Assembly: GCA_022641735.1 (NCBI GenBank)
Contig: JALCDQ010000008.1
Coordinates: 31,682 to 95,681 of the forward strand
Length of the DNA stretch: 64,000 nt
Origin: Prevotella sp.
Lineage (GTDB): Bacteria; Bacteroidota; Bacteroidia; Bacteroidales; Bacteroidaceae
Direction of reading: 5' to 3'
Below, piece by piece: positions 1 to 64,000 of the stretch. The position numbers and the translations under genes were made by a program. The stretch's first letter is position 1. Every line of letters starts with the position of its first letter. The notes under the pieces were generated by a model. That model searched no databases. It was not told the origin of the DNA and worked only from the letters and a program-made list of their open reading frames with translations.

Positions 1-96
1 ATGATTACAATCTTATAATAATTTTTCCTGAACATGGAATTCTTCAAGAATTCTTCAAATTGCCTTATTATCTTTGCCCGGAAAAAAGCAATAAGG

Positions 97-1374
97 ATGA
101 AAAGATTTAGTTTGTGGATGTTCTTGTCTTGTCTGTGGCTTCCCACATTTGCGCAGATAGAGTCAAAGACATTATCTTATTATCAGGAGGCTGCTCAGAA
201 AAACAGTCCTCTACTGACAGATTTGAGGAATCAATCGACCATGAATGCCGATGAACTCAGACGGCTGCAAGCCATGTATACACGCAGTCATGCGGAGATG
301 ACGGGCTATTGCCTATTCGTTCCGATTATATCGAAAGACAACCAAAAAACGCAGTTTGAGCTGTTTAAGCAAGATGGAACTGATTATTATGGTTATGACC
401 TTGGGCAGGCAAACTCGCAGATGCAGGCGACAGTAACTTGGACGCAGCCTCTTTTGGGGAAGCCTTTCTATAAGGAAATGGAGCGCAATGCCAGTTTGCA
501 GGATGACATTTTGCGCAACAATATCTCGTTGGAGAAGCACCAATTGGAGCGCACGGTGAGGGAACAATATCTGCTTTGCCTTCTTGACCAACAGGAAAAA
601 ACCTTCACAGATACTATTTCAGCCTTGTTGGAAAGAGAGCAAAAACTCCTGAAAGCCTTGCAATTCAGAGGCCTTGCACGGCAAACTGACGTGCAACTTA
701 TCCATATTCAGCAAACGGGGGATGAAGAGTTGCGCCGTCAGGTCTTGCAGTCTTTCCGAAGTCATTTGGCCGATTTGAATACACTTTGCGGCGTTGGTGA
801 TACTGGACTTGTGAGATTGGAGGGGAGTAAAACCCTTCAGAGTCCGTCTTCCTTTCCTTTTGAGGAGAAATATAGACTGGATAGTCTTGACGTAAAGCAG
901 AAGATGAGCATCTATAACTTGCAATATCGACCACAATTGGACTTCTTCATAGATGGCGGAATGAGGTCAGCTTTGGATAAAAATCTATATCGGCACTTCG
1001 GATGGAGCATAGGTTTGAGCTTCCGATTGCCTATTTATGATGGGGGTCAAAGGAAATGGCGACAGCATCAAATGACTACTCAGATGGAGACAATACATGC
1101 TTATCAGGAATATTTTGAAAGGCAGAAAGCCCAGCGACTGGCACAATATAGCCAGTTGATAGAGGGTTATCGGCAACGCCAGATGATATTGGAACAACAG
1201 ATGAAAGAATATGACAATCTGCTGAAAACCTATCAGCAGGAAATAGCAGCAGGACAGATGTCAGTGGTGGATTTCGTCACTGTTCTGCAAAATAAAATTC
1301 AAACAGAAAAGAATTGTATGTTGTTGAAAACCAATAAGGAATTGGCTGAGGCGGCACTTGATTATTGGAAATAG
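97..1374 (+). CDS. TolC-like outer membrane efflux protein
   Basis: ORF 34..1374; signal peptide starts at internal ATG 97 (MKRFSLWMFLSCLWLPTFAQ). Long coiled-coil-rich C-terminus; followed by MFP and RND genes. Confidence 0.8.
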   Translation: MKRFSLWMFLSCLWLPTFAQIESKTLSYYQEAAQKNSPLLTDLRNQSTMNADELRRLQAMYTRSHAEMTGYCLFVPIISKDNQKTQFELFKQDGTDYYGYDLGQANSQMQATVTWTQPLLGKPFYKEMERNASLQDDILRNNISLEKHQLERTVREQYLLCLLDQQEKTFTDTISALLEREQKLLKALQFRGLARQTDVQLIHIQQTGDEELRRQVLQSFRSHLADLNTLCGVGDTGLVRLEGSKTLQSPSSFPFEEKYRLDSLDVKQKMSIYNLQYRPQLDFFIDGGMRSALDKNLYRHFGWSIGLSFRLPIYDGGQRKWRQHQMTTQMETIHAYQEYFERQKAQRLAQYSQLIEGYRQRQMILEQQMKEYDNLLKTYQQEIAAGQMSVVDFVTVLQNKIQTEKNCMLLKTNKELAEAALDYWK

Positions 1375-1381
1375 CAAAGAA

Positions 1382-2293
1382 ATGAAAGTAAAGGTGTTAA
1401 TCGGAATGTCGATGGCTCTTGCCTTTATGGCAGGGTGCATGAATAAAACGCAACAAAATCAGTCAGAAACGACATTGACTAATGTGACGCTGACGAATGC
1501 GCGTGTGGGAGATATCAACAGTCAGATAGAGTTGCAGGGAACTACGGCTTATCTTGAGAAGGTCAGCGTCAGCGTGCCCATTGCCGCTTATATCACGAGA
1601 ATATATGCTCATGTAGGCATGAGGGTCAAGGCTGGCCAGATAATTGCTGCTTATGAGAGCAAGGAACAGAATGCGCTTGGCGGTGATGAAGCCCTTACGG
1701 GCATTCGTCCGCATCGTCTTTCCATCAGAGCCAGCAGGTTTGGTATCGTGACGGAAGTGACGGCAATGGAGGGCAATTACTTGAGTGAAGGCGCTCCGCT
1801 TTGTACGATTGTCGAAACGGGAAGCTTCGCTTTCCTACTGGATGTTCCCACTGAGCAACGAAAATTTGTGCATGTAGGGCAGTCATGTATCGTTCTTCTG
1901 CCCGATGGAACTAAGTTGCAAGGCAGTATTCGTCAGCCGATGATAACGATGAATACCAGTTCTCAAGCAGAGCAATTCGTAGTGAAAGCCAGGTCTCCAT
2001 TCCTTCCGGAAGGCATGAACATCAAGATTCTTTTGCCTACACCACATCAGTCTTCAGCCCACACGCTTGTTCTTCCAAAGGCAGCAGTGCAGAGTGACGC
2101 GACCATGACGCAGTTTTGGGTGATGCGTCTGCGCAATGATTCCACGGCGGAACGTATTAATGTGAACGTGGGGAACAGCAATAATAAGGAGATAGAGATA
2201 CATAGTAGTCAGTTAAGTCCTACTGACCGCATCATCCTCAATGGCAGTTATGGCTTGGATGACGGTGCTAAAGTGAAGGTAACGAATAAATAG
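1382..2293 (+). CDS. RND-type periplasmic adaptor (membrane fusion) lipoprotein
   Basis: Start at ATG 1382 (MKVKVLIGMSMALAFMAGC lipobox) just after the TolC stop. Lipoyl/barrel-like motifs (GMRVKAGQIIAAYES, SIRASRFGIVTEV). Confidence 0.8.
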   Translation: MKVKVLIGMSMALAFMAGCMNKTQQNQSETTLTNVTLTNARVGDINSQIELQGTTAYLEKVSVSVPIAAYITRIYAHVGMRVKAGQIIAAYESKEQNALGGDEALTGIRPHRLSIRASRFGIVTEVTAMEGNYLSEGAPLCTIVETGSFAFLLDVPTEQRKFVHVGQSCIVLLPDGTKLQGSIRQPMITMNTSSQAEQFVVKARSPFLPEGMNIKILLPTPHQSSAHTLVLPKAAVQSDATMTQFWVMRLRNDSTAERINVNVGNSNNKEIEIHSSQLSPTDRIILNGSYGLDDGAKVKVTNK

Positions 2294-2312
2294 GGCAAAA
2301 GAAAAGGTGATT

Positions 2313-5300
2313 ATGAAGACGATTACAAAACAAGGCCTTTACGGCTTGTATCGAAAGCCCATATTGTTTGTAGGTGCGCTCTTGCTGCTTGCAGGTATCT
2401 ACTGCTACACGCAAATGAAGACGAATCTCTTTCCAGAAGTACTCTTTCCTCGCATTACCGTTATGGCCGATGCTGGTCAACAACCAGTTGACCGCATGAT
2501 GATAACGGTGACGAAACCCCTTGAAAGTGCTGTAAAGAAGGTTCAGGGGGTAACGGTTGTGAAAAGTTCAACCAGTCGTGGTAGTTGTATGATTGACATT
2601 TATTTCAAGTGGGGACTTGATATCTATGCGTTGAAGGCCCAAGTGGAGAGCCGTATCAATGAAATCAAGAATTTCTTGCCACAAGGTACAGTGATTTCAA
2701 CAGAGGCGATGAATCAATCGATTTACCCTGTTTATGGCTTCACTTTGGAGAGTAAGACCCATAGCAAAATAGCTTTGCGGGATGTAGCAAACCTCGTTGT
2801 AAGACCTATGTTTTCACAAGTTGACGGTATCAGCAACGTTGTGGTGCAGGGAGGAAAAGCCAAAGAGTTCGTTGTGCGGCCAGATATCAGCAAGATGAGC
2901 AGGCTTGGCATCACCATCAGTGACATCAAATCGGCTTTTGAGAAGACTAACTTTGTGGAAGGGAATGGGAATGTTGGAGCTTATAATCGTCTTTATTTGA
3001 CCCTCACGGATACGCGTATTGAGGGGTTGGAAAATCTTAAACAGCAGATAATCCGCAACACTGGGACTCGCATAATCCGTCTTTCTGATATCGCGCAAGT
3101 GAATGTGAAAGAGCAACAAGAGTTCTTGAAAATCAATGCTTATGGGCATGATGCCGTGCTCATAGACCTTGTGAAGCAGCCGGGCGTAAACCTTTTGGAC
3201 TTTGCAAAGAATGTGGATGCCAAGGCTAAGGAGATTGTCAGCCAGCTTCCAAGCGGTTATGAGCTGAAACCATATTATAATCAGAGCGCCTTTGTAGGCG
3301 ATAGCATCAGCAGTGTTATCCGTACCATATTCGAAGGATTGTTTCTCGCTTTCATCGTGATGTTCCTCTTTTTGAAGTCTTGGCGTGCCAGTGTAGCGGT
3401 CATGTTGACGATTCCGGTGACCTTTGCATTCAGTATCCTGCTCTGTTATGTTGCCGGTATTACCATTAATGTGATGTCATTAGGTGCCATAGCGGCATCT
3501 GTGGGACTAGTCATCGATGATGCCATAGTCATCATTGAACAGATTTATCGTGACCATGAAGAGTATCCTACAAGTGATAATTTTACTGTGGTGCGCCGTT
3601 CCATTCATGGATTGTTCCCTGCAATGGTAGCATCTTCTCTTTCCACGATTGTCATCTATTTTCCTTTTCAACTGATGAGCGGACTTGCAGGAAGTTTCTT
3701 TAAAGAGCTTTCTTTGACCATGCAGATTACGTTAGTGGCTTCTTTCTTCGTCACATGGTTATTGTTGCCCACGCTGCATCTTGTTATTGGCTATAAGAAA
3801 AGACTAGGTCCGAAGGACCATGATGTAAAGAAAATAGAGGAAGAGTCTATTCGCAGGGTACGTTGGCTTACACATATTTACCGCCATCCAGCCGTTACCA
3901 TTGCTTTCATAGTCCTCTTAATCGGCTTTGGATATATCTCTTTCTCACGCGTTCAATCAGGTTTCTTGCCAGAACTTGATGAAGGTTCTATCGTACTCGA
4001 CTATCATTCGCCTGTCGGAACAGATATTGAAGAGACCGACAGAATGTGCCGTGAGATGGAAAAGATTATCATGAAGCATCCTGAAGTGCAGACTTATGAG
4101 CGGAGAACAGCTTTCGGAATGTCGTTCTCCGTTAAGCCTACAAACTATGGGGACTATTTGATTCAATTGAAGAAAGGGCACAAGAAGACAACGCCAGAAG
4201 TCATCAGTGAACTCCGTCAACAAATTAGCAAGCAGGTGCCAGCTATGACCATTGACTTCGGACAACGCATTTCGGATTTATTAGGCGATCTGATGAGCAC
4301 GCCAAAGCCTATTGAAGTGAAGATTTTCGGTAATGATTATCGGGAGTTAACGCAAATAGGACAAAGGGCGGAAGCGTTGATGAAGCAGACTTCGGGCATC
4401 GTTGATATAGACAATGGGATGGTGCCTGATGGGTTATCACTCGTATTTGAGCCTGATCAGGAGCGATTATCGCAGTTTGGTATATCTTTAACTGATTTTC
4501 AACAACAGATACAGGCTTATATCAGTGGCATTCCTTTGAGTGAGCAAGGGTCAGTAAGTGATTTGAATCCATCGCAGGCTGGCATGACGGGAGGCCTTCA
4601 AATAGGTTCTATACAAGAGGGAGAACAGATGCGAAGAGTCCTCTTGCGTTTTACCGATTATGAGGAAAATTCACCTGAAAGATTGAAGCAAGCGCGGATA
4701 TTCCTACCTGATGGGACAACGCGACCTTTGGAATTCTTTGCGAAAGTGAAAGTTATTCCAGGCGATATGGAGTTAAGACGCGAGGATTTGAAGAGCAATA
4801 TCACTCTGACGGCACGATTGGAGAACCGCGATTTGGGTAGTACGGTGGCAGAACTGCAACGTACATTTAAGGCCCAATTGCCATTGCCGAAAGGGTATAG
4901 CATCAGTTACGGCGGGGCTTATTCTGAGCAGCAGCAGTCTTTCAAAGAGCTGTCTATCATTTTGATTTTGGCCGTTTTGCTTGTATTCACAGTTTTGATG
5001 TTCATGTTTCACCGATGGTTACTCTCGCTATCCATTCTCTTCATCGCCTTGATAGGTCTTTGTGGGAGTCTGGCGGCCTTATGGTTGACGGGCATACCAT
5101 TGAATGTCAGCTCCTATACGGGCATCATCATGATAGTGGGCATCATAGCGGAAAATGCCATTTTCACGGTCAATCAATATGATATGAATCGAAAGAATGG
5201 CGGTTCGGTGAGTGAATCTGTGGACTATGCAATAGCCTTGCGCATTCGTCCTAAACTGATGACAGCTATTGGAGCCATATTGGCTTTGATGCCTTTAGCG

Positions 5301-5444
5301 ATGGGCTTCGGCATGGGAGCTCAAATGCAACAGCCTTTGGCGGTAGCAGTCATCGGGGGCTTTGTGGTTGCCTTACCCTTATTATTGATTGTTTTGCCAA
5401 GACTTATGCTGACAATCACGAAAGAGGGCAATGCTGATAAGTGA
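2313..5444 (+). CDS. RND efflux transporter, inner membrane pump
   Basis: ~1040 aa, 12-TM RND layout, conserved SVGLVIDDAIVIIEQ TM4 motif; third gene of the tripartite operon. Confidence 0.92.
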   Translation: MKTITKQGLYGLYRKPILFVGALLLLAGIYCYTQMKTNLFPEVLFPRITVMADAGQQPVDRMMITVTKPLESAVKKVQGVTVVKSSTSRGSCMIDIYFKWGLDIYALKAQVESRINEIKNFLPQGTVISTEAMNQSIYPVYGFTLESKTHSKIALRDVANLVVRPMFSQVDGISNVVVQGGKAKEFVVRPDISKMSRLGITISDIKSAFEKTNFVEGNGNVGAYNRLYLTLTDTRIEGLENLKQQIIRNTGTRIIRLSDIAQVNVKEQQEFLKINAYGHDAVLIDLVKQPGVNLLDFAKNVDAKAKEIVSQLPSGYELKPYYNQSAFVGDSISSVIRTIFEGLFLAFIVMFLFLKSWRASVAVMLTIPVTFAFSILLCYVAGITINVMSLGAIAASVGLVIDDAIVIIEQIYRDHEEYPTSDNFTVVRRSIHGLFPAMVASSLSTIVIYFPFQLMSGLAGSFFKELSLTMQITLVASFFVTWLLLPTLHLVIGYKKRLGPKDHDVKKIEEESIRRVRWLTHIYRHPAVTIAFIVLLIGFGYISFSRVQSGFLPELDEGSIVLDYHSPVGTDIEETDRMCREMEKIIMKHPEVQTYERRTAFGMSFSVKPTNYGDYLIQLKKGHKKTTPEVISELRQQISKQVPAMTIDFGQRISDLLGDLMSTPKPIEVKIFGNDYRELTQIGQRAEALMKQTSGIVDIDNGMVPDGLSLVFEPDQERLSQFGISLTDFQQQIQAYISGIPLSEQGSVSDLNPSQAGMTGGLQIGSIQEGEQMRRVLLRFTDYEENSPERLKQARIFLPDGTTRPLEFFAKVKVIPGDMELRREDLKSNITLTARLENRDLGSTVAELQRTFKAQLPLPKGYSISYGGAYSEQQQSFKELSIILILAVLLVFTVLMFMFHRWLLSLSILFIALIGLCGSLAALWLTGIPLNVSSYTGIIMIVGIIAENAIFTVNQYDMNRKNGGSVSESVDYAIALRIRPKLMTAIGAILALMPLAMGFGMGAQMQQPLAVAVIGGFVVALPLLLIVLPRLMLTITKEGNADK

Positions 5445-5514
5445 AAGATAGGATAGTTTTCCAGACCTCTAGATCGGTTGTTGTCTCAGTCTTTTTTGTC
5501 AGATTTGAGGGCAT

Positions 5515-6906
5515 TCAAAGGTCTATGAGGTCTGCACCTGTAAGGTCTTTGCTGGTTTCTATCCTTATCACGGTGACATACGGGTCTTTCATTTCATCGG
5601 GTATAATGAATGTGGTTCTGCCGTCTTTATTGGTCTTGAAATCGATAGAGTTGCCATGAATGCTCACCGATTTTATCTTGAATTTCATTTTTGGAAGGTT
5701 TTCGGGGAACTGGCTCCAGTCATTTATTAACAGATACATGTCTTTTCCCTTGCGGGTACATGTTCCCCATTTGGCTGGTTTGATAGGGCCTCCTTGGGTG
5801 GAATAGATAGCTTCGCCATTAGATTTCAGCCATTTGCCGATTTCCAGCAGTCTGTTCTTCTCGCGAGGGTCAATCTGTCCTGTCGGCAAAGGTCCTACAT
5901 CCATGAGCAGATTGCCATTGCCGCCAGCGCAAGCAATGAGATAATCAAGGCATTTCTGTGTGGGAATGACCGTTGAAGTGAACCCATGCCAACTCCAAAA
6001 ACCTGTGAATGTCATGCACGATTCCCAAGTATTATCCATGTCGATAGCCCCGATTTTCTGCTCAGGCGTATAGTAATCGCCCGCCGCATAGCAACGGTTG
6101 TTGATGATGATATTCGGATTTATGGCATAGATAGTCTTAAATAATCTCTCAGGTTCCCATACAGTGGAGTCACCGTTCCATGCTTCCGCATCGAAGAAGA
6201 TGCCATCTACAGGGGCGTATTTGGTGAGCAACTCGCTTATCTGATTTCGCATATACTCATTGTATTTGCCGATTCTGGCGGATGTATAATCAGGATGATG
6301 CCAGTCTCTTTGCGAGTAATAAATGAAGAATTTCATGCCTTTTTGATGGCAGGCAGCAGCCATTTCTCCTAATAAATCGCGATGGAAGGGGGTCGCCATG
6401 ATGTCATAATCGGTGTATTTACTATCCCACATGCAGAATCCGTCATGATGTTTGGCCACCATAACGATGTATTTCACTCCTGCGGCAAGCGCTGTATTCA
6501 CGATGGAATCGGCATTATACATGCCGGGATAGAACGATTTATACAGATTGTCATATATCTCTTTAGGCACTGCGGGCTTAAACCATTTCAGCCATCCGCT
6601 ATGCTCCTGCTCTTTACAGTCAGGCAAAGTGGGGCGTGGATTCTTATGAAGATGCTCGCCATCATCCTCATAAAACTGCTTACTCCAACTGATTTCGCCA
6701 CATACAACACTTGACATGTTCCAATGAATGAACATGCCCAATCTGGCATTTCTGAACCATTGGGAGCGCTGTTGAGCAACTGGAGATTTCTGCTTTAACT
6801 CCTTTATCTGGGCATCTCTCCACGCATCGTCGAGCGAATATTTGTTTTGCGCAGGCAAACCTATGCTTATCATCAATAGAGAGGTAAGTAAAAATGTTTT
6901 TCTCAT
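5515..6906 (-). CDS. GH29 alpha-L-fucosidase
   Basis: KHHDGFCMWDSKYTDYDI motif, DGIFFDAEAWNGD, N-terminal RLGMFIHW; signal peptide. Confidence 0.88.
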   Translation of the reverse strand: MRKTFLLTSLLMISIGLPAQNKYSLDDAWRDAQIKELKQKSPVAQQRSQWFRNARLGMFIHWNMSSVVCGEISWSKQFYEDDGEHLHKNPRPTLPDCKEQEHSGWLKWFKPAVPKEIYDNLYKSFYPGMYNADSIVNTALAAGVKYIVMVAKHHDGFCMWDSKYTDYDIMATPFHRDLLGEMAAACHQKGMKFFIYYSQRDWHHPDYTSARIGKYNEYMRNQISELLTKYAPVDGIFFDAEAWNGDSTVWEPERLFKTIYAINPNIIINNRCYAAGDYYTPEQKIGAIDMDNTWESCMTFTGFWSWHGFTSTVIPTQKCLDYLIACAGGNGNLLMDVGPLPTGQIDPREKNRLLEIGKWLKSNGEAIYSTQGGPIKPAKWGTCTRKGKDMYLLINDWSQFPENLPKMKFKIKSVSIHGNSIDFKTNKDGRTTFIIPDEMKDPYVTVIRIETSKDLTGADLIDL

Positions 6907-7017
6907 TTCTTTGTAGTTTCGTTTTTTAATGTTTCATTTTCATGGTAAATGTCGGACAGAGCATGCCATAGAGCCTATGCGGATAGGGCAGGATGACGCT
7001 TATAGCCTCTGAGAATA

Positions 7018-7048
7018 CAAAGATAAGCAAAACAATCCGATTATGCAA
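7018..7048 (-). promoter_or_regulatory. Bacteroidetes-type promoter for GH29 gene
   Basis: On the minus strand TTG-N20-TATCTTTG (plus strand caaagata 7018-7025, caa 7046-7048). Confidence 0.65.
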
Positions 7049-7360
7049 ATTCCGTTAGCGATATCTTTGTTTTCCACATTTCTGTATTTATCGCCCCTTC
7101 AATCTTTATCATTGCTCGGATAGTCAGCATCAGAAAAAGTCTTATTTGAGAACTTGTAAAACCCGAAAGAATGGACTCCTAAAAGACGATTTTCCGTTAC
7201 GTGAAAATGCCGGAAAAGCCTTTGATTTTGCGATATTTTAAAACGAAGAGGCTATAAGACGAAAATACGCGAATTTTGAGCATATTCTCTATTCCTATGA
7301 TAATCAAATCATTATAATTTATTAATGAGATTTCAGTTCTCAATTTTTCGATAAAAAGGT

Positions 7361-7468
7361 GTAAAAGGTATATCTTTTACTTTGTAAAAGACGGCTTTTT
7401 ACCTTGTGAAAGACCATTAATAGGAACGTAAAAGACTACTTTCTATCTTGTAAACAGATACCTTTTAC
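7361..7468. repeat. 22-bp-period dyad array A (5 units)
   Basis: Units start at 7361/7384/7406/7428/7450: GTAAAAGGTATATCTTTTAC, GTAAAAGACGGCTTTTTAC, GTGAAAGACCATTAATAGG, GTAAAAGACTACTTTCTAT, GTAAACAGATACCTTTTAC. Confidence 0.85.
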
Positions 7469-7702
7469 AAGAAAGAGAGCATTTTTCTGTATAATCAGAG
7501 CCCTCAAAGTGCTAGGAAGACCCTTATTTTTCAAGAATTCAAAGCTATATTCCGACTTTTGCATTGTCAAGTTTTCAGAAAGCACACCCCTAATTTTTGC
7601 GATGATTATTATCCTCTTTTCCTTCTGTTTTTCTAAGGGTGAAACCATCTCAAAATATTGTCCTTTCAGCAAAATTTTCGTGAAAAGCCATAAAAGAAAG
7701 AA

Positions 7703-7741
7703 GGGAACGTAAGCTCTCGTTTGAGCACGTCCCCTTTTTTC
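7703..7741. terminator. Bidirectional-looking intrinsic terminator
   Basis: GGGAACGTaaGCTCtcgtttGAGCACGTCCCC followed by TTTTTT; the minus side has a T-rich tail downstream of the 7839..8829 operon. Confidence 0.6.
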
Positions 7742-7838
7742 TACGTTAGTATGTTATGAAAAATTTGAGAGAATCGAAACTTCACAGTTTCATTTTGTTT
7801 TACTAAACATGATTTTATAGAGAAAGCATAGAAATAAT

Positions 7839-8336
7839 CTACTTTAATAGGGTTGGCGTTTCATCCGGCTGGATACTGCTTTGCTTCAGCGTATCGATAA
7901 TCGAAGAGTCACCCATTGCTACGGAAGTGCCATGCTGCACCTTGTTGTAGTTGTACCCGCTGACATTGCCCACTTGCGTGGACTTTCCAGAGTTGAAAGA
8001 CACCTGCGCTGCATTGCCCAATGTAAGCACGATGGCTACGATGGCGGCAGCTTTGAATAGCGGCATCAGACGTTGCGTCATGGTGATGACGCGAGCTTTG
8101 ACCGGTGCAGGTTCTTCAATCATAGACAGAATCTTCTCATCGAAGTCTTCACCCAATACATCATCTTTTACCTCATTCTGCTCATAGGTGAACAGGTCTT
8201 TGTAACGCAACAACTCAGCCGGAACATCCTTCTGAGAAAAGAACATGCGAAGAATATTCTCTTCTTCAAGAGAAGTCTCGCACTTCCAATAGCGCTCAAG
8301 TAATTGTTGAATGTATTTATAATCCATAATTGTCAA
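7839..8336 (-). CDS. Putative anti-sigma-like single-TM protein
   Basis: Follows and overlaps the ECF sigma gene; N-terminal cytosolic region, one TM (LFKAAAIVAIVLTLG). Confidence 0.5.
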   Translation of the reverse strand: MTIMDYKYIQQLLERYWKCETSLEEENILRMFFSQKDVPAELLRYKDLFTYEQNEVKDDVLGEDFDEKILSMIEEPAPVKARVITMTQRLMPLFKAAAIVAIVLTLGNAAQVSFNSGKSTQVGNVSGYNYNKVQHGTSVAMGDSSIIDTLKQSSIQPDETPTLLK

Positions 8337-8829
8337 ATTCTTTAAACCGTTGTTTGATTTGCTGTCTGGCTCTGAAGATGTTCACTTTTACTTGTTCCTC
8401 AGTGATGACCAGAATCTCAGCGATTTCTTTGTATGTCTTTCCTTCAAAGTCTCGGAGTTGCATGCAACTGCGTTGTTTCTCGGGAAGAGCGTCAATGAGC
8501 TTGTGCACCAGTTCTATTCTGTCTTTTTGGAGCATTTGCTCGTAGGGGTTAGATGAGGCATCAGGCCTTTCCATCGGGGTTTCTTCGAGTGAATCATTCT
8601 GGCTTTCTGCCTTCTTGATGTGGTCGAGGGAGAGGTTGCGGCATATTGTCATGCTAAATGCTTCTATGGAGTCAATCTCTGGCCATTGGTCCCGCTTGTC
8701 CCAAACCTTAATCAGTGTGTCTTGTACGATGTCCTCTGCCTCCGCATGATTGAGAGTGATACGAAGAGCAAGCCTATAAAGAGCATTCTTCAGCGGCAAC
8801 ACATCGTTACGAAAACTGACCTTTTTCAT
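8317..8829 (-). CDS. ECF-type RNA polymerase sigma factor
   Basis: Region 2 (AEDIVQDTLIKVWDKRDQW) and region 4 (LPEKQRSCMQLRDFEGKTYKEIAEIL). Confidence 0.9.
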   Translation of the reverse strand: MKKVSFRNDVLPLKNALYRLALRITLNHAEAEDIVQDTLIKVWDKRDQWPEIDSIEAFSMTICRNLSLDHIKKAESQNDSLEETPMERPDASSNPYEQMLQKDRIELVHKLIDALPEKQRSCMQLRDFEGKTYKEIAEILVITEEQVKVNIFRARQQIKQRFKEFDNYGL

Positions 8830-8907
8830 CTTCTCTCTGTTATAAATGACGATTAGGATAGGGTGAAAGTTACAATGATTTGTTAGCTTTCTCTTATATT
8901 TTAACTT

Positions 8908-9678
8908 TTATTTAATCATCGTTCCATGCTTTCCGTCGATCGCTGTAGCTAAGGTAATGACTACCTCTTTTACGCCTGCATCAATGGCAGCAAAGGCATT
9001 TTCGAGTTTAGGCAACATGCCTCCAGCCACTGTGCCATCGGCTTTATAGCGAGCAAAGTCATCGTGTGTGATGACTGGAATCACGCTATCATCATCCTCA
9101 GGATTGCTTAAGACCCCCTTTTTCTCAAAACTATAGATGAGCGTTACCTTATAATAAGGTGCCAGAGCCTTAGCGGTTTCCGAGGCAATAGTATCGGCAT
9201 TAGTGTTGAGGATATTGCCCTTGCCATCATGAGTGAGAGGAGCCATCACAGGAATGACACCCAATTGGATGAGCTGGCTGAGCCTTTTGCCGTCGACATG
9301 GTCAACATCTCCCACGTATCCGAAGTCGATGCCATCTTTCAAGGGCCGCTTATGAGAGCGGATAACATCCATGTCGGCACCCGTAAGACCTAAGGCATTC
9401 ACACCTAAAGCTTGCAGGCGGGCTACAATATTCTTGTTGACCAATCCGCCATACACCATCGTCACCACCTCGAGCATGTCCTTATCGGTGATGCGACGGC
9501 CATTCACCATCTTGCTTTCGATGCCTAAAGAAGCGGCTATCTTTGTCGCTCTGCGGCCGCCACCATGTACGAGGACCTTGTAGCCATCAATAGCAGCAAA
9601 GTCTTTAAGCAACTGCGATAATTGAAGAGGGTCTTCAACTACGGCACCACCCACTTTGACGATTGTGATTTTTTCCAT
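8908..9678 (-). CDS. argB: Acetylglutamate kinase
   Basis: KVGGAVVEDP, VLVHGGGRRAT, NINTNADTIASETAKAL-type amino acid kinase motifs; 256 aa. Confidence 0.9.
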   Translation of the reverse strand: MEKITIVKVGGAVVEDPLQLSQLLKDFAAIDGYKVLVHGGGRRATKIAASLGIESKMVNGRRITDKDMLEVVTMVYGGLVNKNIVARLQALGVNALGLTGADMDVIRSHKRPLKDGIDFGYVGDVDHVDGKRLSQLIQLGVIPVMAPLTHDGKGNILNTNADTIASETAKALAPYYKVTLIYSFEKKGVLSNPEDDDSVIPVITHDDFARYKADGTVAGGMLPKLENAFAAIDAGVKEVVITLATAIDGKHGTMIK

Positions 9679-9683
9679 ATTCT

Positions 9684-11576
9684 TTATTCCAAATAGGTAT
9701 ATCCATAGAGACCAGAGCGATAGTTGGAGAGGAACTCCTTGCCTTCTTCAAGGCTGATTTTGCCCTCTTTCACGCTCTTGGTAACCCATATTTCCAATTG
9801 GCGGACAAGTTTCTTAGGATTGTATTGAACGTAGTCGAGCACCTCTTCTACCGTCTCACCATCGAATATCTGGTCAATATGATACTTGCCATCTTTAACG
9901 CTGATGTGCACGGCATTAGTGTCTCCAAACAGATTATGCATGTCGCCGAGTATCTCCTGATAAGCTCCCACGAGGAAGACACCTAAATAATAGGACTCAT
10001 TCTTCTTCAATGCGTGTAATGGAAGCACATGCGAGACATGGCTGCCCACCACGAAATTGGCGATTTTACCATCGGAATCACAGGTGATATCCTGTAAGGT
10101 GGCGTTGCGCATAGGGCGCTCGTCGAGCCTTTGGATTGGCATAATAGGGAACAACTGGTCAATGGCCCAGGCGTCAGGAAGGCTTTGGAAGATAGAGAAG
10201 TTGCAGAAATACTTGTCAGCAAGCAGTTTGTCAAGCCCCCGAAGTTCATCGGGTACATGCTTCATCTGCTTGGCGAGCGTGTTGATTTCATGACAAACGC
10301 TCCAATACATGCTCTCGATTTCAGCCCTTGTCTTTAAGTCTACAATGCCATGAGAGAACAATTCGAGCGCCTCATCACGTATCTGCTCAGCGTCATGCCA
10401 GTCTTCCAGCATCGTACGGGGATTCAGATTGTCCCATATTTCATAAAGATCTTTGACCAATTGATGGTCGCTTTCCTTGGCTTCAAACTCTTCCGGCATT
10501 TCAGGAAGACTTGCTGTCTCCAGCACATCGACAACGAGTACGGAGTGGTGGGCTGTTAATGACCGCCCACTTTCTGTGATGATGTTGGGATGTTGGATGC
10601 CGTTCTTGTCGGCGGCATCAACAAATGTATAGACACAGTCATTCACATATTCCTGTATGGAATAGTTGACAGAACTCTCGCTACTTGAAGAACGGGTGCC
10701 ATCATAGTCAACGCCAAGACCACCTCCACAATCTACGAAGTCCACATCATAACCCATTTTGTGGAGATTAATGTAGAATTGGGCAGCTTCACGCAATGCT
10801 GTCTGAATTCGGCGAATCTTCGTAATCTGACTGCCAATGTGGAAATGAATCAAACGAAGACAATCATGGAGTCCCTTTTCCTCTAATATTCGAAGTGCAT
10901 CGAGCAACTCTGAGCTGGTAAGACCAAACTTAGAGGCGTCTCCACCACTTTCTTCCCACTTGCCTGAACCGCTTGAAGCCAGCTTAATCCTTATCCCAAG
11001 ATTAGGCTTAACATTGAGCTTTTTGGCGGCACGGGCAATAATGTCGAGCTCATTCAGTTTCTCTACAACGATAAAGATGCGTTTCCCCATCTTCTGAGCA
11101 AGCAGAGCCAGCTCTATATAACTTTGGTCTTTGTAGCCGTTACAGATGATTAGAGAGTCGCTTTGGCATTGAACAGCTATCACTGCATGCAACTCTGGCT
11201 TTGAGCCTGCTTCCAATCCAAGGTTGAATTTGCGGCCATGGCTGATAATCTCTTCCACCACTGGCTGCATCTGATTTACCTTAATTGGGTAGATAATGAA
11301 GTTCTCTCCCTTATAGCCATACTCTTCAGAAGCCTTCTGAAAACAACTCGAGGTTTTCTCAATACGGTTGTCAAGGATGTCAGGAAAGCGCAGAAGCACC
11401 GGTGTGGTTACGTTTCTCAGTGCCAATTCATCCATGACATCACGCAAGTCAATTTGCGTATTGTCCTTGCAAGGTGTCACATAGACATCTCCCTTGTCAT
11501 TGATGCCAAAGTAGGAGGTGCCCCATCCTTTGATGTTATAGAGCTCCTTCGAGTCTTCTGTTGTCCATTTCTTCAT
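9684..11576 (-). CDS. speA: Biosynthetic arginine decarboxylase
   Basis: 630 aa; PIKVNQMQPVVEEI PLP-lysine motif, FHIGSQI, VDCGGGLGVDYDGT. Confidence 0.95.
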   Translation of the reverse strand: MKKWTTEDSKELYNIKGWGTSYFGINDKGDVYVTPCKDNTQIDLRDVMDELALRNVTTPVLLRFPDILDNRIEKTSSCFQKASEEYGYKGENFIIYPIKVNQMQPVVEEIISHGRKFNLGLEAGSKPELHAVIAVQCQSDSLIICNGYKDQSYIELALLAQKMGKRIFIVVEKLNELDIIARAAKKLNVKPNLGIRIKLASSGSGKWEESGGDASKFGLTSSELLDALRILEEKGLHDCLRLIHFHIGSQITKIRRIQTALREAAQFYINLHKMGYDVDFVDCGGGLGVDYDGTRSSSSESSVNYSIQEYVNDCVYTFVDAADKNGIQHPNIITESGRSLTAHHSVLVVDVLETASLPEMPEEFEAKESDHQLVKDLYEIWDNLNPRTMLEDWHDAEQIRDEALELFSHGIVDLKTRAEIESMYWSVCHEINTLAKQMKHVPDELRGLDKLLADKYFCNFSIFQSLPDAWAIDQLFPIMPIQRLDERPMRNATLQDITCDSDGKIANFVVGSHVSHVLPLHALKKNESYYLGVFLVGAYQEILGDMHNLFGDTNAVHISVKDGKYHIDQIFDGETVEEVLDYVQYNPKKLVRQLEIWVTKSVKEGKISLEEGKEFLSNYRSGLYGYTYLE

Positions 11577-12103
11577 ATGTGTAGCAGTTCTCTAAGTTGT
11601 TGTACTGATATCTTGATTTTCTCATAAGTGTCCATGAGGTCAACATTCAACGTGTATTTTGCCCTTGAATAGTAGTTTTCGCGTTGCTTCAGCTGTTCTT
11701 CAATGAACGTTTTCATTTCCTCTTGCGTCTTATTCAATAAGAGCGGGCGCACGGTTTTCCCCATTTTCAGATGACCATAAAGCACTTCAGGTGACGCTTT
11801 TAGATAGACGGTGTCGCCTTGCAGGTTCATATAGTCCATGTTGTCAAAAGAACAAGGAGTGCCACCACCACAACTGATGATGACATCCTCAAATTCCGCT
11901 ACCTCATGTAGCATGTTATGTTCTATCTTGCGAAAGCCTTCTTCTCCTCTTTCATCAAAGATTTGCTTGATGGTCTTGCGCATTCTGTTTTCTATATACC
12001 AGTCAAGATCATAGAAGGGAATATCCAATTCTTTGGAGAGCGCTTTCCCTATCGTCGTCTTTCCGGCACCCATGTAGCCGATGAGGATGATTCTTTTCAT
12101 CAC
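11573..12103 (-). CDS. aroK: Shikimate kinase
   Basis: Walker A GYMGAGKTTIGKAL, DLDWYIE, CGGGTPC. Confidence 0.93.
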   Translation of the reverse strand: MMKRIILIGYMGAGKTTIGKALSKELDIPFYDLDWYIENRMRKTIKQIFDERGEEGFRKIEHNMLHEVAEFEDVIISCGGGTPCSFDNMDYMNLQGDTVYLKASPEVLYGHLKMGKTVRPLLLNKTQEEMKTFIEEQLKQRENYYSRAKYTLNVDLMDTYEKIKISVQQLRELLHI

Positions 12104-14430
12104 TTTCTTTTGCGAGAAGTCTTTGCTTCAGGGGCTTTTTCTACGATTTCCTTACACTCGGCATAGGTGAGTTCAGCGGCTTTCTCGTGCAGATTCTTCG
12201 GCATTCTATAGTTCTTTCCATCGTAAACGATGTATGGACCGAAACGTCCGTTGAGCACTTCCATCTTTTCGTCTTCCTCAAAACTCTTGATATGACGTTG
12301 CTTTTCCTGTTCTCTTTTGGCCTTGATAAGTTCTATGGCGGTGTCGAGCGTGATGGTCATAGGGTCTTCTGTCTTAGGGATAGACACGTATTTCTTGTCA
12401 TGCAGGATGTAAGGGCCGAATCTTCCGGCACCCACAGTGACGTTCTTGCCTTCGTATTCACCGATTTCACGCGGCAGTTTGAAGAGTTCCAAAGCCTCTT
12501 CGAGAGTGATGGTTTCGATGCTCTTATCGGATGGCATCTGCGAGAAACGTGGTTTTTCCTTATCGTCAGCAGTACCTATCTGTACGACAGGACCGAACCT
12601 TCCAATCTTCACAAATACAGGTTTGCCGCTCTTAGGGTCAATGCCAAGCTCACGCTCACCGGCTTTATGCTCGGAACGTGCATCCATTACTTTCTTCACA
12701 ATAGGTTCAAAGCCCTTGTCGAAGTCTTTCATCATCTTCGTCCACTGTTCTTTGCCTTCGGCTATCTGGTCGAATTGTTCCTCCACCTTAGCAGTGAAGT
12801 TGTAATCCATAATTTCCGGGAAGTTCTTCATGAGGAAGTCGTTTACCACCATACCGATGTCTGTCGGCATGAGTTTTCCTTTCTCTTTGCCCACCATTTC
12901 CTTCTTTTTCTTGGCGGAAATCTTCATATCTTTCAAGGTGTCGATGGTGTAAGCACGTTCTTCGCCTTTCTTGTCACCTTTCTGCACATATTCGCGTTGC
13001 TGGATAGTGGAAATGGTCGGAGCGTAAGTAGATGGACGTCCGATGCCCAATTCCTCAAGCTTCTTCACCAAACTGGCTTCTGTGAAGCGGATAGGAGCTT
13101 GTGAGAAGCGCTCTGTGGAAGTGATTTCCTCCCGTTTCAAAGCATCGCCTGCCTTCAAAACTGGCAATGTATGCAGGGCGTCATCAGTGTTGCTTTCCTC
13201 GTCATCAGTAGATTCGCGATATACTTTCAGGAAGCCATCGAAGACGATAACCTCGCCATTGGCAATGAATTTCTCGGTTTCTCCGCTGATATCTATCGTC
13301 ACTACGGTCTTCTCGATTTCGGCTTCAGCCATCTGAGAAGCAGCTGTACGCTTCCAAATCAGCTCATATAAGCGGCGCTCCTGAGCAGTCCCTTCGATGG
13401 AAGTGTTAGCCATATAGGTAGGACGAATGGCCTCATGAGCCTCCTGCGCACCTTTGGAATGGGTCTGGAAGTTACGCGGACGGGTGTATTCTTTTCCGTA
13501 AAGTTTGATGATTTCTTCCTTGCTGGTGTTGATAGCGAGTGATGAAAGGTTGACACTATCTGTTCGCATATAGGTTATCAAACCGTTTTCATAGAGGTGC
13601 TGAGCTACCATCATCGTTTGCGTAACGGTAAATCCGAGCTTCCTTGCAGCCTCCTGTTGGAGGGTGGAAGTCGTAAATGGAGGAGCCGGCATGCGCTTGA
13701 GCGGCTTCTTACTGATGTTGCCAACCTTGAAATCGGCTTGCTTGCATTTCTCCAAAAAGGCAACGGCATACTCATGACGAGCAAAGCGCTTGTCGAGTTC
13801 TGCCTTCACTTCAGCGATTGAACCATCGGCAGTTGTAACCGCAAAGATGGCATTGATTCTATAGTAAGGCTCACTTTTGAAGTCTTGAATCTCACGCTCA
13901 CGTTCCACGATAAGCCTCACGGCAACACTCTGCACACGACCTGCTGAAAGGGCGGGCTTTACCTTTCGCCATAGTACTGGTGACAGTTTGAAACCCACGA
14001 TGCGGTCTAATACTCTGCGGGCTTGCTGTGCATTCACCAAGTTCATATCGAGATGACGGGGATGCTGAATGGCCTCAAGGATGGCAGATTTCGTGATTTC
14101 GTGGAAGACAATACGGCTCGTCTTCGCCTCGTCAAGGCCGAACACCTCGCAAAGGTGCCAAGAGATAGCCTCTCCCTCGCGGTCCTCATCGGAAGCAAGC
14201 CATACCTTTTTGGCATCCTTCACATTCTTTTTCAGTTCTCCAACAAGTTTTTTCTTCTCCTCAGGAATCTCATAATTGGGTTCCATCGTTTTCTCATCGA
14301 TACTCAACTCACGCTTCTTCAGGTCTCTGATGTGGCCGAAGCTGGACATCACTTTATAGTCCTTGCCTAAGAATTTCTCAATGGTTTTAGCCTTTGCAGG
14401 GCTCTCTACTATAACTAAATTTTCTTGCAT
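12100..14430 (-). CDS. topA: DNA topoisomerase I
   Basis: VIVESPAKAKTIEKFLG start; ASDEDREGEAI; TYMRTDS active site; C-terminal repeats. Confidence 0.97.
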   Translation of the reverse strand: MQENLVIVESPAKAKTIEKFLGKDYKVMSSFGHIRDLKKRELSIDEKTMEPNYEIPEEKKKLVGELKKNVKDAKKVWLASDEDREGEAISWHLCEVFGLDEAKTSRIVFHEITKSAILEAIQHPRHLDMNLVNAQQARRVLDRIVGFKLSPVLWRKVKPALSAGRVQSVAVRLIVEREREIQDFKSEPYYRINAIFAVTTADGSIAEVKAELDKRFARHEYAVAFLEKCKQADFKVGNISKKPLKRMPAPPFTTSTLQQEAARKLGFTVTQTMMVAQHLYENGLITYMRTDSVNLSSLAINTSKEEIIKLYGKEYTRPRNFQTHSKGAQEAHEAIRPTYMANTSIEGTAQERRLYELIWKRTAASQMAEAEIEKTVVTIDISGETEKFIANGEVIVFDGFLKVYRESTDDEESNTDDALHTLPVLKAGDALKREEITSTERFSQAPIRFTEASLVKKLEELGIGRPSTYAPTISTIQQREYVQKGDKKGEERAYTIDTLKDMKISAKKKKEMVGKEKGKLMPTDIGMVVNDFLMKNFPEIMDYNFTAKVEEQFDQIAEGKEQWTKMMKDFDKGFEPIVKKVMDARSEHKAGERELGIDPKSGKPVFVKIGRFGPVVQIGTADDKEKPRFSQMPSDKSIETITLEEALELFKLPREIGEYEGKNVTVGAGRFGPYILHDKKYVSIPKTEDPMTITLDTAIELIKAKREQEKQRHIKSFEEDEKMEVLNGRFGPYIVYDGKNYRMPKNLHEKAAELTYAECKEIVEKAPEAKTSRKRK

Positions 14431-14589
14431 AATCGCGAATATATACTTATTTGGAGCGCAAATGTAAGCAAAACTTTTTTCTTACACCTTATTATAATAG
14501 GATTTTTTTATTTTTTTAAGCCTTTAGACCCTATTTTCCGTTTTTCCTCTTTTTGATTGATGGAAAAACGGGGCATTATCTTTGATTTT

Positions 14590-14674
14590 GTAAAAGGTTA
14601 TCTTTTACGATGTAAACAATCGTTGTTTACCTTGTAATTAACGACCTTTTACCCTGTAAACAACGGTTGTTTAC
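14590..14674. repeat. 22-bp-period dyad array B (4 clear units)
   Basis: Starts 14590/14612/14634/14656: GTAAAAGGTTATCTTTTAC, GTAAACAATCGTTGTTTAC, GTAATTAACGACCTTTTAC, GTAAACAACGGTTGTTTAC with 3-bp spacers. Confidence 0.92.
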
Positions 14675-14779
14675 AAAGCATGGAATGATGATTTCAAAAA
14701 TGGCTGATAATCAACGGCTTAGCAAACGACGTTTTTTGAGTCTGTCGGCCTTATCTTTCTTGGCAATGAAGAAGGGCGA

Positions 14780-15154
14780 TTAGGCCCCTTTATTCATCTT
14801 CAGCGTGCGGTCATAGATGATGTTATTCATGTTGTCTAATGCCCAATTCACCAGCGTATTGATGCAAGGGATGAGCGATACTGACCGCTCTGTGAGCGCA
14901 TATTCTATGCGTGGAGGCACTTCGGGATAAACTTTCCGACTGACCAAACCGTCATCTTCCAGCTTGCGCAACGTCTGTGTGAGCATTTTTTGAGATACGT
15001 CAGGTATGGCTTTTTGCAGTTGATTAAAACGCATATTGCCGTTTTCATAGAGCGTCAGCATGATTAACATCGACCATTTATCACATATCCGAGCCAGTAT
15101 ATTGCGTATCGGACAATTGGGATTAGACCTGTCTATGGATTCATTTCTTTGCAT
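14780..15154 (-). CDS. HxlR-family winged-helix transcriptional regulator
   Basis: CPIRNILARICDKWSMLIMLTLYENGNMRFNQLQKAIPDVSQKMLTQTLRKLEDDGLVSRKVYPEVPPRIEYALTE. Confidence 0.92.
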   Translation of the reverse strand: MQRNESIDRSNPNCPIRNILARICDKWSMLIMLTLYENGNMRFNQLQKAIPDVSQKMLTQTLRKLEDDGLVSRKVYPEVPPRIEYALTERSVSLIPCINTLVNWALDNMNNIIYDRTLKMNKGA

Positions 15155-15314
15155 TATATAATAGTATATTTCGATTGTTAGGCTACAAAAGTAACTATTA
15201 TTTATAATAAAGGGTTTGCTTGTGATGTTAAAAAAGCGTAAAGATGAAAAACGTTTTGCTTGATTTTAAGCTAATAGTTACCTCTAAGTAAGTATGAGAA
15301 CAAAAAGTACCTTC

Positions 15315-15345
15315 TTGCAAAGCGTTGTTTTTTGTTCTATCTTTG
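15315..15345 (+). promoter_or_regulatory. Promoter of cupin gene
   Basis: TTG 15315-15317, N20, TATCTTTG 15338-15345. Confidence 0.6.
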
Positions 15346-15421
15346 CACTCGAAAAGAGAAGGAAAAACAATCTCGCATTGCTTTGGATTCTGATGATTAA
15401 CAACTTAAAAATAGAAAGAAA

Positions 15422-15871
15422 ATGAAACAAGTGGAAATGATTGCAAGTGGCAAAAACTTTGCCAGCATTAACGTAGGGAAACTGAATGAGTTAAATCAAC
15501 ACGTTTTGGAGTTGGGTCCTGATATGAAAATACCAGGTAAAGTCTTTGTAGGTGGGGCTTTGAAGACGACGGGTGCAGAAATGTCTCTCAATCGTATTGA
15601 GGCTGGAAGCGGTGTTGCATTCCTCCATACGCATAAGACGCATGAGGAACTCTACATCATTGTCAGTGGTGAGGGCCAGTTTCAGGTTGATGGAGAGATA
15701 TTCCCTATCATCGAAGGGAGCGTTGTGAGGGTGTCACCTAATGGTCGTCGATCTATTCGGAATACAGGAAAAGAGCCGATGATTATGATTTGTGTGCAGT
15801 ATAAATCCGGCACTTTCAGCGCACAGGATGCACAAGATGCCGATATATTGGGTGATGAAGTGAAGTGGTAA
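15422..15871 (+). CDS. Small cupin-domain protein
   Basis: GSGVAFLHTHKTHEELYIIVSGEGQFQVDGE... cupin motif 1; divergent from HxlR. Confidence 0.85.
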   Translation: MKQVEMIASGKNFASINVGKLNELNQHVLELGPDMKIPGKVFVGGALKTTGAEMSLNRIEAGSGVAFLHTHKTHEELYIIVSGEGQFQVDGEIFPIIEGSVVRVSPNGRRSIRNTGKEPMIMICVQYKSGTFSAQDAQDADILGDEVKW

Positions 15872-15890
15872 AAACCGTTTTCATAAGATG

Positions 15891-15931
15891 ACAAAAGGAG
15901 AAGCTTTCATTTTGAGAGTCTCTCCTTTTCG
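15891..15931 (+). terminator. Intrinsic terminator after cupin gene
   Basis: AAAAGGAGA ... TCTCCTTTT stem followed by T-rich sequence. Confidence 0.5.
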
Positions 15932-15996
15932 TTTTATATCTCATAATGTGGCTTATCTGCAATTTGGAATGATAAGCACGTTTTTGATGTATTACT

Positions 15997-16524
15997 TTAT
16001 TTTTTCAGGTATTTTTGAATGAAAAGAAGCAACCCCTGCCTTACGGAACGAAGTCCGAAGAGCTCGGTATGAATGTCTTTCAGCGGTATCCAAGTAAGAT
16101 TTGCCGCGTCATCAGCGGCCTTTAGGACGGATAAATCTTTTACTTCGCAGTGGTAAAACATGTCGAGCGTGGGAATGTCAACGCCACTGTAGCGGTATTT
16201 ATTTGGAAAACTGAAGAGATAATGGGCCTTCGTGACCTCCAAGCCAGTCTCTTCCTTCACTTCCCGAATTACTCCTTGCTCTGATGTTTCATCAACATCC
16301 GCAAAGCCTCCAGGTATATCCAACGTGCCTTTTGCTGGCTCTCTCTTGCGCGTAGCGACCAATAATTCGTCCTTATCATTGAGGATAAAGGCCACATTTG
16401 CAGAACTTGGATTGGCAAAATACTCAAATCCACAGTTGCGACAAAGCTTACTTTTCTCTGAATTTTGCTCAAAATGAGAACTGCCACAGATAGGACAGTA
16501 TTTGAATTTCTCTAATATATTCAT
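15997..16524 (-). CDS. Nudix hydrolase with N-terminal zinc ribbon
   Basis: CPICGSSHFEQNSEKSKLCRNCG; Nudix box GGFADVDETSEQGVIREVKEETGLEV. Confidence 0.93.
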   Translation of the reverse strand: MNILEKFKYCPICGSSHFEQNSEKSKLCRNCGFEYFANPSSANVAFILNDKDELLVATRKREPAKGTLDIPGGFADVDETSEQGVIREVKEETGLEVTKAHYLFSFPNKYRYSGVDIPTLDMFYHCEVKDLSVLKAADDAANLTWIPLKDIHTELFGLRSVRQGLLLFIQKYLKK

Positions 16525-16744
16525 AATTCTCTGCTATAACAAGTTAGTTAAAAGTCGGTTTTCAAGAAAGCGAGAGATAATAGATGCTGTTGTAAAAACA
16601 CGTTGTGTGTCATCTTCAATACGACCACAAAGATAATAAAAAGAATCGACTTTCGTGCAGTAAAGCCAATAATATTTTTGAAAATAATGGCTTCTTAGGG
16701 AGTGAAAGATGACTTTTTGAGAGGCTTCTGATGATTGATAGGCA

Positions 16745-16782
16745 AAAAGAAAGCGGTCAATGATAGCTCATCGACCGCTTTT
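16745..16782 (-). terminator. Intrinsic terminator of the thioredoxin-like gene
   Basis: Minus strand AAAGCGGTCGATGAgctaTCATTGACCGCTTTCTTTTT. Confidence 0.65.
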
Positions 16783-16805
16783 ATCTTGAAAAAACGATAT
16801 TCTTT

Positions 16806-17969
16806 TTACAGCAGTTTCTTGATTTCCGACTCCAAATCTGTTACCTGATCAGCACGCTTATAGAGTGAGTTGGTCTTGTCGATAAGGAAGTATGTCGGGA
16901 TGGCTTGCACGTTGTAAGTCTTTGCGGAAGCGCCACTTGCATCGTTGACACTTATCCAAGGCAGGGCGGCAGTTTGCGTTTTCCAGAAGTGCTCATCACC
17001 ATCGAGGGATACCTGATAAATCTCGAAGCCCTGTGCATGATATTTATTGTAAATCTCACGCAGCATCATGATGCGCTTCAAGCTTTCCTTTGAGGCGAAC
17101 AAATGGAAGTCGAGAAGCACCACTTTGCCCTTCAAATCCGTCAAATGACGCGTTATTCCCTTGTTGTCTTGCAGTGCTAAGTCGATGATTCCAGCGACAC
17201 TTACCTTGCTGGCATCTATCTGATTGGTGGCTGCTTCATTGCGGAGAATGCGCATATCCTTCATTCCCTCCAAGGCGATATTATGCAGATTGAGCCCGCG
17301 CTCGGCCTTTGGATAGAATGTATCCCAACTGGTTGCCACGGCAGCGAATACCTTTACGTCGTCAGGATTTGAACGAGGACTGAAGATAAGGTTCTGCGTA
17401 TTGCCCAAAGTGTAGGTCTGGAAGAGGGCAAAATAAGCATAAGCCTTCATCGGGGCTTTAAAAATGAAGTTGTTCTTCACATTCGTTTTATAGGCTTCGA
17501 GCGTCCTTGCGATAGCCACTTGAGCGCTGTCCATACCCGTAGTTGGGTCGTTTGCGATGGCATTGATTTGACTCTGTAGCCCTAACTGAAGGATAGCAAG
17601 CTCCTTGATTTTCGAACATTCTTCAGAGCCTTCAACGTCATATTCGGACGTCATGGTAGGATAGGAGGCCTTCACTTTCACCGTTTCGGTAGAGTCGATG
17701 GCGATGTTGATAATCTGTCCGGCTATCTTCAGCCGATAGAACTCTGGTGCTTCAGGGGCCTCTCCTTCAAAGGAGAAGGTGCCATCTTCACTCAATTTCA
17801 GGGAATCAACTGTCACTGGACCGTTCAAACTCATGTTTTCAAAGTAGAGCGTAGAGTCCTTGGCGTCGCTGATAGCTCCTTCCACATGGAACTTTTTGTT
17901 GCCACAAGAGGCGAAACTCAATGCAGCCAAAGCGATGACTGACAAAGAAATAATCTTAGATATCTTCAT
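16806..17969 (-). CDS. TlpA/DUF4369-like thioredoxin-fold lipoprotein lacking CXXC
   Basis: Lipoprotein (ALSFASCGN); C-terminal TlpA-like GKVVLLDFHLFASKESLKRI and IPTYFLID. ORF extends to 18026 but the signal peptide begins at 17969. Confidence 0.8.
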   Translation of the reverse strand: MKISKIISLSVIALAALSFASCGNKKFHVEGAISDAKDSTLYFENMSLNGPVTVDSLKLSEDGTFSFEGEAPEAPEFYRLKIAGQIINIAIDSTETVKVKASYPTMTSEYDVEGSEECSKIKELAILQLGLQSQINAIANDPTTGMDSAQVAIARTLEAYKTNVKNNFIFKAPMKAYAYFALFQTYTLGNTQNLIFSPRSNPDDVKVFAAVATSWDTFYPKAERGLNLHNIALEGMKDMRILRNEAATNQIDASKVSVAGIIDLALQDNKGITRHLTDLKGKVVLLDFHLFASKESLKRIMMLREIYNKYHAQGFEIYQVSLDGDEHFWKTQTAALPWISVNDASGASAKTYNVQAIPTYFLIDKTNSLYKRADQVTDLESEIKKLL

Positions 17970-18124
17970 TTTTATCGTATTTTCAATTTCTGAATGCAAA
18001 GATAATGTAAGTTGAGCACAAATCAAAATTTAATCAAATATTTTTTTGAATTATAGAGTCTGCCCTCGTTTTCTTCATTGAGGAAAGGGTAGGGAGTGGT
18101 TCTTTCGTGCGTCAATCCTTATTT

Positions 18125-20596
18125 TCAGCGCTTGAATTCCAACTTATAGGACTTGCCCTTAACGGTCTTCAGTGTTCTCGTTGCATTTTTATATCTCACT
18201 ATGCAAGGGCCTCCTGAGCCTGAAAGGATGGTCACTTTCACGATGCCGGAATGCTGAAAGTCCCATGAAATGCCGACAGTGAAGTTGCCCCTTGCCCTCA
18301 ATCCCTTCACGTTTCCTTCACTCCAAGCGTCCGGAAGAGCAGGCAATAGGTGGATAAAGCCCATGTTGCTTTGCAGTAACATCTCGTTCATACCTGACAA
18401 TCCACCGAAGTTCCCATCGATTTGAAATGGCGGATGGCTATCCCAAAGGTTATATAACGTACTCGTACTGAGCAGGTTTTGCAATAGTTGATAGGCATGA
18501 TTGCCCTCGAAAAGATGAGCCCATAGGTTCAATTTCCATCCCATACTCCAACCTGTAGAATAGTCTCCACGATGCTCAAGCACAATTTTGGCCGCTTTGG
18601 CAAGCGCTGGAGTGGTGATAGGAGATATCGTGTTGCCCGGAAAAAGGCCCAGGAGATGATTCGTGTGACGGTGATTATCTTTCGGATTATCAATGTCTTT
18701 CGACCATTCCATCAGTTGTCCATAGCGTCCGATTTCATAGGGAGCAAGATGAGTGAGCACATTCTGCCATTCTTTCCGCTCTTTTTCATCGATGTTGAGG
18801 GCCTCGGAGGCCTTGATAGCATCCGTTAATAACTGGCGTGCAACGGCATTTGCAAAGGTAGAACCTTTATCTATAGGCCCATGTTCAGGAGAAGTTGAAG
18901 GCGTGGCAGTATAGATTCCGTTAGGTTGAAGCCACAGATAATCAGCCACAAAGTCAGCGCTCTCCTTCAAAAGAGGATAACCCTCGTTGGCAAGGAATGA
19001 CTTATCGCGCGTGAAATCGTAATAATCCCACAGGTGAGTAGCTAACCATGGCCCATTGATAGCTGCTAAGTTCCATGCCATACTGCTGCTTTTCATGGGG
19101 GCAGTAAACCCGAATGGATTGCTGGAGTTATTGGTTGTCCACCCTCGAGCATGATAAAGTCGCTGAGCAGTGACCTTTCCGGGCTTCTTCAACATTTGCA
19201 GATAGCGCACGAAAGGATGGAAGCATTCCGCCAAATTGGCAGTACATACCGGCCAATAATTCATTTGTATATTGATGTTATTATGGTAGTCGCAGTTCCA
19301 TGCGCCCTTGATGTTCTTGCTCCACATTCCCTGCAAGTTCGACGGTAGACTTTCTCCACGCGAAGAGGCAATCATCAGATACCTAACAAACTGATAATAA
19401 AGCACTTCCAGATAGCTGTCCTTTCCGCCGTCCTGATAGTCATTCAACCGCTTTTCAGTAGTTCTTTCCTCCATTTTCTCTTGTGGGTTGAGGCTCAAAG
19501 TGACACGGTCGAAGAGTTGATGATAGTCTTTCTCATGCCTTTGCAACAACTGCTCATATTCCCATTTGTCAGCCTTTGCCATTCTGTCTGTCGCTATCTT
19601 CGCACCATCTTGCCCATAATAGGTCTTAGGGTCGTTGAAATCAGGGTTGGTATTGATAGTATAATCGGTTGCTGCTGTCAAATAAAAGTCGACGACATCC
19701 GCATTCTTTACGATGATTTTATTGTCAATTATCTCAACATTTCCACCTTGATTTCTCACCTTCAAACGATAAGCATAACCGAGCCCATTGTTCTTTAGCG
19801 AGGCTTGATATAGCAAACCGTCAGGCTCAACCTGATAGTTGCCTATAGAGCGAGGATTCGGCAGATAACTCCACACTAAATTTTGTTTGCCCGAATGGTC
19901 AGCTTCATACCTTATTATATATACTTGGTCGGGATAAGAAACAAAGTAACTGCGTTTGTAATGCACGCCATCATACTCGAAACTCACGGTGCTCAGCGCA
20001 TCATCCACTGACAGAGCGCGCTGGAAATCATGGCATTCCACATCTTTGATATCCGTTTGCACATAGGCTTCTCCCATCGTTGTATAACATCCGAAATGAG
20101 CAGAATCGAGGGGCTCACCGTCGAATGGGAACTTACCTTGAAAGTGATTGCGTGTCAGAGAGTCAGCTTTGAGGCTGTCACCCTCCAAAAAAGCCTGTCG
20201 AATCAGTGGCAGATAAGGCGCTGCATCGGGGTTCATCTGCCAATAGTCTTTTGCTCCCGTTGCCACATTCGGCCCTCCCATCCAAAGGCTTTTCTCATTC
20301 AAAACCATCTTGTCGAGGGCTGCCGATTGCAGCAACGACACGCCCAGATTACTGTTGCCGAGAGGGAAAGCATAGTTTTCCCACACTTTTGAGGGCTCAA
20401 CCTGCCGTTCCTTCTTTTGGCTACTCTTATTGGGACTGTAATCCACCTTTATCGCCGACTCGTCAACGCGTTGTGGAAGCGACAGGCTGACAGGCTTGTC
20501 AAACCAGATGCGAAGTGCTTTTTGCTGCGCTTTTGCAGGCATCAGAAGCCCTCCAAAAACAAAGACGAGAGCGAAGAGAATGGTTCTGTTTTTCAT
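18125..20596 (-). CDS. GH95 alpha-L-fucosidase-like
   Basis: 823 aa; WENYAFPLGNSNLG, NEKSLWMGGP, NINIQMNYWPVCTANLAE, DGNFGGLSGMNEML. Confidence 0.88.
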   Translation of the reverse strand: MKNRTILFALVFVFGGLLMPAKAQQKALRIWFDKPVSLSLPQRVDESAIKVDYSPNKSSQKKERQVEPSKVWENYAFPLGNSNLGVSLLQSAALDKMVLNEKSLWMGGPNVATGAKDYWQMNPDAAPYLPLIRQAFLEGDSLKADSLTRNHFQGKFPFDGEPLDSAHFGCYTTMGEAYVQTDIKDVECHDFQRALSVDDALSTVSFEYDGVHYKRSYFVSYPDQVYIIRYEADHSGKQNLVWSYLPNPRSIGNYQVEPDGLLYQASLKNNGLGYAYRLKVRNQGGNVEIIDNKIIVKNADVVDFYLTAATDYTINTNPDFNDPKTYYGQDGAKIATDRMAKADKWEYEQLLQRHEKDYHQLFDRVTLSLNPQEKMEERTTEKRLNDYQDGGKDSYLEVLYYQFVRYLMIASSRGESLPSNLQGMWSKNIKGAWNCDYHNNINIQMNYWPVCTANLAECFHPFVRYLQMLKKPGKVTAQRLYHARGWTTNNSSNPFGFTAPMKSSSMAWNLAAINGPWLATHLWDYYDFTRDKSFLANEGYPLLKESADFVADYLWLQPNGIYTATPSTSPEHGPIDKGSTFANAVARQLLTDAIKASEALNIDEKERKEWQNVLTHLAPYEIGRYGQLMEWSKDIDNPKDNHRHTNHLLGLFPGNTISPITTPALAKAAKIVLEHRGDYSTGWSMGWKLNLWAHLFEGNHAYQLLQNLLSTSTLYNLWDSHPPFQIDGNFGGLSGMNEMLLQSNMGFIHLLPALPDAWSEGNVKGLRARGNFTVGISWDFQHSGIVKVTILSGSGGPCIVRYKNATRTLKTVKGKSYKLEFKR

Positions 20597-20680
20597 TTCA
20601 AAGTATTTTCGTGAATATTGGTATTATTAAATAGGATAGCAAAAATCATGCCATAAGATGGCGGGAGTTTATCTTGTCAC

Positions 20681-21025
20681 TTATTTGCGGGCGTGACCTT
20701 GCTTTTTGAGGACGATTTCGATGTCCTGCAAAGTGATGAGAAAGCCCTTCTCAGTGCCTTCAAGCAGGGGTTGCATCTTGGTGATGAAAGCGCGCAGAGT
20801 TGCCTCTTCGTCAATCATTTCCACAATCATCGGGTGCTTGATATTGAGCTCCCAAAACTTGTTGGACCTCAGTTGACTGGTCTCTCCGAAGCCCATCACG
20901 CCATTGATGACTGTTGCGCCGTGAAGCCCGAATGCCTTGGCTTCGCGCGCAATGCATTCATAGAGCGACTCATGGTTTAACGTGTCGGTATTACTCAAAT
21001 AGAATCTAAGGATTTTTTGGCTCAT
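20681..21025 (-). CDS. DUF190 family protein
   Basis: ~114 aa; overlaps crcB; LYECIAREAKAFGLHGATVINGVMGFG typical of DUF190. Confidence 0.85.
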   Translation of the reverse strand: MSQKILRFYLSNTDTLNHESLYECIAREAKAFGLHGATVINGVMGFGETSQLRSNKFWELNIKHPMIVEMIDEEATLRAFITKMQPLLEGTEKGFLITLQDIEIVLKKQGHARK

Positions 21026-21405
21026 AGTGATAGGATTTTAGATAGTTGATTGCCTGCAAGAACGGCTATCAAGCCGACGAAAAGACTGCCGAAGACATAG
21101 AGGGAAAGATAGAAAAAGTTGCCGTCTTTCAAGAGAGAAGAACTCTCATTCATAAAGGTTGAGAAGGTGGTAAACCCTCCGCAGAAGCCTGTTGTGAGGA
21201 TGAGTTTGGTGGAAGGGCTCATCAATGAGCCTCCATAAGACATTCCCGAGAAGAGTCCGATGAGAAAACAACCGATGATATTGACGGCAAATGTTCCGAA
21301 AGGAAAACTCAGAAAGGTCCATGACTGGATGACTTTGGAGACCAGAAAGCGCGTGCCTCCTCCAAAGAAACTCCCTATGCCCACAATGAAAAAGTCTTTC
21401 AGCAT
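21022..21405 (-). CDS. crcB: CrcB/Fluc fluoride channel
   Basis: GGGTRFLVS, GTFAVNIIGCFLIG, GFCGGFTTFSTF. Start trimmed to 21405 because a promoter-like TTAACTTTG (minus) lies at about 21426-21434. Confidence 0.92.
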   Translation of the reverse strand: MLKDFFIVGIGSFFGGGTRFLVSKVIQSWTFLSFPFGTFAVNIIGCFLIGLFSGMSYGGSLMSPSTKLILTTGFCGGFTTFSTFMNESSSLLKDGNFFYLSLYVFGSLFVGLIAVLAGNQLSKILSL

Positions 21406-21507
21406 AATCTTTTTTGTTAGTGCTCGCAAAGTTAACCTTTATTTTCGAGATTTGCAAAAAAGGCTCTGTTAAATGCGCAGAATGACTGAAAAAACGCTCA
21501 GATATTT

Positions 21508-21536
21508 TTGCTTTTCAGATAAAAAATGTATCTTTG
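21508..21536 (+). promoter_or_regulatory. Promoter of lipoprotein gene
   Basis: TTG 21508-21510, N18, TATCTTTG 21529-21536. Confidence 0.6.
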
Positions 21537-21557
21537 CGCTTAGGAATATCTTTGCCG

Positions 21558-22121
21558 ATGAAAAAATACATTATTCTTATCATCATAGCAGCGCTCACCC
21601 TAGCGGGCTTGAGCAGTTGCCATAACCAGAAAAACAAAACAAACAACATGGAAAATCTTTCATGGGAGGACCAGTTGAAAACACAACTGCCACTCCTCGG
21701 ACATCGTAACTGGATAGTAATCACCGACATGGCTTACCCCTTGCAGTCGGCTCCGGGCATCCAGACCCTTTATGCAAAGGATGACTTTGCGAGTGTTTTG
21801 ACCAAAGTGAAGGAGGAAATCGACTCGATGCCGCATATCTTTGCGCATGTATATCATGACAAGGAGATGGACGTGCTGACGGATTCTCTCGCTCCGGGCA
21901 TCGATAAAGTGAAGGCTGCCATCACTCATCTTTACGGCGAAAGGGCTCAAAGCATGGTGCACGAAGATATCATTCGCAAGCTGGACACGGCTAGTTCGCT
22001 CTATAAGGTGGTGATTATCAAAACACCTTTGACGATTCCTTATACGAGCGTATTTCTCGAATTGGATTGCAAATATTGGGATGCAAAGCGGCAGGCAGAG
22101 TTGGATAAACTCATGAAGTGA
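21558..22121 (+). CDS. Lipoprotein, possibly RbsD/FucU-like
   Basis: Lipobox LAGLSSCH; LPLLGHRNWIVITDMAYPLQSAPGIQTL resembles RbsD/FucU N-terminus. ORF start 21534 lies within the promoter, so ATG 21558 is used. Confidence 0.55.
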   Translation: MKKYIILIIIAALTLAGLSSCHNQKNKTNNMENLSWEDQLKTQLPLLGHRNWIVITDMAYPLQSAPGIQTLYAKDDFASVLTKVKEEIDSMPHIFAHVYHDKEMDVLTDSLAPGIDKVKAAITHLYGERAQSMVHEDIIRKLDTASSLYKVVIIKTPLTIPYTSVFLELDCKYWDAKRQAELDKLMK

Positions 22122-22200
22122 AGTCTTGGATTCCATGGTGAATGCTCTTTTTGACCTTCCGAAATGACTTTTTGCGAAATGCTTGATAATCAGGGGTTTC

Positions 22201-22329
22201 GCAAAAGATTATCTTTTGGGGAATTAGGAACATTGCCTTGATTTGTAAACAATAGCCTTTTACCCTGTAAACAATGGCTTTTTACATTGTAAGTAACGAC
22301 CTTTTACAGGGTAAACAACTATCTTTTAC
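22201..22329. repeat. 22-bp-period dyad array C (6 periods, 4 strong units)
   Basis: 22201 GCAAAAGATTATCTTTTGG; 22245 GTAAACAATAGCCTTTTAC; 22267 GTAAACAATGGCTTTTTAC; 22289 GTAAGTAACGACCTTTTAC; 22311 GTAAACAACTATCTTTTAC. Confidence 0.9.
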
Positions 22330-22427
22330 AATTCCATTAATTATCTATCGAAAAACAGAGGATATTTCTTTGGTTTTTGAGAGGTCATCTCCTTTCGCAG
22401 CAAAAACCGAAAAATCTCCCCTTTTCC

Positions 22428-22458
22428 TTGTTTTTCTCTTTGAAAAAATGTATCTTTG
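22428..22458 (+). promoter_or_regulatory. Promoter of GH13 gene
   Basis: TTG 22428-22430, N20, TATCTTTG 22451-22458. Confidence 0.65.
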
Positions 22459-22486
22459 CAACTGATAATCTTTTAAATATCATGAT

Positions 22487-24220
22487 ATGCTTAAAAATCT
22501 AAAGACTCCCATTTTATTGCTTTTTCTGATGATGACAATGCCCTCGATGGCCCAAGAAAACAAAGGACCGCAATGGTTGAACAATGCCATATTCTATCAG
22601 ATTTACCCTTCTTCTTTCATGGATAGCGATGGCAACGGCATCGGCGACTTGCCGGGCATCACCTCAAAGCTCGATTATTTGCAGTCTTTGGGCGTCAATG
22701 CCATTTGGTTGAATCCTGTTTTTGAGTCCGGATGGTTTGATGGTGGCTATGATGTCATCGATTATTATAAGGTGGATCCCCGTTTTGGAACGAATACCGA
22801 CTTGGTGAATCTGGTGAAGGAAGCTCACAAACGGGGTATCAAAGTGTGCCTGGATTTAGTGGCTGGGCATACCTCCGTGAAGTGTCCTTGGTTTCAACAG
22901 TCAGCTCAAAAGGATGCGAATGGACGCTATAGCGATTATTATATTTGGACCGACAGTATCTCGCCACAAGAGCAACAGCTGATAGCAGAGCGCCATCAAA
23001 GTGCTGACCCTGCTTCTGACGGCCGTGGCCATTATGTGGAAAGCAATGCTCCGAGGGCGAAATATTACTTGAAAAATTATTACGAATGTCAACCTGCGCT
23101 CAATTATGGATATGCTCATCCCGACCCTAAGCATGCTTGGGAGCAATCAGTTGATGCTCCCGGACCTCAAGCGGTACGGCGGGAGATGCGCAACGTGATG
23201 GCCTTTTGGTTTAATAAAGGTATCGATGGATTCCGCGTGGACATGGCGGCTTCGTTGGTAAAAAACGACAAAGACGGCACCGAAATCAAGAAATTATGGA
23301 AGGAAATGCGGGAGTGGAAGGATAAAAACTATCCTGAATGTGTTTTCATTTCAGAGTGGGGACATCCCGAATTGGCGATTCCTGCAGGCTTCAACATCGA
23401 CTTCATGCTCCATTTCAACGTCCCTGGATACCCATCTTTGTTCTTCGATAAAGGCACTTTGTATGGGGAAAGGCACAAGTTCAGCCACTGCTATTTCAAT
23501 AAAAGCGGAGAAGGACAAATCTCGGAATTCATAGATAACTTCACGCAAAATTATGACCGCATCCGCACGATGGGATATATAGCCCTGCCAACGGCAAATC
23601 ATGACTTTGCGCGCCCTAATGTAGGCACTCGCAATACGTTAGAGCAGCTGAAGGTGGCGATGACTTTCTTCCTCACCATGCCGGGCATTCCATTCATCTA
23701 TTATGGAGATGAAATCGGTATGAAATATATTGAAAGCGCGCCGAATAAAGAAGGTTCAAAGAAAAGAGCAGGCACTCGCACGCCGATGCAATGGACTTCC
23801 GGTCCTACTGCTGGTTTCTCTTCATGTGCTCCCAGTCAGCTTTATCTGCCTATAGATACTGAAAATGGACGAATCACTGTGGCTTCCGAAGCGAAAGACC
23901 ATAATTCAATGCTCAACTATGTGCGTTCGCTGTTGCGCCTTCGCCATACTTCCGAGGCTCTCAACAATGATGGCGGATGGGAGTTAGTGAGTAAAGTCAG
24001 CCAGCCTTATCCTATGATTTACAAGCGTACCGATGGAAAAGATGTTTACATTATAGCTCTTAATCCCTCCGAAAATAAGGTCAAAGCGACGATAGCTTCT
24101 CAAGGTGGAAAGGCTGTAGTGGCATCCATGAGCGGGAAAGCAAAATATAAACTAAGTGCTCAAAGTGATTTTGTGGAGATGGATAAGTTCTCGGCAGCAG
24201 TGTTTCACATCATCCGATAA
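22487..24220 (+). CDS. GH13 alpha-amylase family glycosidase, secreted
   Basis: IFYQIYPSSFMDSDGNGIGDLPGI, DLVAGHTS, GIDGFRVDMAASL, FISEWG, TANHDFARP. Confidence 0.93.
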   Translation: MLKNLKTPILLLFLMMTMPSMAQENKGPQWLNNAIFYQIYPSSFMDSDGNGIGDLPGITSKLDYLQSLGVNAIWLNPVFESGWFDGGYDVIDYYKVDPRFGTNTDLVNLVKEAHKRGIKVCLDLVAGHTSVKCPWFQQSAQKDANGRYSDYYIWTDSISPQEQQLIAERHQSADPASDGRGHYVESNAPRAKYYLKNYYECQPALNYGYAHPDPKHAWEQSVDAPGPQAVRREMRNVMAFWFNKGIDGFRVDMAASLVKNDKDGTEIKKLWKEMREWKDKNYPECVFISEWGHPELAIPAGFNIDFMLHFNVPGYPSLFFDKGTLYGERHKFSHCYFNKSGEGQISEFIDNFTQNYDRIRTMGYIALPTANHDFARPNVGTRNTLEQLKVAMTFFLTMPGIPFIYYGDEIGMKYIESAPNKEGSKKRAGTRTPMQWTSGPTAGFSSCAPSQLYLPIDTENGRITVASEAKDHNSMLNYVRSLLRLRHTSEALNNDGGWELVSKVSQPYPMIYKRTDGKDVYIIALNPSENKVKATIASQGGKAVVASMSGKAKYKLSAQSDFVEMDKFSAAVFHIIR

Positions 24221-24416
24221 GGAGGCGGGAAATAGCAACCTGACAGGAAAATGTAATTATTTTTGCCAAAAAAGGATAATATTTCCCTGTTTTTTCTTTT
24301 TTCCCATATTAATAATGTATCTTTGTGGGCGTTTTCAAAAAGAACGACTGCGAGGTCATTCTTTTAGAATGCAATTTTTAGATGTTAGTCAAAACAATAA
24401 AGTTAAATTTTTTTAG

Positions 24417-26768
24417 ATGAACGTAATTACGAAAACAGTTCAATTGCCAGATGGCAGAACCATCTCAATTGAGACCGGAAAGGTTGCAAAACAGGCCGAT
24501 GGTGCTGCTGTCCTAAGATTGGGCAACACCGTGCTTTTAGCAACTGTTTGTGCAGCTAAAGAGGCAGTTCCGGGTACAGATTTTATGCCTTTGCAAGTAG
24601 ATTATCGCGAGCAGTACAGTGCTGCCGGCCATTTCCCAGGCGGTTTTACCAAACGTGAAGGCAAAGCAAGTGACGAGGAAATTCTTACATCACGCCTTAT
24701 CGACCGTGCTCTTCGTCCTCTCTTCCCTGCAGATTATCACTGTGAGGTTTATGTGCAAGTGATGTTGCTTTCAGCAGATGGTGTCGATCAGCCGGATGCG
24801 TTGGCAGGTTTTGCTGCTTCAGCAGCCATGGCTTGTTCTGATATTCCTTTCGATTATACCATTTCAGAAGTGCGTGTTGCTCGTATCAATGGCGAGTATG
24901 TCGTGAATCCAACATTCCAACAGATGGCTGATGCCGATATGGATATCATGGTGGGTGCCACAAAAGACAACATCATGATGGTGGAAGGCGAGATGAAAGA
25001 GGTTTCTGAACAGGACTTGATTGGTGCTTTGAAGGCAGCACATGAGGCTATCAAGCCGATGTGTTTACTGCAAGAGGACCTCGAAAAAGAACTGGGTACT
25101 GACAAGAAGCGCGAATATAACGACGAGACCAATGATGAGGACCTTCGTCAGCAGATAAAAGACGAGCTCTATAAGCCTGCTTATGATGTCAATCATCAGG
25201 CTCTTGAGAAGCATGCACGTCAAGATGCTTTCGATAAGTTGTTGGCTGATTTCCTCGAGAAATATGATGCTGCACATACCGAACTCTCAGAAGAAGAGAT
25301 TGCTGAAAAGCATGAAGAGGCTACCCGTTACTATAATGACGTGATGCGTGATGCTATGCGTCGTTGCATATTGGATGAAGGTCTGCGTCTTGATGGACGT
25401 GCAACTACGGAGATTCGCCCTATCTGGTGCGAGGTTTCTCCTCTTCCAATGCCTCACGGAAGTGCAATTTTCCAGCGTGGTGAGACGATGAGTCTCTCTA
25501 CTTGTACATTGGGTACAAAACTTGATGAGAAGATGATTGATGGTGCTCTGGTAAAGGGTTACCAGCGTTTCCTCCTTCATTATAACTTCCCTCCATTCTC
25601 AACAGGTGAGGCTAAGGCACAGCGTGGCGTTGGTCGTCGTGAGATTGGACATGGTCATTTGGCATGGCGTGCCTTGAAAGACCAGATTCCTGCAGACTAT
25701 CCTTACACTGTTCGTTTGGTAAGTCAGATATTGGAATCTAATGGTTCTTCCTCTATGGCAACTGTTTGCGCTGGTACTCTTGCCCTTATGGATGCAGGTG
25801 TTCCAATGAAGAAACCGGTTTCCGGTATTGCCATGGGCTTGATTAAGAACCCTGGAGAAGATAAGTTTGCCATCTTGAGTGATATCCTTGGCGATGAGGA
25901 TCACTTAGGCGATATGGACTTCAAGACCACAGGTACGAAGGACGGACTGACCGCTACACAGATGGATATCAAGTGTGATGGTCTTTCATTCGAGATTCTT
26001 GAGCAGGCTCTCATGCAGGCTAAGGCTGGCCGTGAGCATATCATGGGCAAGATGATGGAGACTATTTCTGAGCCTCGCGCTGAGTTGAAACCACAGGTTC
26101 CACGTATTGAAGCCTTTGAGATTCCTAAGGAATTCATCGGTGCTGTCATCGGGCCGGGTGGAAAAATCATTCAGCAGATGCAGCAGGATACGGGTGCTAC
26201 TATCACGATTGATGAGGCTGATGGAGTTGGCAAGATTCAGGTTTCAGCCCCAAATAAGGATAGCATCGATGCAGCCATTGCTAAAATCAAGGGTATCGTA
26301 GCAGTTCCAGAGGTCGGTGAGGTGTATGAAGGTACCGTAAAGAGCATCATGCCTTATGGTTGTTTTGTAGAAATTCTCCCTGGAAAAGAAGGTTTGCTCC
26401 ATATCAGTGAAATCGATTGGAAGCGTCTGGAGACAGTGGAAGAAGCCGGAATCAAAGAAGGTGACAAGATATCAGTGAAGCTTCTTGAGATAGATCCTAA
26501 GACTGGAAAATACAAGTTGTCACATCGTGCTCTGCTTCCAAAGCCGGAAGGCTATGTAGAGCGTGAGCGTCGTCCTCGTCGTGAAGGTGGTGAGCGTCGT
26601 TATAACAATAATGACCGCCGCAACAATGACCGTCGGGATAATCGTCAACCACGTCGTTATGAGCATAATGATGAGCAAAATCGTCGTGATGAATATCATG
26701 ATTCCATGGCAGATAAAGAGCCTAAGGACTTCAGCGATACACTCGATCACAATGATGATGTAGAGTAA
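24417..26768 (+). CDS. pnp: Polyribonucleotide nucleotidyltransferase (PNPase)
   Basis: [30 protein letters not shown] domain [18 protein letters not shown]1 domain [19 protein letters not shown]; Arg/Asn/Asp-rich C-terminal tail. Confidence 0.97.
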
Positions 26769-26785
26769 TCACACCTTATTATAAT

Positions 26786-26832
26786 AAAATACCCCCCGCA
26801 CTCAGTATCGAATGTGGGGGGTATTTGTTTTT
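26786..26832. terminator. Strong bidirectional terminator between convergent pnp and GH29
   Basis: AAAATACCCCCCGCA...TGTGGGGGGTATTTGTTTTT. Confidence 0.85.
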
Positions 26833-26837
26833 AGATT

Positions 26838-28205
26838 CTATTTGGAAAACTCTAAAGCGAAAGATTGATTCTTCATTCCTTGTGGCAGGGTGACGGTCAC
26901 TTGGTCTCCTTGTTTCTTTGTTTTCAGGTTTTTACCCGTACTTAAGAGTTTTACATTGCCTTTTGGCAGGTTGCCTGTCCATGAGATAGTGCTTGGCAAG
27001 GTGTCACCTTCTTTGAGCATATAAATGGCGTAAAGGTGTTTTCCATCTTTGTTGGCAGTAAACCAAACATTGCCATCATGGTATTCCTTGGCATTGGTGG
27101 TGTTATATATAGCCGTTCCATTGGTTTTCAACCATTTGCCGATAGCCTCAAGACGAGTTACTGCTTCAGGTTGGATAAGTCCTTCTGGAGTAGGACCAAC
27201 GCCCAAAACAAGGTTTCCACCCTTAGCAACAATCTCGATTAAGATGTTTATCACCTTATCTGCACTCTTCCATGTAGGACGTGGAACCCATCCCCAATCG
27301 TTAGTGAGAGTGATGCAACTCTCCCAAGGATAATTCAGCTGTGTTTCCAGAATGGTACGTTCTGGTGTCTGATAGTTCTCGTATGGGCCATGGATAGTAC
27401 GGTCCACCATAATCAAACCAGGTTGATTATGGCGCGCCATCGTGGCTATTTTCGGCATGTCAATATCCTGATTATTCTCTTTGCAGACCCATCCGCCATC
27501 CAACCAAAGGATATCTACGTTGCCATAACGTGAGAGAATTTCATCCATTTGATTATACACGAATGTCTTGAATGCATTCCATCTCCATGGCCATTTTTTG
27601 ATATCATAATTCACATTACGGCCGTTTTTGGTTGGATACACATCCCACCAGTAATCTTGGCTATGCCAATCGGGTTTTGAGAAGTATTCGCCAATCATGA
27701 AATTCTTATCCCGAAAGGCCTGAAGCACATATTTCAGAACATCCCGTTTGGGGTTATCCTTGAAGGCATGATGGGCTATGGAATAGTCGGTATATTTAGA
27801 ATCAAACATGCAGAAGCCATCGTGATGCTTGGTGGTGAATATCATGTATTTCATTCCTGCATCCTGCATCACCTGCGCCCATTGGTTAGGGTTGAACTTC
27901 GTGGGGTTGAATTTGTCAGCAAGACCCCAATACCAGTTCTTATATTGCTGATAAGTCATGGTGGTATCGCGCGTTACCCAGTCTTCATCGCATATTGCCC
28001 ATGACTCTACCATGCCAGGAACAGAATAGACACCCCAATGCATCAGGACTCCGAATTTCAAGTCCTGCCAATGCTTGAGTTTGTTGACTACTTGCTGGTC
28101 AGTAGGCCATTCATAGGTCTTCGACCGCTGATAAACATCTCCTTGGCTATATGCCGTCAGGGCACAAAACGATAAAGCCAAACATACAATAATGGATTTC
28201 CTCAT
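26838..28205 (-). CDS. GH29 alpha-L-fucosidase
   Basis: KFGVLMHWGVYS, TTKHHDGFCMFDSKYTDYSI, VDILWLDGGWV; signal peptide. Confidence 0.92.
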   Translation of the reverse strand: MRKSIIVCLALSFCALTAYSQGDVYQRSKTYEWPTDQQVVNKLKHWQDLKFGVLMHWGVYSVPGMVESWAICDEDWVTRDTTMTYQQYKNWYWGLADKFNPTKFNPNQWAQVMQDAGMKYMIFTTKHHDGFCMFDSKYTDYSIAHHAFKDNPKRDVLKYVLQAFRDKNFMIGEYFSKPDWHSQDYWWDVYPTKNGRNVNYDIKKWPWRWNAFKTFVYNQMDEILSRYGNVDILWLDGGWVCKENNQDIDMPKIATMARHNQPGLIMVDRTIHGPYENYQTPERTILETQLNYPWESCITLTNDWGWVPRPTWKSADKVINILIEIVAKGGNLVLGVGPTPEGLIQPEAVTRLEAIGKWLKTNGTAIYNTTNAKEYHDGNVWFTANKDGKHLYAIYMLKEGDTLPSTISWTGNLPKGNVKLLSTGKNLKTKKQGDQVTVTLPQGMKNQSFALEFSK

Positions 28206-28247
28206 ATTGCTAATGATTTATTTTTTGTGGTAAAGATACAAATAATT

Positions 28248-28278
28248 TTGGATATATGCGTCAAATTCCTTAATTTTG
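28248..28278 (+). promoter_or_regulatory. Promoter of DUF1573-GH29-GH3 operon
   Basis: TTG 28248-28250, N20, TAATTTTG 28271-28278. Confidence 0.6.
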
Positions 28279-28299
28279 CAGAAAAATAAAACCTAACAA

Positions 28300-29055
28300 A
28301 TGAAAAGATTATTATTTCTATTGCTCTCTTTTACTTTCTGCATGGGTATTTCCGCTCAGAGTGAACCTACTTATTCTAAGACCTTCCAGTATGATAAGCG
28401 CATCCATGATTTTGGTACTATCCAAGAGAAAAAAGGCCGTGTAAGCCATGTTTTCACCTTTACGAATAAGGGAAATAAGCCTGTTGCTATCACGGAAGTG
28501 AATGCTTGGTGTGGTTGTACGACAACTAATTTCACCAAATCGGCCATCATGCCGGGGAAGACAGGCAAGGTTACCGTAACCTATAATCCGTTTTCTCGTC
28601 CTGGAAAGTTCAGTAAAGAGGTGGTGGTCTTGCTGAATGACGGCAAAGAATACACCCGCATTTGGGTGAAAGGAAATGTGATTGGTTATCTGCACCCTGT
28701 CACTGAAGACCATCCTTATTATTTTGGAGACGGTCTATATCTTGGTTATGAGGTGCTGCCTTTTGCCAGTTTGGAGGTTGGAGAGTCGTATACTTTCGAC
28801 CAGCGTATTGCAAATAATACTAATAAACCTATGACCGTGGTTTTCAAGCGAGTACCTGATAATCGGGTGTTGAAGATGCCTGACAAGATACAATTGAAAC
28901 CTATGGAGCGCACAACGTTCAAGGTGACCTATCGGACACCTAAAGTTTATCATCACAATCGCTACATATTGGTCTATCCGATAGTGAATGGAAAGAAAGA
29001 AAGACCTATCCGCGTGACCTTTTTTGGTGTTAAAGGACAGAAAATGACTTTATAA
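28300..29055 (+). CDS. DUF1573 domain protein, secreted
   Basis: HDFGTIQEKKGRVSHVFTFTNKGNKPVAITEVNAWCGCTTTNFTKSAIMPGKTGKVTVTYNP. Confidence 0.88.
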   Translation: MKRLLFLLLSFTFCMGISAQSEPTYSKTFQYDKRIHDFGTIQEKKGRVSHVFTFTNKGNKPVAITEVNAWCGCTTTNFTKSAIMPGKTGKVTVTYNPFSRPGKFSKEVVVLLNDGKEYTRIWVKGNVIGYLHPVTEDHPYYFGDGLYLGYEVLPFASLEVGESYTFDQRIANNTNKPMTVVFKRVPDNRVLKMPDKIQLKPMERTTFKVTYRTPKVYHHNRYILVYPIVNGKKERPIRVTFFGVKGQKMTL

Positions 29056-29067
29056 ATATTCAGAACT

Positions 29068-30888
29068 ATGACATTCAGACACCTATTTATATATATGCTT
29101 CTTGCGCTTCCGATGAGTATGACAGCGCAAGAAAATGCCCCTGCTCCCATTGCTCCACTGCCTTCAAAAGACCAAGTGGAATGGCAAAAGATGGGAACTT
29201 ATGCGTTTATTCATTTCGGTCCTAACACCTTTGGCAATCGAGAATGGGGATATGGTGACGCGCCATTGGAAAGTTTCAATCCGAAGAAACTCGATTGTGA
29301 GCAATGGGCAAAGACCCTGAAGGCTGCCGGTATGACGGGCATTATCCTTACCTGCAAGCATCATGACGGGTTCTGCTTGTGGCCTACTAAATATACGGAC
29401 TATAGCATTCGCAACACGCCTTATAAGAACGGGAAGGGTGATATCGTAGGAGAACTCTCCAAAGCCTGCAAGAAATACGGGCTCAAATTCGGTGTTTATC
29501 TCTCTCCGTGGGACCGTCATCAGGCCTTTTATGGTACTCCTCTCTATGTGGAATACTTCTATGCGCAACTCAAAGAACTGCTCACGCAATATGGCAACAT
29601 ATTCGAGATATGGTTTGATGGGGCTAATGGCGGCGACGGATATTATGGCGGAGCCCGTGAAGCCCGAAAGATAGACAGGCGCACGTATTATAATTTCCCT
29701 CGTGCTTGGCAGATGGTGCATGAACTTCAACCGCAAGCTATCATCTTTTCAGATGGAGGTCCGGGTTGCCGATGGGTCGGTAATGAGAGTGGTTATGCGT
29801 TTGCCACCAACTGGTCTTTCCTTCGCAGCAAGGAGGTTTATCCTGGTTATGATAATTATTGGACTCTTCAGTCGGGCCATGAAGATGGAGATGCGTGGAT
29901 ACCTTCTGAATGTGATACCTCTATCAGGCCAGGATGGTTCTATCATGAGAGTGAAAATGGCAAGGTGAAGAGCGTCGAGCAGTTGGTCGATCTCTATTAT
30001 CGCAGCGTTGGACATAATAGTAATTTAATCTTGAATATGCCTGTTGACAAGGATGGATTGATACACCCTATCGACTCTGCAAGGGTCATCGCTTTCCATC
30101 AGCAAATCGTTTCGGAGCTGAAAACCAATCTCCTTGCAAAAGGCGTGACGATAAAGGCTTCGAATGTACGTGGCAAAGCGTTCAGTGAAAAGCTATTAAC
30201 AGACGGACAATTCGATACTTATTGGAGTGTAAAAGATGGTCTTTTGCAGTCCTCTTTGTTACTTTCTTTCAAGACCCCAACTAAACTTAACCGAATGATG
30301 TTGCAAGAGTATATCCCTTTAGGACAAAGAGTGAAGAAGTTCTTGGTGGAATATCGGCAGGGCAAAGAGTGGTTTCCTTTGAAATTGAATGAGGAAACCA
30401 CCACCATCGGCTATAAGCGATTGCTACGCTTCAAAACCATTGAAACTCAGCACATTCGCATTTCTTTCCTCGATTCCCGTGGTCCTATATGCATCAGTGA
30501 GTTAGGAGCTTATTATGCTCCAAATGCCAAAGATGCCTTTGTGGAGGAAGTGAAGGATGTGAAAAGCCTGCCTTTCACCGCCTTTGCAAAAGACCCTGAT
30601 GAGATGTACTTTGATTTAGGGAAGGGGCAACAGGTAAAGGCTTTCTATTATTTACCCCAGCAAAGTGCCAATCCGAAAGGCATGGTATCCAATTATGAGT
30701 TATATGCCGGCATGACAACGACGGATATGCATCTTGTGGCAAGCGGTGAGTTCTCTAATATTCGCAATCATCCTGTCATGCAGGAGGTTTACTTTACCCC
30801 AACCAATGCCCGTTATCTCAAGCTCAAGGCCACGCGAATGGTCAAAGAGGGCGAGTCCATCGGCTTTGACAAAATCGCAATACAATAA
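29068..30888 (+). CDS. GH29 alpha-L-fucosidase with C-terminal F5/8 type C (CBM32-like) domains
   Basis: TCKHHDGFCLWPTKYTDYSIRNTPYKNGKGD, IFEIWFDGANGGDGYYGG; C-terminal discoidin-like regions. Confidence 0.92.
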   Translation: MTFRHLFIYMLLALPMSMTAQENAPAPIAPLPSKDQVEWQKMGTYAFIHFGPNTFGNREWGYGDAPLESFNPKKLDCEQWAKTLKAAGMTGIILTCKHHDGFCLWPTKYTDYSIRNTPYKNGKGDIVGELSKACKKYGLKFGVYLSPWDRHQAFYGTPLYVEYFYAQLKELLTQYGNIFEIWFDGANGGDGYYGGAREARKIDRRTYYNFPRAWQMVHELQPQAIIFSDGGPGCRWVGNESGYAFATNWSFLRSKEVYPGYDNYWTLQSGHEDGDAWIPSECDTSIRPGWFYHESENGKVKSVEQLVDLYYRSVGHNSNLILNMPVDKDGLIHPIDSARVIAFHQQIVSELKTNLLAKGVTIKASNVRGKAFSEKLLTDGQFDTYWSVKDGLLQSSLLLSFKTPTKLNRMMLQEYIPLGQRVKKFLVEYRQGKEWFPLKLNEETTTIGYKRLLRFKTIETQHIRISFLDSRGPICISELGAYYAPNAKDAFVEEVKDVKSLPFTAFAKDPDEMYFDLGKGQQVKAFYYLPQQSANPKGMVSNYELYAGMTTTDMHLVASGEFSNIRNHPVMQEVYFTPTNARYLKLKATRMVKEGESIGFDKIAIQ

Positions 30889-30908
30889 AACAAACACTAT
30901 ATACAGCT

Positions 30909-33239
30909 ATGAGAAGGACAATGATTTTAGCCTTGTTGGCTATGCTTACGATGGGCAGTATGGCGCAAAAGAACCTGCCTTATAAGAACCCCAAGCTCCC
31001 TATAGAGCAACGGGTGAAAGACCTATTATCAAGGATGACGCTTGAGGAAAAGGTCGGACAGATGCGCTGCACCCTTGCTTGGAACTATTATGAAATACAA
31101 GGCAACAAGGTTGTCCCTTCTGAACTCTTTAAGAAAGACATCAAAGAGGGCAATATCGGCATGCTTTGGGCTACCTATCGAGCCGACCCTTGGACGCAGA
31201 AATCCCTTTCCAATGGGCTCAATCCTGAACTTGCCGCCAAGGCAGGGAATGCCCTTCAGAAGTATGTCATCGACAATACCCGTTTGGGTATACCGCTCTT
31301 TTTGGCAGAGGAAGCTCCTCATGGGCACATGGCCATCGGCACAACAGTCTTCCCGACAGGATTGGGAATGGCTGCCACATGGTCTCCCGAGACGGCTGAA
31401 GCTATGGGACGAGTGGTCAGTAAAGAGGTTCGCTTGCAAGGAGCGCACATCAGTTACGGCCCTGTGCTTGACCTTTCGCGCGACCCTCGATGGTCAAGAG
31501 TGGAGGAAAGCATGGGTGAAGACCCTGTCCTCACGGGCACTATAGCCGCTGCTTTGGTGAAAGGATTGGGCGGAGGCGACCTCTCCAAGCCTTATTCCAC
31601 CCTTGTTACCTTGAAGCATTTCATTGCTTATGGTACCACGGAAGGTGGTCAGAACGGCAATCAGAGCATTGTCGGGCAGCGTGATTTGTTGCAGAATTTC
31701 CTCCCACCTTTTAAGAAAGTGATCGATGCGGGTGCTCTTTCGGTGATGACTTCGTATAATTCTCTCGATGGAATCCCTTCTACTGGCAGTGCGGAACTTT
31801 ATACTGACATTCTTCGCAAGCAATGGAATTTCAAGGGATTTGTCGTTTCCGACCTCTATAGCATTGATGGCTTATGGGAAACTCATCATGTTGCGAAGAC
31901 CCGACAAGAGGCTGGCGTGATGGCTTTGAAGGCCGGTGTGGATGAAGACCTTGGTGGAAAGGCGTTTGAAGGGCTTGTTGATGCCGTGAAGAAAGGCATG
32001 GTGAGTGAGCAGGAGATTGATGTTGCTTGCGGCAGAATCTTGCAAAAAAAGTTTGAGATGGGCCTTTTCGACCATCCTTACGTGGATGTGAAGGCAGCTA
32101 AAGAGGTGCGTTCTGAGGCTGATAAGGCCGTTGCGCTTGAGGCTGCACAGAAGTTGGTGACCCTTTTAAAGAATGACCATAACACCCTTCCTTTACGGAA
32201 AGACATGAAAGTGGCTGTTATCGGTCCGAATGCCGATAATGTCTATAATATGCTGGGCGACTATACGGCCCCTCAAGAGCCAGGAAATGTGAAGACGATA
32301 TTGATGGGCATCCAGTCGAAACTTCCTAAAGAGAACGTTGAATACGTGAAGGGATGCGCCGTCAGAGATACCAATAATTGCAACATCAATGAAGCTGTGG
32401 AGGCTGCAAAACGGGCAGATGTGGTCGTCGTGGCCGTTGGAGGCTCAAGCGCTCGCGACTTCAAGACCAGTTATAAGGCAACAGGTGCTGCCGAAGCAGA
32501 CATCAAATCCATCAGTGATATGGATAGTGGGGAGGGCTACGACCGTGCTTCTCTCTCGCTTTTGGGCCGCCAGCAAGAGCTTTTGGAGGCTCTGAAGAAG
32601 ACAGGCAAGCCTCTTGTGGTGATCTATATAGAAGGAAGGCCCCTCGAAAAGAACTGGGCGGCAGCAAATGCGGATGCCCTTCTGACCGCTTATTATCCGG
32701 GACAAGAGGGCGGACAGGCCATTGCCGATGTGCTCTTTGGCGATGTCAATCCGGCAGGAAGGTTGCCTATCTCGGTGCCTGTAAGTGTTGGGCAGTTGCC
32801 CGATTATTACAACAAGCGCGTTCCGAAACCGCATAACTATGTGGAAATGAGCGCTCAGCCGCTTTATACTTTCGGTTATGGACTCAGTTATACGACGTTC
32901 AGCTATAGCAATCTTCAGATTCAAAAGCAGGGCAAAGATTCGTTTTGCGTGTCGTTTGATGTGACCAATACGGGCTCCAAAGATGGCGATGAGGTCGCTC
33001 AGTTGTATCTCCATGACGCTGTGGCATCAGTGGTTCAGCCGATGGAACAGCTCAAACACTTCGCGCGCGTCTATATAAAGAAAGGTGAAACGCGGCATAT
33101 CGAGTTCGATGTCACCCCTGAAGACCTGCAAATGATTGGTCAGGATATGAAGCCGACCATAGAGCCAGGCGACTTTGAGGTGCTTGTGGGCAACTCATCC
33201 GACAATATTCTGCTGAAAGGAACATTGACCGTTGAATGA
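30909..33239 (+). CDS. GH3 beta-glycosidase
   Basis: LPYKNPKLPIEQRVKDLLSRMTLEEKVGQM, GPVLDLSRDPRWSRVEESMGEDP, GFVVSDLYSI nucleophile region, C-terminal fibronectin III-like. Confidence 0.94.
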   Translation: MRRTMILALLAMLTMGSMAQKNLPYKNPKLPIEQRVKDLLSRMTLEEKVGQMRCTLAWNYYEIQGNKVVPSELFKKDIKEGNIGMLWATYRADPWTQKSLSNGLNPELAAKAGNALQKYVIDNTRLGIPLFLAEEAPHGHMAIGTTVFPTGLGMAATWSPETAEAMGRVVSKEVRLQGAHISYGPVLDLSRDPRWSRVEESMGEDPVLTGTIAAALVKGLGGGDLSKPYSTLVTLKHFIAYGTTEGGQNGNQSIVGQRDLLQNFLPPFKKVIDAGALSVMTSYNSLDGIPSTGSAELYTDILRKQWNFKGFVVSDLYSIDGLWETHHVAKTRQEAGVMALKAGVDEDLGGKAFEGLVDAVKKGMVSEQEIDVACGRILQKKFEMGLFDHPYVDVKAAKEVRSEADKAVALEAAQKLVTLLKNDHNTLPLRKDMKVAVIGPNADNVYNMLGDYTAPQEPGNVKTILMGIQSKLPKENVEYVKGCAVRDTNNCNINEAVEAAKRADVVVVAVGGSSARDFKTSYKATGAAEADIKSISDMDSGEGYDRASLSLLGRQQELLEALKKTGKPLVVIYIEGRPLEKNWAAANADALLTAYYPGQEGGQAIADVLFGDVNPAGRLPISVPVSVGQLPDYYNKRVPKPHNYVEMSAQPLYTFGYGLSYTTFSYSNLQIQKQGKDSFCVSFDVTNTGSKDGDEVAQLYLHDAVASVVQPMEQLKHFARVYIKKGETRHIEFDVTPEDLQMIGQDMKPTIEPGDFEVLVGNSSDNILLKGTLTVE

Positions 33240-33282
33240 CCGGAAATCATTGTTTGAAATTCAATCAATGACACCTTACAAT

Positions 33283-33436
33283 CCTTTTAACCGTTAGAAG
33301 GCGAGTAAATCAGGCTGTTTTACTGAGTAAATCAGCCTGATTCATCGAGTAAAACAGCCTGATTTACTCAGCCCTTTACAGCAAAGGGTTGCGCAAGGGG
33401 TCATCTTTCAAAATAGGGAATATCGTTAATGGGATA
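33283..33436. repeat. 22-bp-period array D (7 periods), homologous to array G
   Basis: Core 33305 GTAAATCAGGCTGTTTTACTGA / 33327 GTAAATCAGCCTGATTCATCGA / 33349 GTAAAACAGCCTGATTTACTCA; flanking periods align in phase with array G. Confidence 0.85.
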
Positions 33437-34054
33437 TTAAACCATGGTGAAATACCATGCGATGAGCAGTATCTGCACCTCTGTATTGAGGTTTTCCTTG
33501 AATTGTTTGCGGAAAGCCACGAGCGCTTTGGATATGTGTTTCTCCACCACTTTGACGGAGATTCCCAGTTGCTCAGATATCTCCCGGTTCTTTAAACCTT
33601 CGAAACGACTCATCTCGAAGATTTGTCTTGAGCGTGGCGAGAGCATATCCATCACCTTCTCTATCTGTCGGCGGAGCTCATTATAGATGAGCTCCTCGTC
33701 ACTGTTATTCAGAAAGTCCTGATAATAAAGCTGTTCGTTGCCGCTTATATGAGCAAGGTAATCGATGTTATAGTTGTTGATAAGCGCCTGATGCTTCAGA
33801 TAATTGAGGCATCCGTTGCGCACCATCGTGAAGAGAAGAGCGGATATGGAGATGTAAGTAAGCGATTCCCGACGCTCCCAAAGATGCACAAAGCAGTCTT
33901 GGATGATGTCGTAAGTATCATCGACATCAGCGATGAAATGGGACGCATAGTTACGCAAACGGGGGTAATAGGTTTTGAATATATACTCATACGCCTCCGC
34001 CTTTCCAACCTTGATGTCGTCCATCAGTTCTTGGGAATCTTTGTAATTTCGCAT
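33437..34054 (-). CDS. ECF RNA polymerase sigma factor (PUL-associated)
   Basis: DDTYDIIQDCFVHLWERRE and LSPRSRQIFEMSRFEGLKNREISEQLGISVKVVEKHISKAL. ORF reaches 34102, but promoter TACCTTTG (minus, about 34079-34086) implies start MRNYKDSQE at 34054. Confidence 0.92.
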   Translation of the reverse strand: MRNYKDSQELMDDIKVGKAEAYEYIFKTYYPRLRNYASHFIADVDDTYDIIQDCFVHLWERRESLTYISISALLFTMVRNGCLNYLKHQALINNYNIDYLAHISGNEQLYYQDFLNNSDEELIYNELRRQIEKVMDMLSPRSRQIFEMSRFEGLKNREISEQLGISVKVVEKHISKALVAFRKQFKENLNTEVQILLIAWYFTMV

Positions 34055-34190
34055 TTGCAAACAATTGGTCTCCAGGTTACAAAGGTAGATAATAATTGAC
34101 ACAAATGCAAGAAAAAATTAAAATTATTTCTTTTTTATGGGTGGGTATTTCAAAATCGGGTTGTTATAATTATAGATTTAGGTTCATAAT

Positions 34191-35156
34191 ATGGTAAAAG
34201 AAACAAAACAACTGGCTATTAGTTACTTCGAGGGGAAGATTTCCCGTGAAGAAGAGAAAACATTGTTCGATTTCCTTCAGCAGAGTGAAGACAACCGTGT
34301 TTTGTTTCACAGTTGGGAAACTGAGTGGTCGGAGCATCATGACGTTGATGCCGAAACAGAACAGGCTTGGGAATTCCTGGCCTCCAAAATGTTGGAGGAA
34401 GAGGAGAAGCCTGCAAGAACTATCACGCTGTGGCGGCGTATTGCAGCCGCTGCAGCTATAGTTTTACTGATTGCAAGTACTGCTTTCACCACTTGGTATG
34501 TTACCAGCAATGCGCCTGAAAATTATTATGCGCTCACTGCACCGCAAGGAAGCAAGAGCCAACTTACGTTGCCTGATGGTTCTAAAGTATGGCTGAATGC
34601 TGGGTCTACACTTCGTTATTCTACCCAATACAGTCAGAAAAACCGCAAAGTGGAACTGACGGGAGAAGGCTATTTTGAGGTTGCCAAGCACGATGGCGCT
34701 GAATTTACCGTCAAGACAAGCGGATATGAGGTAGTCGTAAAGGGCACTCATTTCAATGTTTCAGCCTATAATGACGACCGCTATATCACGACAAACCTGA
34801 TGCAGGGAAGCGTGATGATTAACCGTGGAGAAGACCATCTGCTCATGAAACCGGGTGAGATGGTGAAATTGGATACAACTACAGGAGAGCTCATCAAGAG
34901 CACCTTCTCTAATAATGCAAATGCGTGGATTCAGAACATGATAGATTATGACGAGATTACTCTCGATGATTTTGCCAAGGTTCTGTCCCGTCAATATGCC
35001 GTGAATGTGAACATCCGCTCAGCAGCGCTCCGTCAGACCCAGTTCTCTATCTCATTGAGAAACAAGGAAACCATCGATGAAGTGCTCGATGCCCTCAAAC
35101 GTGTGATGAAAATGAAAGTACATCGGGACGGCAAGGACATCTACATTTCAGAATAA
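34191..35156 (+). CDS. FecR-type anti-sigma factor
   Basis: Single TM; TAPQGSKSQLTLPDGSKVWLNAGSTLRYSTQYSQKNRKVELTGEGYFEVAKHDGAEFTVKTSGYEVVVKGTHFNVSAY. Confidence 0.95.
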   Translation: MVKETKQLAISYFEGKISREEEKTLFDFLQQSEDNRVLFHSWETEWSEHHDVDAETEQAWEFLASKMLEEEEKPARTITLWRRIAAAAAIVLLIASTAFTTWYVTSNAPENYYALTAPQGSKSQLTLPDGSKVWLNAGSTLRYSTQYSQKNRKVELTGEGYFEVAKHDGAEFTVKTSGYEVVVKGTHFNVSAYNDDRYITTNLMQGSVMINRGEDHLLMKPGEMVKLDTTTGELIKSTFSNNANAWIQNMIDYDEITLDDFAKVLSRQYAVNVNIRSAALRQTQFSISLRNKETIDEVLDALKRVMKMKVHRDGKDIYISE

Positions 35157-35286
35157 GGCTTCGGCCATCCTGCAAGCAAAAACCGGTGATACCCATGAAA
35201 TGGGCATACATCCTATCAATTCTACATCTAAGGAAAATCTTATAAATATAAACATAAATGTCTAACTTAAACAAACAACAAACACT

Positions 35287-38200
35287 ATGAAAGAAAAGCA
35301 AAGTAAGTTGCTAAGAATCTTTCTTTTCGTAGCCTTGTTCTTTGGTTCACTTGGATTGAGTGCTCAAACGGTAACAAAATCGTTTAAGAATGAGAGCTTA
35401 AAGAGTGTCCTGAAGGAGGTGGAACGACAAACTAAGATGTCTGTTATCTACAAAGTGGACGAGGTAAATACGAATAAGAAGGTGACAGCCACTTTCCGTT
35501 CTACCCCTGTCCGCGAAGTGTTGAATCGTGTCTTGGGAAATGATCTCAACTATGAGATTGACAACAAGATGATTACCATTCACAAACGAGAAGCTCAACG
35601 CCCAACTACGCAAAGCTCCAATGGTTCAAAGAAAACCGTTAAAGGTCAGGTGCTCGATGAAAAAGGCGAGCCTGTGATTGGCGCGACAGTAAGGGTCAAA
35701 GGCACTAATGAAGCTGCTGTAACCGACTTGGATGGAAATTTTTCTATTGCTGCCAATGAAGGTAGCAAGATAGAAATCTCCTATATGGGTTACACACCGA
35801 AGGAAGTTTCTGCCAATCAAAACAATGTCACTGTGAATCTGGCACCGGATGAGAAGATGCTGAGCGAGGTTGTCGTGACCGCTCTGGGTATCAAGAAAGA
35901 GGCCAAGGCCCTGTCTTACAATGTGCAGCAGGTGAGCAGTGATGACATCAACAGAGTGAAAGATGCCAACTTCATGAACGCTCTTGCCGGCAAGGTAGCT
36001 GGTGTGGAAATCAATTCCAGTTCATCTGGTGTTGGTGGTGGCGTAAAAGTCGTGATGCGTGGTGTTAAATCACTGTCAGGAAACAACAACGCCCTCTATG
36101 TGATAGACGGTGTTCCAATGCCTTCACTCTCAGGCGGTACCCAGCCGGACGACATCTTTACAGGTATGGGTCAGTCAGGTGATGGCGCAGCTATGATTAA
36201 CTCTGATGATATTGAAAGTATTTCCGTGCTGAGTGGTGCTGCTGCATCCGCTCTTTATGGTATGGATGCTGCCAATGGTGTCATCATGATTACCACAAAG
36301 AAGGGAAAGCAGGGAAAGCCCCACGTGAGCTATTCCAACAACACTACTTTCTACACTCCTTTCGTAACACCTGAGTTCCAGAACACCTATGGCCAGACCT
36401 CTTCCGGCTCTATGTACAGCTGGGGCAGCAAGCTGGCAACCCCATCTACTTATGACCCTCTTGATTTCTTCCAGACAGGCTATAACGAAGGCAACTCTGT
36501 TACTTTCTCCGTGGGTACTGACAAGAACCAGACCTTCGTGTCTGCAGCCTCCAATGATGCGGAAGGCATCGTGGAGAACAACGGCGTCCGCCGTTATAAT
36601 TTCGCAATACGCAATTCTACTGACTTCCTTGGCGACAAGCTGCATCTCGACCTGAGCGCCATGTACATGAATGTGAAGGAGCAGAATATGATTTCCTCAG
36701 GCTATTATTTCAACCCGATTGTCTCAACCTATCTGTTTCCTCCAGGGGAGGATATCCGCAAGTACATGCCTTATGAGCAGTATGATCAGGAGCGCAACCT
36801 GAAGACACAGTATTGGCCGTTCGGCAATATGGGCCTCTCGATGCAGAACCCTTACTGGGTTGTAAATCGTGACATGTTCGAGAACCATAAGGACCGTTTC
36901 GTCCTCAGCGGCGGATTGACATGGAAGTTTGCCAAAGGCTTCAGCCTTGCAGGCCGTGCAAAAGTGGACAACACCACTTCCATCTATGAAAAGAAATACA
37001 GTGCCTCTACGGAGACTTTGTTTGCAAGCACCTATGGCGCTTACTTCAGGGCAAATGAGGATACGCGTCAGGTCTATGGCGATGCCATCCTGAACATGGA
37101 CAAGTATTTCGGCGATTTCTCTGTGAATGCGAACCTTGGTGCAAGTATAAAGGATGAGAACTTCGTTTATAATAATGTAGGCGGGTATCTGAGCTCAGCA
37201 GCCAGTACGGCCAGTACGGATTTGGCTCATGGCTTTGCCTTGAGTAACCTTACAAAAAGCACTGCGACCATCGAACAGAATGACTACCATCATCAAGTAC
37301 AGAGCGTTTTTGCTACAGCACAGGTAGGCTATAAGAGCATGGTGTATCTGGATGCAACTGCCCGTAATGACTGGGATTCTTACCTGGGCAATACGAAGTA
37401 CAAAAACAAGGGATTCTTCTATCCATCAGTAGGTTTGAGTTTCATTCTTACGGATATGGTTCCAGGGCTGAAGAGCAAGGCATTCTCTTTCTTGAAGCTC
37501 CGCGGCAGCTATTCTGAGGTAGGTAACTCTCCACAGGCATTCGCTGCAGCTCTGACTTATCCTTATTCTAACGGCAGCATTGCTACTTCCACGCAATATC
37601 CTAACCGTGACTTGGAGCCTGAGCGCACAAAGTCTTGGGAAGTCGGCTTGGAGTCTCACTTCTGGGGAAACATGCTGAAACTGAACGTCAGCCTGTATAA
37701 GACAAGAACCACCAACCAATACTTCACTCCTCAGCTGTCAGCAACCTCCGGCTATACCTCAATCGGCATTAACGGCGGTTTGATTGAGAACAAGGGTATT
37801 GAGGCCAGCCTGACATTGAACCAGCCTCTGGGACCGGTTCAGTGGACTTCCATCTTCAACTATACGCTCAACCGCAACAAGATCAAGAAGCTGCTCCGTC
37901 CTACGACGATTGAGTCAGGCGAGACACTTTCTCTGGATGCTCTTGACGTGTTGAATCTCGGTCCTGTAAAGGTCCGCCTTACTGAGGGCGGTTCCATCGG
38001 CGACCTCTATGTTACCACATTGAAGACGGATGAGCACGGATATGTTATCGTTGACTATACATCCAAGCAAGTTGCAGGTGTTGATGACGGCAAATACGTG
38101 TATGCGGGAAACACGTCTCCTAAGTACAGCATGAGCTGGCGCAACAACTTCTCATGGAACGGATTCAATCTTGGCGTGCTGGTGACGGGCCGCTTTGGCG

Positions 38201-38607
38201 GTCGTGTTGTCAGCCTGACACAAGGCTGGATGGACTCCTACGGAGTGTCGAAGTCCACGGCAGATGCACGTGATGAAGGCGGCGCCCTTGTCAATGGGGT
38301 ACGCATCCCTGCACAGGCCTTCTATTCCATTGTAGGCCCATCTGTAGGCTCCTGGTATGTATATAAAGCCACCAACGTACGTTTGGCAGAGCTTTCGTTC
38401 GGTTATGACGTTCCAATCCAGAAATTCGTTCCTTGGATAGAGGGCCTGAACGTGTCTTTCGTTGGCCGCAACCTGCTGATGTTCTATAATAAGGCACCTT
38501 TCGATCCTGAACTTACGGCAAGTACAGGCACTTATTATACAGGCATCGACAACTTCATGATGCCGAGCTTGCGTAATCTTGGTTTCTCGGTAAAAGTTGA
38601 CTTCTAA
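35287..38607 (+). CDS. SusC-like TonB-dependent transporter with N-terminal STN domain
   Basis: STN (SLKSVLKEVERQTKMSVIYKVDEV), CarboxypepD-like (GQVLDEKGEPVIGATVRVKGT), plug and barrel. Confidence 0.95.
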   Translation: MKEKQSKLLRIFLFVALFFGSLGLSAQTVTKSFKNESLKSVLKEVERQTKMSVIYKVDEVNTNKKVTATFRSTPVREVLNRVLGNDLNYEIDNKMITIHKREAQRPTTQSSNGSKKTVKGQVLDEKGEPVIGATVRVKGTNEAAVTDLDGNFSIAANEGSKIEISYMGYTPKEVSANQNNVTVNLAPDEKMLSEVVVTALGIKKEAKALSYNVQQVSSDDINRVKDANFMNALAGKVAGVEINSSSSGVGGGVKVVMRGVKSLSGNNNALYVIDGVPMPSLSGGTQPDDIFTGMGQSGDGAAMINSDDIESISVLSGAAASALYGMDAANGVIMITTKKGKQGKPHVSYSNNTTFYTPFVTPEFQNTYGQTSSGSMYSWGSKLATPSTYDPLDFFQTGYNEGNSVTFSVGTDKNQTFVSAASNDAEGIVENNGVRRYNFAIRNSTDFLGDKLHLDLSAMYMNVKEQNMISSGYYFNPIVSTYLFPPGEDIRKYMPYEQYDQERNLKTQYWPFGNMGLSMQNPYWVVNRDMFENHKDRFVLSGGLTWKFAKGFSLAGRAKVDNTTSIYEKKYSASTETLFASTYGAYFRANEDTRQVYGDAILNMDKYFGDFSVNANLGASIKDENFVYNNVGGYLSSAASTASTDLAHGFALSNLTKSTATIEQNDYHHQVQSVFATAQVGYKSMVYLDATARNDWDSYLGNTKYKNKGFFYPSVGLSFILTDMVPGLKSKAFSFLKLRGSYSEVGNSPQAFAAALTYPYSNGSIATSTQYPNRDLEPERTKSWEVGLESHFWGNMLKLNVSLYKTRTTNQYFTPQLSATSGYTSIGINGGLIENKGIEASLTLNQPLGPVQWTSIFNYTLNRNKIKKLLRPTTIESGETLSLDALDVLNLGPVKVRLTEGGSIGDLYVTTLKTDEHGYVIVDYTSKQVAGVDDGKYVYAGNTSPKYSMSWRNNFSWNGFNLGVLVTGRFGGRVVSLTQGWMDSYGVSKSTADARDEGGALVNGVRIPAQAFYSIVGPSVGSWYVYKATNVRLAELSFGYDVPIQKFVPWIEGLNVSFVGRNLLMFYNKAPFDPELTASTGTYYTGIDNFMMPSLRNLGFSVKVDF

Positions 38608-38610
38608 AAA

Positions 38611-40221
38611 ATGACATGCATTATGAAATCAAATAAATTAATGAAAATTTCAAGCGGGATTGCTGCTCTGGCCCTGTTGCTTGGCTTTACAGCCTGCACC
38701 AGTGAGTTCGATAAGTGGAACTCCAATCCTAATGAAGCTACAGAAGCTCAGCGTGAGGTGGACAACCAGTCTACGGGTTCTCCTTTTGCACAGATGGAGC
38801 ATGGAGCTTTCTGTGTGGGAAAAGACCGCGGCGGTTCTTTCCAGATTATAGATATTCTTGCAGGTGGGCAGTTCGGTGGCTACTTTGCGAACCTGAAAGC
38901 AGGCTATGGTGTGGGCTCCACGCATTATTCCCATTATGTATTGCCTGACGGATGGGTTAACGAGCCTTTCAAGAACGCATACACGGAAGTGATGCAGCCC
39001 TGGTACACCATCAAGCAACAGTGTGACAAGGATGGAAACACTTCTGTCCTAGCTCTGGCAACTGTCGTGAAGGTCTTGGGCATGAGCCGTCTTACGGATA
39101 TGTACGGTCCTATACCTTACACTAAATATGGCGGCACGATGAAGGTTGCTTACGACTCACAGGAAGAGGTTTATAAATCCTTCTTCACTGAGCTCGACAA
39201 TGCCATTGATGTGCTGCAGAAATATTATAATGCTGACAACTCTGCGCAGCTGCTTGCCAATTATGATTATGTTTACAGCGGGAACGTGCAGCGCTGGCTG
39301 AAGTTTGCCAATACATTGCGCCTGCGTTTGGCTATGCGTATCTGCTATGCGGATGACGCGCTGGCTAAGGAAGAGGCAACAAAGTCTGTCAGCAGCGCAG
39401 CTGGATTTATGACAACCAAGGATGATGCAGCTAAGCACACGTTGAATAGTGCCAAGTTTACTTACAACAACCCTTATTGGGAAGTTACCACATCTTGGCA
39501 AGACCTGCACATGGGCGCTTCCATCGATAGCTATATGAATGGCTATGCCGATCCTCGTGTCTCCAGCTATTTCGTTGCTCGTGGCGGTGGCTGCTATGGT
39601 GTCCGTTTGGGCCTGACCAACATTAACCAATCCTCATATCTGGATGTCACTTCTCCTGCAAACATCGGCCAGAACGACCCTGTATATTGGATGAAGGCAG
39701 CTGAAGGCTGTTTTCTCCGTGCTGAAGCTAAGCTTCGCTGGGATTTGGGCTCTGAGACAGCCAAGTCTCTTTATGAACAAGGCATCGCTTTGTCTTTTGA
39801 CGAGGCTGGTGTAGCCGGCGCAGCTTCTTATATGTCTAATTCGACAAGTGTTCCTGCTGATTTCGCCGATAAGAGCGGAAATGGCAGTGATACCAGCGCC
39901 CGTGGCACGGTTACCATTGCCTGGGATGACAATGACAGCTTTGAGACGAAACTCGAGAAGATCATCACCCAGAAGTGGCTTGCCATCTATCCTGATGGAG
40001 AAGAGGCTTGGAGTGAGTTCCGCCGTACGAATTATCCTAAGCTTTTCCCGACCATGAACGATCTCAGCGGGCTGGGCCTGCAGTCTCTGCAGATTCGCCG
40101 TCTTCGCTTCCCGACTTCAGAGTATGAGACCAATAATGTCAATGTCACTGCAGCCGCAGCCCTCTTGGGTGGCGCTGACAATGCCAAGACACAGCTTTGG
40201 TGGGACAAGAAAAGTCATTAA
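38611..40221 (+). CDS. SusD-like starch-binding-family lipoprotein
   Basis: Lipobox LLGFTACTSEFDK; SusD/RagB features (MYGPIPYTKYG, YFLRAEA-like CFLRAEAKLRW). Confidence 0.92.
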   Translation: MTCIMKSNKLMKISSGIAALALLLGFTACTSEFDKWNSNPNEATEAQREVDNQSTGSPFAQMEHGAFCVGKDRGGSFQIIDILAGGQFGGYFANLKAGYGVGSTHYSHYVLPDGWVNEPFKNAYTEVMQPWYTIKQQCDKDGNTSVLALATVVKVLGMSRLTDMYGPIPYTKYGGTMKVAYDSQEEVYKSFFTELDNAIDVLQKYYNADNSAQLLANYDYVYSGNVQRWLKFANTLRLRLAMRICYADDALAKEEATKSVSSAAGFMTTKDDAAKHTLNSAKFTYNNPYWEVTTSWQDLHMGASIDSYMNGYADPRVSSYFVARGGGCYGVRLGLTNINQSSYLDVTSPANIGQNDPVYWMKAAEGCFLRAEAKLRWDLGSETAKSLYEQGIALSFDEAGVAGAASYMSNSTSVPADFADKSGNGSDTSARGTVTIAWDDNDSFETKLEKIITQKWLAIYPDGEEAWSEFRRTNYPKLFPTMNDLSGLGLQSLQIRRLRFPTSEYETNNVNVTAAAALLGGADNAKTQLWWDKKSH

Positions 40222-40242
40222 TCTTAAAATTTAAAGACTGAT

Positions 40243-41304
40243 ATGAAAATATTAAAATATATATTGCCAGTATTGTTCATCAGTGCGATGGTCGCATCTT
40301 GTGACACTGATGATGAGGCAGTGGAAGTACAGAATCCCTATACGGTGAGTCCTCAGTACTATCAGAACCTTCGCGACTATAAGGCTACTGACCACAGCAT
40401 TGCCTGGGGATGGTTCTCGGATTATACGACAAGCTACTCTATGGCTACCCGTTTTCTGGGATTGCCCGACAGTTTGGATATCTGCTCTCTTTGGGGCGGC
40501 ATACCTACCAACGACTCTACGCTTGCTGACGGCCATTATGTGCCTGATGTTTATAAGGAAATGAAGTTTGTGCAACAGACAAAGGGCACGAAGATGGTTG
40601 TTCCTACGATTGTCCGTATTCGTACATTCCCTGAGTTTTATGACTCCGTGTGGGTGGCTAAGAGCAATCCTGACTCAGCCATGCAGTTGCTGGCCAATCA
40701 TCTGCTGGCACAGATATTTGTAACGGGTGTTGACGGTATTGACCTTGACTATGAGCCTGAAGGTGACCCTTTGAGCGGCAGCAATATGGATTACTTCGTG
40801 AAGTACCTGGGCAAGTTTGTAGGCCCTGCTGCCAGTGACAGCAATAAGGTGGTTGCCAAACTCGGCAAGATTCGTTGGGTCAATAAAAAGACTGCAGCAG
40901 GGAAGGATTCCTTAGTAAAGGAAACATACTATGAGGATTATACCATCGTGGGTGATCCTACCAAACTGCTTTGCATAGATTATTATAGTGCTGCTCCAAG
41001 TGCAAATACACTGCCCTACACCAATTGGTATGTAAACCAGACTTATGGCGGCAGCCCTGGTGGCAAGCCATTCTCTTCTTGTCCGGCTTCATTGGTCGTA
41101 TATACCGAGAATGTCGGTGATAACTGGAAAGCTGCTGAATGTGGTAAGTTGCTTACTTATGCCCGCTATAAACCGGCTACTGGCCGCAAGGGCGGATTTG
41201 GAGCCTTCTTCATGCACCGTGACTATATCAATGCGGGCTATGGATGTCTCAACTATGCGAACATGCGTCATGGCATTCAGATACAGAATCCGGCTATTCA
41301 TTAA
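40243..41304 (+). CDS. GH18 family endo-glycosidase-like lipoprotein (endo-beta-N-acetylglucosaminidase type)
   Basis: Lipobox MVASCDTDD; intact DxxDxDxE motif VDGIDLDYEPEGD. Confidence 0.85.
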   Translation: MKILKYILPVLFISAMVASCDTDDEAVEVQNPYTVSPQYYQNLRDYKATDHSIAWGWFSDYTTSYSMATRFLGLPDSLDICSLWGGIPTNDSTLADGHYVPDVYKEMKFVQQTKGTKMVVPTIVRIRTFPEFYDSVWVAKSNPDSAMQLLANHLLAQIFVTGVDGIDLDYEPEGDPLSGSNMDYFVKYLGKFVGPAASDSNKVVAKLGKIRWVNKKTAAGKDSLVKETYYEDYTIVGDPTKLLCIDYYSAAPSANTLPYTNWYVNQTYGGSPGGKPFSSCPASLVVYTENVGDNWKAAECGKLLTYARYKPATGRKGGFGAFFMHRDYINAGYGCLNYANMRHGIQIQNPAIH

Positions 41305-41332
41305 TTCAATCTGATTGAAACGAAAAAAGATT

Positions 41333-42538
41333 ATGAATAAGATAAAAATATTAGTTCTGGCCCTGATGGCCTTGGTCTTAGCTGCCTGTGAGGATGGCAA
41401 CGGCGACTATCGTGATGTGGTATATATCACGGGAACAATGCAAAAAAATACTATCCGTAAGGGATTTGAAGGCAACGACAGCGTTGACCTCAGCCTCTCT
41501 TGCACTGCAAAGGTGACGGAAGCCGTTACCGGCTCTTTCACAGCTGCTCCTGAGCTGTTGGATGCTTATAATCAGACAAACAACTCCAGCTATATTGTTC
41601 CTCCTGCTGATGCCTATAGCATTGAGAATCCAAGCGTGACCATACAGCCTGGACAGCATGTCTCTACCAATGCCAAGTTGCTGATTGCCGACCCTACAAA
41701 GTTTGAGGAAGGCAAGAACTACTGTCTTCCCATTCGTGTGAAGAGTGACGGCAACCTTTTGGATGCAGGCTCTGTGGTTTACATTGTGTTCGTGCCTATC
41801 ATCACAGTGGATGTAGCTGATATCAATGGCAAGGCGTTCCTTGTTCCTGGCTTCCGTAACAATGAGGCTTTGGGCCATTTGTCACAGTTGACAATGGAGT
41901 GCAAGGTTTATGTTACCAGTTTCCAGCATAGCAATCCTTACATCTCTACTTTGATGGGCTGCGAGGAGAACTTCCTGCTTCGTTTCGGTGATGTAAGCTG
42001 TGACCCTGACCAGTTGCAGTTGGCTGGCGGCAAAACGGGTGCGCCTTCTTGGGACAAGCCTGATAAGGGTACTGCTCATGCTACCACGTTCCCGACTCAC
42101 TTCCCAACAGGTAAATGGTGTCATTTCGCTTGCGTATATGATGGTTCTCAGATTACCATGTATCTGAATGGCGAGCCTATGGGCGACCCGGTAAAGGCTA
42201 CGGGTGACATCTCTCTTGTCTGGAGTTATGACTATGGCACAAGCTATGGAGACAACAATGGTCCTTTCGCTATTGGATACAGTGCAGGCGGTCGTTATCT
42301 GAATGGCCGTATCAGTGAATTTCGTGTATGGAATGTAGCTCGTACACCGTCTGAGCTTCTCAATAATATCTGTTATGTAGACCCTCATTCTCAAGGCTTG
42401 ATTGCTTACTGGCGTTTCCAGGGTCCTTCAGATGTGTTGTCAGATGGTTCTATTAAAGACTGGACAGGTCATGGTTACAACGCTGTGGCAAAGAGCGGAA
42501 CACCTTCCTGGATTCCTAATCATAAGTGTCCATACTAA
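41333..42538 (+). CDS. DUF1735/LamG (concanavalin-like) lipoprotein
   Basis: Lipobox LVLAACEDG; C-terminal LamG-like GKWCHFACVYDGSQITMYLNGEPMG...GRISEFRVWNVART. Confidence 0.82.
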   Translation: MNKIKILVLALMALVLAACEDGNGDYRDVVYITGTMQKNTIRKGFEGNDSVDLSLSCTAKVTEAVTGSFTAAPELLDAYNQTNNSSYIVPPADAYSIENPSVTIQPGQHVSTNAKLLIADPTKFEEGKNYCLPIRVKSDGNLLDAGSVVYIVFVPIITVDVADINGKAFLVPGFRNNEALGHLSQLTMECKVYVTSFQHSNPYISTLMGCEENFLLRFGDVSCDPDQLQLAGGKTGAPSWDKPDKGTAHATTFPTHFPTGKWCHFACVYDGSQITMYLNGEPMGDPVKATGDISLVWSYDYGTSYGDNNGPFAIGYSAGGRYLNGRISEFRVWNVARTPSELLNNICYVDPHSQGLIAYWRFQGPSDVLSDGSIKDWTGHGYNAVAKSGTPSWIPNHKCPY

Positions 42539-42569
42539 TTCAAAACTAACGATTTAAATTTTGAATAAG

Positions 42570-44021
42570 ATGAAAATCAAGAATATATTGATGGTTTGTG
42601 GAGCACTGTTCTTCGGGACAGTGGCTCTCACGAGCTGTAGCGATAATGATGAAGGCTACGATATTGATGGTGATGCAAATAACCTTATTTACATTGACCA
42701 GACTTTATCGAAGACGACAACATGCACTGTCTATCATACACCTGTCGGTGAGTTTGGTGAAGTGCTGGCTGATATCAATGCTAAAATACAGTACTCAACA
42801 CAAGACAGCGTTACTGTATCGGCTGTGGTAGATACAACTCTCGTCAGTACCTATAATTCTGAGAATAACACGACTTATGCTTCTCTTCCAGCATCTGCTT
42901 TAAGTGCTGTTCAAGTGAAAGCCAGTGGAATCTCTGCGGGTGCTTATTCTACGAATGCTCCTGTTGAAGTAAGTCTTCCTAATGAATATTGTGCATCACT
43001 TACTGCACCTTATTATGTTGTTCCTGTCCGATTGATAATGGGCAATTTGGGAGGTTCAGCTTCTGGACGTAACATTGCAAGCAGCAAGACAATGGCTATA
43101 CATTATATTATTATTCAGACAACCAGTGACCTTGCTTATTTCGATGGAACTACAACGCAGAATTGTTCTATCGTCAGAACACCTGTGGGAGTCTTTGGAG
43201 GAATCTCTGGTAATTTCAATGTGAGCTTGCATCATGCAATTGAAGGAGATATGAAAGTTACCGCAGTTGCTGATAATAGCCTTATTGATAAGTATAATTC
43301 AGAAAAGGGAACGAGTTATATTGCCCTTCCTGCAAGTGTTACGAGTGCCATGACGATTACTCCTGGAACAATCACATCGGGCAAAACAGCTGCCGACCCA
43401 ACTATTTCTGTGAGTGTTCCTAATGATGTGGCTAAAGCTCTCACAGAGCCTGGTTATATTTTGCCATTACGCTTACAGGTTACTTATTCTAATGGTACTA
43501 CTCAAACGGTGGAAAACAGTGTGGCTTATTTGGTTGTAACAACTCGTGAAAGTCTTATCAATGACGATGCTGAGGGATTGCTGGGTACAGCATGCTCAGA
43601 TGAAGTAGGTAAGACATGGAAGTGTATTGGAACAGATGCCTTTAATGCTTCCGGCTTCTCTGGCTTGTTCACAGGTTCTTCATGGAGTCGTAAATGGGCT
43701 CTTACCACCGACAATAGCACTGGTTATTTCATTGTTGATTTGGGCGCAGTGCACAAGATTTCCGCATTTAATATTAGTAGCTATGTGCTGAAAAACTTTA
43801 CAGTTTCTGTAAGTACCGATGGTTCTACTTATACAGAGTTGGGAAATACCGATGGACATAGCACTATCTATGATGATAATTGGAATGCTTGGTATGTGCT
43901 TTATGCAGGTGTTCCTGGCAGATATGTAAAGGTGAATCTGAACTTCGACACTTCAAGTTGGGCTTGGTCTTATTCTTATTACAAGACCATCAGAGCCTTT
44001 AAACTGGCATTTAACGATTAA
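42570..44021 (+). CDS. DUF1735 (two copies) + F5/8 type C lipoprotein
   Basis: Two repeats: NNLIYIDQTLSKTTTCTVYHTPVGEFGEV... and DLAYFDGTTTQNCSIVRTPVGVFGG...; C-terminal F5/8C (STGYFIVDLGAVHKISAFNI...GRYVKVNL). Confidence 0.82.
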   Translation: MKIKNILMVCGALFFGTVALTSCSDNDEGYDIDGDANNLIYIDQTLSKTTTCTVYHTPVGEFGEVLADINAKIQYSTQDSVTVSAVVDTTLVSTYNSENNTTYASLPASALSAVQVKASGISAGAYSTNAPVEVSLPNEYCASLTAPYYVVPVRLIMGNLGGSASGRNIASSKTMAIHYIIIQTTSDLAYFDGTTTQNCSIVRTPVGVFGGISGNFNVSLHHAIEGDMKVTAVADNSLIDKYNSEKGTSYIALPASVTSAMTITPGTITSGKTAADPTISVSVPNDVAKALTEPGYILPLRLQVTYSNGTTQTVENSVAYLVVTTRESLINDDAEGLLGTACSDEVGKTWKCIGTDAFNASGFSGLFTGSSWSRKWALTTDNSTGYFIVDLGAVHKISAFNISSYVLKNFTVSVSTDGSTYTELGNTDGHSTIYDDNWNAWYVLYAGVPGRYVKVNLNFDTSSWAWSYSYYKTIRAFKLAFND

Positions 44022-44031
44022 CAAATCTCAT

Positions 44032-44067
44032 AAGGAGTGCTCACTTTCTAATGGGCGGGCACTCCTT
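44032..44067 (+). terminator. Stem-loop at module 1 end
   Basis: AAGGAGTGC...GCACTCCTT 9-bp stem, no clear T tract (attenuator or processing hairpin possible). Confidence 0.4.
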
Positions 44068-44106
44068 CCAAATATAAAAATCGACCATTATTTGATATTT
44101 TGAGGA

Positions 44107-44871
44107 ATGAGGATGAAAAGAATTTTGTTGCTTCTCTTGGCAGTATTTTGCCTGACTTCCGCTAGCGCACAAGGTGGCGAGCCTGCCTATTTGCAGACTT
44201 TCAAGCCTGTGGAGCGTGTGCACGATTTCGGTAAAATCCTTGAGAAGAAAGGCAAGGTGGCCAATGTGTTCAAATTCAAGAACATGGGCAAGGCGCCTGT
44301 GGCCATAACGGAAGTGAACACATGGTGCGGTTGCATGGTGGCAAACTATACCAAAAAGGCTGTGCGCCCAGGTGAAACTGCCATGGTAACAGTGACTTTC
44401 GACCCTGACCATAAGTCGGGAAACTTTGTCAAGCAAGTGGTGCTTCTGCTCAATGACGGCAAGAGTTACGCCCGCGTATGGATAAAGGCCAACGTGGTAC
44501 CTTATCAGCATCCCGTCACAGAGGACCATCCTTTTTATTATGGGCAGGGCCTCTATATGAATCAGCAGTTGTTGCCATTCCCCGATTTGAAAGTCGGGCA
44601 GACCTATTCCTATGACCTCAAACTGGCCAATAATACAAATAAGACGATGAAAATAGTCTTCAAGCGTAGCCCTAACAACACGGTGCTCAAGATGCCTGCA
44701 GAGGTGACTCTCAAGCCTAATGAGCGCACAAGCATCAAGGTGAGCTATGCTTATTTCCGCAAACACAAGGTAAGCAGCTATGTGAATATCATTCCTGTGG
44801 TAAACGGACAGAAGGCTAAAGCATTGAAAATAACATGGAACGTCGGAGATAAATTTCGTCTCCTTCAATAA
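44107..44871 (+). CDS. DUF1573 domain protein, secreted (paralog of 28300..29055)
   Basis: VHDFGKILEKKGKVANVFKFKNMGKAPVAITEVNTWCGCMVANYTKKAVRPGETAMVTVTFDP. Confidence 0.88.
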   Translation: MRMKRILLLLLAVFCLTSASAQGGEPAYLQTFKPVERVHDFGKILEKKGKVANVFKFKNMGKAPVAITEVNTWCGCMVANYTKKAVRPGETAMVTVTFDPDHKSGNFVKQVVLLLNDGKSYARVWIKANVVPYQHPVTEDHPFYYGQGLYMNQQLLPFPDLKVGQTYSYDLKLANNTNKTMKIVFKRSPNNTVLKMPAEVTLKPNERTSIKVSYAYFRKHKVSSYVNIIPVVNGQKAKALKITWNVGDKFRLLQ

Positions 44872-44922
44872 TAACTATGGACAAAAGCGTTTGTTAACAT
44901 AATGGTCTTACATTAGTTTGGC

Positions 44923-44960
44923 AAAGAGGCATGCTCGTTGAGAGTGTGCCTCTTTCTAGT
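44923..44960 (+). terminator. Intrinsic terminator after DUF1573 gene
   Basis: AAAGAGGCAtgCTC...GAGtgTGCCTCTTT followed by T-rich CTAGTTTT. Confidence 0.6.
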
Positions 44961-44979
44961 TTTCCTATGGGATAGATTT

Positions 44980-45064
44980 GTAGAAGATGGCTTTTTACCC
45001 GGTAAACAATAGTCTTTTGGGCGGTAAGTAACGGTCTTTTACATGGTAAAAAGCCATCTTTTAC
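44980..45064. repeat. 22-bp-period dyad array E (4 units)
   Basis: 44980 GTAGAAGATGGCTTTTTAC, 45002 GTAAACAATAGTCTTTTGG, 45024 GTAAGTAACGGTCTTTTAC, 45046 GTAAAAAGCCATCTTTTAC. Confidence 0.92.
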
Positions 45065-45242
45065 TTTTCGAAGGTTGACTATCGGCAGAATGAGCCGACA
45101 AAGACTGATTTTCAGAGAAGTAGGGAGAGGCTTTTGAAATATTAAATATGGCATTGCCTGAAAATAAAGGCTAAGAGGAAAGTGAATACCATCGAATCAA
45201 TATGTTAAAAAAGCATCGAAGGTGAAAAAACTTTTTGGAAAG

Positions 45243-45273
45243 TTGTGTAGTTTAAATATTTTTATTAATTTTG
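45243..45273 (+). promoter_or_regulatory. Promoter of second SusC module
   Basis: TTG 45243-45245, N20, TAATTTTG 45266-45273; leader of about 145 nt to ATG 45424. Confidence 0.65.
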
Positions 45274-45423
45274 CAATTGTTTTAGCATGAAATGAACTTC
45301 AAGAGGTATAGAAAAAGCAGCGCAGAACCTAACTATTATTAATACTTTAAGCCTAAACGCGCAACGCTTTCTTAGTCCTAAATAGCGATATTATTGTCTA
45401 ACTTAAATAAAATGTACAACATT

Positions 45424-48400
45424 ATGATCAAAAAGCAAACCAGTTTGCTACGGCTATGCTTTTCTGTGGTTTTGTTATTGAGTACAATGACAGCCTTTGC
45501 GGGTAATATAAGTCTCGCAACGCCTGAGTATGGTACACAACAAGCCAGCGATAAGCAAGTCAGTGGGCGAGTACTTGATGAAAACGGAGACCCTGTTATT
45601 GGCGCTACCGTTACAGTAAAAGGTACTCAGACAGCTACCGTTACAGATGTGGATGGTAACTTCTCTTTCAAGGTTCCGTCAGGAAGTACACTCGTGATTT
45701 CTTACTTAGGATATTCTCCTAAAGAAGTTGCAGCCAACGGGACAAACCTCACCATTAAGATGTCGCAGGACTCTCAGACGCTGAATGAAGTCGTCGTCAC
45801 TGCCCTCGGTATCAAGAAAGAGGCTAAATCATTGTCTTACAATGTGCAGCAGCTGAACAACGACGCTGTGACAAAGGTGCAGGATGCCAACTTCGTGAAC
45901 TCTCTGAATGGTAAGGTTGCCGGTGTGCAATTCAGTCAGAGTGCTGCTGGTGTTGGTGCTCAGACACGTGTCGTGATGCGTGGTGTGAAATCAATCAACG
46001 GCAACAGTAATGTGCTCTATGTGATTGACGGTGTTCCAATGCCGAACATCCAGTCTTCACAGCCGGCTGATATGTACTCAGGTTCAGGTTCTACAGGTGA
46101 TGCAGCAGCAAATATCAATCCTAATGATATTGAGTCTATCTCAGTGCTGAGCGGTCCTTCCGCAGCAGCTCTTTATGGTTCTGATGCAGCCAATGGTGTT
46201 ATCCTGATTACAACCAAGAAAGGCCAGCAGGGCCGTTTGGATGTTACTTATAGCGGCAGCTTCCAGTTCTCCCGTCCTTTCGTAACTCATAAGTTCCAAA
46301 ATACTTATGGCACTTCTTCTGCAGGCTCATTTGACAGCTGGGGCAGCAAGCTTACCACTCCAAGCTCTTATGACCCTAATGATTTCTTCCAGACAGGAAC
46401 AAACTTCGCAAACAATGTGAGCGTATCTACAGGTAACGATAAGAATCAGACTTATCTCTCTTTGGGTTCTACCAATGCTACGGGCTTGATTCACAATAAT
46501 AACTATGACCGTTACAACGTATCAGTCCGCAATACCTCAAAGTTTTTGGATGATAAGTTGACACTTGATTTGAACTATACGTTGTCTTCAATCAAGGAAC
46601 AGAACATGATTTCTCAAGGTCAGTATCACAATCCTCTGTACACACTCTATTTGTTCCCAGCAGGTGGAGACTGGCAGGGCATCCAATATTATAGCCGTCA
46701 GAACTTAAGCCGTAATCTTGAGACTCAGTATTGGCCATGGTTGGATCAGAATGAATTGATGGAGAACCCTTACTGGATAGCAGAAAAGGAACGCTTCATC
46801 AACCATAAGACCCGTAACATGCTGAACGCCTCACTGAAGTGGGATATCACCAGTTGGATTTCTCTTACCGGTCGTGTGAAATATGACAACAGCGATGACC
46901 GTTATGAGCAGAAGTTTGCAGCAGGCACTAAGACCTTGTTTGCATCTGACACGGGTTACTATTCTCTTCGTAATCTGAATGCAAGACAGCTCTATGCTGA
47001 AGCCTTTGCAACTATCAACAAGTATTTTGATCAAGAACGTTGGAGCCTCACAGCTGTATTAGGTGCTAACTATGACCAGCGTAACACCAAGTCTGAATTT
47101 GTAGGTGGCAACCTGAGCAAGGTTCCTAACAGTTTCACCTTAAATAATATAGACCCTTCAGATCCTAAGTTTAAGATGAATCAGGAATATAGCGAGCGCA
47201 GAGAGAAAGAAGCTGTCTATGCAAGTGCACAGCTTGGCTACAGAAGTATGGCCTACATCGATCTTACTGCACGTAATGACTGGTCTTCAGCCCTTTATCC
47301 AGCAGATGATTCTTACTTCTATTGGTCAGCAGGTATCTCCGGAATCTGGACGGATATCTTCCCACAGATAAAGAGCAATAACTGGCTCAATTACTTCAAG
47401 ACCCGTATCTCTTATTCAGAAGTTGGTAACGACCCTTCTCAGACTTACCTTACTATCCCTACTTACACTATCAATGGTGCAACTGGTCCTTCTCTTTCTA
47501 CATCTAAGAAGAACCCTAACCTGGATCCTGAGTTGACAAAGTCTTGGGAAGCTGGTTTTGACTTCGTGTTGTTCCGTAATCGTTTGAAAGTCAACGCTAC
47601 GTTGTATCGTTCAAGCACTTACAATCAGTTCTTCAACATTCAACTTGATCCATCATCTGGCTATACCAACTGGTGGGTGAATGGCGGTCGTGTAGATAAT
47701 AAGGGTGTTGAGCTCTCTGCACATTATAACCAGCCTCTTGGCCCTGTTCAGTGGGAGTCTTATTTAACATGGACACTCAACCGCAACAAGGTAAAGGAAG
47801 TGATAAACAAAGTTACTGATCCTGAGACCAATGAAGTCTATACGCTCGATGAGATGAACCTTGGTGGTTTCAATGGTACCCGCAACAAGATTGTGAAGGG
47901 TGGAAACCTTACCGATATCTATGTCCGCACATTGTCTACGGGTGAGCACGGTGAGATTTATGTAGATCCACAGGACCACTCTGTAAGAGTAAATGCCAAC
48001 GATTACGTATTGGCAGGTCATGCTACACCTAATTATACTCTCTCTTGGGGTAACAACTTCTCTTGGAAGGGATTCAACTTCGGCTTCCTGTTCAACTATA
48101 GAAATGGTGGTGTCGTAGTATCTCTTACCGAGTCACTGATGGACGCTTATGGAACATCTGTTGCCACAGCACAAGCTCGTGATAATGGTGGCGTAGTTAT
48201 AAATGGTGTTAACGGTATCACTCCACAGGGTTACTATCAGACCATCTCAAGTACTACAACGACGATTGCTTCTCAGTATGTTTACAGTGCAACTAACTTG
48301 CGCCTCTCTGAGTTGACTTTCGGTTATGATGTGCCAATCACAAAGGTTGTTCCATGTATTAAGGGAATGAGTCTTTCATTCGTTGCCCACAACCTTTGGA

Positions 48401-48528
48401 TGCTCTATTGCAGAGCTCCATTCGATCCTGAGCTCACTGCAAATACAGGTACCTATAACCAGGGTATTGACTACTTCATGCAGCCAAGCTCTCGCTCAAT
48501 GGGTTTCTCGGTTAAGGTTAAATTCTAA
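45424..48528 (+). CDS. SusC-like TonB-dependent transporter without STN domain
   Basis: Signal peptide MIKKQTSLLRLCFSVVLLLSTMTAFA; GRVLDENGDPVIGATVTVKGT then plug and barrel. ORF start 45394 is TTG inside a leader motif shared with the first SusC. Confidence 0.94.
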   Translation: MIKKQTSLLRLCFSVVLLLSTMTAFAGNISLATPEYGTQQASDKQVSGRVLDENGDPVIGATVTVKGTQTATVTDVDGNFSFKVPSGSTLVISYLGYSPKEVAANGTNLTIKMSQDSQTLNEVVVTALGIKKEAKSLSYNVQQLNNDAVTKVQDANFVNSLNGKVAGVQFSQSAAGVGAQTRVVMRGVKSINGNSNVLYVIDGVPMPNIQSSQPADMYSGSGSTGDAAANINPNDIESISVLSGPSAAALYGSDAANGVILITTKKGQQGRLDVTYSGSFQFSRPFVTHKFQNTYGTSSAGSFDSWGSKLTTPSSYDPNDFFQTGTNFANNVSVSTGNDKNQTYLSLGSTNATGLIHNNNYDRYNVSVRNTSKFLDDKLTLDLNYTLSSIKEQNMISQGQYHNPLYTLYLFPAGGDWQGIQYYSRQNLSRNLETQYWPWLDQNELMENPYWIAEKERFINHKTRNMLNASLKWDITSWISLTGRVKYDNSDDRYEQKFAAGTKTLFASDTGYYSLRNLNARQLYAEAFATINKYFDQERWSLTAVLGANYDQRNTKSEFVGGNLSKVPNSFTLNNIDPSDPKFKMNQEYSERREKEAVYASAQLGYRSMAYIDLTARNDWSSALYPADDSYFYWSAGISGIWTDIFPQIKSNNWLNYFKTRISYSEVGNDPSQTYLTIPTYTINGATGPSLSTSKKNPNLDPELTKSWEAGFDFVLFRNRLKVNATLYRSSTYNQFFNIQLDPSSGYTNWWVNGGRVDNKGVELSAHYNQPLGPVQWESYLTWTLNRNKVKEVINKVTDPETNEVYTLDEMNLGGFNGTRNKIVKGGNLTDIYVRTLSTGEHGEIYVDPQDHSVRVNANDYVLAGHATPNYTLSWGNNFSWKGFNFGFLFNYRNGGVVVSLTESLMDAYGTSVATAQARDNGGVVINGVNGITPQGYYQTISSTTTTIASQYVYSATNLRLSELTFGYDVPITKVVPCIKGMSLSFVAHNLWMLYCRAPFDPELTANTGTYNQGIDYFMQPSSRSMGFSVKVKF

Positions 48529-48543
48529 AAATGAAAGGATAAA

Positions 48544-50154
48544 ATGATTATGAAATCTATTATTAAATATACATTTATCGTTGCTTCGGTATTCGCTTTC
48601 GCTGCATGTACAGATAATTTCGAGAAAGACAACACCAATCCTTATGAGGCAACCGATGATATGTTGCAGACAGACAACCTTACTGTGGGTTCGTTCTTCT
48701 CTCAGATGGAACTTCGTATGGTTCCTTTCACAGCTGGTGGTCAGCAGGATGACTCTTATGGTTCTACTGGTTCATACCAACACTTCGAGGGCCTCTGCTC
48801 AGATTGGTATTCTGGCTATGTAGCTCCTACTGGAACATGGGCTAATGGTAACCACAACGGTAACTATTACTTTACAGGTACTTGGGGTAATTCTATGTAT
48901 AGCCAGAACTATACGCAGATTATGCCTGCATGGTCAAAGGTTAAGACTAATGCAGAGAAAAACAACACTCCTCAAGTGACTGCCCTTGCAACAGTAGTGA
49001 AAGTGTATGCCATGCATCGTGTTACTGACCAGTATGGTCCTATCCCCTATGTAAACTATGTAGCAGGAAGTATCAACAATTCCTTTAACAGTCAAGAAGA
49101 TGTGTATAAAAAGTTCTTCAATGAATTGGATAGTGCCATTGATGTGTTGACTCCGTTTGCATCGTCAGGTACCAAGATTCTTGAAAAATTTGATTACATC
49201 TATCAAGGTAATTCTAAAAAGTGGGCTAAGTTTGCAAATACTCTCCGTCTGCGTTTAGCTCTACGTGTTGTTTATGCTGACCCATCTCTTGCTCAGCAGG
49301 AAGCTGAAAAGTCTTTTTCCAGTACTGTTGGCTTCTTGGAAGATGCAAATGACCGCGCGACTATTTCAGGGGTTACAATCATGAATCCGTTGTGGGAACA
49401 GGCCTATAGTTGGAATGAGGAACGCATGAGTTCTTCTATGGATGCTTACATGAACGGATACAATGATCCTCGTCTCTCTAAGTATTTTGTAGCTGCTAAA
49501 GGTGATAGCAAATATCATGGCATTCGTCTAGGAATCAATATGGCAAGTGGAAATGCTGATTATATAGGTGATAAGATCTCTAATTTCAATATTTCTTCTA
49601 CCTCTACGATTCCTTATATGAGTGCTGCTGAGAGTTATTTCCTTCGTGCAGAGGCTGCATTACGTGGCTGGAATGCAGGCGGAACGGCTAAGGACTTCTA
49701 TGAGAAGGGTATTAAAGTTTCTATGGCTGAATGGGGTGTTACCTCTGGTGTGGAAGCTTATATTGCTAGCACCGCTCAGCCTGTGGCTTTCGTCGATAAC
49801 ACTGGCAAAGGCGGTGATGCCGCACAGCCAAGCACTATCACGGTAGCTTATGATGAAAAAGCAAGTTTTGAACAGAATTTGGAGCGTATTATTACTCAGA
49901 AATGGATCGCTAACTTCCGTATTTCTCCAGAGGGATGGGCAGAGTTCCGCCGTACTGGTTATCCAAAGTTGTTCCCAACGACTCGTAACAGCAACGCTGG
50001 AACTATTAACACTAATCTGCAGATTCGCCGTATGCCTTATCCTTCAACACTTTATGACAATAACAGTGCAGCCGTTCAGGAAGCTGTTAAATTGTTAGGT
50101 GGTGGTGACAATGGTGGCACAAAGCTTTGGTGGGACAAGAATCCTAATCACTAA
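48544..50154 (+). CDS. SusD-like lipoprotein
   Basis: Lipobox AFAACTDNFEK; QYGPIPYVNYV; ESYFLRAEAALRGW. Confidence 0.93.
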   Translation: MIMKSIIKYTFIVASVFAFAACTDNFEKDNTNPYEATDDMLQTDNLTVGSFFSQMELRMVPFTAGGQQDDSYGSTGSYQHFEGLCSDWYSGYVAPTGTWANGNHNGNYYFTGTWGNSMYSQNYTQIMPAWSKVKTNAEKNNTPQVTALATVVKVYAMHRVTDQYGPIPYVNYVAGSINNSFNSQEDVYKKFFNELDSAIDVLTPFASSGTKILEKFDYIYQGNSKKWAKFANTLRLRLALRVVYADPSLAQQEAEKSFSSTVGFLEDANDRATISGVTIMNPLWEQAYSWNEERMSSSMDAYMNGYNDPRLSKYFVAAKGDSKYHGIRLGINMASGNADYIGDKISNFNISSTSTIPYMSAAESYFLRAEAALRGWNAGGTAKDFYEKGIKVSMAEWGVTSGVEAYIASTAQPVAFVDNTGKGGDAAQPSTITVAYDEKASFEQNLERIITQKWIANFRISPEGWAEFRRTGYPKLFPTTRNSNAGTINTNLQIRRMPYPSTLYDNNSAAVQEAVKLLGGGDNGGTKLWWDKNPNH

Positions 50155-50186
50155 TTGTTGAACAATCATAAACAGAATATATTATT

Positions 50187-51224
50187 ATGAAAATTAAAAT
50201 ATTTTTCAGCGTGTTCGTTTTGACGGTCATGGCTCTTTCTCTCTCCAGTTGTAATAATGACATTGAGAAGGTCGAGATCCAGGATTTGTACAAGTACGAT
50301 TCACAATATTATGAAAATCTTCGTTCGTTTAAGAAGTCTCATCATGAGATTTCCTATGCATACTATGCTTCCTGGTCTAATACACAGAACCCGACCTCTT
50401 GGGGTGAGCGTTTCCTGGGTTTACCAGACAGTTTGGATATCGTAAATCTTTGGACTGACATTCCTACAAAGGAGAGTTATCCAACAGCCTATGAAGATAT
50501 GGTTTATTGCCAAACGGTTAAGGGTACCCGTTTTGTGATGCATGGTGATGCTTCTAACTATCATCATACTTTCTGGGATCGTGTCTGGAATGAACAGACC
50601 CAGCAGTTTGATTATGTTTACGAGACTACCAAGAATGCGACAACCGGTGAAGATGAATTTGTCCTTGATGAAAAGGGCGAGAAGAAGCACAAGATGATGA
50701 AGACTATCGGTGGTAACGAAGAGTCTCTCCGCTCTTATGCTCGTTGGGCTGTCGATACATTGGTACAGTGCGGTCTTGATGGCGTGGACTTCGACTTTGA
50801 AGGTTGGGGCGACGGAGATATGGGTATTGTTGGCGATGAGTGTAACAAGTACCTTGGACCTCAAGGAAAGTGGGCTGATAAGTTATTTATTGTAGACTTC
50901 TTCGGTGGCTCACCTTCTACTTGCGATAATTATTGTGACTATTTCATCCGTCAGGCTTATTCTTGGCAGATTGGATTCCAAACGGGTTCGAGTGGCCGTC
51001 CAGTAGACAGAACCGTGCTCTGTGAGAGTACTGGTGCTGAATCTAAAGATGGCGGTGTGAACGGCGCTATGGTCCGTGAGTATGCGGCCTTTGAACCAGC
51101 AAGTGGTCATAAGGGAGGCTTTGGTGCCTACTACTTGGACTACAACTACAAATCCCAGTCTGGCATCCCTTACAAGGAGTTCCGTGAAGCAATTCAGATT
51201 CAGAACCCTGCTTTAAACAAGTAA
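50187..51224 (+). CDS. GH18 family endo-glycosidase-like lipoprotein
   Basis: Lipobox LSLSSCNND; DxxDxDxE motif LDGVDFDFEGWGDGD; paralog of 40243..41304. Confidence 0.86.
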   Translation: MKIKIFFSVFVLTVMALSLSSCNNDIEKVEIQDLYKYDSQYYENLRSFKKSHHEISYAYYASWSNTQNPTSWGERFLGLPDSLDIVNLWTDIPTKESYPTAYEDMVYCQTVKGTRFVMHGDASNYHHTFWDRVWNEQTQQFDYVYETTKNATTGEDEFVLDEKGEKKHKMMKTIGGNEESLRSYARWAVDTLVQCGLDGVDFDFEGWGDGDMGIVGDECNKYLGPQGKWADKLFIVDFFGGSPSTCDNYCDYFIRQAYSWQIGFQTGSSGRPVDRTVLCESTGAESKDGGVNGAMVREYAAFEPASGHKGGFGAYYLDYNYKSQSGIPYKEFREAIQIQNPALNK

Positions 51225-51243
51225 CAATAAAAAAATTACAATT

Positions 51244-52464
51244 ATGAAATTTAAATTCAATATCATTTCGGTAGCTCTTCTGATGCTGACAGGCGGTATG
51301 ACGTTTACTTCATGTAATTCAGATGGCGATAAATTTGATTATGATAAAGCGGGGCTCTTCGTGTCTGGTACAGAGAACAACCCGATTGTCAAGTTTGTTG
51401 TCGAAGATACACCTGCAAGCTATTCTCTGACAGTGCAGTCTACCAAGAAAGTGGATCATGATGTTACATTGACATTAGCCGTTGATTCTTCTAAGGTCAA
51501 GGAATATAATGATGCAAATACAACCAGTTATTATGCCATCCCTGAGGGTGCCGTAGAACTGGATAACCCCCAGGTAACCATTTCTGCAGGTTCAGCTATC
51601 TCCACAGCTGCAACTGTTCGTGTGGTCAGCACAGACCAATTTGTAGAAGGCCGTACTTATGTCATTCCTGTAACAGTGACGGCTGTGAAAGGAACGGATG
51701 AGCCTCTTATTGAGACTTCTAAGACTATCTTCCTTCGTATCTCTCGCGTTTTGAATTTCTATTCTATTCAGGCAAATTCTGGAGCATCAAGTAACTTTAT
51801 CTTTGACAATCCGATTCCTTTGTCTACCTTTACTTATGAGGTGAAGATTTATCCACAAGGTTTGAATCGTCGTAATTATCCTCAGCGTTTCATGGCTCTT
51901 GAGCAGAATGATGAGTCTAAGTCATTGTTGCTCCGATTCAATGAGGCTAACTCTGATAATAAACTTCAGGTAATCCTTGCCGGAAATAAGTTTATTTCTA
52001 ACACTCAGTTTGAAAATGGACATTGGTATTTGCTTTCATTTGTTTATGATGGCAGTACGGTTTCCCTTTATGTAAACGGCGTGCTCGATACTTCTATTGG
52101 TGCTAAGGTGGATGGAATCAACTTCCAGCGTTATGAGATGGGTATGTCATGGGCAGGCTATACATCTCAGCAGTTCTTCTCACATCGTTTCTGTGAAATT
52201 CGCGTTTGGGATCGTGCTCTTTCAACTAGTGAAATAGCAGGTGGAATCTGTGGCGTAGACGCTCATAGTGATGGCCTTAAGGCTTATTGGAAGTTTAACG
52301 AGGGAACTGGTCATATCTTCAAAGATGCTACGGGTAATGGCTTCGATATGGATTGGAGTAAGTCACAACGTTGTCTTACTGAGTCTGGTAGCTTGCAGCC
52401 AACACCAGGTGCAGCCAACTCTATTAAATGGGTGAAAGATGATATCAATAAATGTGCACAATAA
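51244..52464 (+). CDS. DUF1735/LamG lipoprotein
   Basis: Lipobox GMTFTSCNSDG; LamG-like GHWYLLSFVYDGSTVSLYVNGVLD...HRFCEIRVWDRALS. Confidence 0.83.
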   Translation: MKFKFNIISVALLMLTGGMTFTSCNSDGDKFDYDKAGLFVSGTENNPIVKFVVEDTPASYSLTVQSTKKVDHDVTLTLAVDSSKVKEYNDANTTSYYAIPEGAVELDNPQVTISAGSAISTAATVRVVSTDQFVEGRTYVIPVTVTAVKGTDEPLIETSKTIFLRISRVLNFYSIQANSGASSNFIFDNPIPLSTFTYEVKIYPQGLNRRNYPQRFMALEQNDESKSLLLRFNEANSDNKLQVILAGNKFISNTQFENGHWYLLSFVYDGSTVSLYVNGVLDTSIGAKVDGINFQRYEMGMSWAGYTSQQFFSHRFCEIRVWDRALSTSEIAGGICGVDAHSDGLKAYWKFNEGTGHIFKDATGNGFDMDWSKSQRCLTESGSLQPTPGAANSIKWVKDDINKCAQ

Positions 52465-52483
52465 TAATATGGAGGATTGAACA

Positions 52484-53470
52484 ATGAAAAAGAACTTTTT
52501 GAAATATTTTATTTTGTGTTTGACCGCTGTAACGGCATTGGTATTCTCTTCATGTAGCAGTGATGAAGCCTATGACTTTGTCGGTAATCCAAATAATCTG
52601 GCTTATTTGAGCATCAATGCAAAAAACACGCTTAGCTCTGCTGTAGTACATACTCCTGTGGGTGAATTTGGCGGTCTTGATTTCAAGATACCTGCTTTCA
52701 TCCAGCGTGCTGTCACAAAGGCTACTACCGTTTCTCTCGTTGCGGATAACTCCTTGATTGACGCATTCAATCAGAAGAATAGTACGGATTATGTGGCTCT
52801 TCCTGATGGATTTCTGAATCTTTCAGAAGCTGTGGCTCATATTAAGGCGGATACAGTGGCTACTTACGATTCTTTGAGAATCACTTTCAAAGATGGTGCT
52901 GACCTTTCCCAACTTACTGCTAAAGGCTATGTTGCTCCTCTACGTTTGAAAGTTGAGGGCGACGGTACTGCATCTGAAGACCGTGGTGTTGTCTATGTGG
53001 TAATTACTACAAGCACTTCTTTGATTAATGATTCACCAACAGGTCTTCTTGGCACTAAAGCTGATGACTCAAATTGGAAGTGTCTCTCTGCCGATGGCTT
53101 GGATGCCAATGCTTTCGCCACTGAGAATTGGTCATTCACTAAGAAGCAAGCCACGGCTTCCTTCGTGGTTGATTTGGGCGCTACTCATAAAGTTTCAGGT
53201 TATCTTGTTGGCTCTGACCTGATTAATAATGGTGAAATTGCGGTCAGTGAAGACAACAGCACTTGGACAACTCTTGGCTCTTTGCGTGGGCATAAGGGCG
53301 TTGACCAGTCAGAAGGTTGGTATACTTATACTTGGTATGTTCTTTATGGTGCTGTACCTGCTCGTTATGTAAAGGTAACCATGAATCTGAATACTGGCTA
53401 TTGGGGCTGGAATTACATACAATGGGGCTATTGTGTCATTGATAAGTTTGGCTTGACCTATAATGACTAA
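52484..53470 (+). CDS. DUF1735 (single copy) + F5/8 type C lipoprotein
   Basis: Lipobox LVFSSCSSDEAYD; one DUF1735-like repeat; F5/8C TASFVVDLGATHKVSGYLVGSD...ARYVKVTMNL. Confidence 0.83.
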   Translation: MKKNFLKYFILCLTAVTALVFSSCSSDEAYDFVGNPNNLAYLSINAKNTLSSAVVHTPVGEFGGLDFKIPAFIQRAVTKATTVSLVADNSLIDAFNQKNSTDYVALPDGFLNLSEAVAHIKADTVATYDSLRITFKDGADLSQLTAKGYVAPLRLKVEGDGTASEDRGVVYVVITTSTSLINDSPTGLLGTKADDSNWKCLSADGLDANAFATENWSFTKKQATASFVVDLGATHKVSGYLVGSDLINNGEIAVSEDNSTWTTLGSLRGHKGVDQSEGWYTYTWYVLYGAVPARYVKVTMNLNTGYWGWNYIQWGYCVIDKFGLTYND

Positions 53471-53496
53471 TCAGTAGATTCTTTATAATTAAATAG

Positions 53497-53536
53497 ATGA
53501 GGGTGTATCTTTCTTGATACACCCTCATTTTTTTTG
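53497..53536 (+). terminator. Intrinsic terminator of second SusC module
   Basis: Perfect 13-bp stem ATGAGGGTGTATC-tttctt-GATACACCCTCAT followed by TTTTTTT. Confidence 0.9.
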
Positions 53537-53573
53537 TTAGCTTGTTGCTGATCCATGACAATACAAAAGCCCA

Positions 53574-53837
53574 TTCACTTATGGCTTTCAGCCACGATGA
53601 TAACGGCTAATGAGGGGCACGATAATGGTTAATGGAGGTTACAAATGCCATTTGTAACCACATTACACACGGCTTGTAATGAGGTTACAAGTAGCTTGTA
53701 ACGTGATTACACACTACTTGTAATCAGGTCATAAGCCGTTTTTGTTGCCTTTATCAGCCGTTTTCATGCTTTCCGTCAGTCGTTTTTGAGGTTGTCATTG
53801 GTTGTTTTCGGATGTATGAAAAACCGTTATTGGGCAT
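53574..53837. repeat. 22-bp-period array F (~12 in-phase periods)
   Basis: 53638 GTTACAAATGcCATTTGTAAC; 53662 ATTACACACGGCTTGTAAT; 53684 GTTACAAGTAGCTTGTAAC; 53706 ATTACACACTACTTGTAAT. Then AGCCGTT/AGCCGTT/AGTCGTT/GGTTGTT/AACCGTT every 22 bp (53734, 53756, 53778, 53800, 53822). Confidence 0.82.
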
Positions 53838-53920
53838 AGCTTTTGAGGCAGAGAGCCATGAATGGTGAAGTGATATTCAAAGTCTGAAAATGATAATTGC
53901 GAAGGAAAAAAAGAAAGATA

Positions 53921-53952
53921 TTTGCACTTTTAGAGGAAAAGTATTATCTTTG
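53921..53952 (+). promoter_or_regulatory. Promoter of GH29 gene
   Basis: TTTG 53921-53924, N20, TATCTTTG 53945-53952. Confidence 0.7.
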
Positions 53953-53972
53953 TGGCAAATATCTATTAGAAC

Positions 53973-55271
53973 ATGAAAAAGATTATATTGTTTTTAGTAT
54001 CGTTGTTGGCTTGCGTGAATGGATTTGCGCAGTATCAGCCTAGTAAGGAAGTGTTGGAATCCCGCAAGGAATTTCAGGATAACAAGTTCGGCATTTTCAT
54101 CCATTGGGGCATCTATTCGATGCTTGGAGATGGAGAATGGGTGCAGCAAGTCAAGAACTTAAACTATAAGGAATACGCTCATTTAGCCGATGGTTTCTAT
54201 CCTTCCAAGTTCAATGCAGATGAGTGGGTGAAGGCATTTAAGGATGCTGGAGCAAAGTATATCACCATTACGAGCCGCCATCATGATGGTTTCTCGATGT
54301 TCAAAACGGCCACTTCTGATTATAATATTGTGGACGGTACGCCTTTCCACCGCGATGTTTTGAAGGAATTGGCTGCCGCTTGCAAGAAATATGGCATCAA
54401 GCTCAACGTCTATTATTCACATCTTGATTGGCATCGTTCGGATTATCCTTTGGGGTCAACGGGCCTTAATCTTGGGCGTCCTACTGACCAACAGGACTTC
54501 AATAGCTATTTTAATTTCATGAGTCAGCAGCTTACCGAGCTCCTTACCAATTATGGACCTGTTGGTGCAATATGGTTTGATGGCTGGTGGGACCATAAAG
54601 CAGATAAGGATTTCAATTGGCGTTTGGATGAGCAATATGCCTTAATTCATAAGCTCCAGCCTGCTTGTATGATAGGCAACAATCATCATCTCGCTCCTAA
54701 ACCGGGTGAGGATATTCAGATGTTTGAGCAAGACCTCCCTGGCCAGAATAGTGCCGGTTTCTCCGGTAAGAGTGTTATCGGGCAGTTGCCATTAGAGACT
54801 TGCCTGACGATGAACAAGAGTTGGGGCTATAACATCACCGATAAGAACTATAAGAGTGTCGATTATCTTATTCAGAAACTGGTGTCGGCAGCGGGTCGCA
54901 ATGCCAACTTGTTGCTGAATATAGGTCCTCGTCCGGATGGCCAACTGCCAGCAGAAGCCATGGAACGCCTTAAAGGTATGGGTGAATGGATGAGCAAGAA
55001 TGGAGCGACAATTTATGGGACTCGTGGCGGCATCGTGGCTCCTCACGACTGGGGAGTGAGCACACAGAAGGGCAATACCTTATATATACATATCCTTGAG
55101 TGGAAAGATAAGGGGCTGTTCCTCCCTATCACTGACCAAAAAGTGATAGCTGCCAAGATGTTTGCAGATAACAGCAAGGTGGGCATTGTCAAGACTAAGG
55201 GCGGCGTTTTGCTGGAATTGCCTTATGCGCCAAAGGGCGTTGACACCATTGTTGAACTCACTTTGAAGTAA
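53973..55271 (+). CDS. GH29 alpha-L-fucosidase
   Basis: KFGIFIHWGIYSMLG, TSRHHDGFSMFKTATSDYNIVDGTPFHRD, GAIWFDGWWD. Confidence 0.92.
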   Translation: MKKIILFLVSLLACVNGFAQYQPSKEVLESRKEFQDNKFGIFIHWGIYSMLGDGEWVQQVKNLNYKEYAHLADGFYPSKFNADEWVKAFKDAGAKYITITSRHHDGFSMFKTATSDYNIVDGTPFHRDVLKELAAACKKYGIKLNVYYSHLDWHRSDYPLGSTGLNLGRPTDQQDFNSYFNFMSQQLTELLTNYGPVGAIWFDGWWDHKADKDFNWRLDEQYALIHKLQPACMIGNNHHLAPKPGEDIQMFEQDLPGQNSAGFSGKSVIGQLPLETCLTMNKSWGYNITDKNYKSVDYLIQKLVSAAGRNANLLLNIGPRPDGQLPAEAMERLKGMGEWMSKNGATIYGTRGGIVAPHDWGVSTQKGNTLYIHILEWKDKGLFLPITDQKVIAAKMFADNSKVGIVKTKGGVLLELPYAPKGVDTIVELTLK

Positions 55272-55277
55272 TCGCAG

Positions 55278-56012
55278 ATGAAATCCTATTTTTCGATAAT
55301 CGTCTTTGTGGCCTTTGTTCTCATTGCCGGCCTCTCCAGTGTGCATAGTTATCAATGTACGGAGAGCGCAATCGTCAGCGATATGAATCAGGCGCTTGCC
55401 CAGACATTATCGCGGAAGACGGAAGGCTGGATAACACCCGATACGATACAGGACTATCGGGAGCATCTCAGAATAACAGCCTTGCGCAATCATTCTTTCC
55501 TCTATTATGCCATGGACAACCATCAAGGCATCCTGTGCAGCAAGAAGATGCAGTGGCGTTCAAAGGCAAAGTCGGTGGCTTTCCAAAGTTATGCCAACTG
55601 TTCAATGGCAACGATATGGGGCTTATCAGACCAGCGCATGCCCATCGGAATTTTACTTCTTGCCCTTTTATGGGGGTTGTTCTCGTTGCTTTATTTTAAG
55701 AAAAATCACGATGAAATGGGCGATTTTGGAGGATTAGTGTATTCTGAAAGCGAGCAATGTTTCTATAATAGCCATCATGAAAACATCGTTTTCACCCCGA
55801 TGCAAATGCAGTTGATGCAGCTGTTTTATGCCAAAGCCAACCACCAACTTACCAAACAGGAGATTTGCGAAGCCTTGTGGCCGAAGAAACCAGATGCCAG
55901 TGCTACCCTTTACACCCTCATCAAGCGCCTCAAACCCGTGATAGGAGCGCAGGCAAACTTGAAGATTGAGACGGATAGAGGCCATAATTATCGGTTGACA
56001 ACCAAGCGATAA
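55278..56012 (+). CDS. Membrane-anchored winged-helix transcriptional regulator
   Basis: N-terminal TM plus second TM (PIGILLLALLWGLFSLLYF); C-terminal OmpR/PhoB-like wHTH (FTPMQMQLMQLFYAKANHQLTKQEICEALWPKKPDASATLYTLIKRLKPVIGAQANLKIETDRGHNYRL). Confidence 0.75.
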   Translation: MKSYFSIIVFVAFVLIAGLSSVHSYQCTESAIVSDMNQALAQTLSRKTEGWITPDTIQDYREHLRITALRNHSFLYYAMDNHQGILCSKKMQWRSKAKSVAFQSYANCSMATIWGLSDQRMPIGILLLALLWGLFSLLYFKKNHDEMGDFGGLVYSESEQCFYNSHHENIVFTPMQMQLMQLFYAKANHQLTKQEICEALWPKKPDASATLYTLIKRLKPVIGAQANLKIETDRGHNYRLTTKR

Positions 56013-56077
56013 GCAATGCGGAAAACGACGTAAAGCCTGATAAAAAGTAATTGTCAGACAAATGTCAGACAGTTTTT

Positions 56078-56108
56078 TTGTCCTTTAGAGATGGTCGTTT
56101 TATCTTTG
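56078..56108 (+). promoter_or_regulatory. Promoter of outer-membrane barrel gene
   Basis: TTG 56078-56080, N20, TATCTTTG 56101-56108. Confidence 0.65.
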
Positions 56109-56127
56109 CCGAAAACTTTAAGCAAAG

Positions 56128-58170
56128 ATGAAACGACATTTTATTTTCATGATGATGACCATGGTTGCGCTCAATGCAACAGGTCAAGAGGACAAATCGG
56201 TGCAACTGAAAGATGTGACGGTAGAGGCTGCCCGCATCGTAAACAAAGCCGATGGGCAACTCATCATGCCGTCAGAAGCGCAGAAAAAAGCCTCTGTGAA
56301 TGGTTATGGACTGCTTGCCAAGTTGGCTCTTCCCACTATTCGGGTGAATGAAATGATGCATTCCATTACCGCTTTAGGCAATCAGGGAGAGGTACAGATT
56401 CGCCTTAATGGGGCTTTGGCGACCTCGAAAGATCTCCTCGCTCTTGACCCCAAAACTGTAAAAAACATCGATTTCATCGATAATCCTGGGGTGAGATACG
56501 GCACTGAAATAGCCTATGTCATCAATATCCACACTCGAAAGGGAAACGAGGGATATGTGGTTGGCGTCAATTTAGTCAATGCCTTGACCACCAAACATAG
56601 CGATGAAACCGCCTATTTTAAGCTAAATCATAAGAATTCAGAGTTCGGTTTTACCTATGATTTTAACTTCCAAGACTTCCGAGGAGACCGCTTTGACACC
56701 ACGACCCGTTATCTTCTCAACGATAATACCTATTATAATATAGAGCGGAAAGACGTTGGCAGGCGCAGCAGAAGCTTTGAAAATCAGTTTGAATTCAAGT
56801 ATATTCTGGCCGATTCAGCCACCTATGTCTTCCAAGCCTCTCTTTCCAATGACCTCAATCATCATCCGGGAGACTTCGTAAACCAAAAAATGATCGATGA
56901 AATGGGCGATTTTTCGACTTCCCAACTCTCTCATGGCAAGACTCAATCGCCCATTCTCGATCTTTATTTCTTTCATCAATTAGGGGCCCATCAGTCACTT
57001 ACAGCCAATGTGGTGGGTACTCATATCGGCACAGATGAGTATAATTATAATGATGAAGGAACGCCTTATGCTTATTCTGTAGATGGCAAAACGTGGTCGT
57101 TGCTGACGGAAACTATCTATGAAAACAGGCTCAAACCCTTCACACTTTCTTTCGGTTTAAAGACTTTGTTGAAATATACCAGCAATGCTTATATGGGTGA
57201 TGTCAATTCCCTGAATGGTCTTCACAACAGCAATCTGTATCTGTTTGGCGAGTTGAAAGGCAAACTCAGCAAGCTTGGCTATGTTGCAGGCCTCGGTGTG
57301 AGCAATCAGCGCTATTCTCAAGAGGGGCATCATTATAACTTTTGGATGTTTCGCCCCAAGTTGACGCTCAGTTATCCACTCCTTAAATACTTGCGGTTGC
57401 GCTATATGATAGAGTTCTATGAGCATGTATCTCAGGTCGCTATGATCAGCGATACACGCATCCGCACCAATAAAATGGAGTGGACAGTGGGCAATCCCAA
57501 CATCAATCCAAACCCCTGTATGGAACAGCAATTGCGCCTATCCTATGTCACTCCGCGCCTGACCAACAACGTGGATGTGGTCTATCGGCAACATCACAAC
57601 CCAAACATGGCAAGCTATAGCCGTACCGATGACAATCAATTCCTCTATACACAGCGCAATCAACGCCACATCAACATGTTTTATGTGCAGGATGACACCC
57701 GTTACGACCTCATCCCCGAACATCTCTCGCTCTCCTTTTATGGGGGCATTTACCGCTATTTCAATCGTGGCGACGACTATAATCACACGCTTACAGCCTA
57801 TAACATAGGCAGCAGTATGGAAGCCTTTTTGGGGCGTTGGACCTTCTCGGCGACGGCTGACAACGGTTGGAAGTTTATGGAAGGAGAGACCTGGCATCAT
57901 CAGGGAGCCGCTTCTTACCTTACTGCCTCTTGCCATATCGGCCAATGCGACCTCTCCCTCTTTTGGCAGATGCCCTTCCAAAAGAACCCGAAAATGAATG
58001 AGGACGGCCTTGTCAACCAGTATCTTCAGCGACATCTGACGATGCGGGAAACCGATTATGGCAATATGGTCATGATTCGTTTAGCGTGGAAACTGAGCCA
58101 TGGGCGCAAGTATAAGACGATAGAAAAACGCCTCCAAAACAAAGATACGCAAACTGGAATATTGCAGTAA
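56128..58170 (+). CDS. TonB-dependent-receptor-like outer membrane beta-barrel protein
   Basis: Signal peptide; plug-like VQLKDVTVEAARIVNKADGQ...QIRLNGALATSKDLLALDPKTVKNIDFIDNPGVRYG; long aromatic beta-rich C-terminus. Confidence 0.75.
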   Translation: MKRHFIFMMMTMVALNATGQEDKSVQLKDVTVEAARIVNKADGQLIMPSEAQKKASVNGYGLLAKLALPTIRVNEMMHSITALGNQGEVQIRLNGALATSKDLLALDPKTVKNIDFIDNPGVRYGTEIAYVINIHTRKGNEGYVVGVNLVNALTTKHSDETAYFKLNHKNSEFGFTYDFNFQDFRGDRFDTTTRYLLNDNTYYNIERKDVGRRSRSFENQFEFKYILADSATYVFQASLSNDLNHHPGDFVNQKMIDEMGDFSTSQLSHGKTQSPILDLYFFHQLGAHQSLTANVVGTHIGTDEYNYNDEGTPYAYSVDGKTWSLLTETIYENRLKPFTLSFGLKTLLKYTSNAYMGDVNSLNGLHNSNLYLFGELKGKLSKLGYVAGLGVSNQRYSQEGHHYNFWMFRPKLTLSYPLLKYLRLRYMIEFYEHVSQVAMISDTRIRTNKMEWTVGNPNINPNPCMEQQLRLSYVTPRLTNNVDVVYRQHHNPNMASYSRTDDNQFLYTQRNQRHINMFYVQDDTRYDLIPEHLSLSFYGGIYRYFNRGDDYNHTLTAYNIGSSMEAFLGRWTFSATADNGWKFMEGETWHHQGAASYLTASCHIGQCDLSLFWQMPFQKNPKMNEDGLVNQYLQRHLTMRETDYGNMVMIRLAWKLSHGRKYKTIEKRLQNKDTQTGILQ

Positions 58171-58197
58171 GGAAGGCGGACGATAATCACTTGCAAT

Positions 58198-58351
58198 GTA
58201 AGTAACGGTTGTTTAGGTTGTAAATCAGGCTGTTTTACTGAGTAAATCAGCCTGATTCATCGAGTAAAACAGCCTGATTTACTCAGCCCTTTACAGCAGG
58301 TCGTTTCCGAAAGGAATATCTTTCAGTTTGCAAAAGACCGTTGAATGGAAT
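58198..58351. repeat. 22-bp-period array G (7 periods)
   Basis: 58198 GTAAGTAACGGTTGTTTAGGTT, then 58220-58298 identical to 33305-33383, then 58308 CGAAAGGAATATCTTTCAGTTT, 58330 GCAAAAGACCGTTGAATGGAAT. Confidence 0.87.
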
Positions 58352-58370
58352 ATAGGAGAACTTATTAAGA

Positions 58371-58402
58371 AAAGAGTTTGCTGATTTCCGTCAGCAAACT
58401 CC
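58371..58402 (-). terminator. Intrinsic terminator of the GT2 fusion gene
   Basis: GAGTTTGCTGA-tttccg-TCAGCAAACTC perfect 11-bp stem; minus-strand tail CTTTTCTT. Confidence 0.7.
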
Positions 58403-58407
58403 TTGTC

Positions 58408-61400
58408 TTAGATGTCCTTTACCTTACCTGTTCGTTTGAGGATTCCCCATGTTTGCAACTCGCCTTTGATGGCTTTCTTGTAACTCTTGAAGAGCACTAC
58501 ATACATAATCCAACGATAACAGAGGCGCTGAGGGATAATCCATAGCAACACCCATAGTCGTTCATGCTCATGCAGATAGGCCATGATGGAAACGCTCGCA
58601 TCCACTAACAGGAAGATGAAATAATAGAGCAATACCTTGCCGGCACTGCCAGAGAAGAGGCCCACAAGCATCAGCAAGTCGGCAATCGGCGAGAATGTCG
58701 GGATGATAAACTGAAATACCAGCATATTCGGAAGCGCCCATAGGCCGAGCCCTTTATACTTCGGGGCCAGCATAGCGCCACGATGCTTCCAGAAAGTCTG
58801 CATTACTCCGAAGCACCAACGCGTTCTTTGCTTGATAAACTGCTTCAGTTTCTCGGGCGCTTCAGTCATTGCTACAGCGCGATTCTCATTCTCTATCACG
58901 TATCCTGTCTTCAAAATACGGATGGTAAGGTCACAATCTTCGGCTAAAGTATCCGTTGTCAGTCCGCCTGCTGCATTGATAGCGCTCTTGCGGAAAGCAC
59001 CGATAGCACCCGGAACCACCGTTATGGCGTTGATGGCAGAATAGGCCAAGCGGTCGAAATTCTGGCTGGTTGTGTATTCAATAGCCTGCCAACGGGTGAG
59101 CATATTGCATTGGTTGCCCACCTTGACGTTGCCTGCCACGGCACCCACTTTCCCTTCTTTATCGGCAAAGAAGTGGCGCATCATGATGGAGATAGCGTTT
59201 GGATAGAGCTTCGTATCTGCGTCTATGCACACCACATATTCGGCCTCCGTATGGGCAATTCCATAGTTGAGAGCAGACGCTTTGCCGCCATTTGGTTTGG
59301 TAAGCAACAGCATTCGCGGATGACCTGTAAAGGCTTCACTCACCCGTTGATAAGTCTCGTCCTTGCTGCCATCATCCACGAAGACGATATTGAAGTTCGG
59401 ATAATCCTGCTTGAGCAGATTATTGAGGGAACTCACTGCATTCACCTCTTCATTATAAGCAGGCACAATGATGGACACCAGAGGAGCATCTGCCGGGATA
59501 GCCTCCGTCAGCAAGATGGTGTGGCGTCGTTCCCGAATGGTAAGGATGAGCATGAAGAGCAGACGTCCAAGTCCTATAATGAGGAACAGAATGAAAAGAG
59601 CAGCGATGAAATTGCCCACGTTATAGATGGCTTCCGCTAAGGTCAAGTTGGCCTGCATGGCATAGTATTCCTTGCCTTTAGGGATTGGCGGCATCAGCTG
59701 TTGCGGTGATTTACCCAAATATTGAGGAAGGGTAATGAACTTATATCCTTTCTTTTGCAGATATTCTATGATGCGTGGAAGAGCCTTGATGGTCTCTTTA
59801 CGGGTGTCGCCACCGGCATCATGGAGCAGAATAATATGCCCGTTGCCTTGCTCAACGCCTTTGATGACACGGTTGTAAATCTGTTCGGCAGTGATTCCGG
59901 GCTCCCAATCTTCAGGGTCAATAGACTCTCCTACATCCAGATAATTTTGCTTTCGAGCCTCCACAATTGGGATGAGTTCATCCGTTCCAGATGGGTCACT
60001 GTCGGCATTATAGGGTGCTCGGAAGAGAATGGTGCTGTTGCCAGTGATGCTCTCGATAAGCAATCGGGTGAGGCGAAGCTCCATAAAGGTGCGCTCAGGG
60101 GAGTTTGTGGCCACGTTGCGATGGGTAAAGGTGTGGTTCCCAATGATGTTTCCATCCTCATAAACCTGCTTTACAACCGGCAGATTCTTCTCTATTTGCA
60201 GGCCTACCATGAAGAATGCGGCATGCACATTATGCTTTTTGAGTATGTTCAGAATCTTAGGAGTCCACCTGCTATCAGGTCCGTCATCGAAGGTGAGCAG
60301 CAGTTCTTTCGAATGGGCACGTCCAAACTTCTGCAACTCATAGGCTGTCGGAATCTTCGTATAGTCTTCATCAGCGATGAGAATATCGTTGTTGTCCATC
60401 TCGATGTTGGCACTTCCGGCATGTGGAGTATCGATTACGTCGAGCACTTCACCATTGCCGATATAGTTGGCAGTCATGCTTCCCTTGAGCTCTTCAAGAT
60501 CACCGATGCGGAAGTGGGCGGCTGCGCTGTGGGTCATATCTCGGCTATAGAACCGCCAAAGACGGTTATCCTCACTGCCGAGACGCCATACGCTGAAGCC
60601 TGCCAGCCCATATTCACAGCCAAAACGTATGGTGTTGAAGTTGGTGGCAGCATCATTGAAGAACACCTGATGCCCTATGTTGTCATCGTCAGTATAAGCA
60701 AAGCTCAGGCCATAAGTGTCCTCATCGAAGGTAATCTTTGATTCCGCGTCGGCAGCCAACGAAAGGGCATCATGATAAGAGACGCTCTGATTGTTGTCGC
60801 CATTGGGTGTCCAGTCGTAACCATAGGCTCCCAAACAGAGCACAATCTTCTCTTGAGGCACTTTGGCGGCAAGGTTATCCACGGTTTTCTCTATCCATTG
60901 CTGGGAAGAAACATCACCAGGGTCGCTCAGGGTGTTATGCTCATCATAGGCCATCAAGAAGAGATAATCGTCGTATTTGGCAAGTTCTTTGACGTCATAG
61001 TCCTCATTGAAGGGTGAAACATCTTGTGTTACATAGAGTCCGTGAGCGTGGAAAGCCTCCGACATCTCTTTCACAAAGGCAGTAAAATAATCGTTATTGT
61101 TATCCGTGAGTTCCTCAATATCGATGTTGATACCCACGAATTTATGCTTCAGACATTGTTTGAGCACGCTGTCGACAAGGTTGGCGCGCAGTTTCTTATT
61201 ATGCAGAATCCGCTCGATGCCTTGCGCTTTGAAGTCGCCATTGTAAGCGTTGCTGAGCATCGGCATTACCGGCAGACCGGTCTTCTTCATCAAGGTGTAG
61301 GCCTTCGGGTCGATGCGCACCTCCATCTTCAGGGTTTTCGGATTGATGAAAAACCATTCCGGAACGACCAGATTGAGGGCTTTGATGTTCTGTTTGAGGG

Positions 61401-61818
61401 ATATATAGGACTGAGGGTCCCATGTTACGTAGTATGCCGCACGGATTCCGGCGGTCTTGGCGCTCCAATCAGCGATGTAACGAGCCGTTATCTTGTCGGC
61501 TTTTCCCGTAAATCGCTTCATCTTTCCGTTCTTCACCGACTTCCATTTTGCATAGTTGTTATGTGCCTTTTTCTCATGGAAGAAGTAGCGGAAATCCTTA
61601 TATTCCCGCGAAAACTTGTTCTGTTTGAGATAGGGTTTGTTGGCCATGACAGCACTGCGGAAGTCTTCTCGGAACGGAAAACTTGGCGCCTTGTCGATGA
61701 GGAGCATGGTAACGAATACCGCAACAAACAATGCGACAATGAAAAGGACTATCCTGAAAGTCCATTTAAACTTGTTCCAACGAGAGGTGGAATCGGTTTG
61801 GAATACTTGTTTATCCAT
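58408..61818 (-). CDS. Multidomain inner-membrane protein: GH18-like + NodB polysaccharide deacetylase + GT2 glycosyltransferase
   Basis: GH18-like FVGINIDIEELTD; NodB LLTFDDGPDSRWTPKIL...GNHTFTH; GT2 IIVPAYNEEVNAVSSLNNLLKQDYPNFNIVFVDDGS, TLAEDCDLTIRIL, QRTRW. Start trimmed to ATG 61818 (ORF to 61890). Confidence 0.9.
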   Translation of the reverse strand: MDKQVFQTDSTSRWNKFKWTFRIVLFIVALFVAVFVTMLLIDKAPSFPFREDFRSAVMANKPYLKQNKFSREYKDFRYFFHEKKAHNNYAKWKSVKNGKMKRFTGKADKITARYIADWSAKTAGIRAAYYVTWDPQSYISLKQNIKALNLVVPEWFFINPKTLKMEVRIDPKAYTLMKKTGLPVMPMLSNAYNGDFKAQGIERILHNKKLRANLVDSVLKQCLKHKFVGINIDIEELTDNNNDYFTAFVKEMSEAFHAHGLYVTQDVSPFNEDYDVKELAKYDDYLFLMAYDEHNTLSDPGDVSSQQWIEKTVDNLAAKVPQEKIVLCLGAYGYDWTPNGDNNQSVSYHDALSLAADAESKITFDEDTYGLSFAYTDDDNIGHQVFFNDAATNFNTIRFGCEYGLAGFSVWRLGSEDNRLWRFYSRDMTHSAAAHFRIGDLEELKGSMTANYIGNGEVLDVIDTPHAGSANIEMDNNDILIADEDYTKIPTAYELQKFGRAHSKELLLTFDDGPDSRWTPKILNILKKHNVHAAFFMVGLQIEKNLPVVKQVYEDGNIIGNHTFTHRNVATNSPERTFMELRLTRLLIESITGNSTILFRAPYNADSDPSGTDELIPIVEARKQNYLDVGESIDPEDWEPGITAEQIYNRVIKGVEQGNGHIILLHDAGGDTRKETIKALPRIIEYLQKKGYKFITLPQYLGKSPQQLMPPIPKGKEYYAMQANLTLAEAIYNVGNFIAALFILFLIIGLGRLLFMLILTIRERRHTILLTEAIPADAPLVSIIVPAYNEEVNAVSSLNNLLKQDYPNFNIVFVDDGSKDETYQRVSEAFTGHPRMLLLTKPNGGKASALNYGIAHTEAEYVVCIDADTKLYPNAISIMMRHFFADKEGKVGAVAGNVKVGNQCNMLTRWQAIEYTTSQNFDRLAYSAINAITVVPGAIGAFRKSAINAAGGLTTDTLAEDCDLTIRILKTGYVIENENRAVAMTEAPEKLKQFIKQRTRWCFGVMQTFWKHRGAMLAPKYKGLGLWALPNMLVFQFIIPTFSPIADLLMLVGLFSGSAGKVLLYYFIFLLVDASVSIMAYLHEHERLWVLLWIIPQRLCYRWIMYVVLFKSYKKAIKGELQTWGILKRTGKVKDI

Positions 61819-61961
61819 AAATATGCTTGTGTTAAAGCCTCTAAAAAATCGCGCAAATTTACATCGAAATCGGATAACTTGGATAGACAAGCCGAAAGAT
61901 TTAACACAAAATACAGTATTTTTTAGGTTCTTGTATAATTTGAGGATTGAATGACTGTCTT

Positions 61962-62046
61962 GTAAAAGATAGCTTTTTACAAGGTAAACAATGGCTTTTT
62001 ACGCTCCTTCTAACGGCCTTTTACAGGGTAAACAACCATTGTTTAC
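61962..62046. repeat. 22-bp-period dyad array H (4 units)
   Basis: 61962 GTAAAAGATAGCTTTTTAC, 61984 GTAAACAATGGCTTTTTAC, 62006 CCTTCTAACGGCCTTTTAC, 62028 GTAAACAACCATTGTTTAC. Confidence 0.92.
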
Positions 62047-62138
62047 AATTGCCTCGGATATCCCCTTCTTTTCTTGTCCTAAAAGAGTGGGATTCAAGGC
62101 CTAAAATAAAAGCGAAAGAAAGATTTCCGCAAGTAGAT

Positions 62139-62169
62139 TTGGAGGTCTCGAGTGTTTTCCCTATCTTTG
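62139..62169 (+). promoter_or_regulatory. Promoter of GH29-like gene
   Basis: TTG 62139-62141, N20, TATCTTTG 62162-62169. Confidence 0.6.
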
Positions 62170-62252
62170 CATGCAAAGGCGATAGGGAGCTTGTCAGCGT
62201 GGCGTTTGCGGCTCTTTGAAAAGACCTTATCTTTCAGAAAAACAAGAATGCG

Positions 62253-63242
62253 ATGAAAAGACACCTCTTTATATATATGCTTTGTTTTTGCTGTATGGGC
62301 TTGAAGGCACAGCAAAAGGCGAGTCTTAACTCTGCCACTGATTGGCTTTCAGAAGCTAAATTGGGTGTTTTCATGCATTTTCTCCCTAATCGGGCGACTT
62401 TTGAAGAGGTCGACAGCTTCGATGTGGAGGCGTTGGCTACCCAATTGGGCGATGCCGGCGTCAAGTATTTTGTCTTCACTTTAGGGCAGAATTCGGGTTA
62501 TTTCAATGCGCCGAATCCCGTATATGACCGCCTTACAGGCTATTCTCAAGGCGAGCGTTGTGCCCTTCGTGACCTTCCGATGGAAATCGCAAAGGCATTG
62601 AAACGGCGGGGTATTCGCCTCATGCTCTATCTTCCTTGTCAGCCGCCCATCACTGATACGACGGCCGTGAAGGCTTTCGGCTTTCCGCTTCTGCCCTTAA
62701 ACGACAACCGTCAAATTACGGAAATGGGTGCCCGAAATTGGGCGCGCGTCATCGCTTATTGGTCGCGCCACTATGGCAAACTCGTTTCCGGATGGTGGTT
62801 TGATGGTGGATACAGTCATTGTGGCTTCAATTCCGCGGTGGCAAAGCTCTATGCGAAAGCCGCTAAGGCAGGCAATCGACGGGCTATCACGGCATTCAAT
62901 CCCGGCGTGATAAACCCCAAGCGCACCCCAAAGCATCCAACGGAGGCTGACGACTATATAGCCGGAGAAATCAACGAGCCTTTTCAATATCAGCCAAAGG
63001 GCCGTTGGCAGGAGGGCAAACAGATGCATCTGCTCACCTATATGGGCTCAACATGGGGCAAACCTGATGTTCGTTTTACCGATGCGGAGTGGATAACATG
63101 GTTGCAACGAGTGACTTCTCAAGGCATTGCCGTCACCCTTGATATGGCGGTAAACTATTTTCCCGAAAACGGAAAGGTGGGCACTCTCTTGCCCTTGCAG
63201 CTCCAACAACTGAAGCATCTTTGTGCTGCTGTCCTTCCATAA
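62253..63242 (+). CDS. Divergent GH29-like (alpha-L-fucosidase-like) secreted protein
   Basis: KLGVFMHFLPNRATF at the GH29 N-terminus position and SGWWFDGGYSHCGF; canonical HHDGF motif replaced (TLGQNSGYF). Confidence 0.65.
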   Translation: MKRHLFIYMLCFCCMGLKAQQKASLNSATDWLSEAKLGVFMHFLPNRATFEEVDSFDVEALATQLGDAGVKYFVFTLGQNSGYFNAPNPVYDRLTGYSQGERCALRDLPMEIAKALKRRGIRLMLYLPCQPPITDTTAVKAFGFPLLPLNDNRQITEMGARNWARVIAYWSRHYGKLVSGWWFDGGYSHCGFNSAVAKLYAKAAKAGNRRAITAFNPGVINPKRTPKHPTEADDYIAGEINEPFQYQPKGRWQEGKQMHLLTYMGSTWGKPDVRFTDAEWITWLQRVTSQGIAVTLDMAVNYFPENGKVGTLLPLQLQQLKHLCAAVLP

Positions 63243-63400
63243 ATAACTGCTTTTGCGAATTCTTATAAGTTTATGTGTAGGTATTGGCAAAAGTGAATAA
63301 AAAATGTTTAAATATTTATTATTATAATTCCTTATAATTTAAGCCATTTCTTATTAATAGAAACATAGATAATAATTTTACAAAAAAAATTATTAAAATG

Positions 63401-63431
63401 TTTGGTATTTAAAAATAAGTCATTACCTTTG
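63401..63431 (+). promoter_or_regulatory. Promoter-like element near the right edge with no long ORF downstream
   Basis: TTTG 63401-63404, N19, TACCTTTG 63424-63431. Confidence 0.5.
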
Positions 63432-64000
63432 TAGCCGAAAAGTAACGATTCGACATTAATTAGCCTCTTGAGAACTGTAGCGGAGGCGTATACATTAAAG
63501 AAGGGAATGGATTTTTATTCCATTTTGTCAAACGCTGTGGATGTAAGGCGACTATATAATTACGTTATTTCAAAATTGAGTATTAGTAGTTAAGGTGTTT
63601 ACAAGTGTATAAACATGGGTATAAAATATTATTGGAGAGCTGTTGGTGAATATATACAGCTAGGCATTTGTTGTATATTTGATTTTACAAAATTATATAT
63701 ATAGCAAAAAAATGACGATGTTAGAATTTTTCTGAAATCTCTAATGTCGTGTTGCTGTTTATTCAATAGTGAAGTGGTCAACTTGTTTGCAGAAGGAGCA
63801 GGAACTATATGAGCAGTATAGAGGATGTGATGATAATGTGAATAATAGGCCGACACGATGATTATTCGAAATCCTAAAGGTGGGTTCTAATAATTATATT
63901 TTTTGAGATACTTATTCCGCCAGAGCCCTTTATGCGGGATGCACCTCATTTCTTTTATCGCAAATATAATAAAAATCTGTTATAGCTTGGCTCCCCCCTC

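Follow-up and report, generated by a model that had tools for sequence, protein, structure and literature searches.

A mirror-symmetric array with a 22-bp phase in Prevotella is one of a chromosome-wide population of evenly spaced arrays that may serve as DNA-level docking sites

Array F occupies positions 53574-53837 of the window, the 64,000-nucleotide stretch of Prevotella sp. DNA analysed here, which comes from a draft genome (81.5% complete). Upstream of it lies the intrinsic terminator of the preceding gene (53495-53530, plus strand), a 15-pair stem with a T run that is separate from the array. About 85 bp downstream of it, and outside it, the sequence contains the boxes TTTG ... TATCTTTG (53921-53952, plus strand), which resemble the Bacteroidota-type promoter consensus and are taken to be the promoter of the neighbouring GH29 alpha-L-fucosidase gene (53973-55271, plus strand; PF01120, E 1e-106).

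The initial annotation read array F as a run of 22-bp periods drifting from palindromic to non-palindromic units. The period is borne out, with 12 rows and zero phase shift over 53574-53837 and a lag-22 identity of 0.496 versus 0.261 in shuffled sequence (z = 8.2, p <= 5e-4, 2000 dinucleotide-preserving shuffles), so that in the autocorrelation test on which the claim was to stand or fall the real signal lies above the shuffled controls; lags 44 and 66 give the next-highest identities. The motifs listed for the array are found at their places (AGCCGTTTTT at 53734, AGCCGTTTTC at 53756, AGTCGTTTTT at 53778, GGTTGTTTTC at 53800 and AACCGTTATT at 53822), as is the perfect 10+1+10 palindrome GTTACAAATGCCATTTGTAAC at 53638-53658, and the supposedly non-palindromic half (53730-53837) keeps the period by itself (lag-22 z 5.2). 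The drift does not hold up: array F instead consists of ordered, oriented leader and trailer units arranged in mirror symmetry about position 53682, and the "drift" half is the outer, oriented part of this symmetric element. The leader (53574-53637, plus strand, rows 0-2) comprises three 22-bp units of the AANGGCTAATG type directed toward the core, with the row consensus GATnATAACGGCTnATGAG / GACAAAAGCnACTAATGGAGAT over 23 in-phase copies. The core (53638-53727) comprises four palindromic units, with dyads at 53648, 53671 and 53693, and is the most conserved part (31-36 bits for each 22-bp row over 23 copies); its first unit is a 21-bp palindrome, and each of the other three is 19 bp long with a 3-bp spacer. 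The trailer (53728-53837, plus strand) is built of in-phase GTCATTAGCCGTTTTT-type units that are the reverse complement of the leader, and 53682 is the best mirror centre for the outer parts, with harmonics at +-11 bp.

This element of about 264 bp is present in at least 24 copies in the genome, which gives array F at least 23 paralogues. A BLAST search with array F finds about two dozen further sites in the genome it comes from (best E 5e-31); in the relatives searched there is no comparable match, and one weak match occurs in G012. The copies share an in-phase design of three to four AAAACGGCTAATGA-type leader units, four palindromic core units (e.g., TACAAATGCGGTTTGTAACCAC, GTTACACACGGCTTGTAATGTG, ATTACACACTACTTGTAACGTG and ATTACAAGCCGTGTGTAATCTC) and three to four trailer units in which the leader recurs as its reverse complement. 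Successive 22-bp rows carry 3.5, 6, 12, 16, 20, 32, 36, 32, 32, 18, 18, 15, 10 and 6 bits, a conservation that is maximal at the centre and falls off symmetrically outward, and the copies have no sharp termini, the information declining gradually toward the ends. Sixteen of the 24 copies lie between convergent genes (p 3e-7), and the paralogues of array F adjoin unrelated genes, mostly at their 3' ends.

Five other arrays in the window were tested, and each has the 22-bp period. Three belong to class A (GTAAACAA..TTGTTTAC), at 14568-14714 upstream of a topoisomerase I gene, at 22208-22370, and at 44971-45087 upstream of a gene for a TonB-dependent receptor; two belong to class B (GTAAATCAGCCTGATTTAC), at 33276-33396 and 58178-58309, both between convergent genes. 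An identical 79-bp block, shared mutations included, is found at 33305-33383 and 58220-58298 in the two class B arrays, which are 25 kb apart and have different flanks; it is a product of recent copying or gene conversion. The window also encodes (58408-61818, minus strand) a single protein in which a GH18 domain, a polysaccharide deacetylase domain and a family 2 glycosyltransferase domain are combined. As for the topoisomerase I gene, an array of other sequence is present upstream of topA in some relatives (e.g., G012, G029 and G077) and absent from others; most close relatives have no array just upstream of it.

The arrays are spread genome-wide. Over 826 kb of this genome, an unbiased scan that required at least 38 identities at a given lag over 66 compared positions returned 77 arrays at lag 22 versus 0-5 at lags 19-21 and 23-26. 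All but two of them (75/77) are intergenic or situated in a contig end region, and one falls inside a gene according to our gene calls, which also underlie the null models below and come from a custom hexamer ORF caller, an approximation. The array motif has 444 matches in the whole genome versus none for the reversed pattern. Class A half-sites, located by sequence alone, are 22, 44 and 66 bp apart in 50, 38 and 22 cases, respectively, with at most one case at every other distance; class F has additional half-site distances of 24, 46 and 68 bp because its first unit is 21 bp long. At least six unit classes of unrelated sequence, each with the 22-bp period, are present: A and B as above, D (GTAAAACAAGTTGTTTTG), E (CAAAATAGACTGAATTG), F (GTTACAC..CTTGTAAC) and P (TGTCCGAACGGTCCGGACA). 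These classes are motif-based because k-mer clustering merged all arrays through mosaic arrays, and most arrays are only loosely similar to one another. A repeat of about 430 bp with an array inside occurs in four copies that are 86-89% identical (G000 C1:104775, C1:199860, C2:30182 and C2:124709) and is possibly a mobile composite element; within it, a class A array stands beside a second 22-bp array of the CGTTTGGCCAAACG type. Convergent gene pairs flank 32 of the 75 classified intergenic arrays of this genome (p = 1e-9), and divergent pairs flank few. The convergent bias is absent in the complete relative G016, and position relative to genes is therefore not the common feature of the arrays.

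The period extends beyond this genome. Named matches to the arrays are almost all from Prevotellaceae, including Hallella multisaccharivorax, Prevotella sp. tf2-5 and Xylanibacter rodentium, and other species carry differing units with the identical 22-bp period (e.g., GTAAAAGGTCATCTTTTACTCG, GTAACTTGACGCTAATTACACT and GTAAAAGAGCCGCTTTTACCGT). In 400 kb of G016, 38 arrays are found at lag 22 versus 0-2 at other lags, the double period excepted. With the double period of 44 likewise set aside, genomes of the genus without GTAA matches have 8 arrays at lag 22 versus 0-5 at other lags, and two samples not selected for GTAA, the topA and the tnaA loci, have 8 versus 0-4 and 9 versus 0-3, respectively; these samples include very different units such as GGCAGCGGCCGCTGCCAATGAT, and 9 of 20 tnaA loci of the genus bear a 22-bp array. 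The other families of the order, of which 231 kb were sampled, give no clear excess, with two arrays at lag 22 and as many at lag 23. Tandem arrays of palindromic 22-bp units occur outside Prevotella at single loci in Aerococcaceae (L201), Bacteroidales AwDysgo (L181) and Candidatus Bacteroides intestinipullorum (L149). A search of plasmid and phage collections gave zero matches. The reversed control pattern (CATT-N11-AATG-N3) has matches in G030, G109, G144, G034 and G172, so it is not a neutral control at the scale of the genus, and these genomes may contain arrays with yet another core. Positional conservation of arrays between species could not be demonstrated with the 13 and 21 usable orthologues, which give low power. 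The suggestion that the spacing of the units rather than their exact sequence is conserved is strongly supported by the six classes of this genome together with the other units across the genus.

A second regularity concerns the distances between arrays. Arrays are on average 10.4 and 10.8 kb apart on two contigs of this genome, and 11.1 kb apart in G016, i.e., about one array per 10 kb, and the distance to the nearest neighbouring array peaks at 4-8 kb. Close neighbours are rare: two pairs less than 3 kb apart were observed versus 12-24 expected (p = 5e-4). The comparison was made at three detection thresholds and against three nulls, which drew on random gaps of matching orientation type, on the longer gaps alone, or on gaps matched for residual length. 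On the other contigs of this genome, where only pattern and BLAST positions were used, there are no pairs below 4 kb, where a uniform null predicts 6.6 (p = 8e-4). Around 99 array loci from about 30 species, second arrays occur at 0.11 per 10 kb within 0-4 kb versus 0.43 at 4-8 kb (p = 0.013), which is the same trend, and the spacing rule holds in two species. Operon structure was considered as the cause and rejected, since the orientation-matched and residual-length-matched nulls fail to reproduce the exclusion and array-free gaps are near-random, with no comparable order. The exclusion operates between sequence classes (4 pairs versus 18 expected) as well as within them (1 versus 9.9); because unrelated classes exclude each other too, deletion or recombination driven by homology is ruled out as its source.

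The copies were also compared for pairing. Compensatory base pairing among them is absent, pairing within copies not exceeding that between copies. The arms of one copy match each other less than do arms from different copies (z -1.6 to -4.1 at six of nine symmetries), the arm-matching z being significantly positive at none of the nine, and spacer bases in two species avoid completing the palindrome (0.15 versus 0.33 and 0.16 versus 0.33 expected). Positive covariation seen on pooling species or subfamilies was rejected as a mixture effect. Taken as a single sequence, array F folds as RNA better than its shuffles (z -5.9), and real copies fold equally to chimeras of different copies, with no gain. 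Despite the strong single-sequence fold, we reject RNA or cruciform structure as the selected trait, which the lack of compensatory pairing, the anti-covariation and the folding of the chimeras make unlikely. We conclude that it is in double-stranded DNA that the half-sites are recognised, one dimer for every 22 bp being the simplest reader.

We propose, tentatively and somewhat short of an even chance, that array F is one site in a chromosome-wide system of DNA-level docking sites; the data suggest a signal that organises the chromosome, not one that switches the adjacent gene. A 22-bp unit spans two helical turns and has two inverted half-sites; it would most simply take one protein dimer, and stacking in exact phase would align the bound dimers on one face of the DNA, allowing oligomerisation or wrapping. 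Binding would nucleate at the conserved centre and spread into the weaker leader and trailer units, a course that the exact phase with free linkers and the fall-off from the centre fit. Intergenic sites that come no closer than about 4 kb, with 4-8 kb as the common distance, irrespective of unit sequence would anchor chromosome domains or form their boundaries, and the ligand would likely be a nucleoid protein or DNA gyrase. The 400-500 supercoil domains of E. coli imply domains of about 10 kb, near the mean spacing of the arrays (PMC3820752); from this match and the even spacing, together with the phase, we infer a role in chromosome organisation, and regular spacing along the chromosome, a trait of nucleoid or domain-boundary sites, is found in the arrays. 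Several points count against the docking proposal: the differing unit sequences would call for binding proteins that differ or diverge; the GC content follows the helix at lag 11 only moderately, and weakly in some classes; an array just upstream of topA is missing from most close relatives; and some arrays have clearly been copied, as would also be expected of a selfish element. The HU-HIG histone-like family, expanded in several Prevotella genomes, with 7 members in this genome and up to 30 in G003 versus 1-4 in the other families of the order, is a candidate ligand family. In a bolder form, which we regard as rather doubtful, the arrays would be a ladder of several hundred functionally equivalent marks, defined by the 22-bp phase and not by sequence, with selection or an active placement mechanism keeping them no closer than about 4 kb. 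A family of DNA-binding proteins in rapid divergence would read these marks, which would make them a bacterial counterpart of boundary elements.

The main rival holds that the arrays are selfish dispersed palindromic repeats, REP/REPIN- or MITE-like, whose even spacing results from target immunity or purging. Hundreds of intergenic copies, and a bias in this genome toward convergent gaps with avoidance of divergent ones, as for insertions that spare promoters, agree with such an origin, and the 79-bp block shared between different flanks and the array-containing 430-bp repeat at four places show copying that makes a selfish component real and the rival serious. Against it, the ends of the F element are its least conserved part and lack sharp termini, no Y1 transposase/RAYT was found in this genome (81.5% complete), a single immunity rule would have to operate across six unrelated classes, and such elements are not known to keep one period of 22 bp across unrelated sequences. 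On balance we consider this explanation unlikely, though by no means negligible.

In a specific version of the docking proposal, to which we give a low probability, the arrays would be strong wrapping sites for DNA gyrase or another topoisomerase that manage supercoils between transcription units. The symmetric design of about 264 bp with its helical rhythm, the regular spacing and the mostly convergent setting of class F would suit such sites; the missing convergent bias in G016 would not, and the sequence-specific half-sites exceed the known needs of gyrase.

It is very improbable that the arrays act at the RNA level, as hairpins that serve as bidirectional terminators, as mRNA 3' stabilisers or as structured RNA: the favourable fold of array F and the position of many arrays downstream of genes are set against arms under-matched within copies, chimeras that fold as well as real copies, a canonical terminator already present upstream of array F, an Rfam search in which the array matches no family, and an exact 22-bp phase for which RNA hairpins have no need. 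Least probable of all is that array F is a local operator for the GH29 gene or for the cluster to which that gene belongs, as its place between the terminator and the GH29 promoter boxes might suggest and as the initial annotation hinted, since its paralogues flank unrelated genes, mostly at 3' ends or in convergent gaps, the promoter boxes lie about 85 bp downstream of it and the exclusion rule covers all sequence classes; a special role of array F for this gene is not supported.

If the spacing is functional, the docking sites would constitute a genome-wide map of chromosome domains encoded in cis in an abundant gut and rumen genus, in contrast to the usual consideration of bacterial supercoil domain borders as lacking a sequence signal. 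If the arrays are instead a mobile element with distance immunity, they would be an unusual selfish repeat that tiles the chromosome evenly and keeps its geometry while its sequence changes. On either reading, the pattern is easily tested in any cultivable Prevotella.

Among known systems, the iteron arrays of plasmid replication origins present protein sites about every two helical turns, as the Prevotella arrays do; the latter differ in their hundreds of chromosomal sites, inverted half-sites and many unit sequences. REP/BIME elements resemble them as short palindromes with hundreds of intergenic copies, occurrence in arrays, and proposed roles in supercoiling and DNA binding, and are accompanied in many genomes by RAYT transposases (PMC3733652, PMC3116915). 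The REP/REPIN trait of many short extragenic palindromes is seen here, in the motif count and the intergenic location alike, and the gyrase version recalls the BIME-2 arrays of E. coli; unlike REP/BIME, the Prevotella arrays have an exact 22-bp period, at least six unrelated units, a mirror-symmetric 12-unit design and even spacing. PF01797 (Y1/RAYT) has no match in this genome, with its 81.5% completeness, and is present in some array-bearing relatives (e.g., G010 and G016). The four 430-bp repeats may be dispersed near-identical copies in the manner of MITEs, most arrays being only loosely similar, and the sharp terminal inverted repeats of MITEs are lacking in the F copies. The BrickBuilt MITE with its 23-nt minisatellite, and the tandem repeats of 22, 23 and 41 nt of Porphyromonas gingivalis, are similar in the length of their tandem units and in occupying intergenic DNA of a related bacterium; they differ in their 19 copies and in having direct repeats between a leader and a tail with terminal inverted repeats, and neither a palindromic 22-bp phase nor even spacing is reported for them (PMC4596501). 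The 188-bp intergenic repeat PINSR of Prevotella intermedia/nigrescens (177-184 copies per genome, function unassigned) is likewise from Prevotella and without terminal inverted repeats, and its length is about 8.5 x 22 bp; it differs, as compared by description only, in that no 22-bp period, palindromic units or spacing rule are reported (PMC4755523). PINSR has been seen downstream of tnaA, and it may be of the same kind as the 22-bp arrays, described without its period. For Prevotella, the open-licence papers found describe neither the 22-bp phase nor the spacing rule. Pending a ligand or function, the 22-bp array system is, on its sequence features, provisionally grouped with the dispersed palindromic repeats as a variant.
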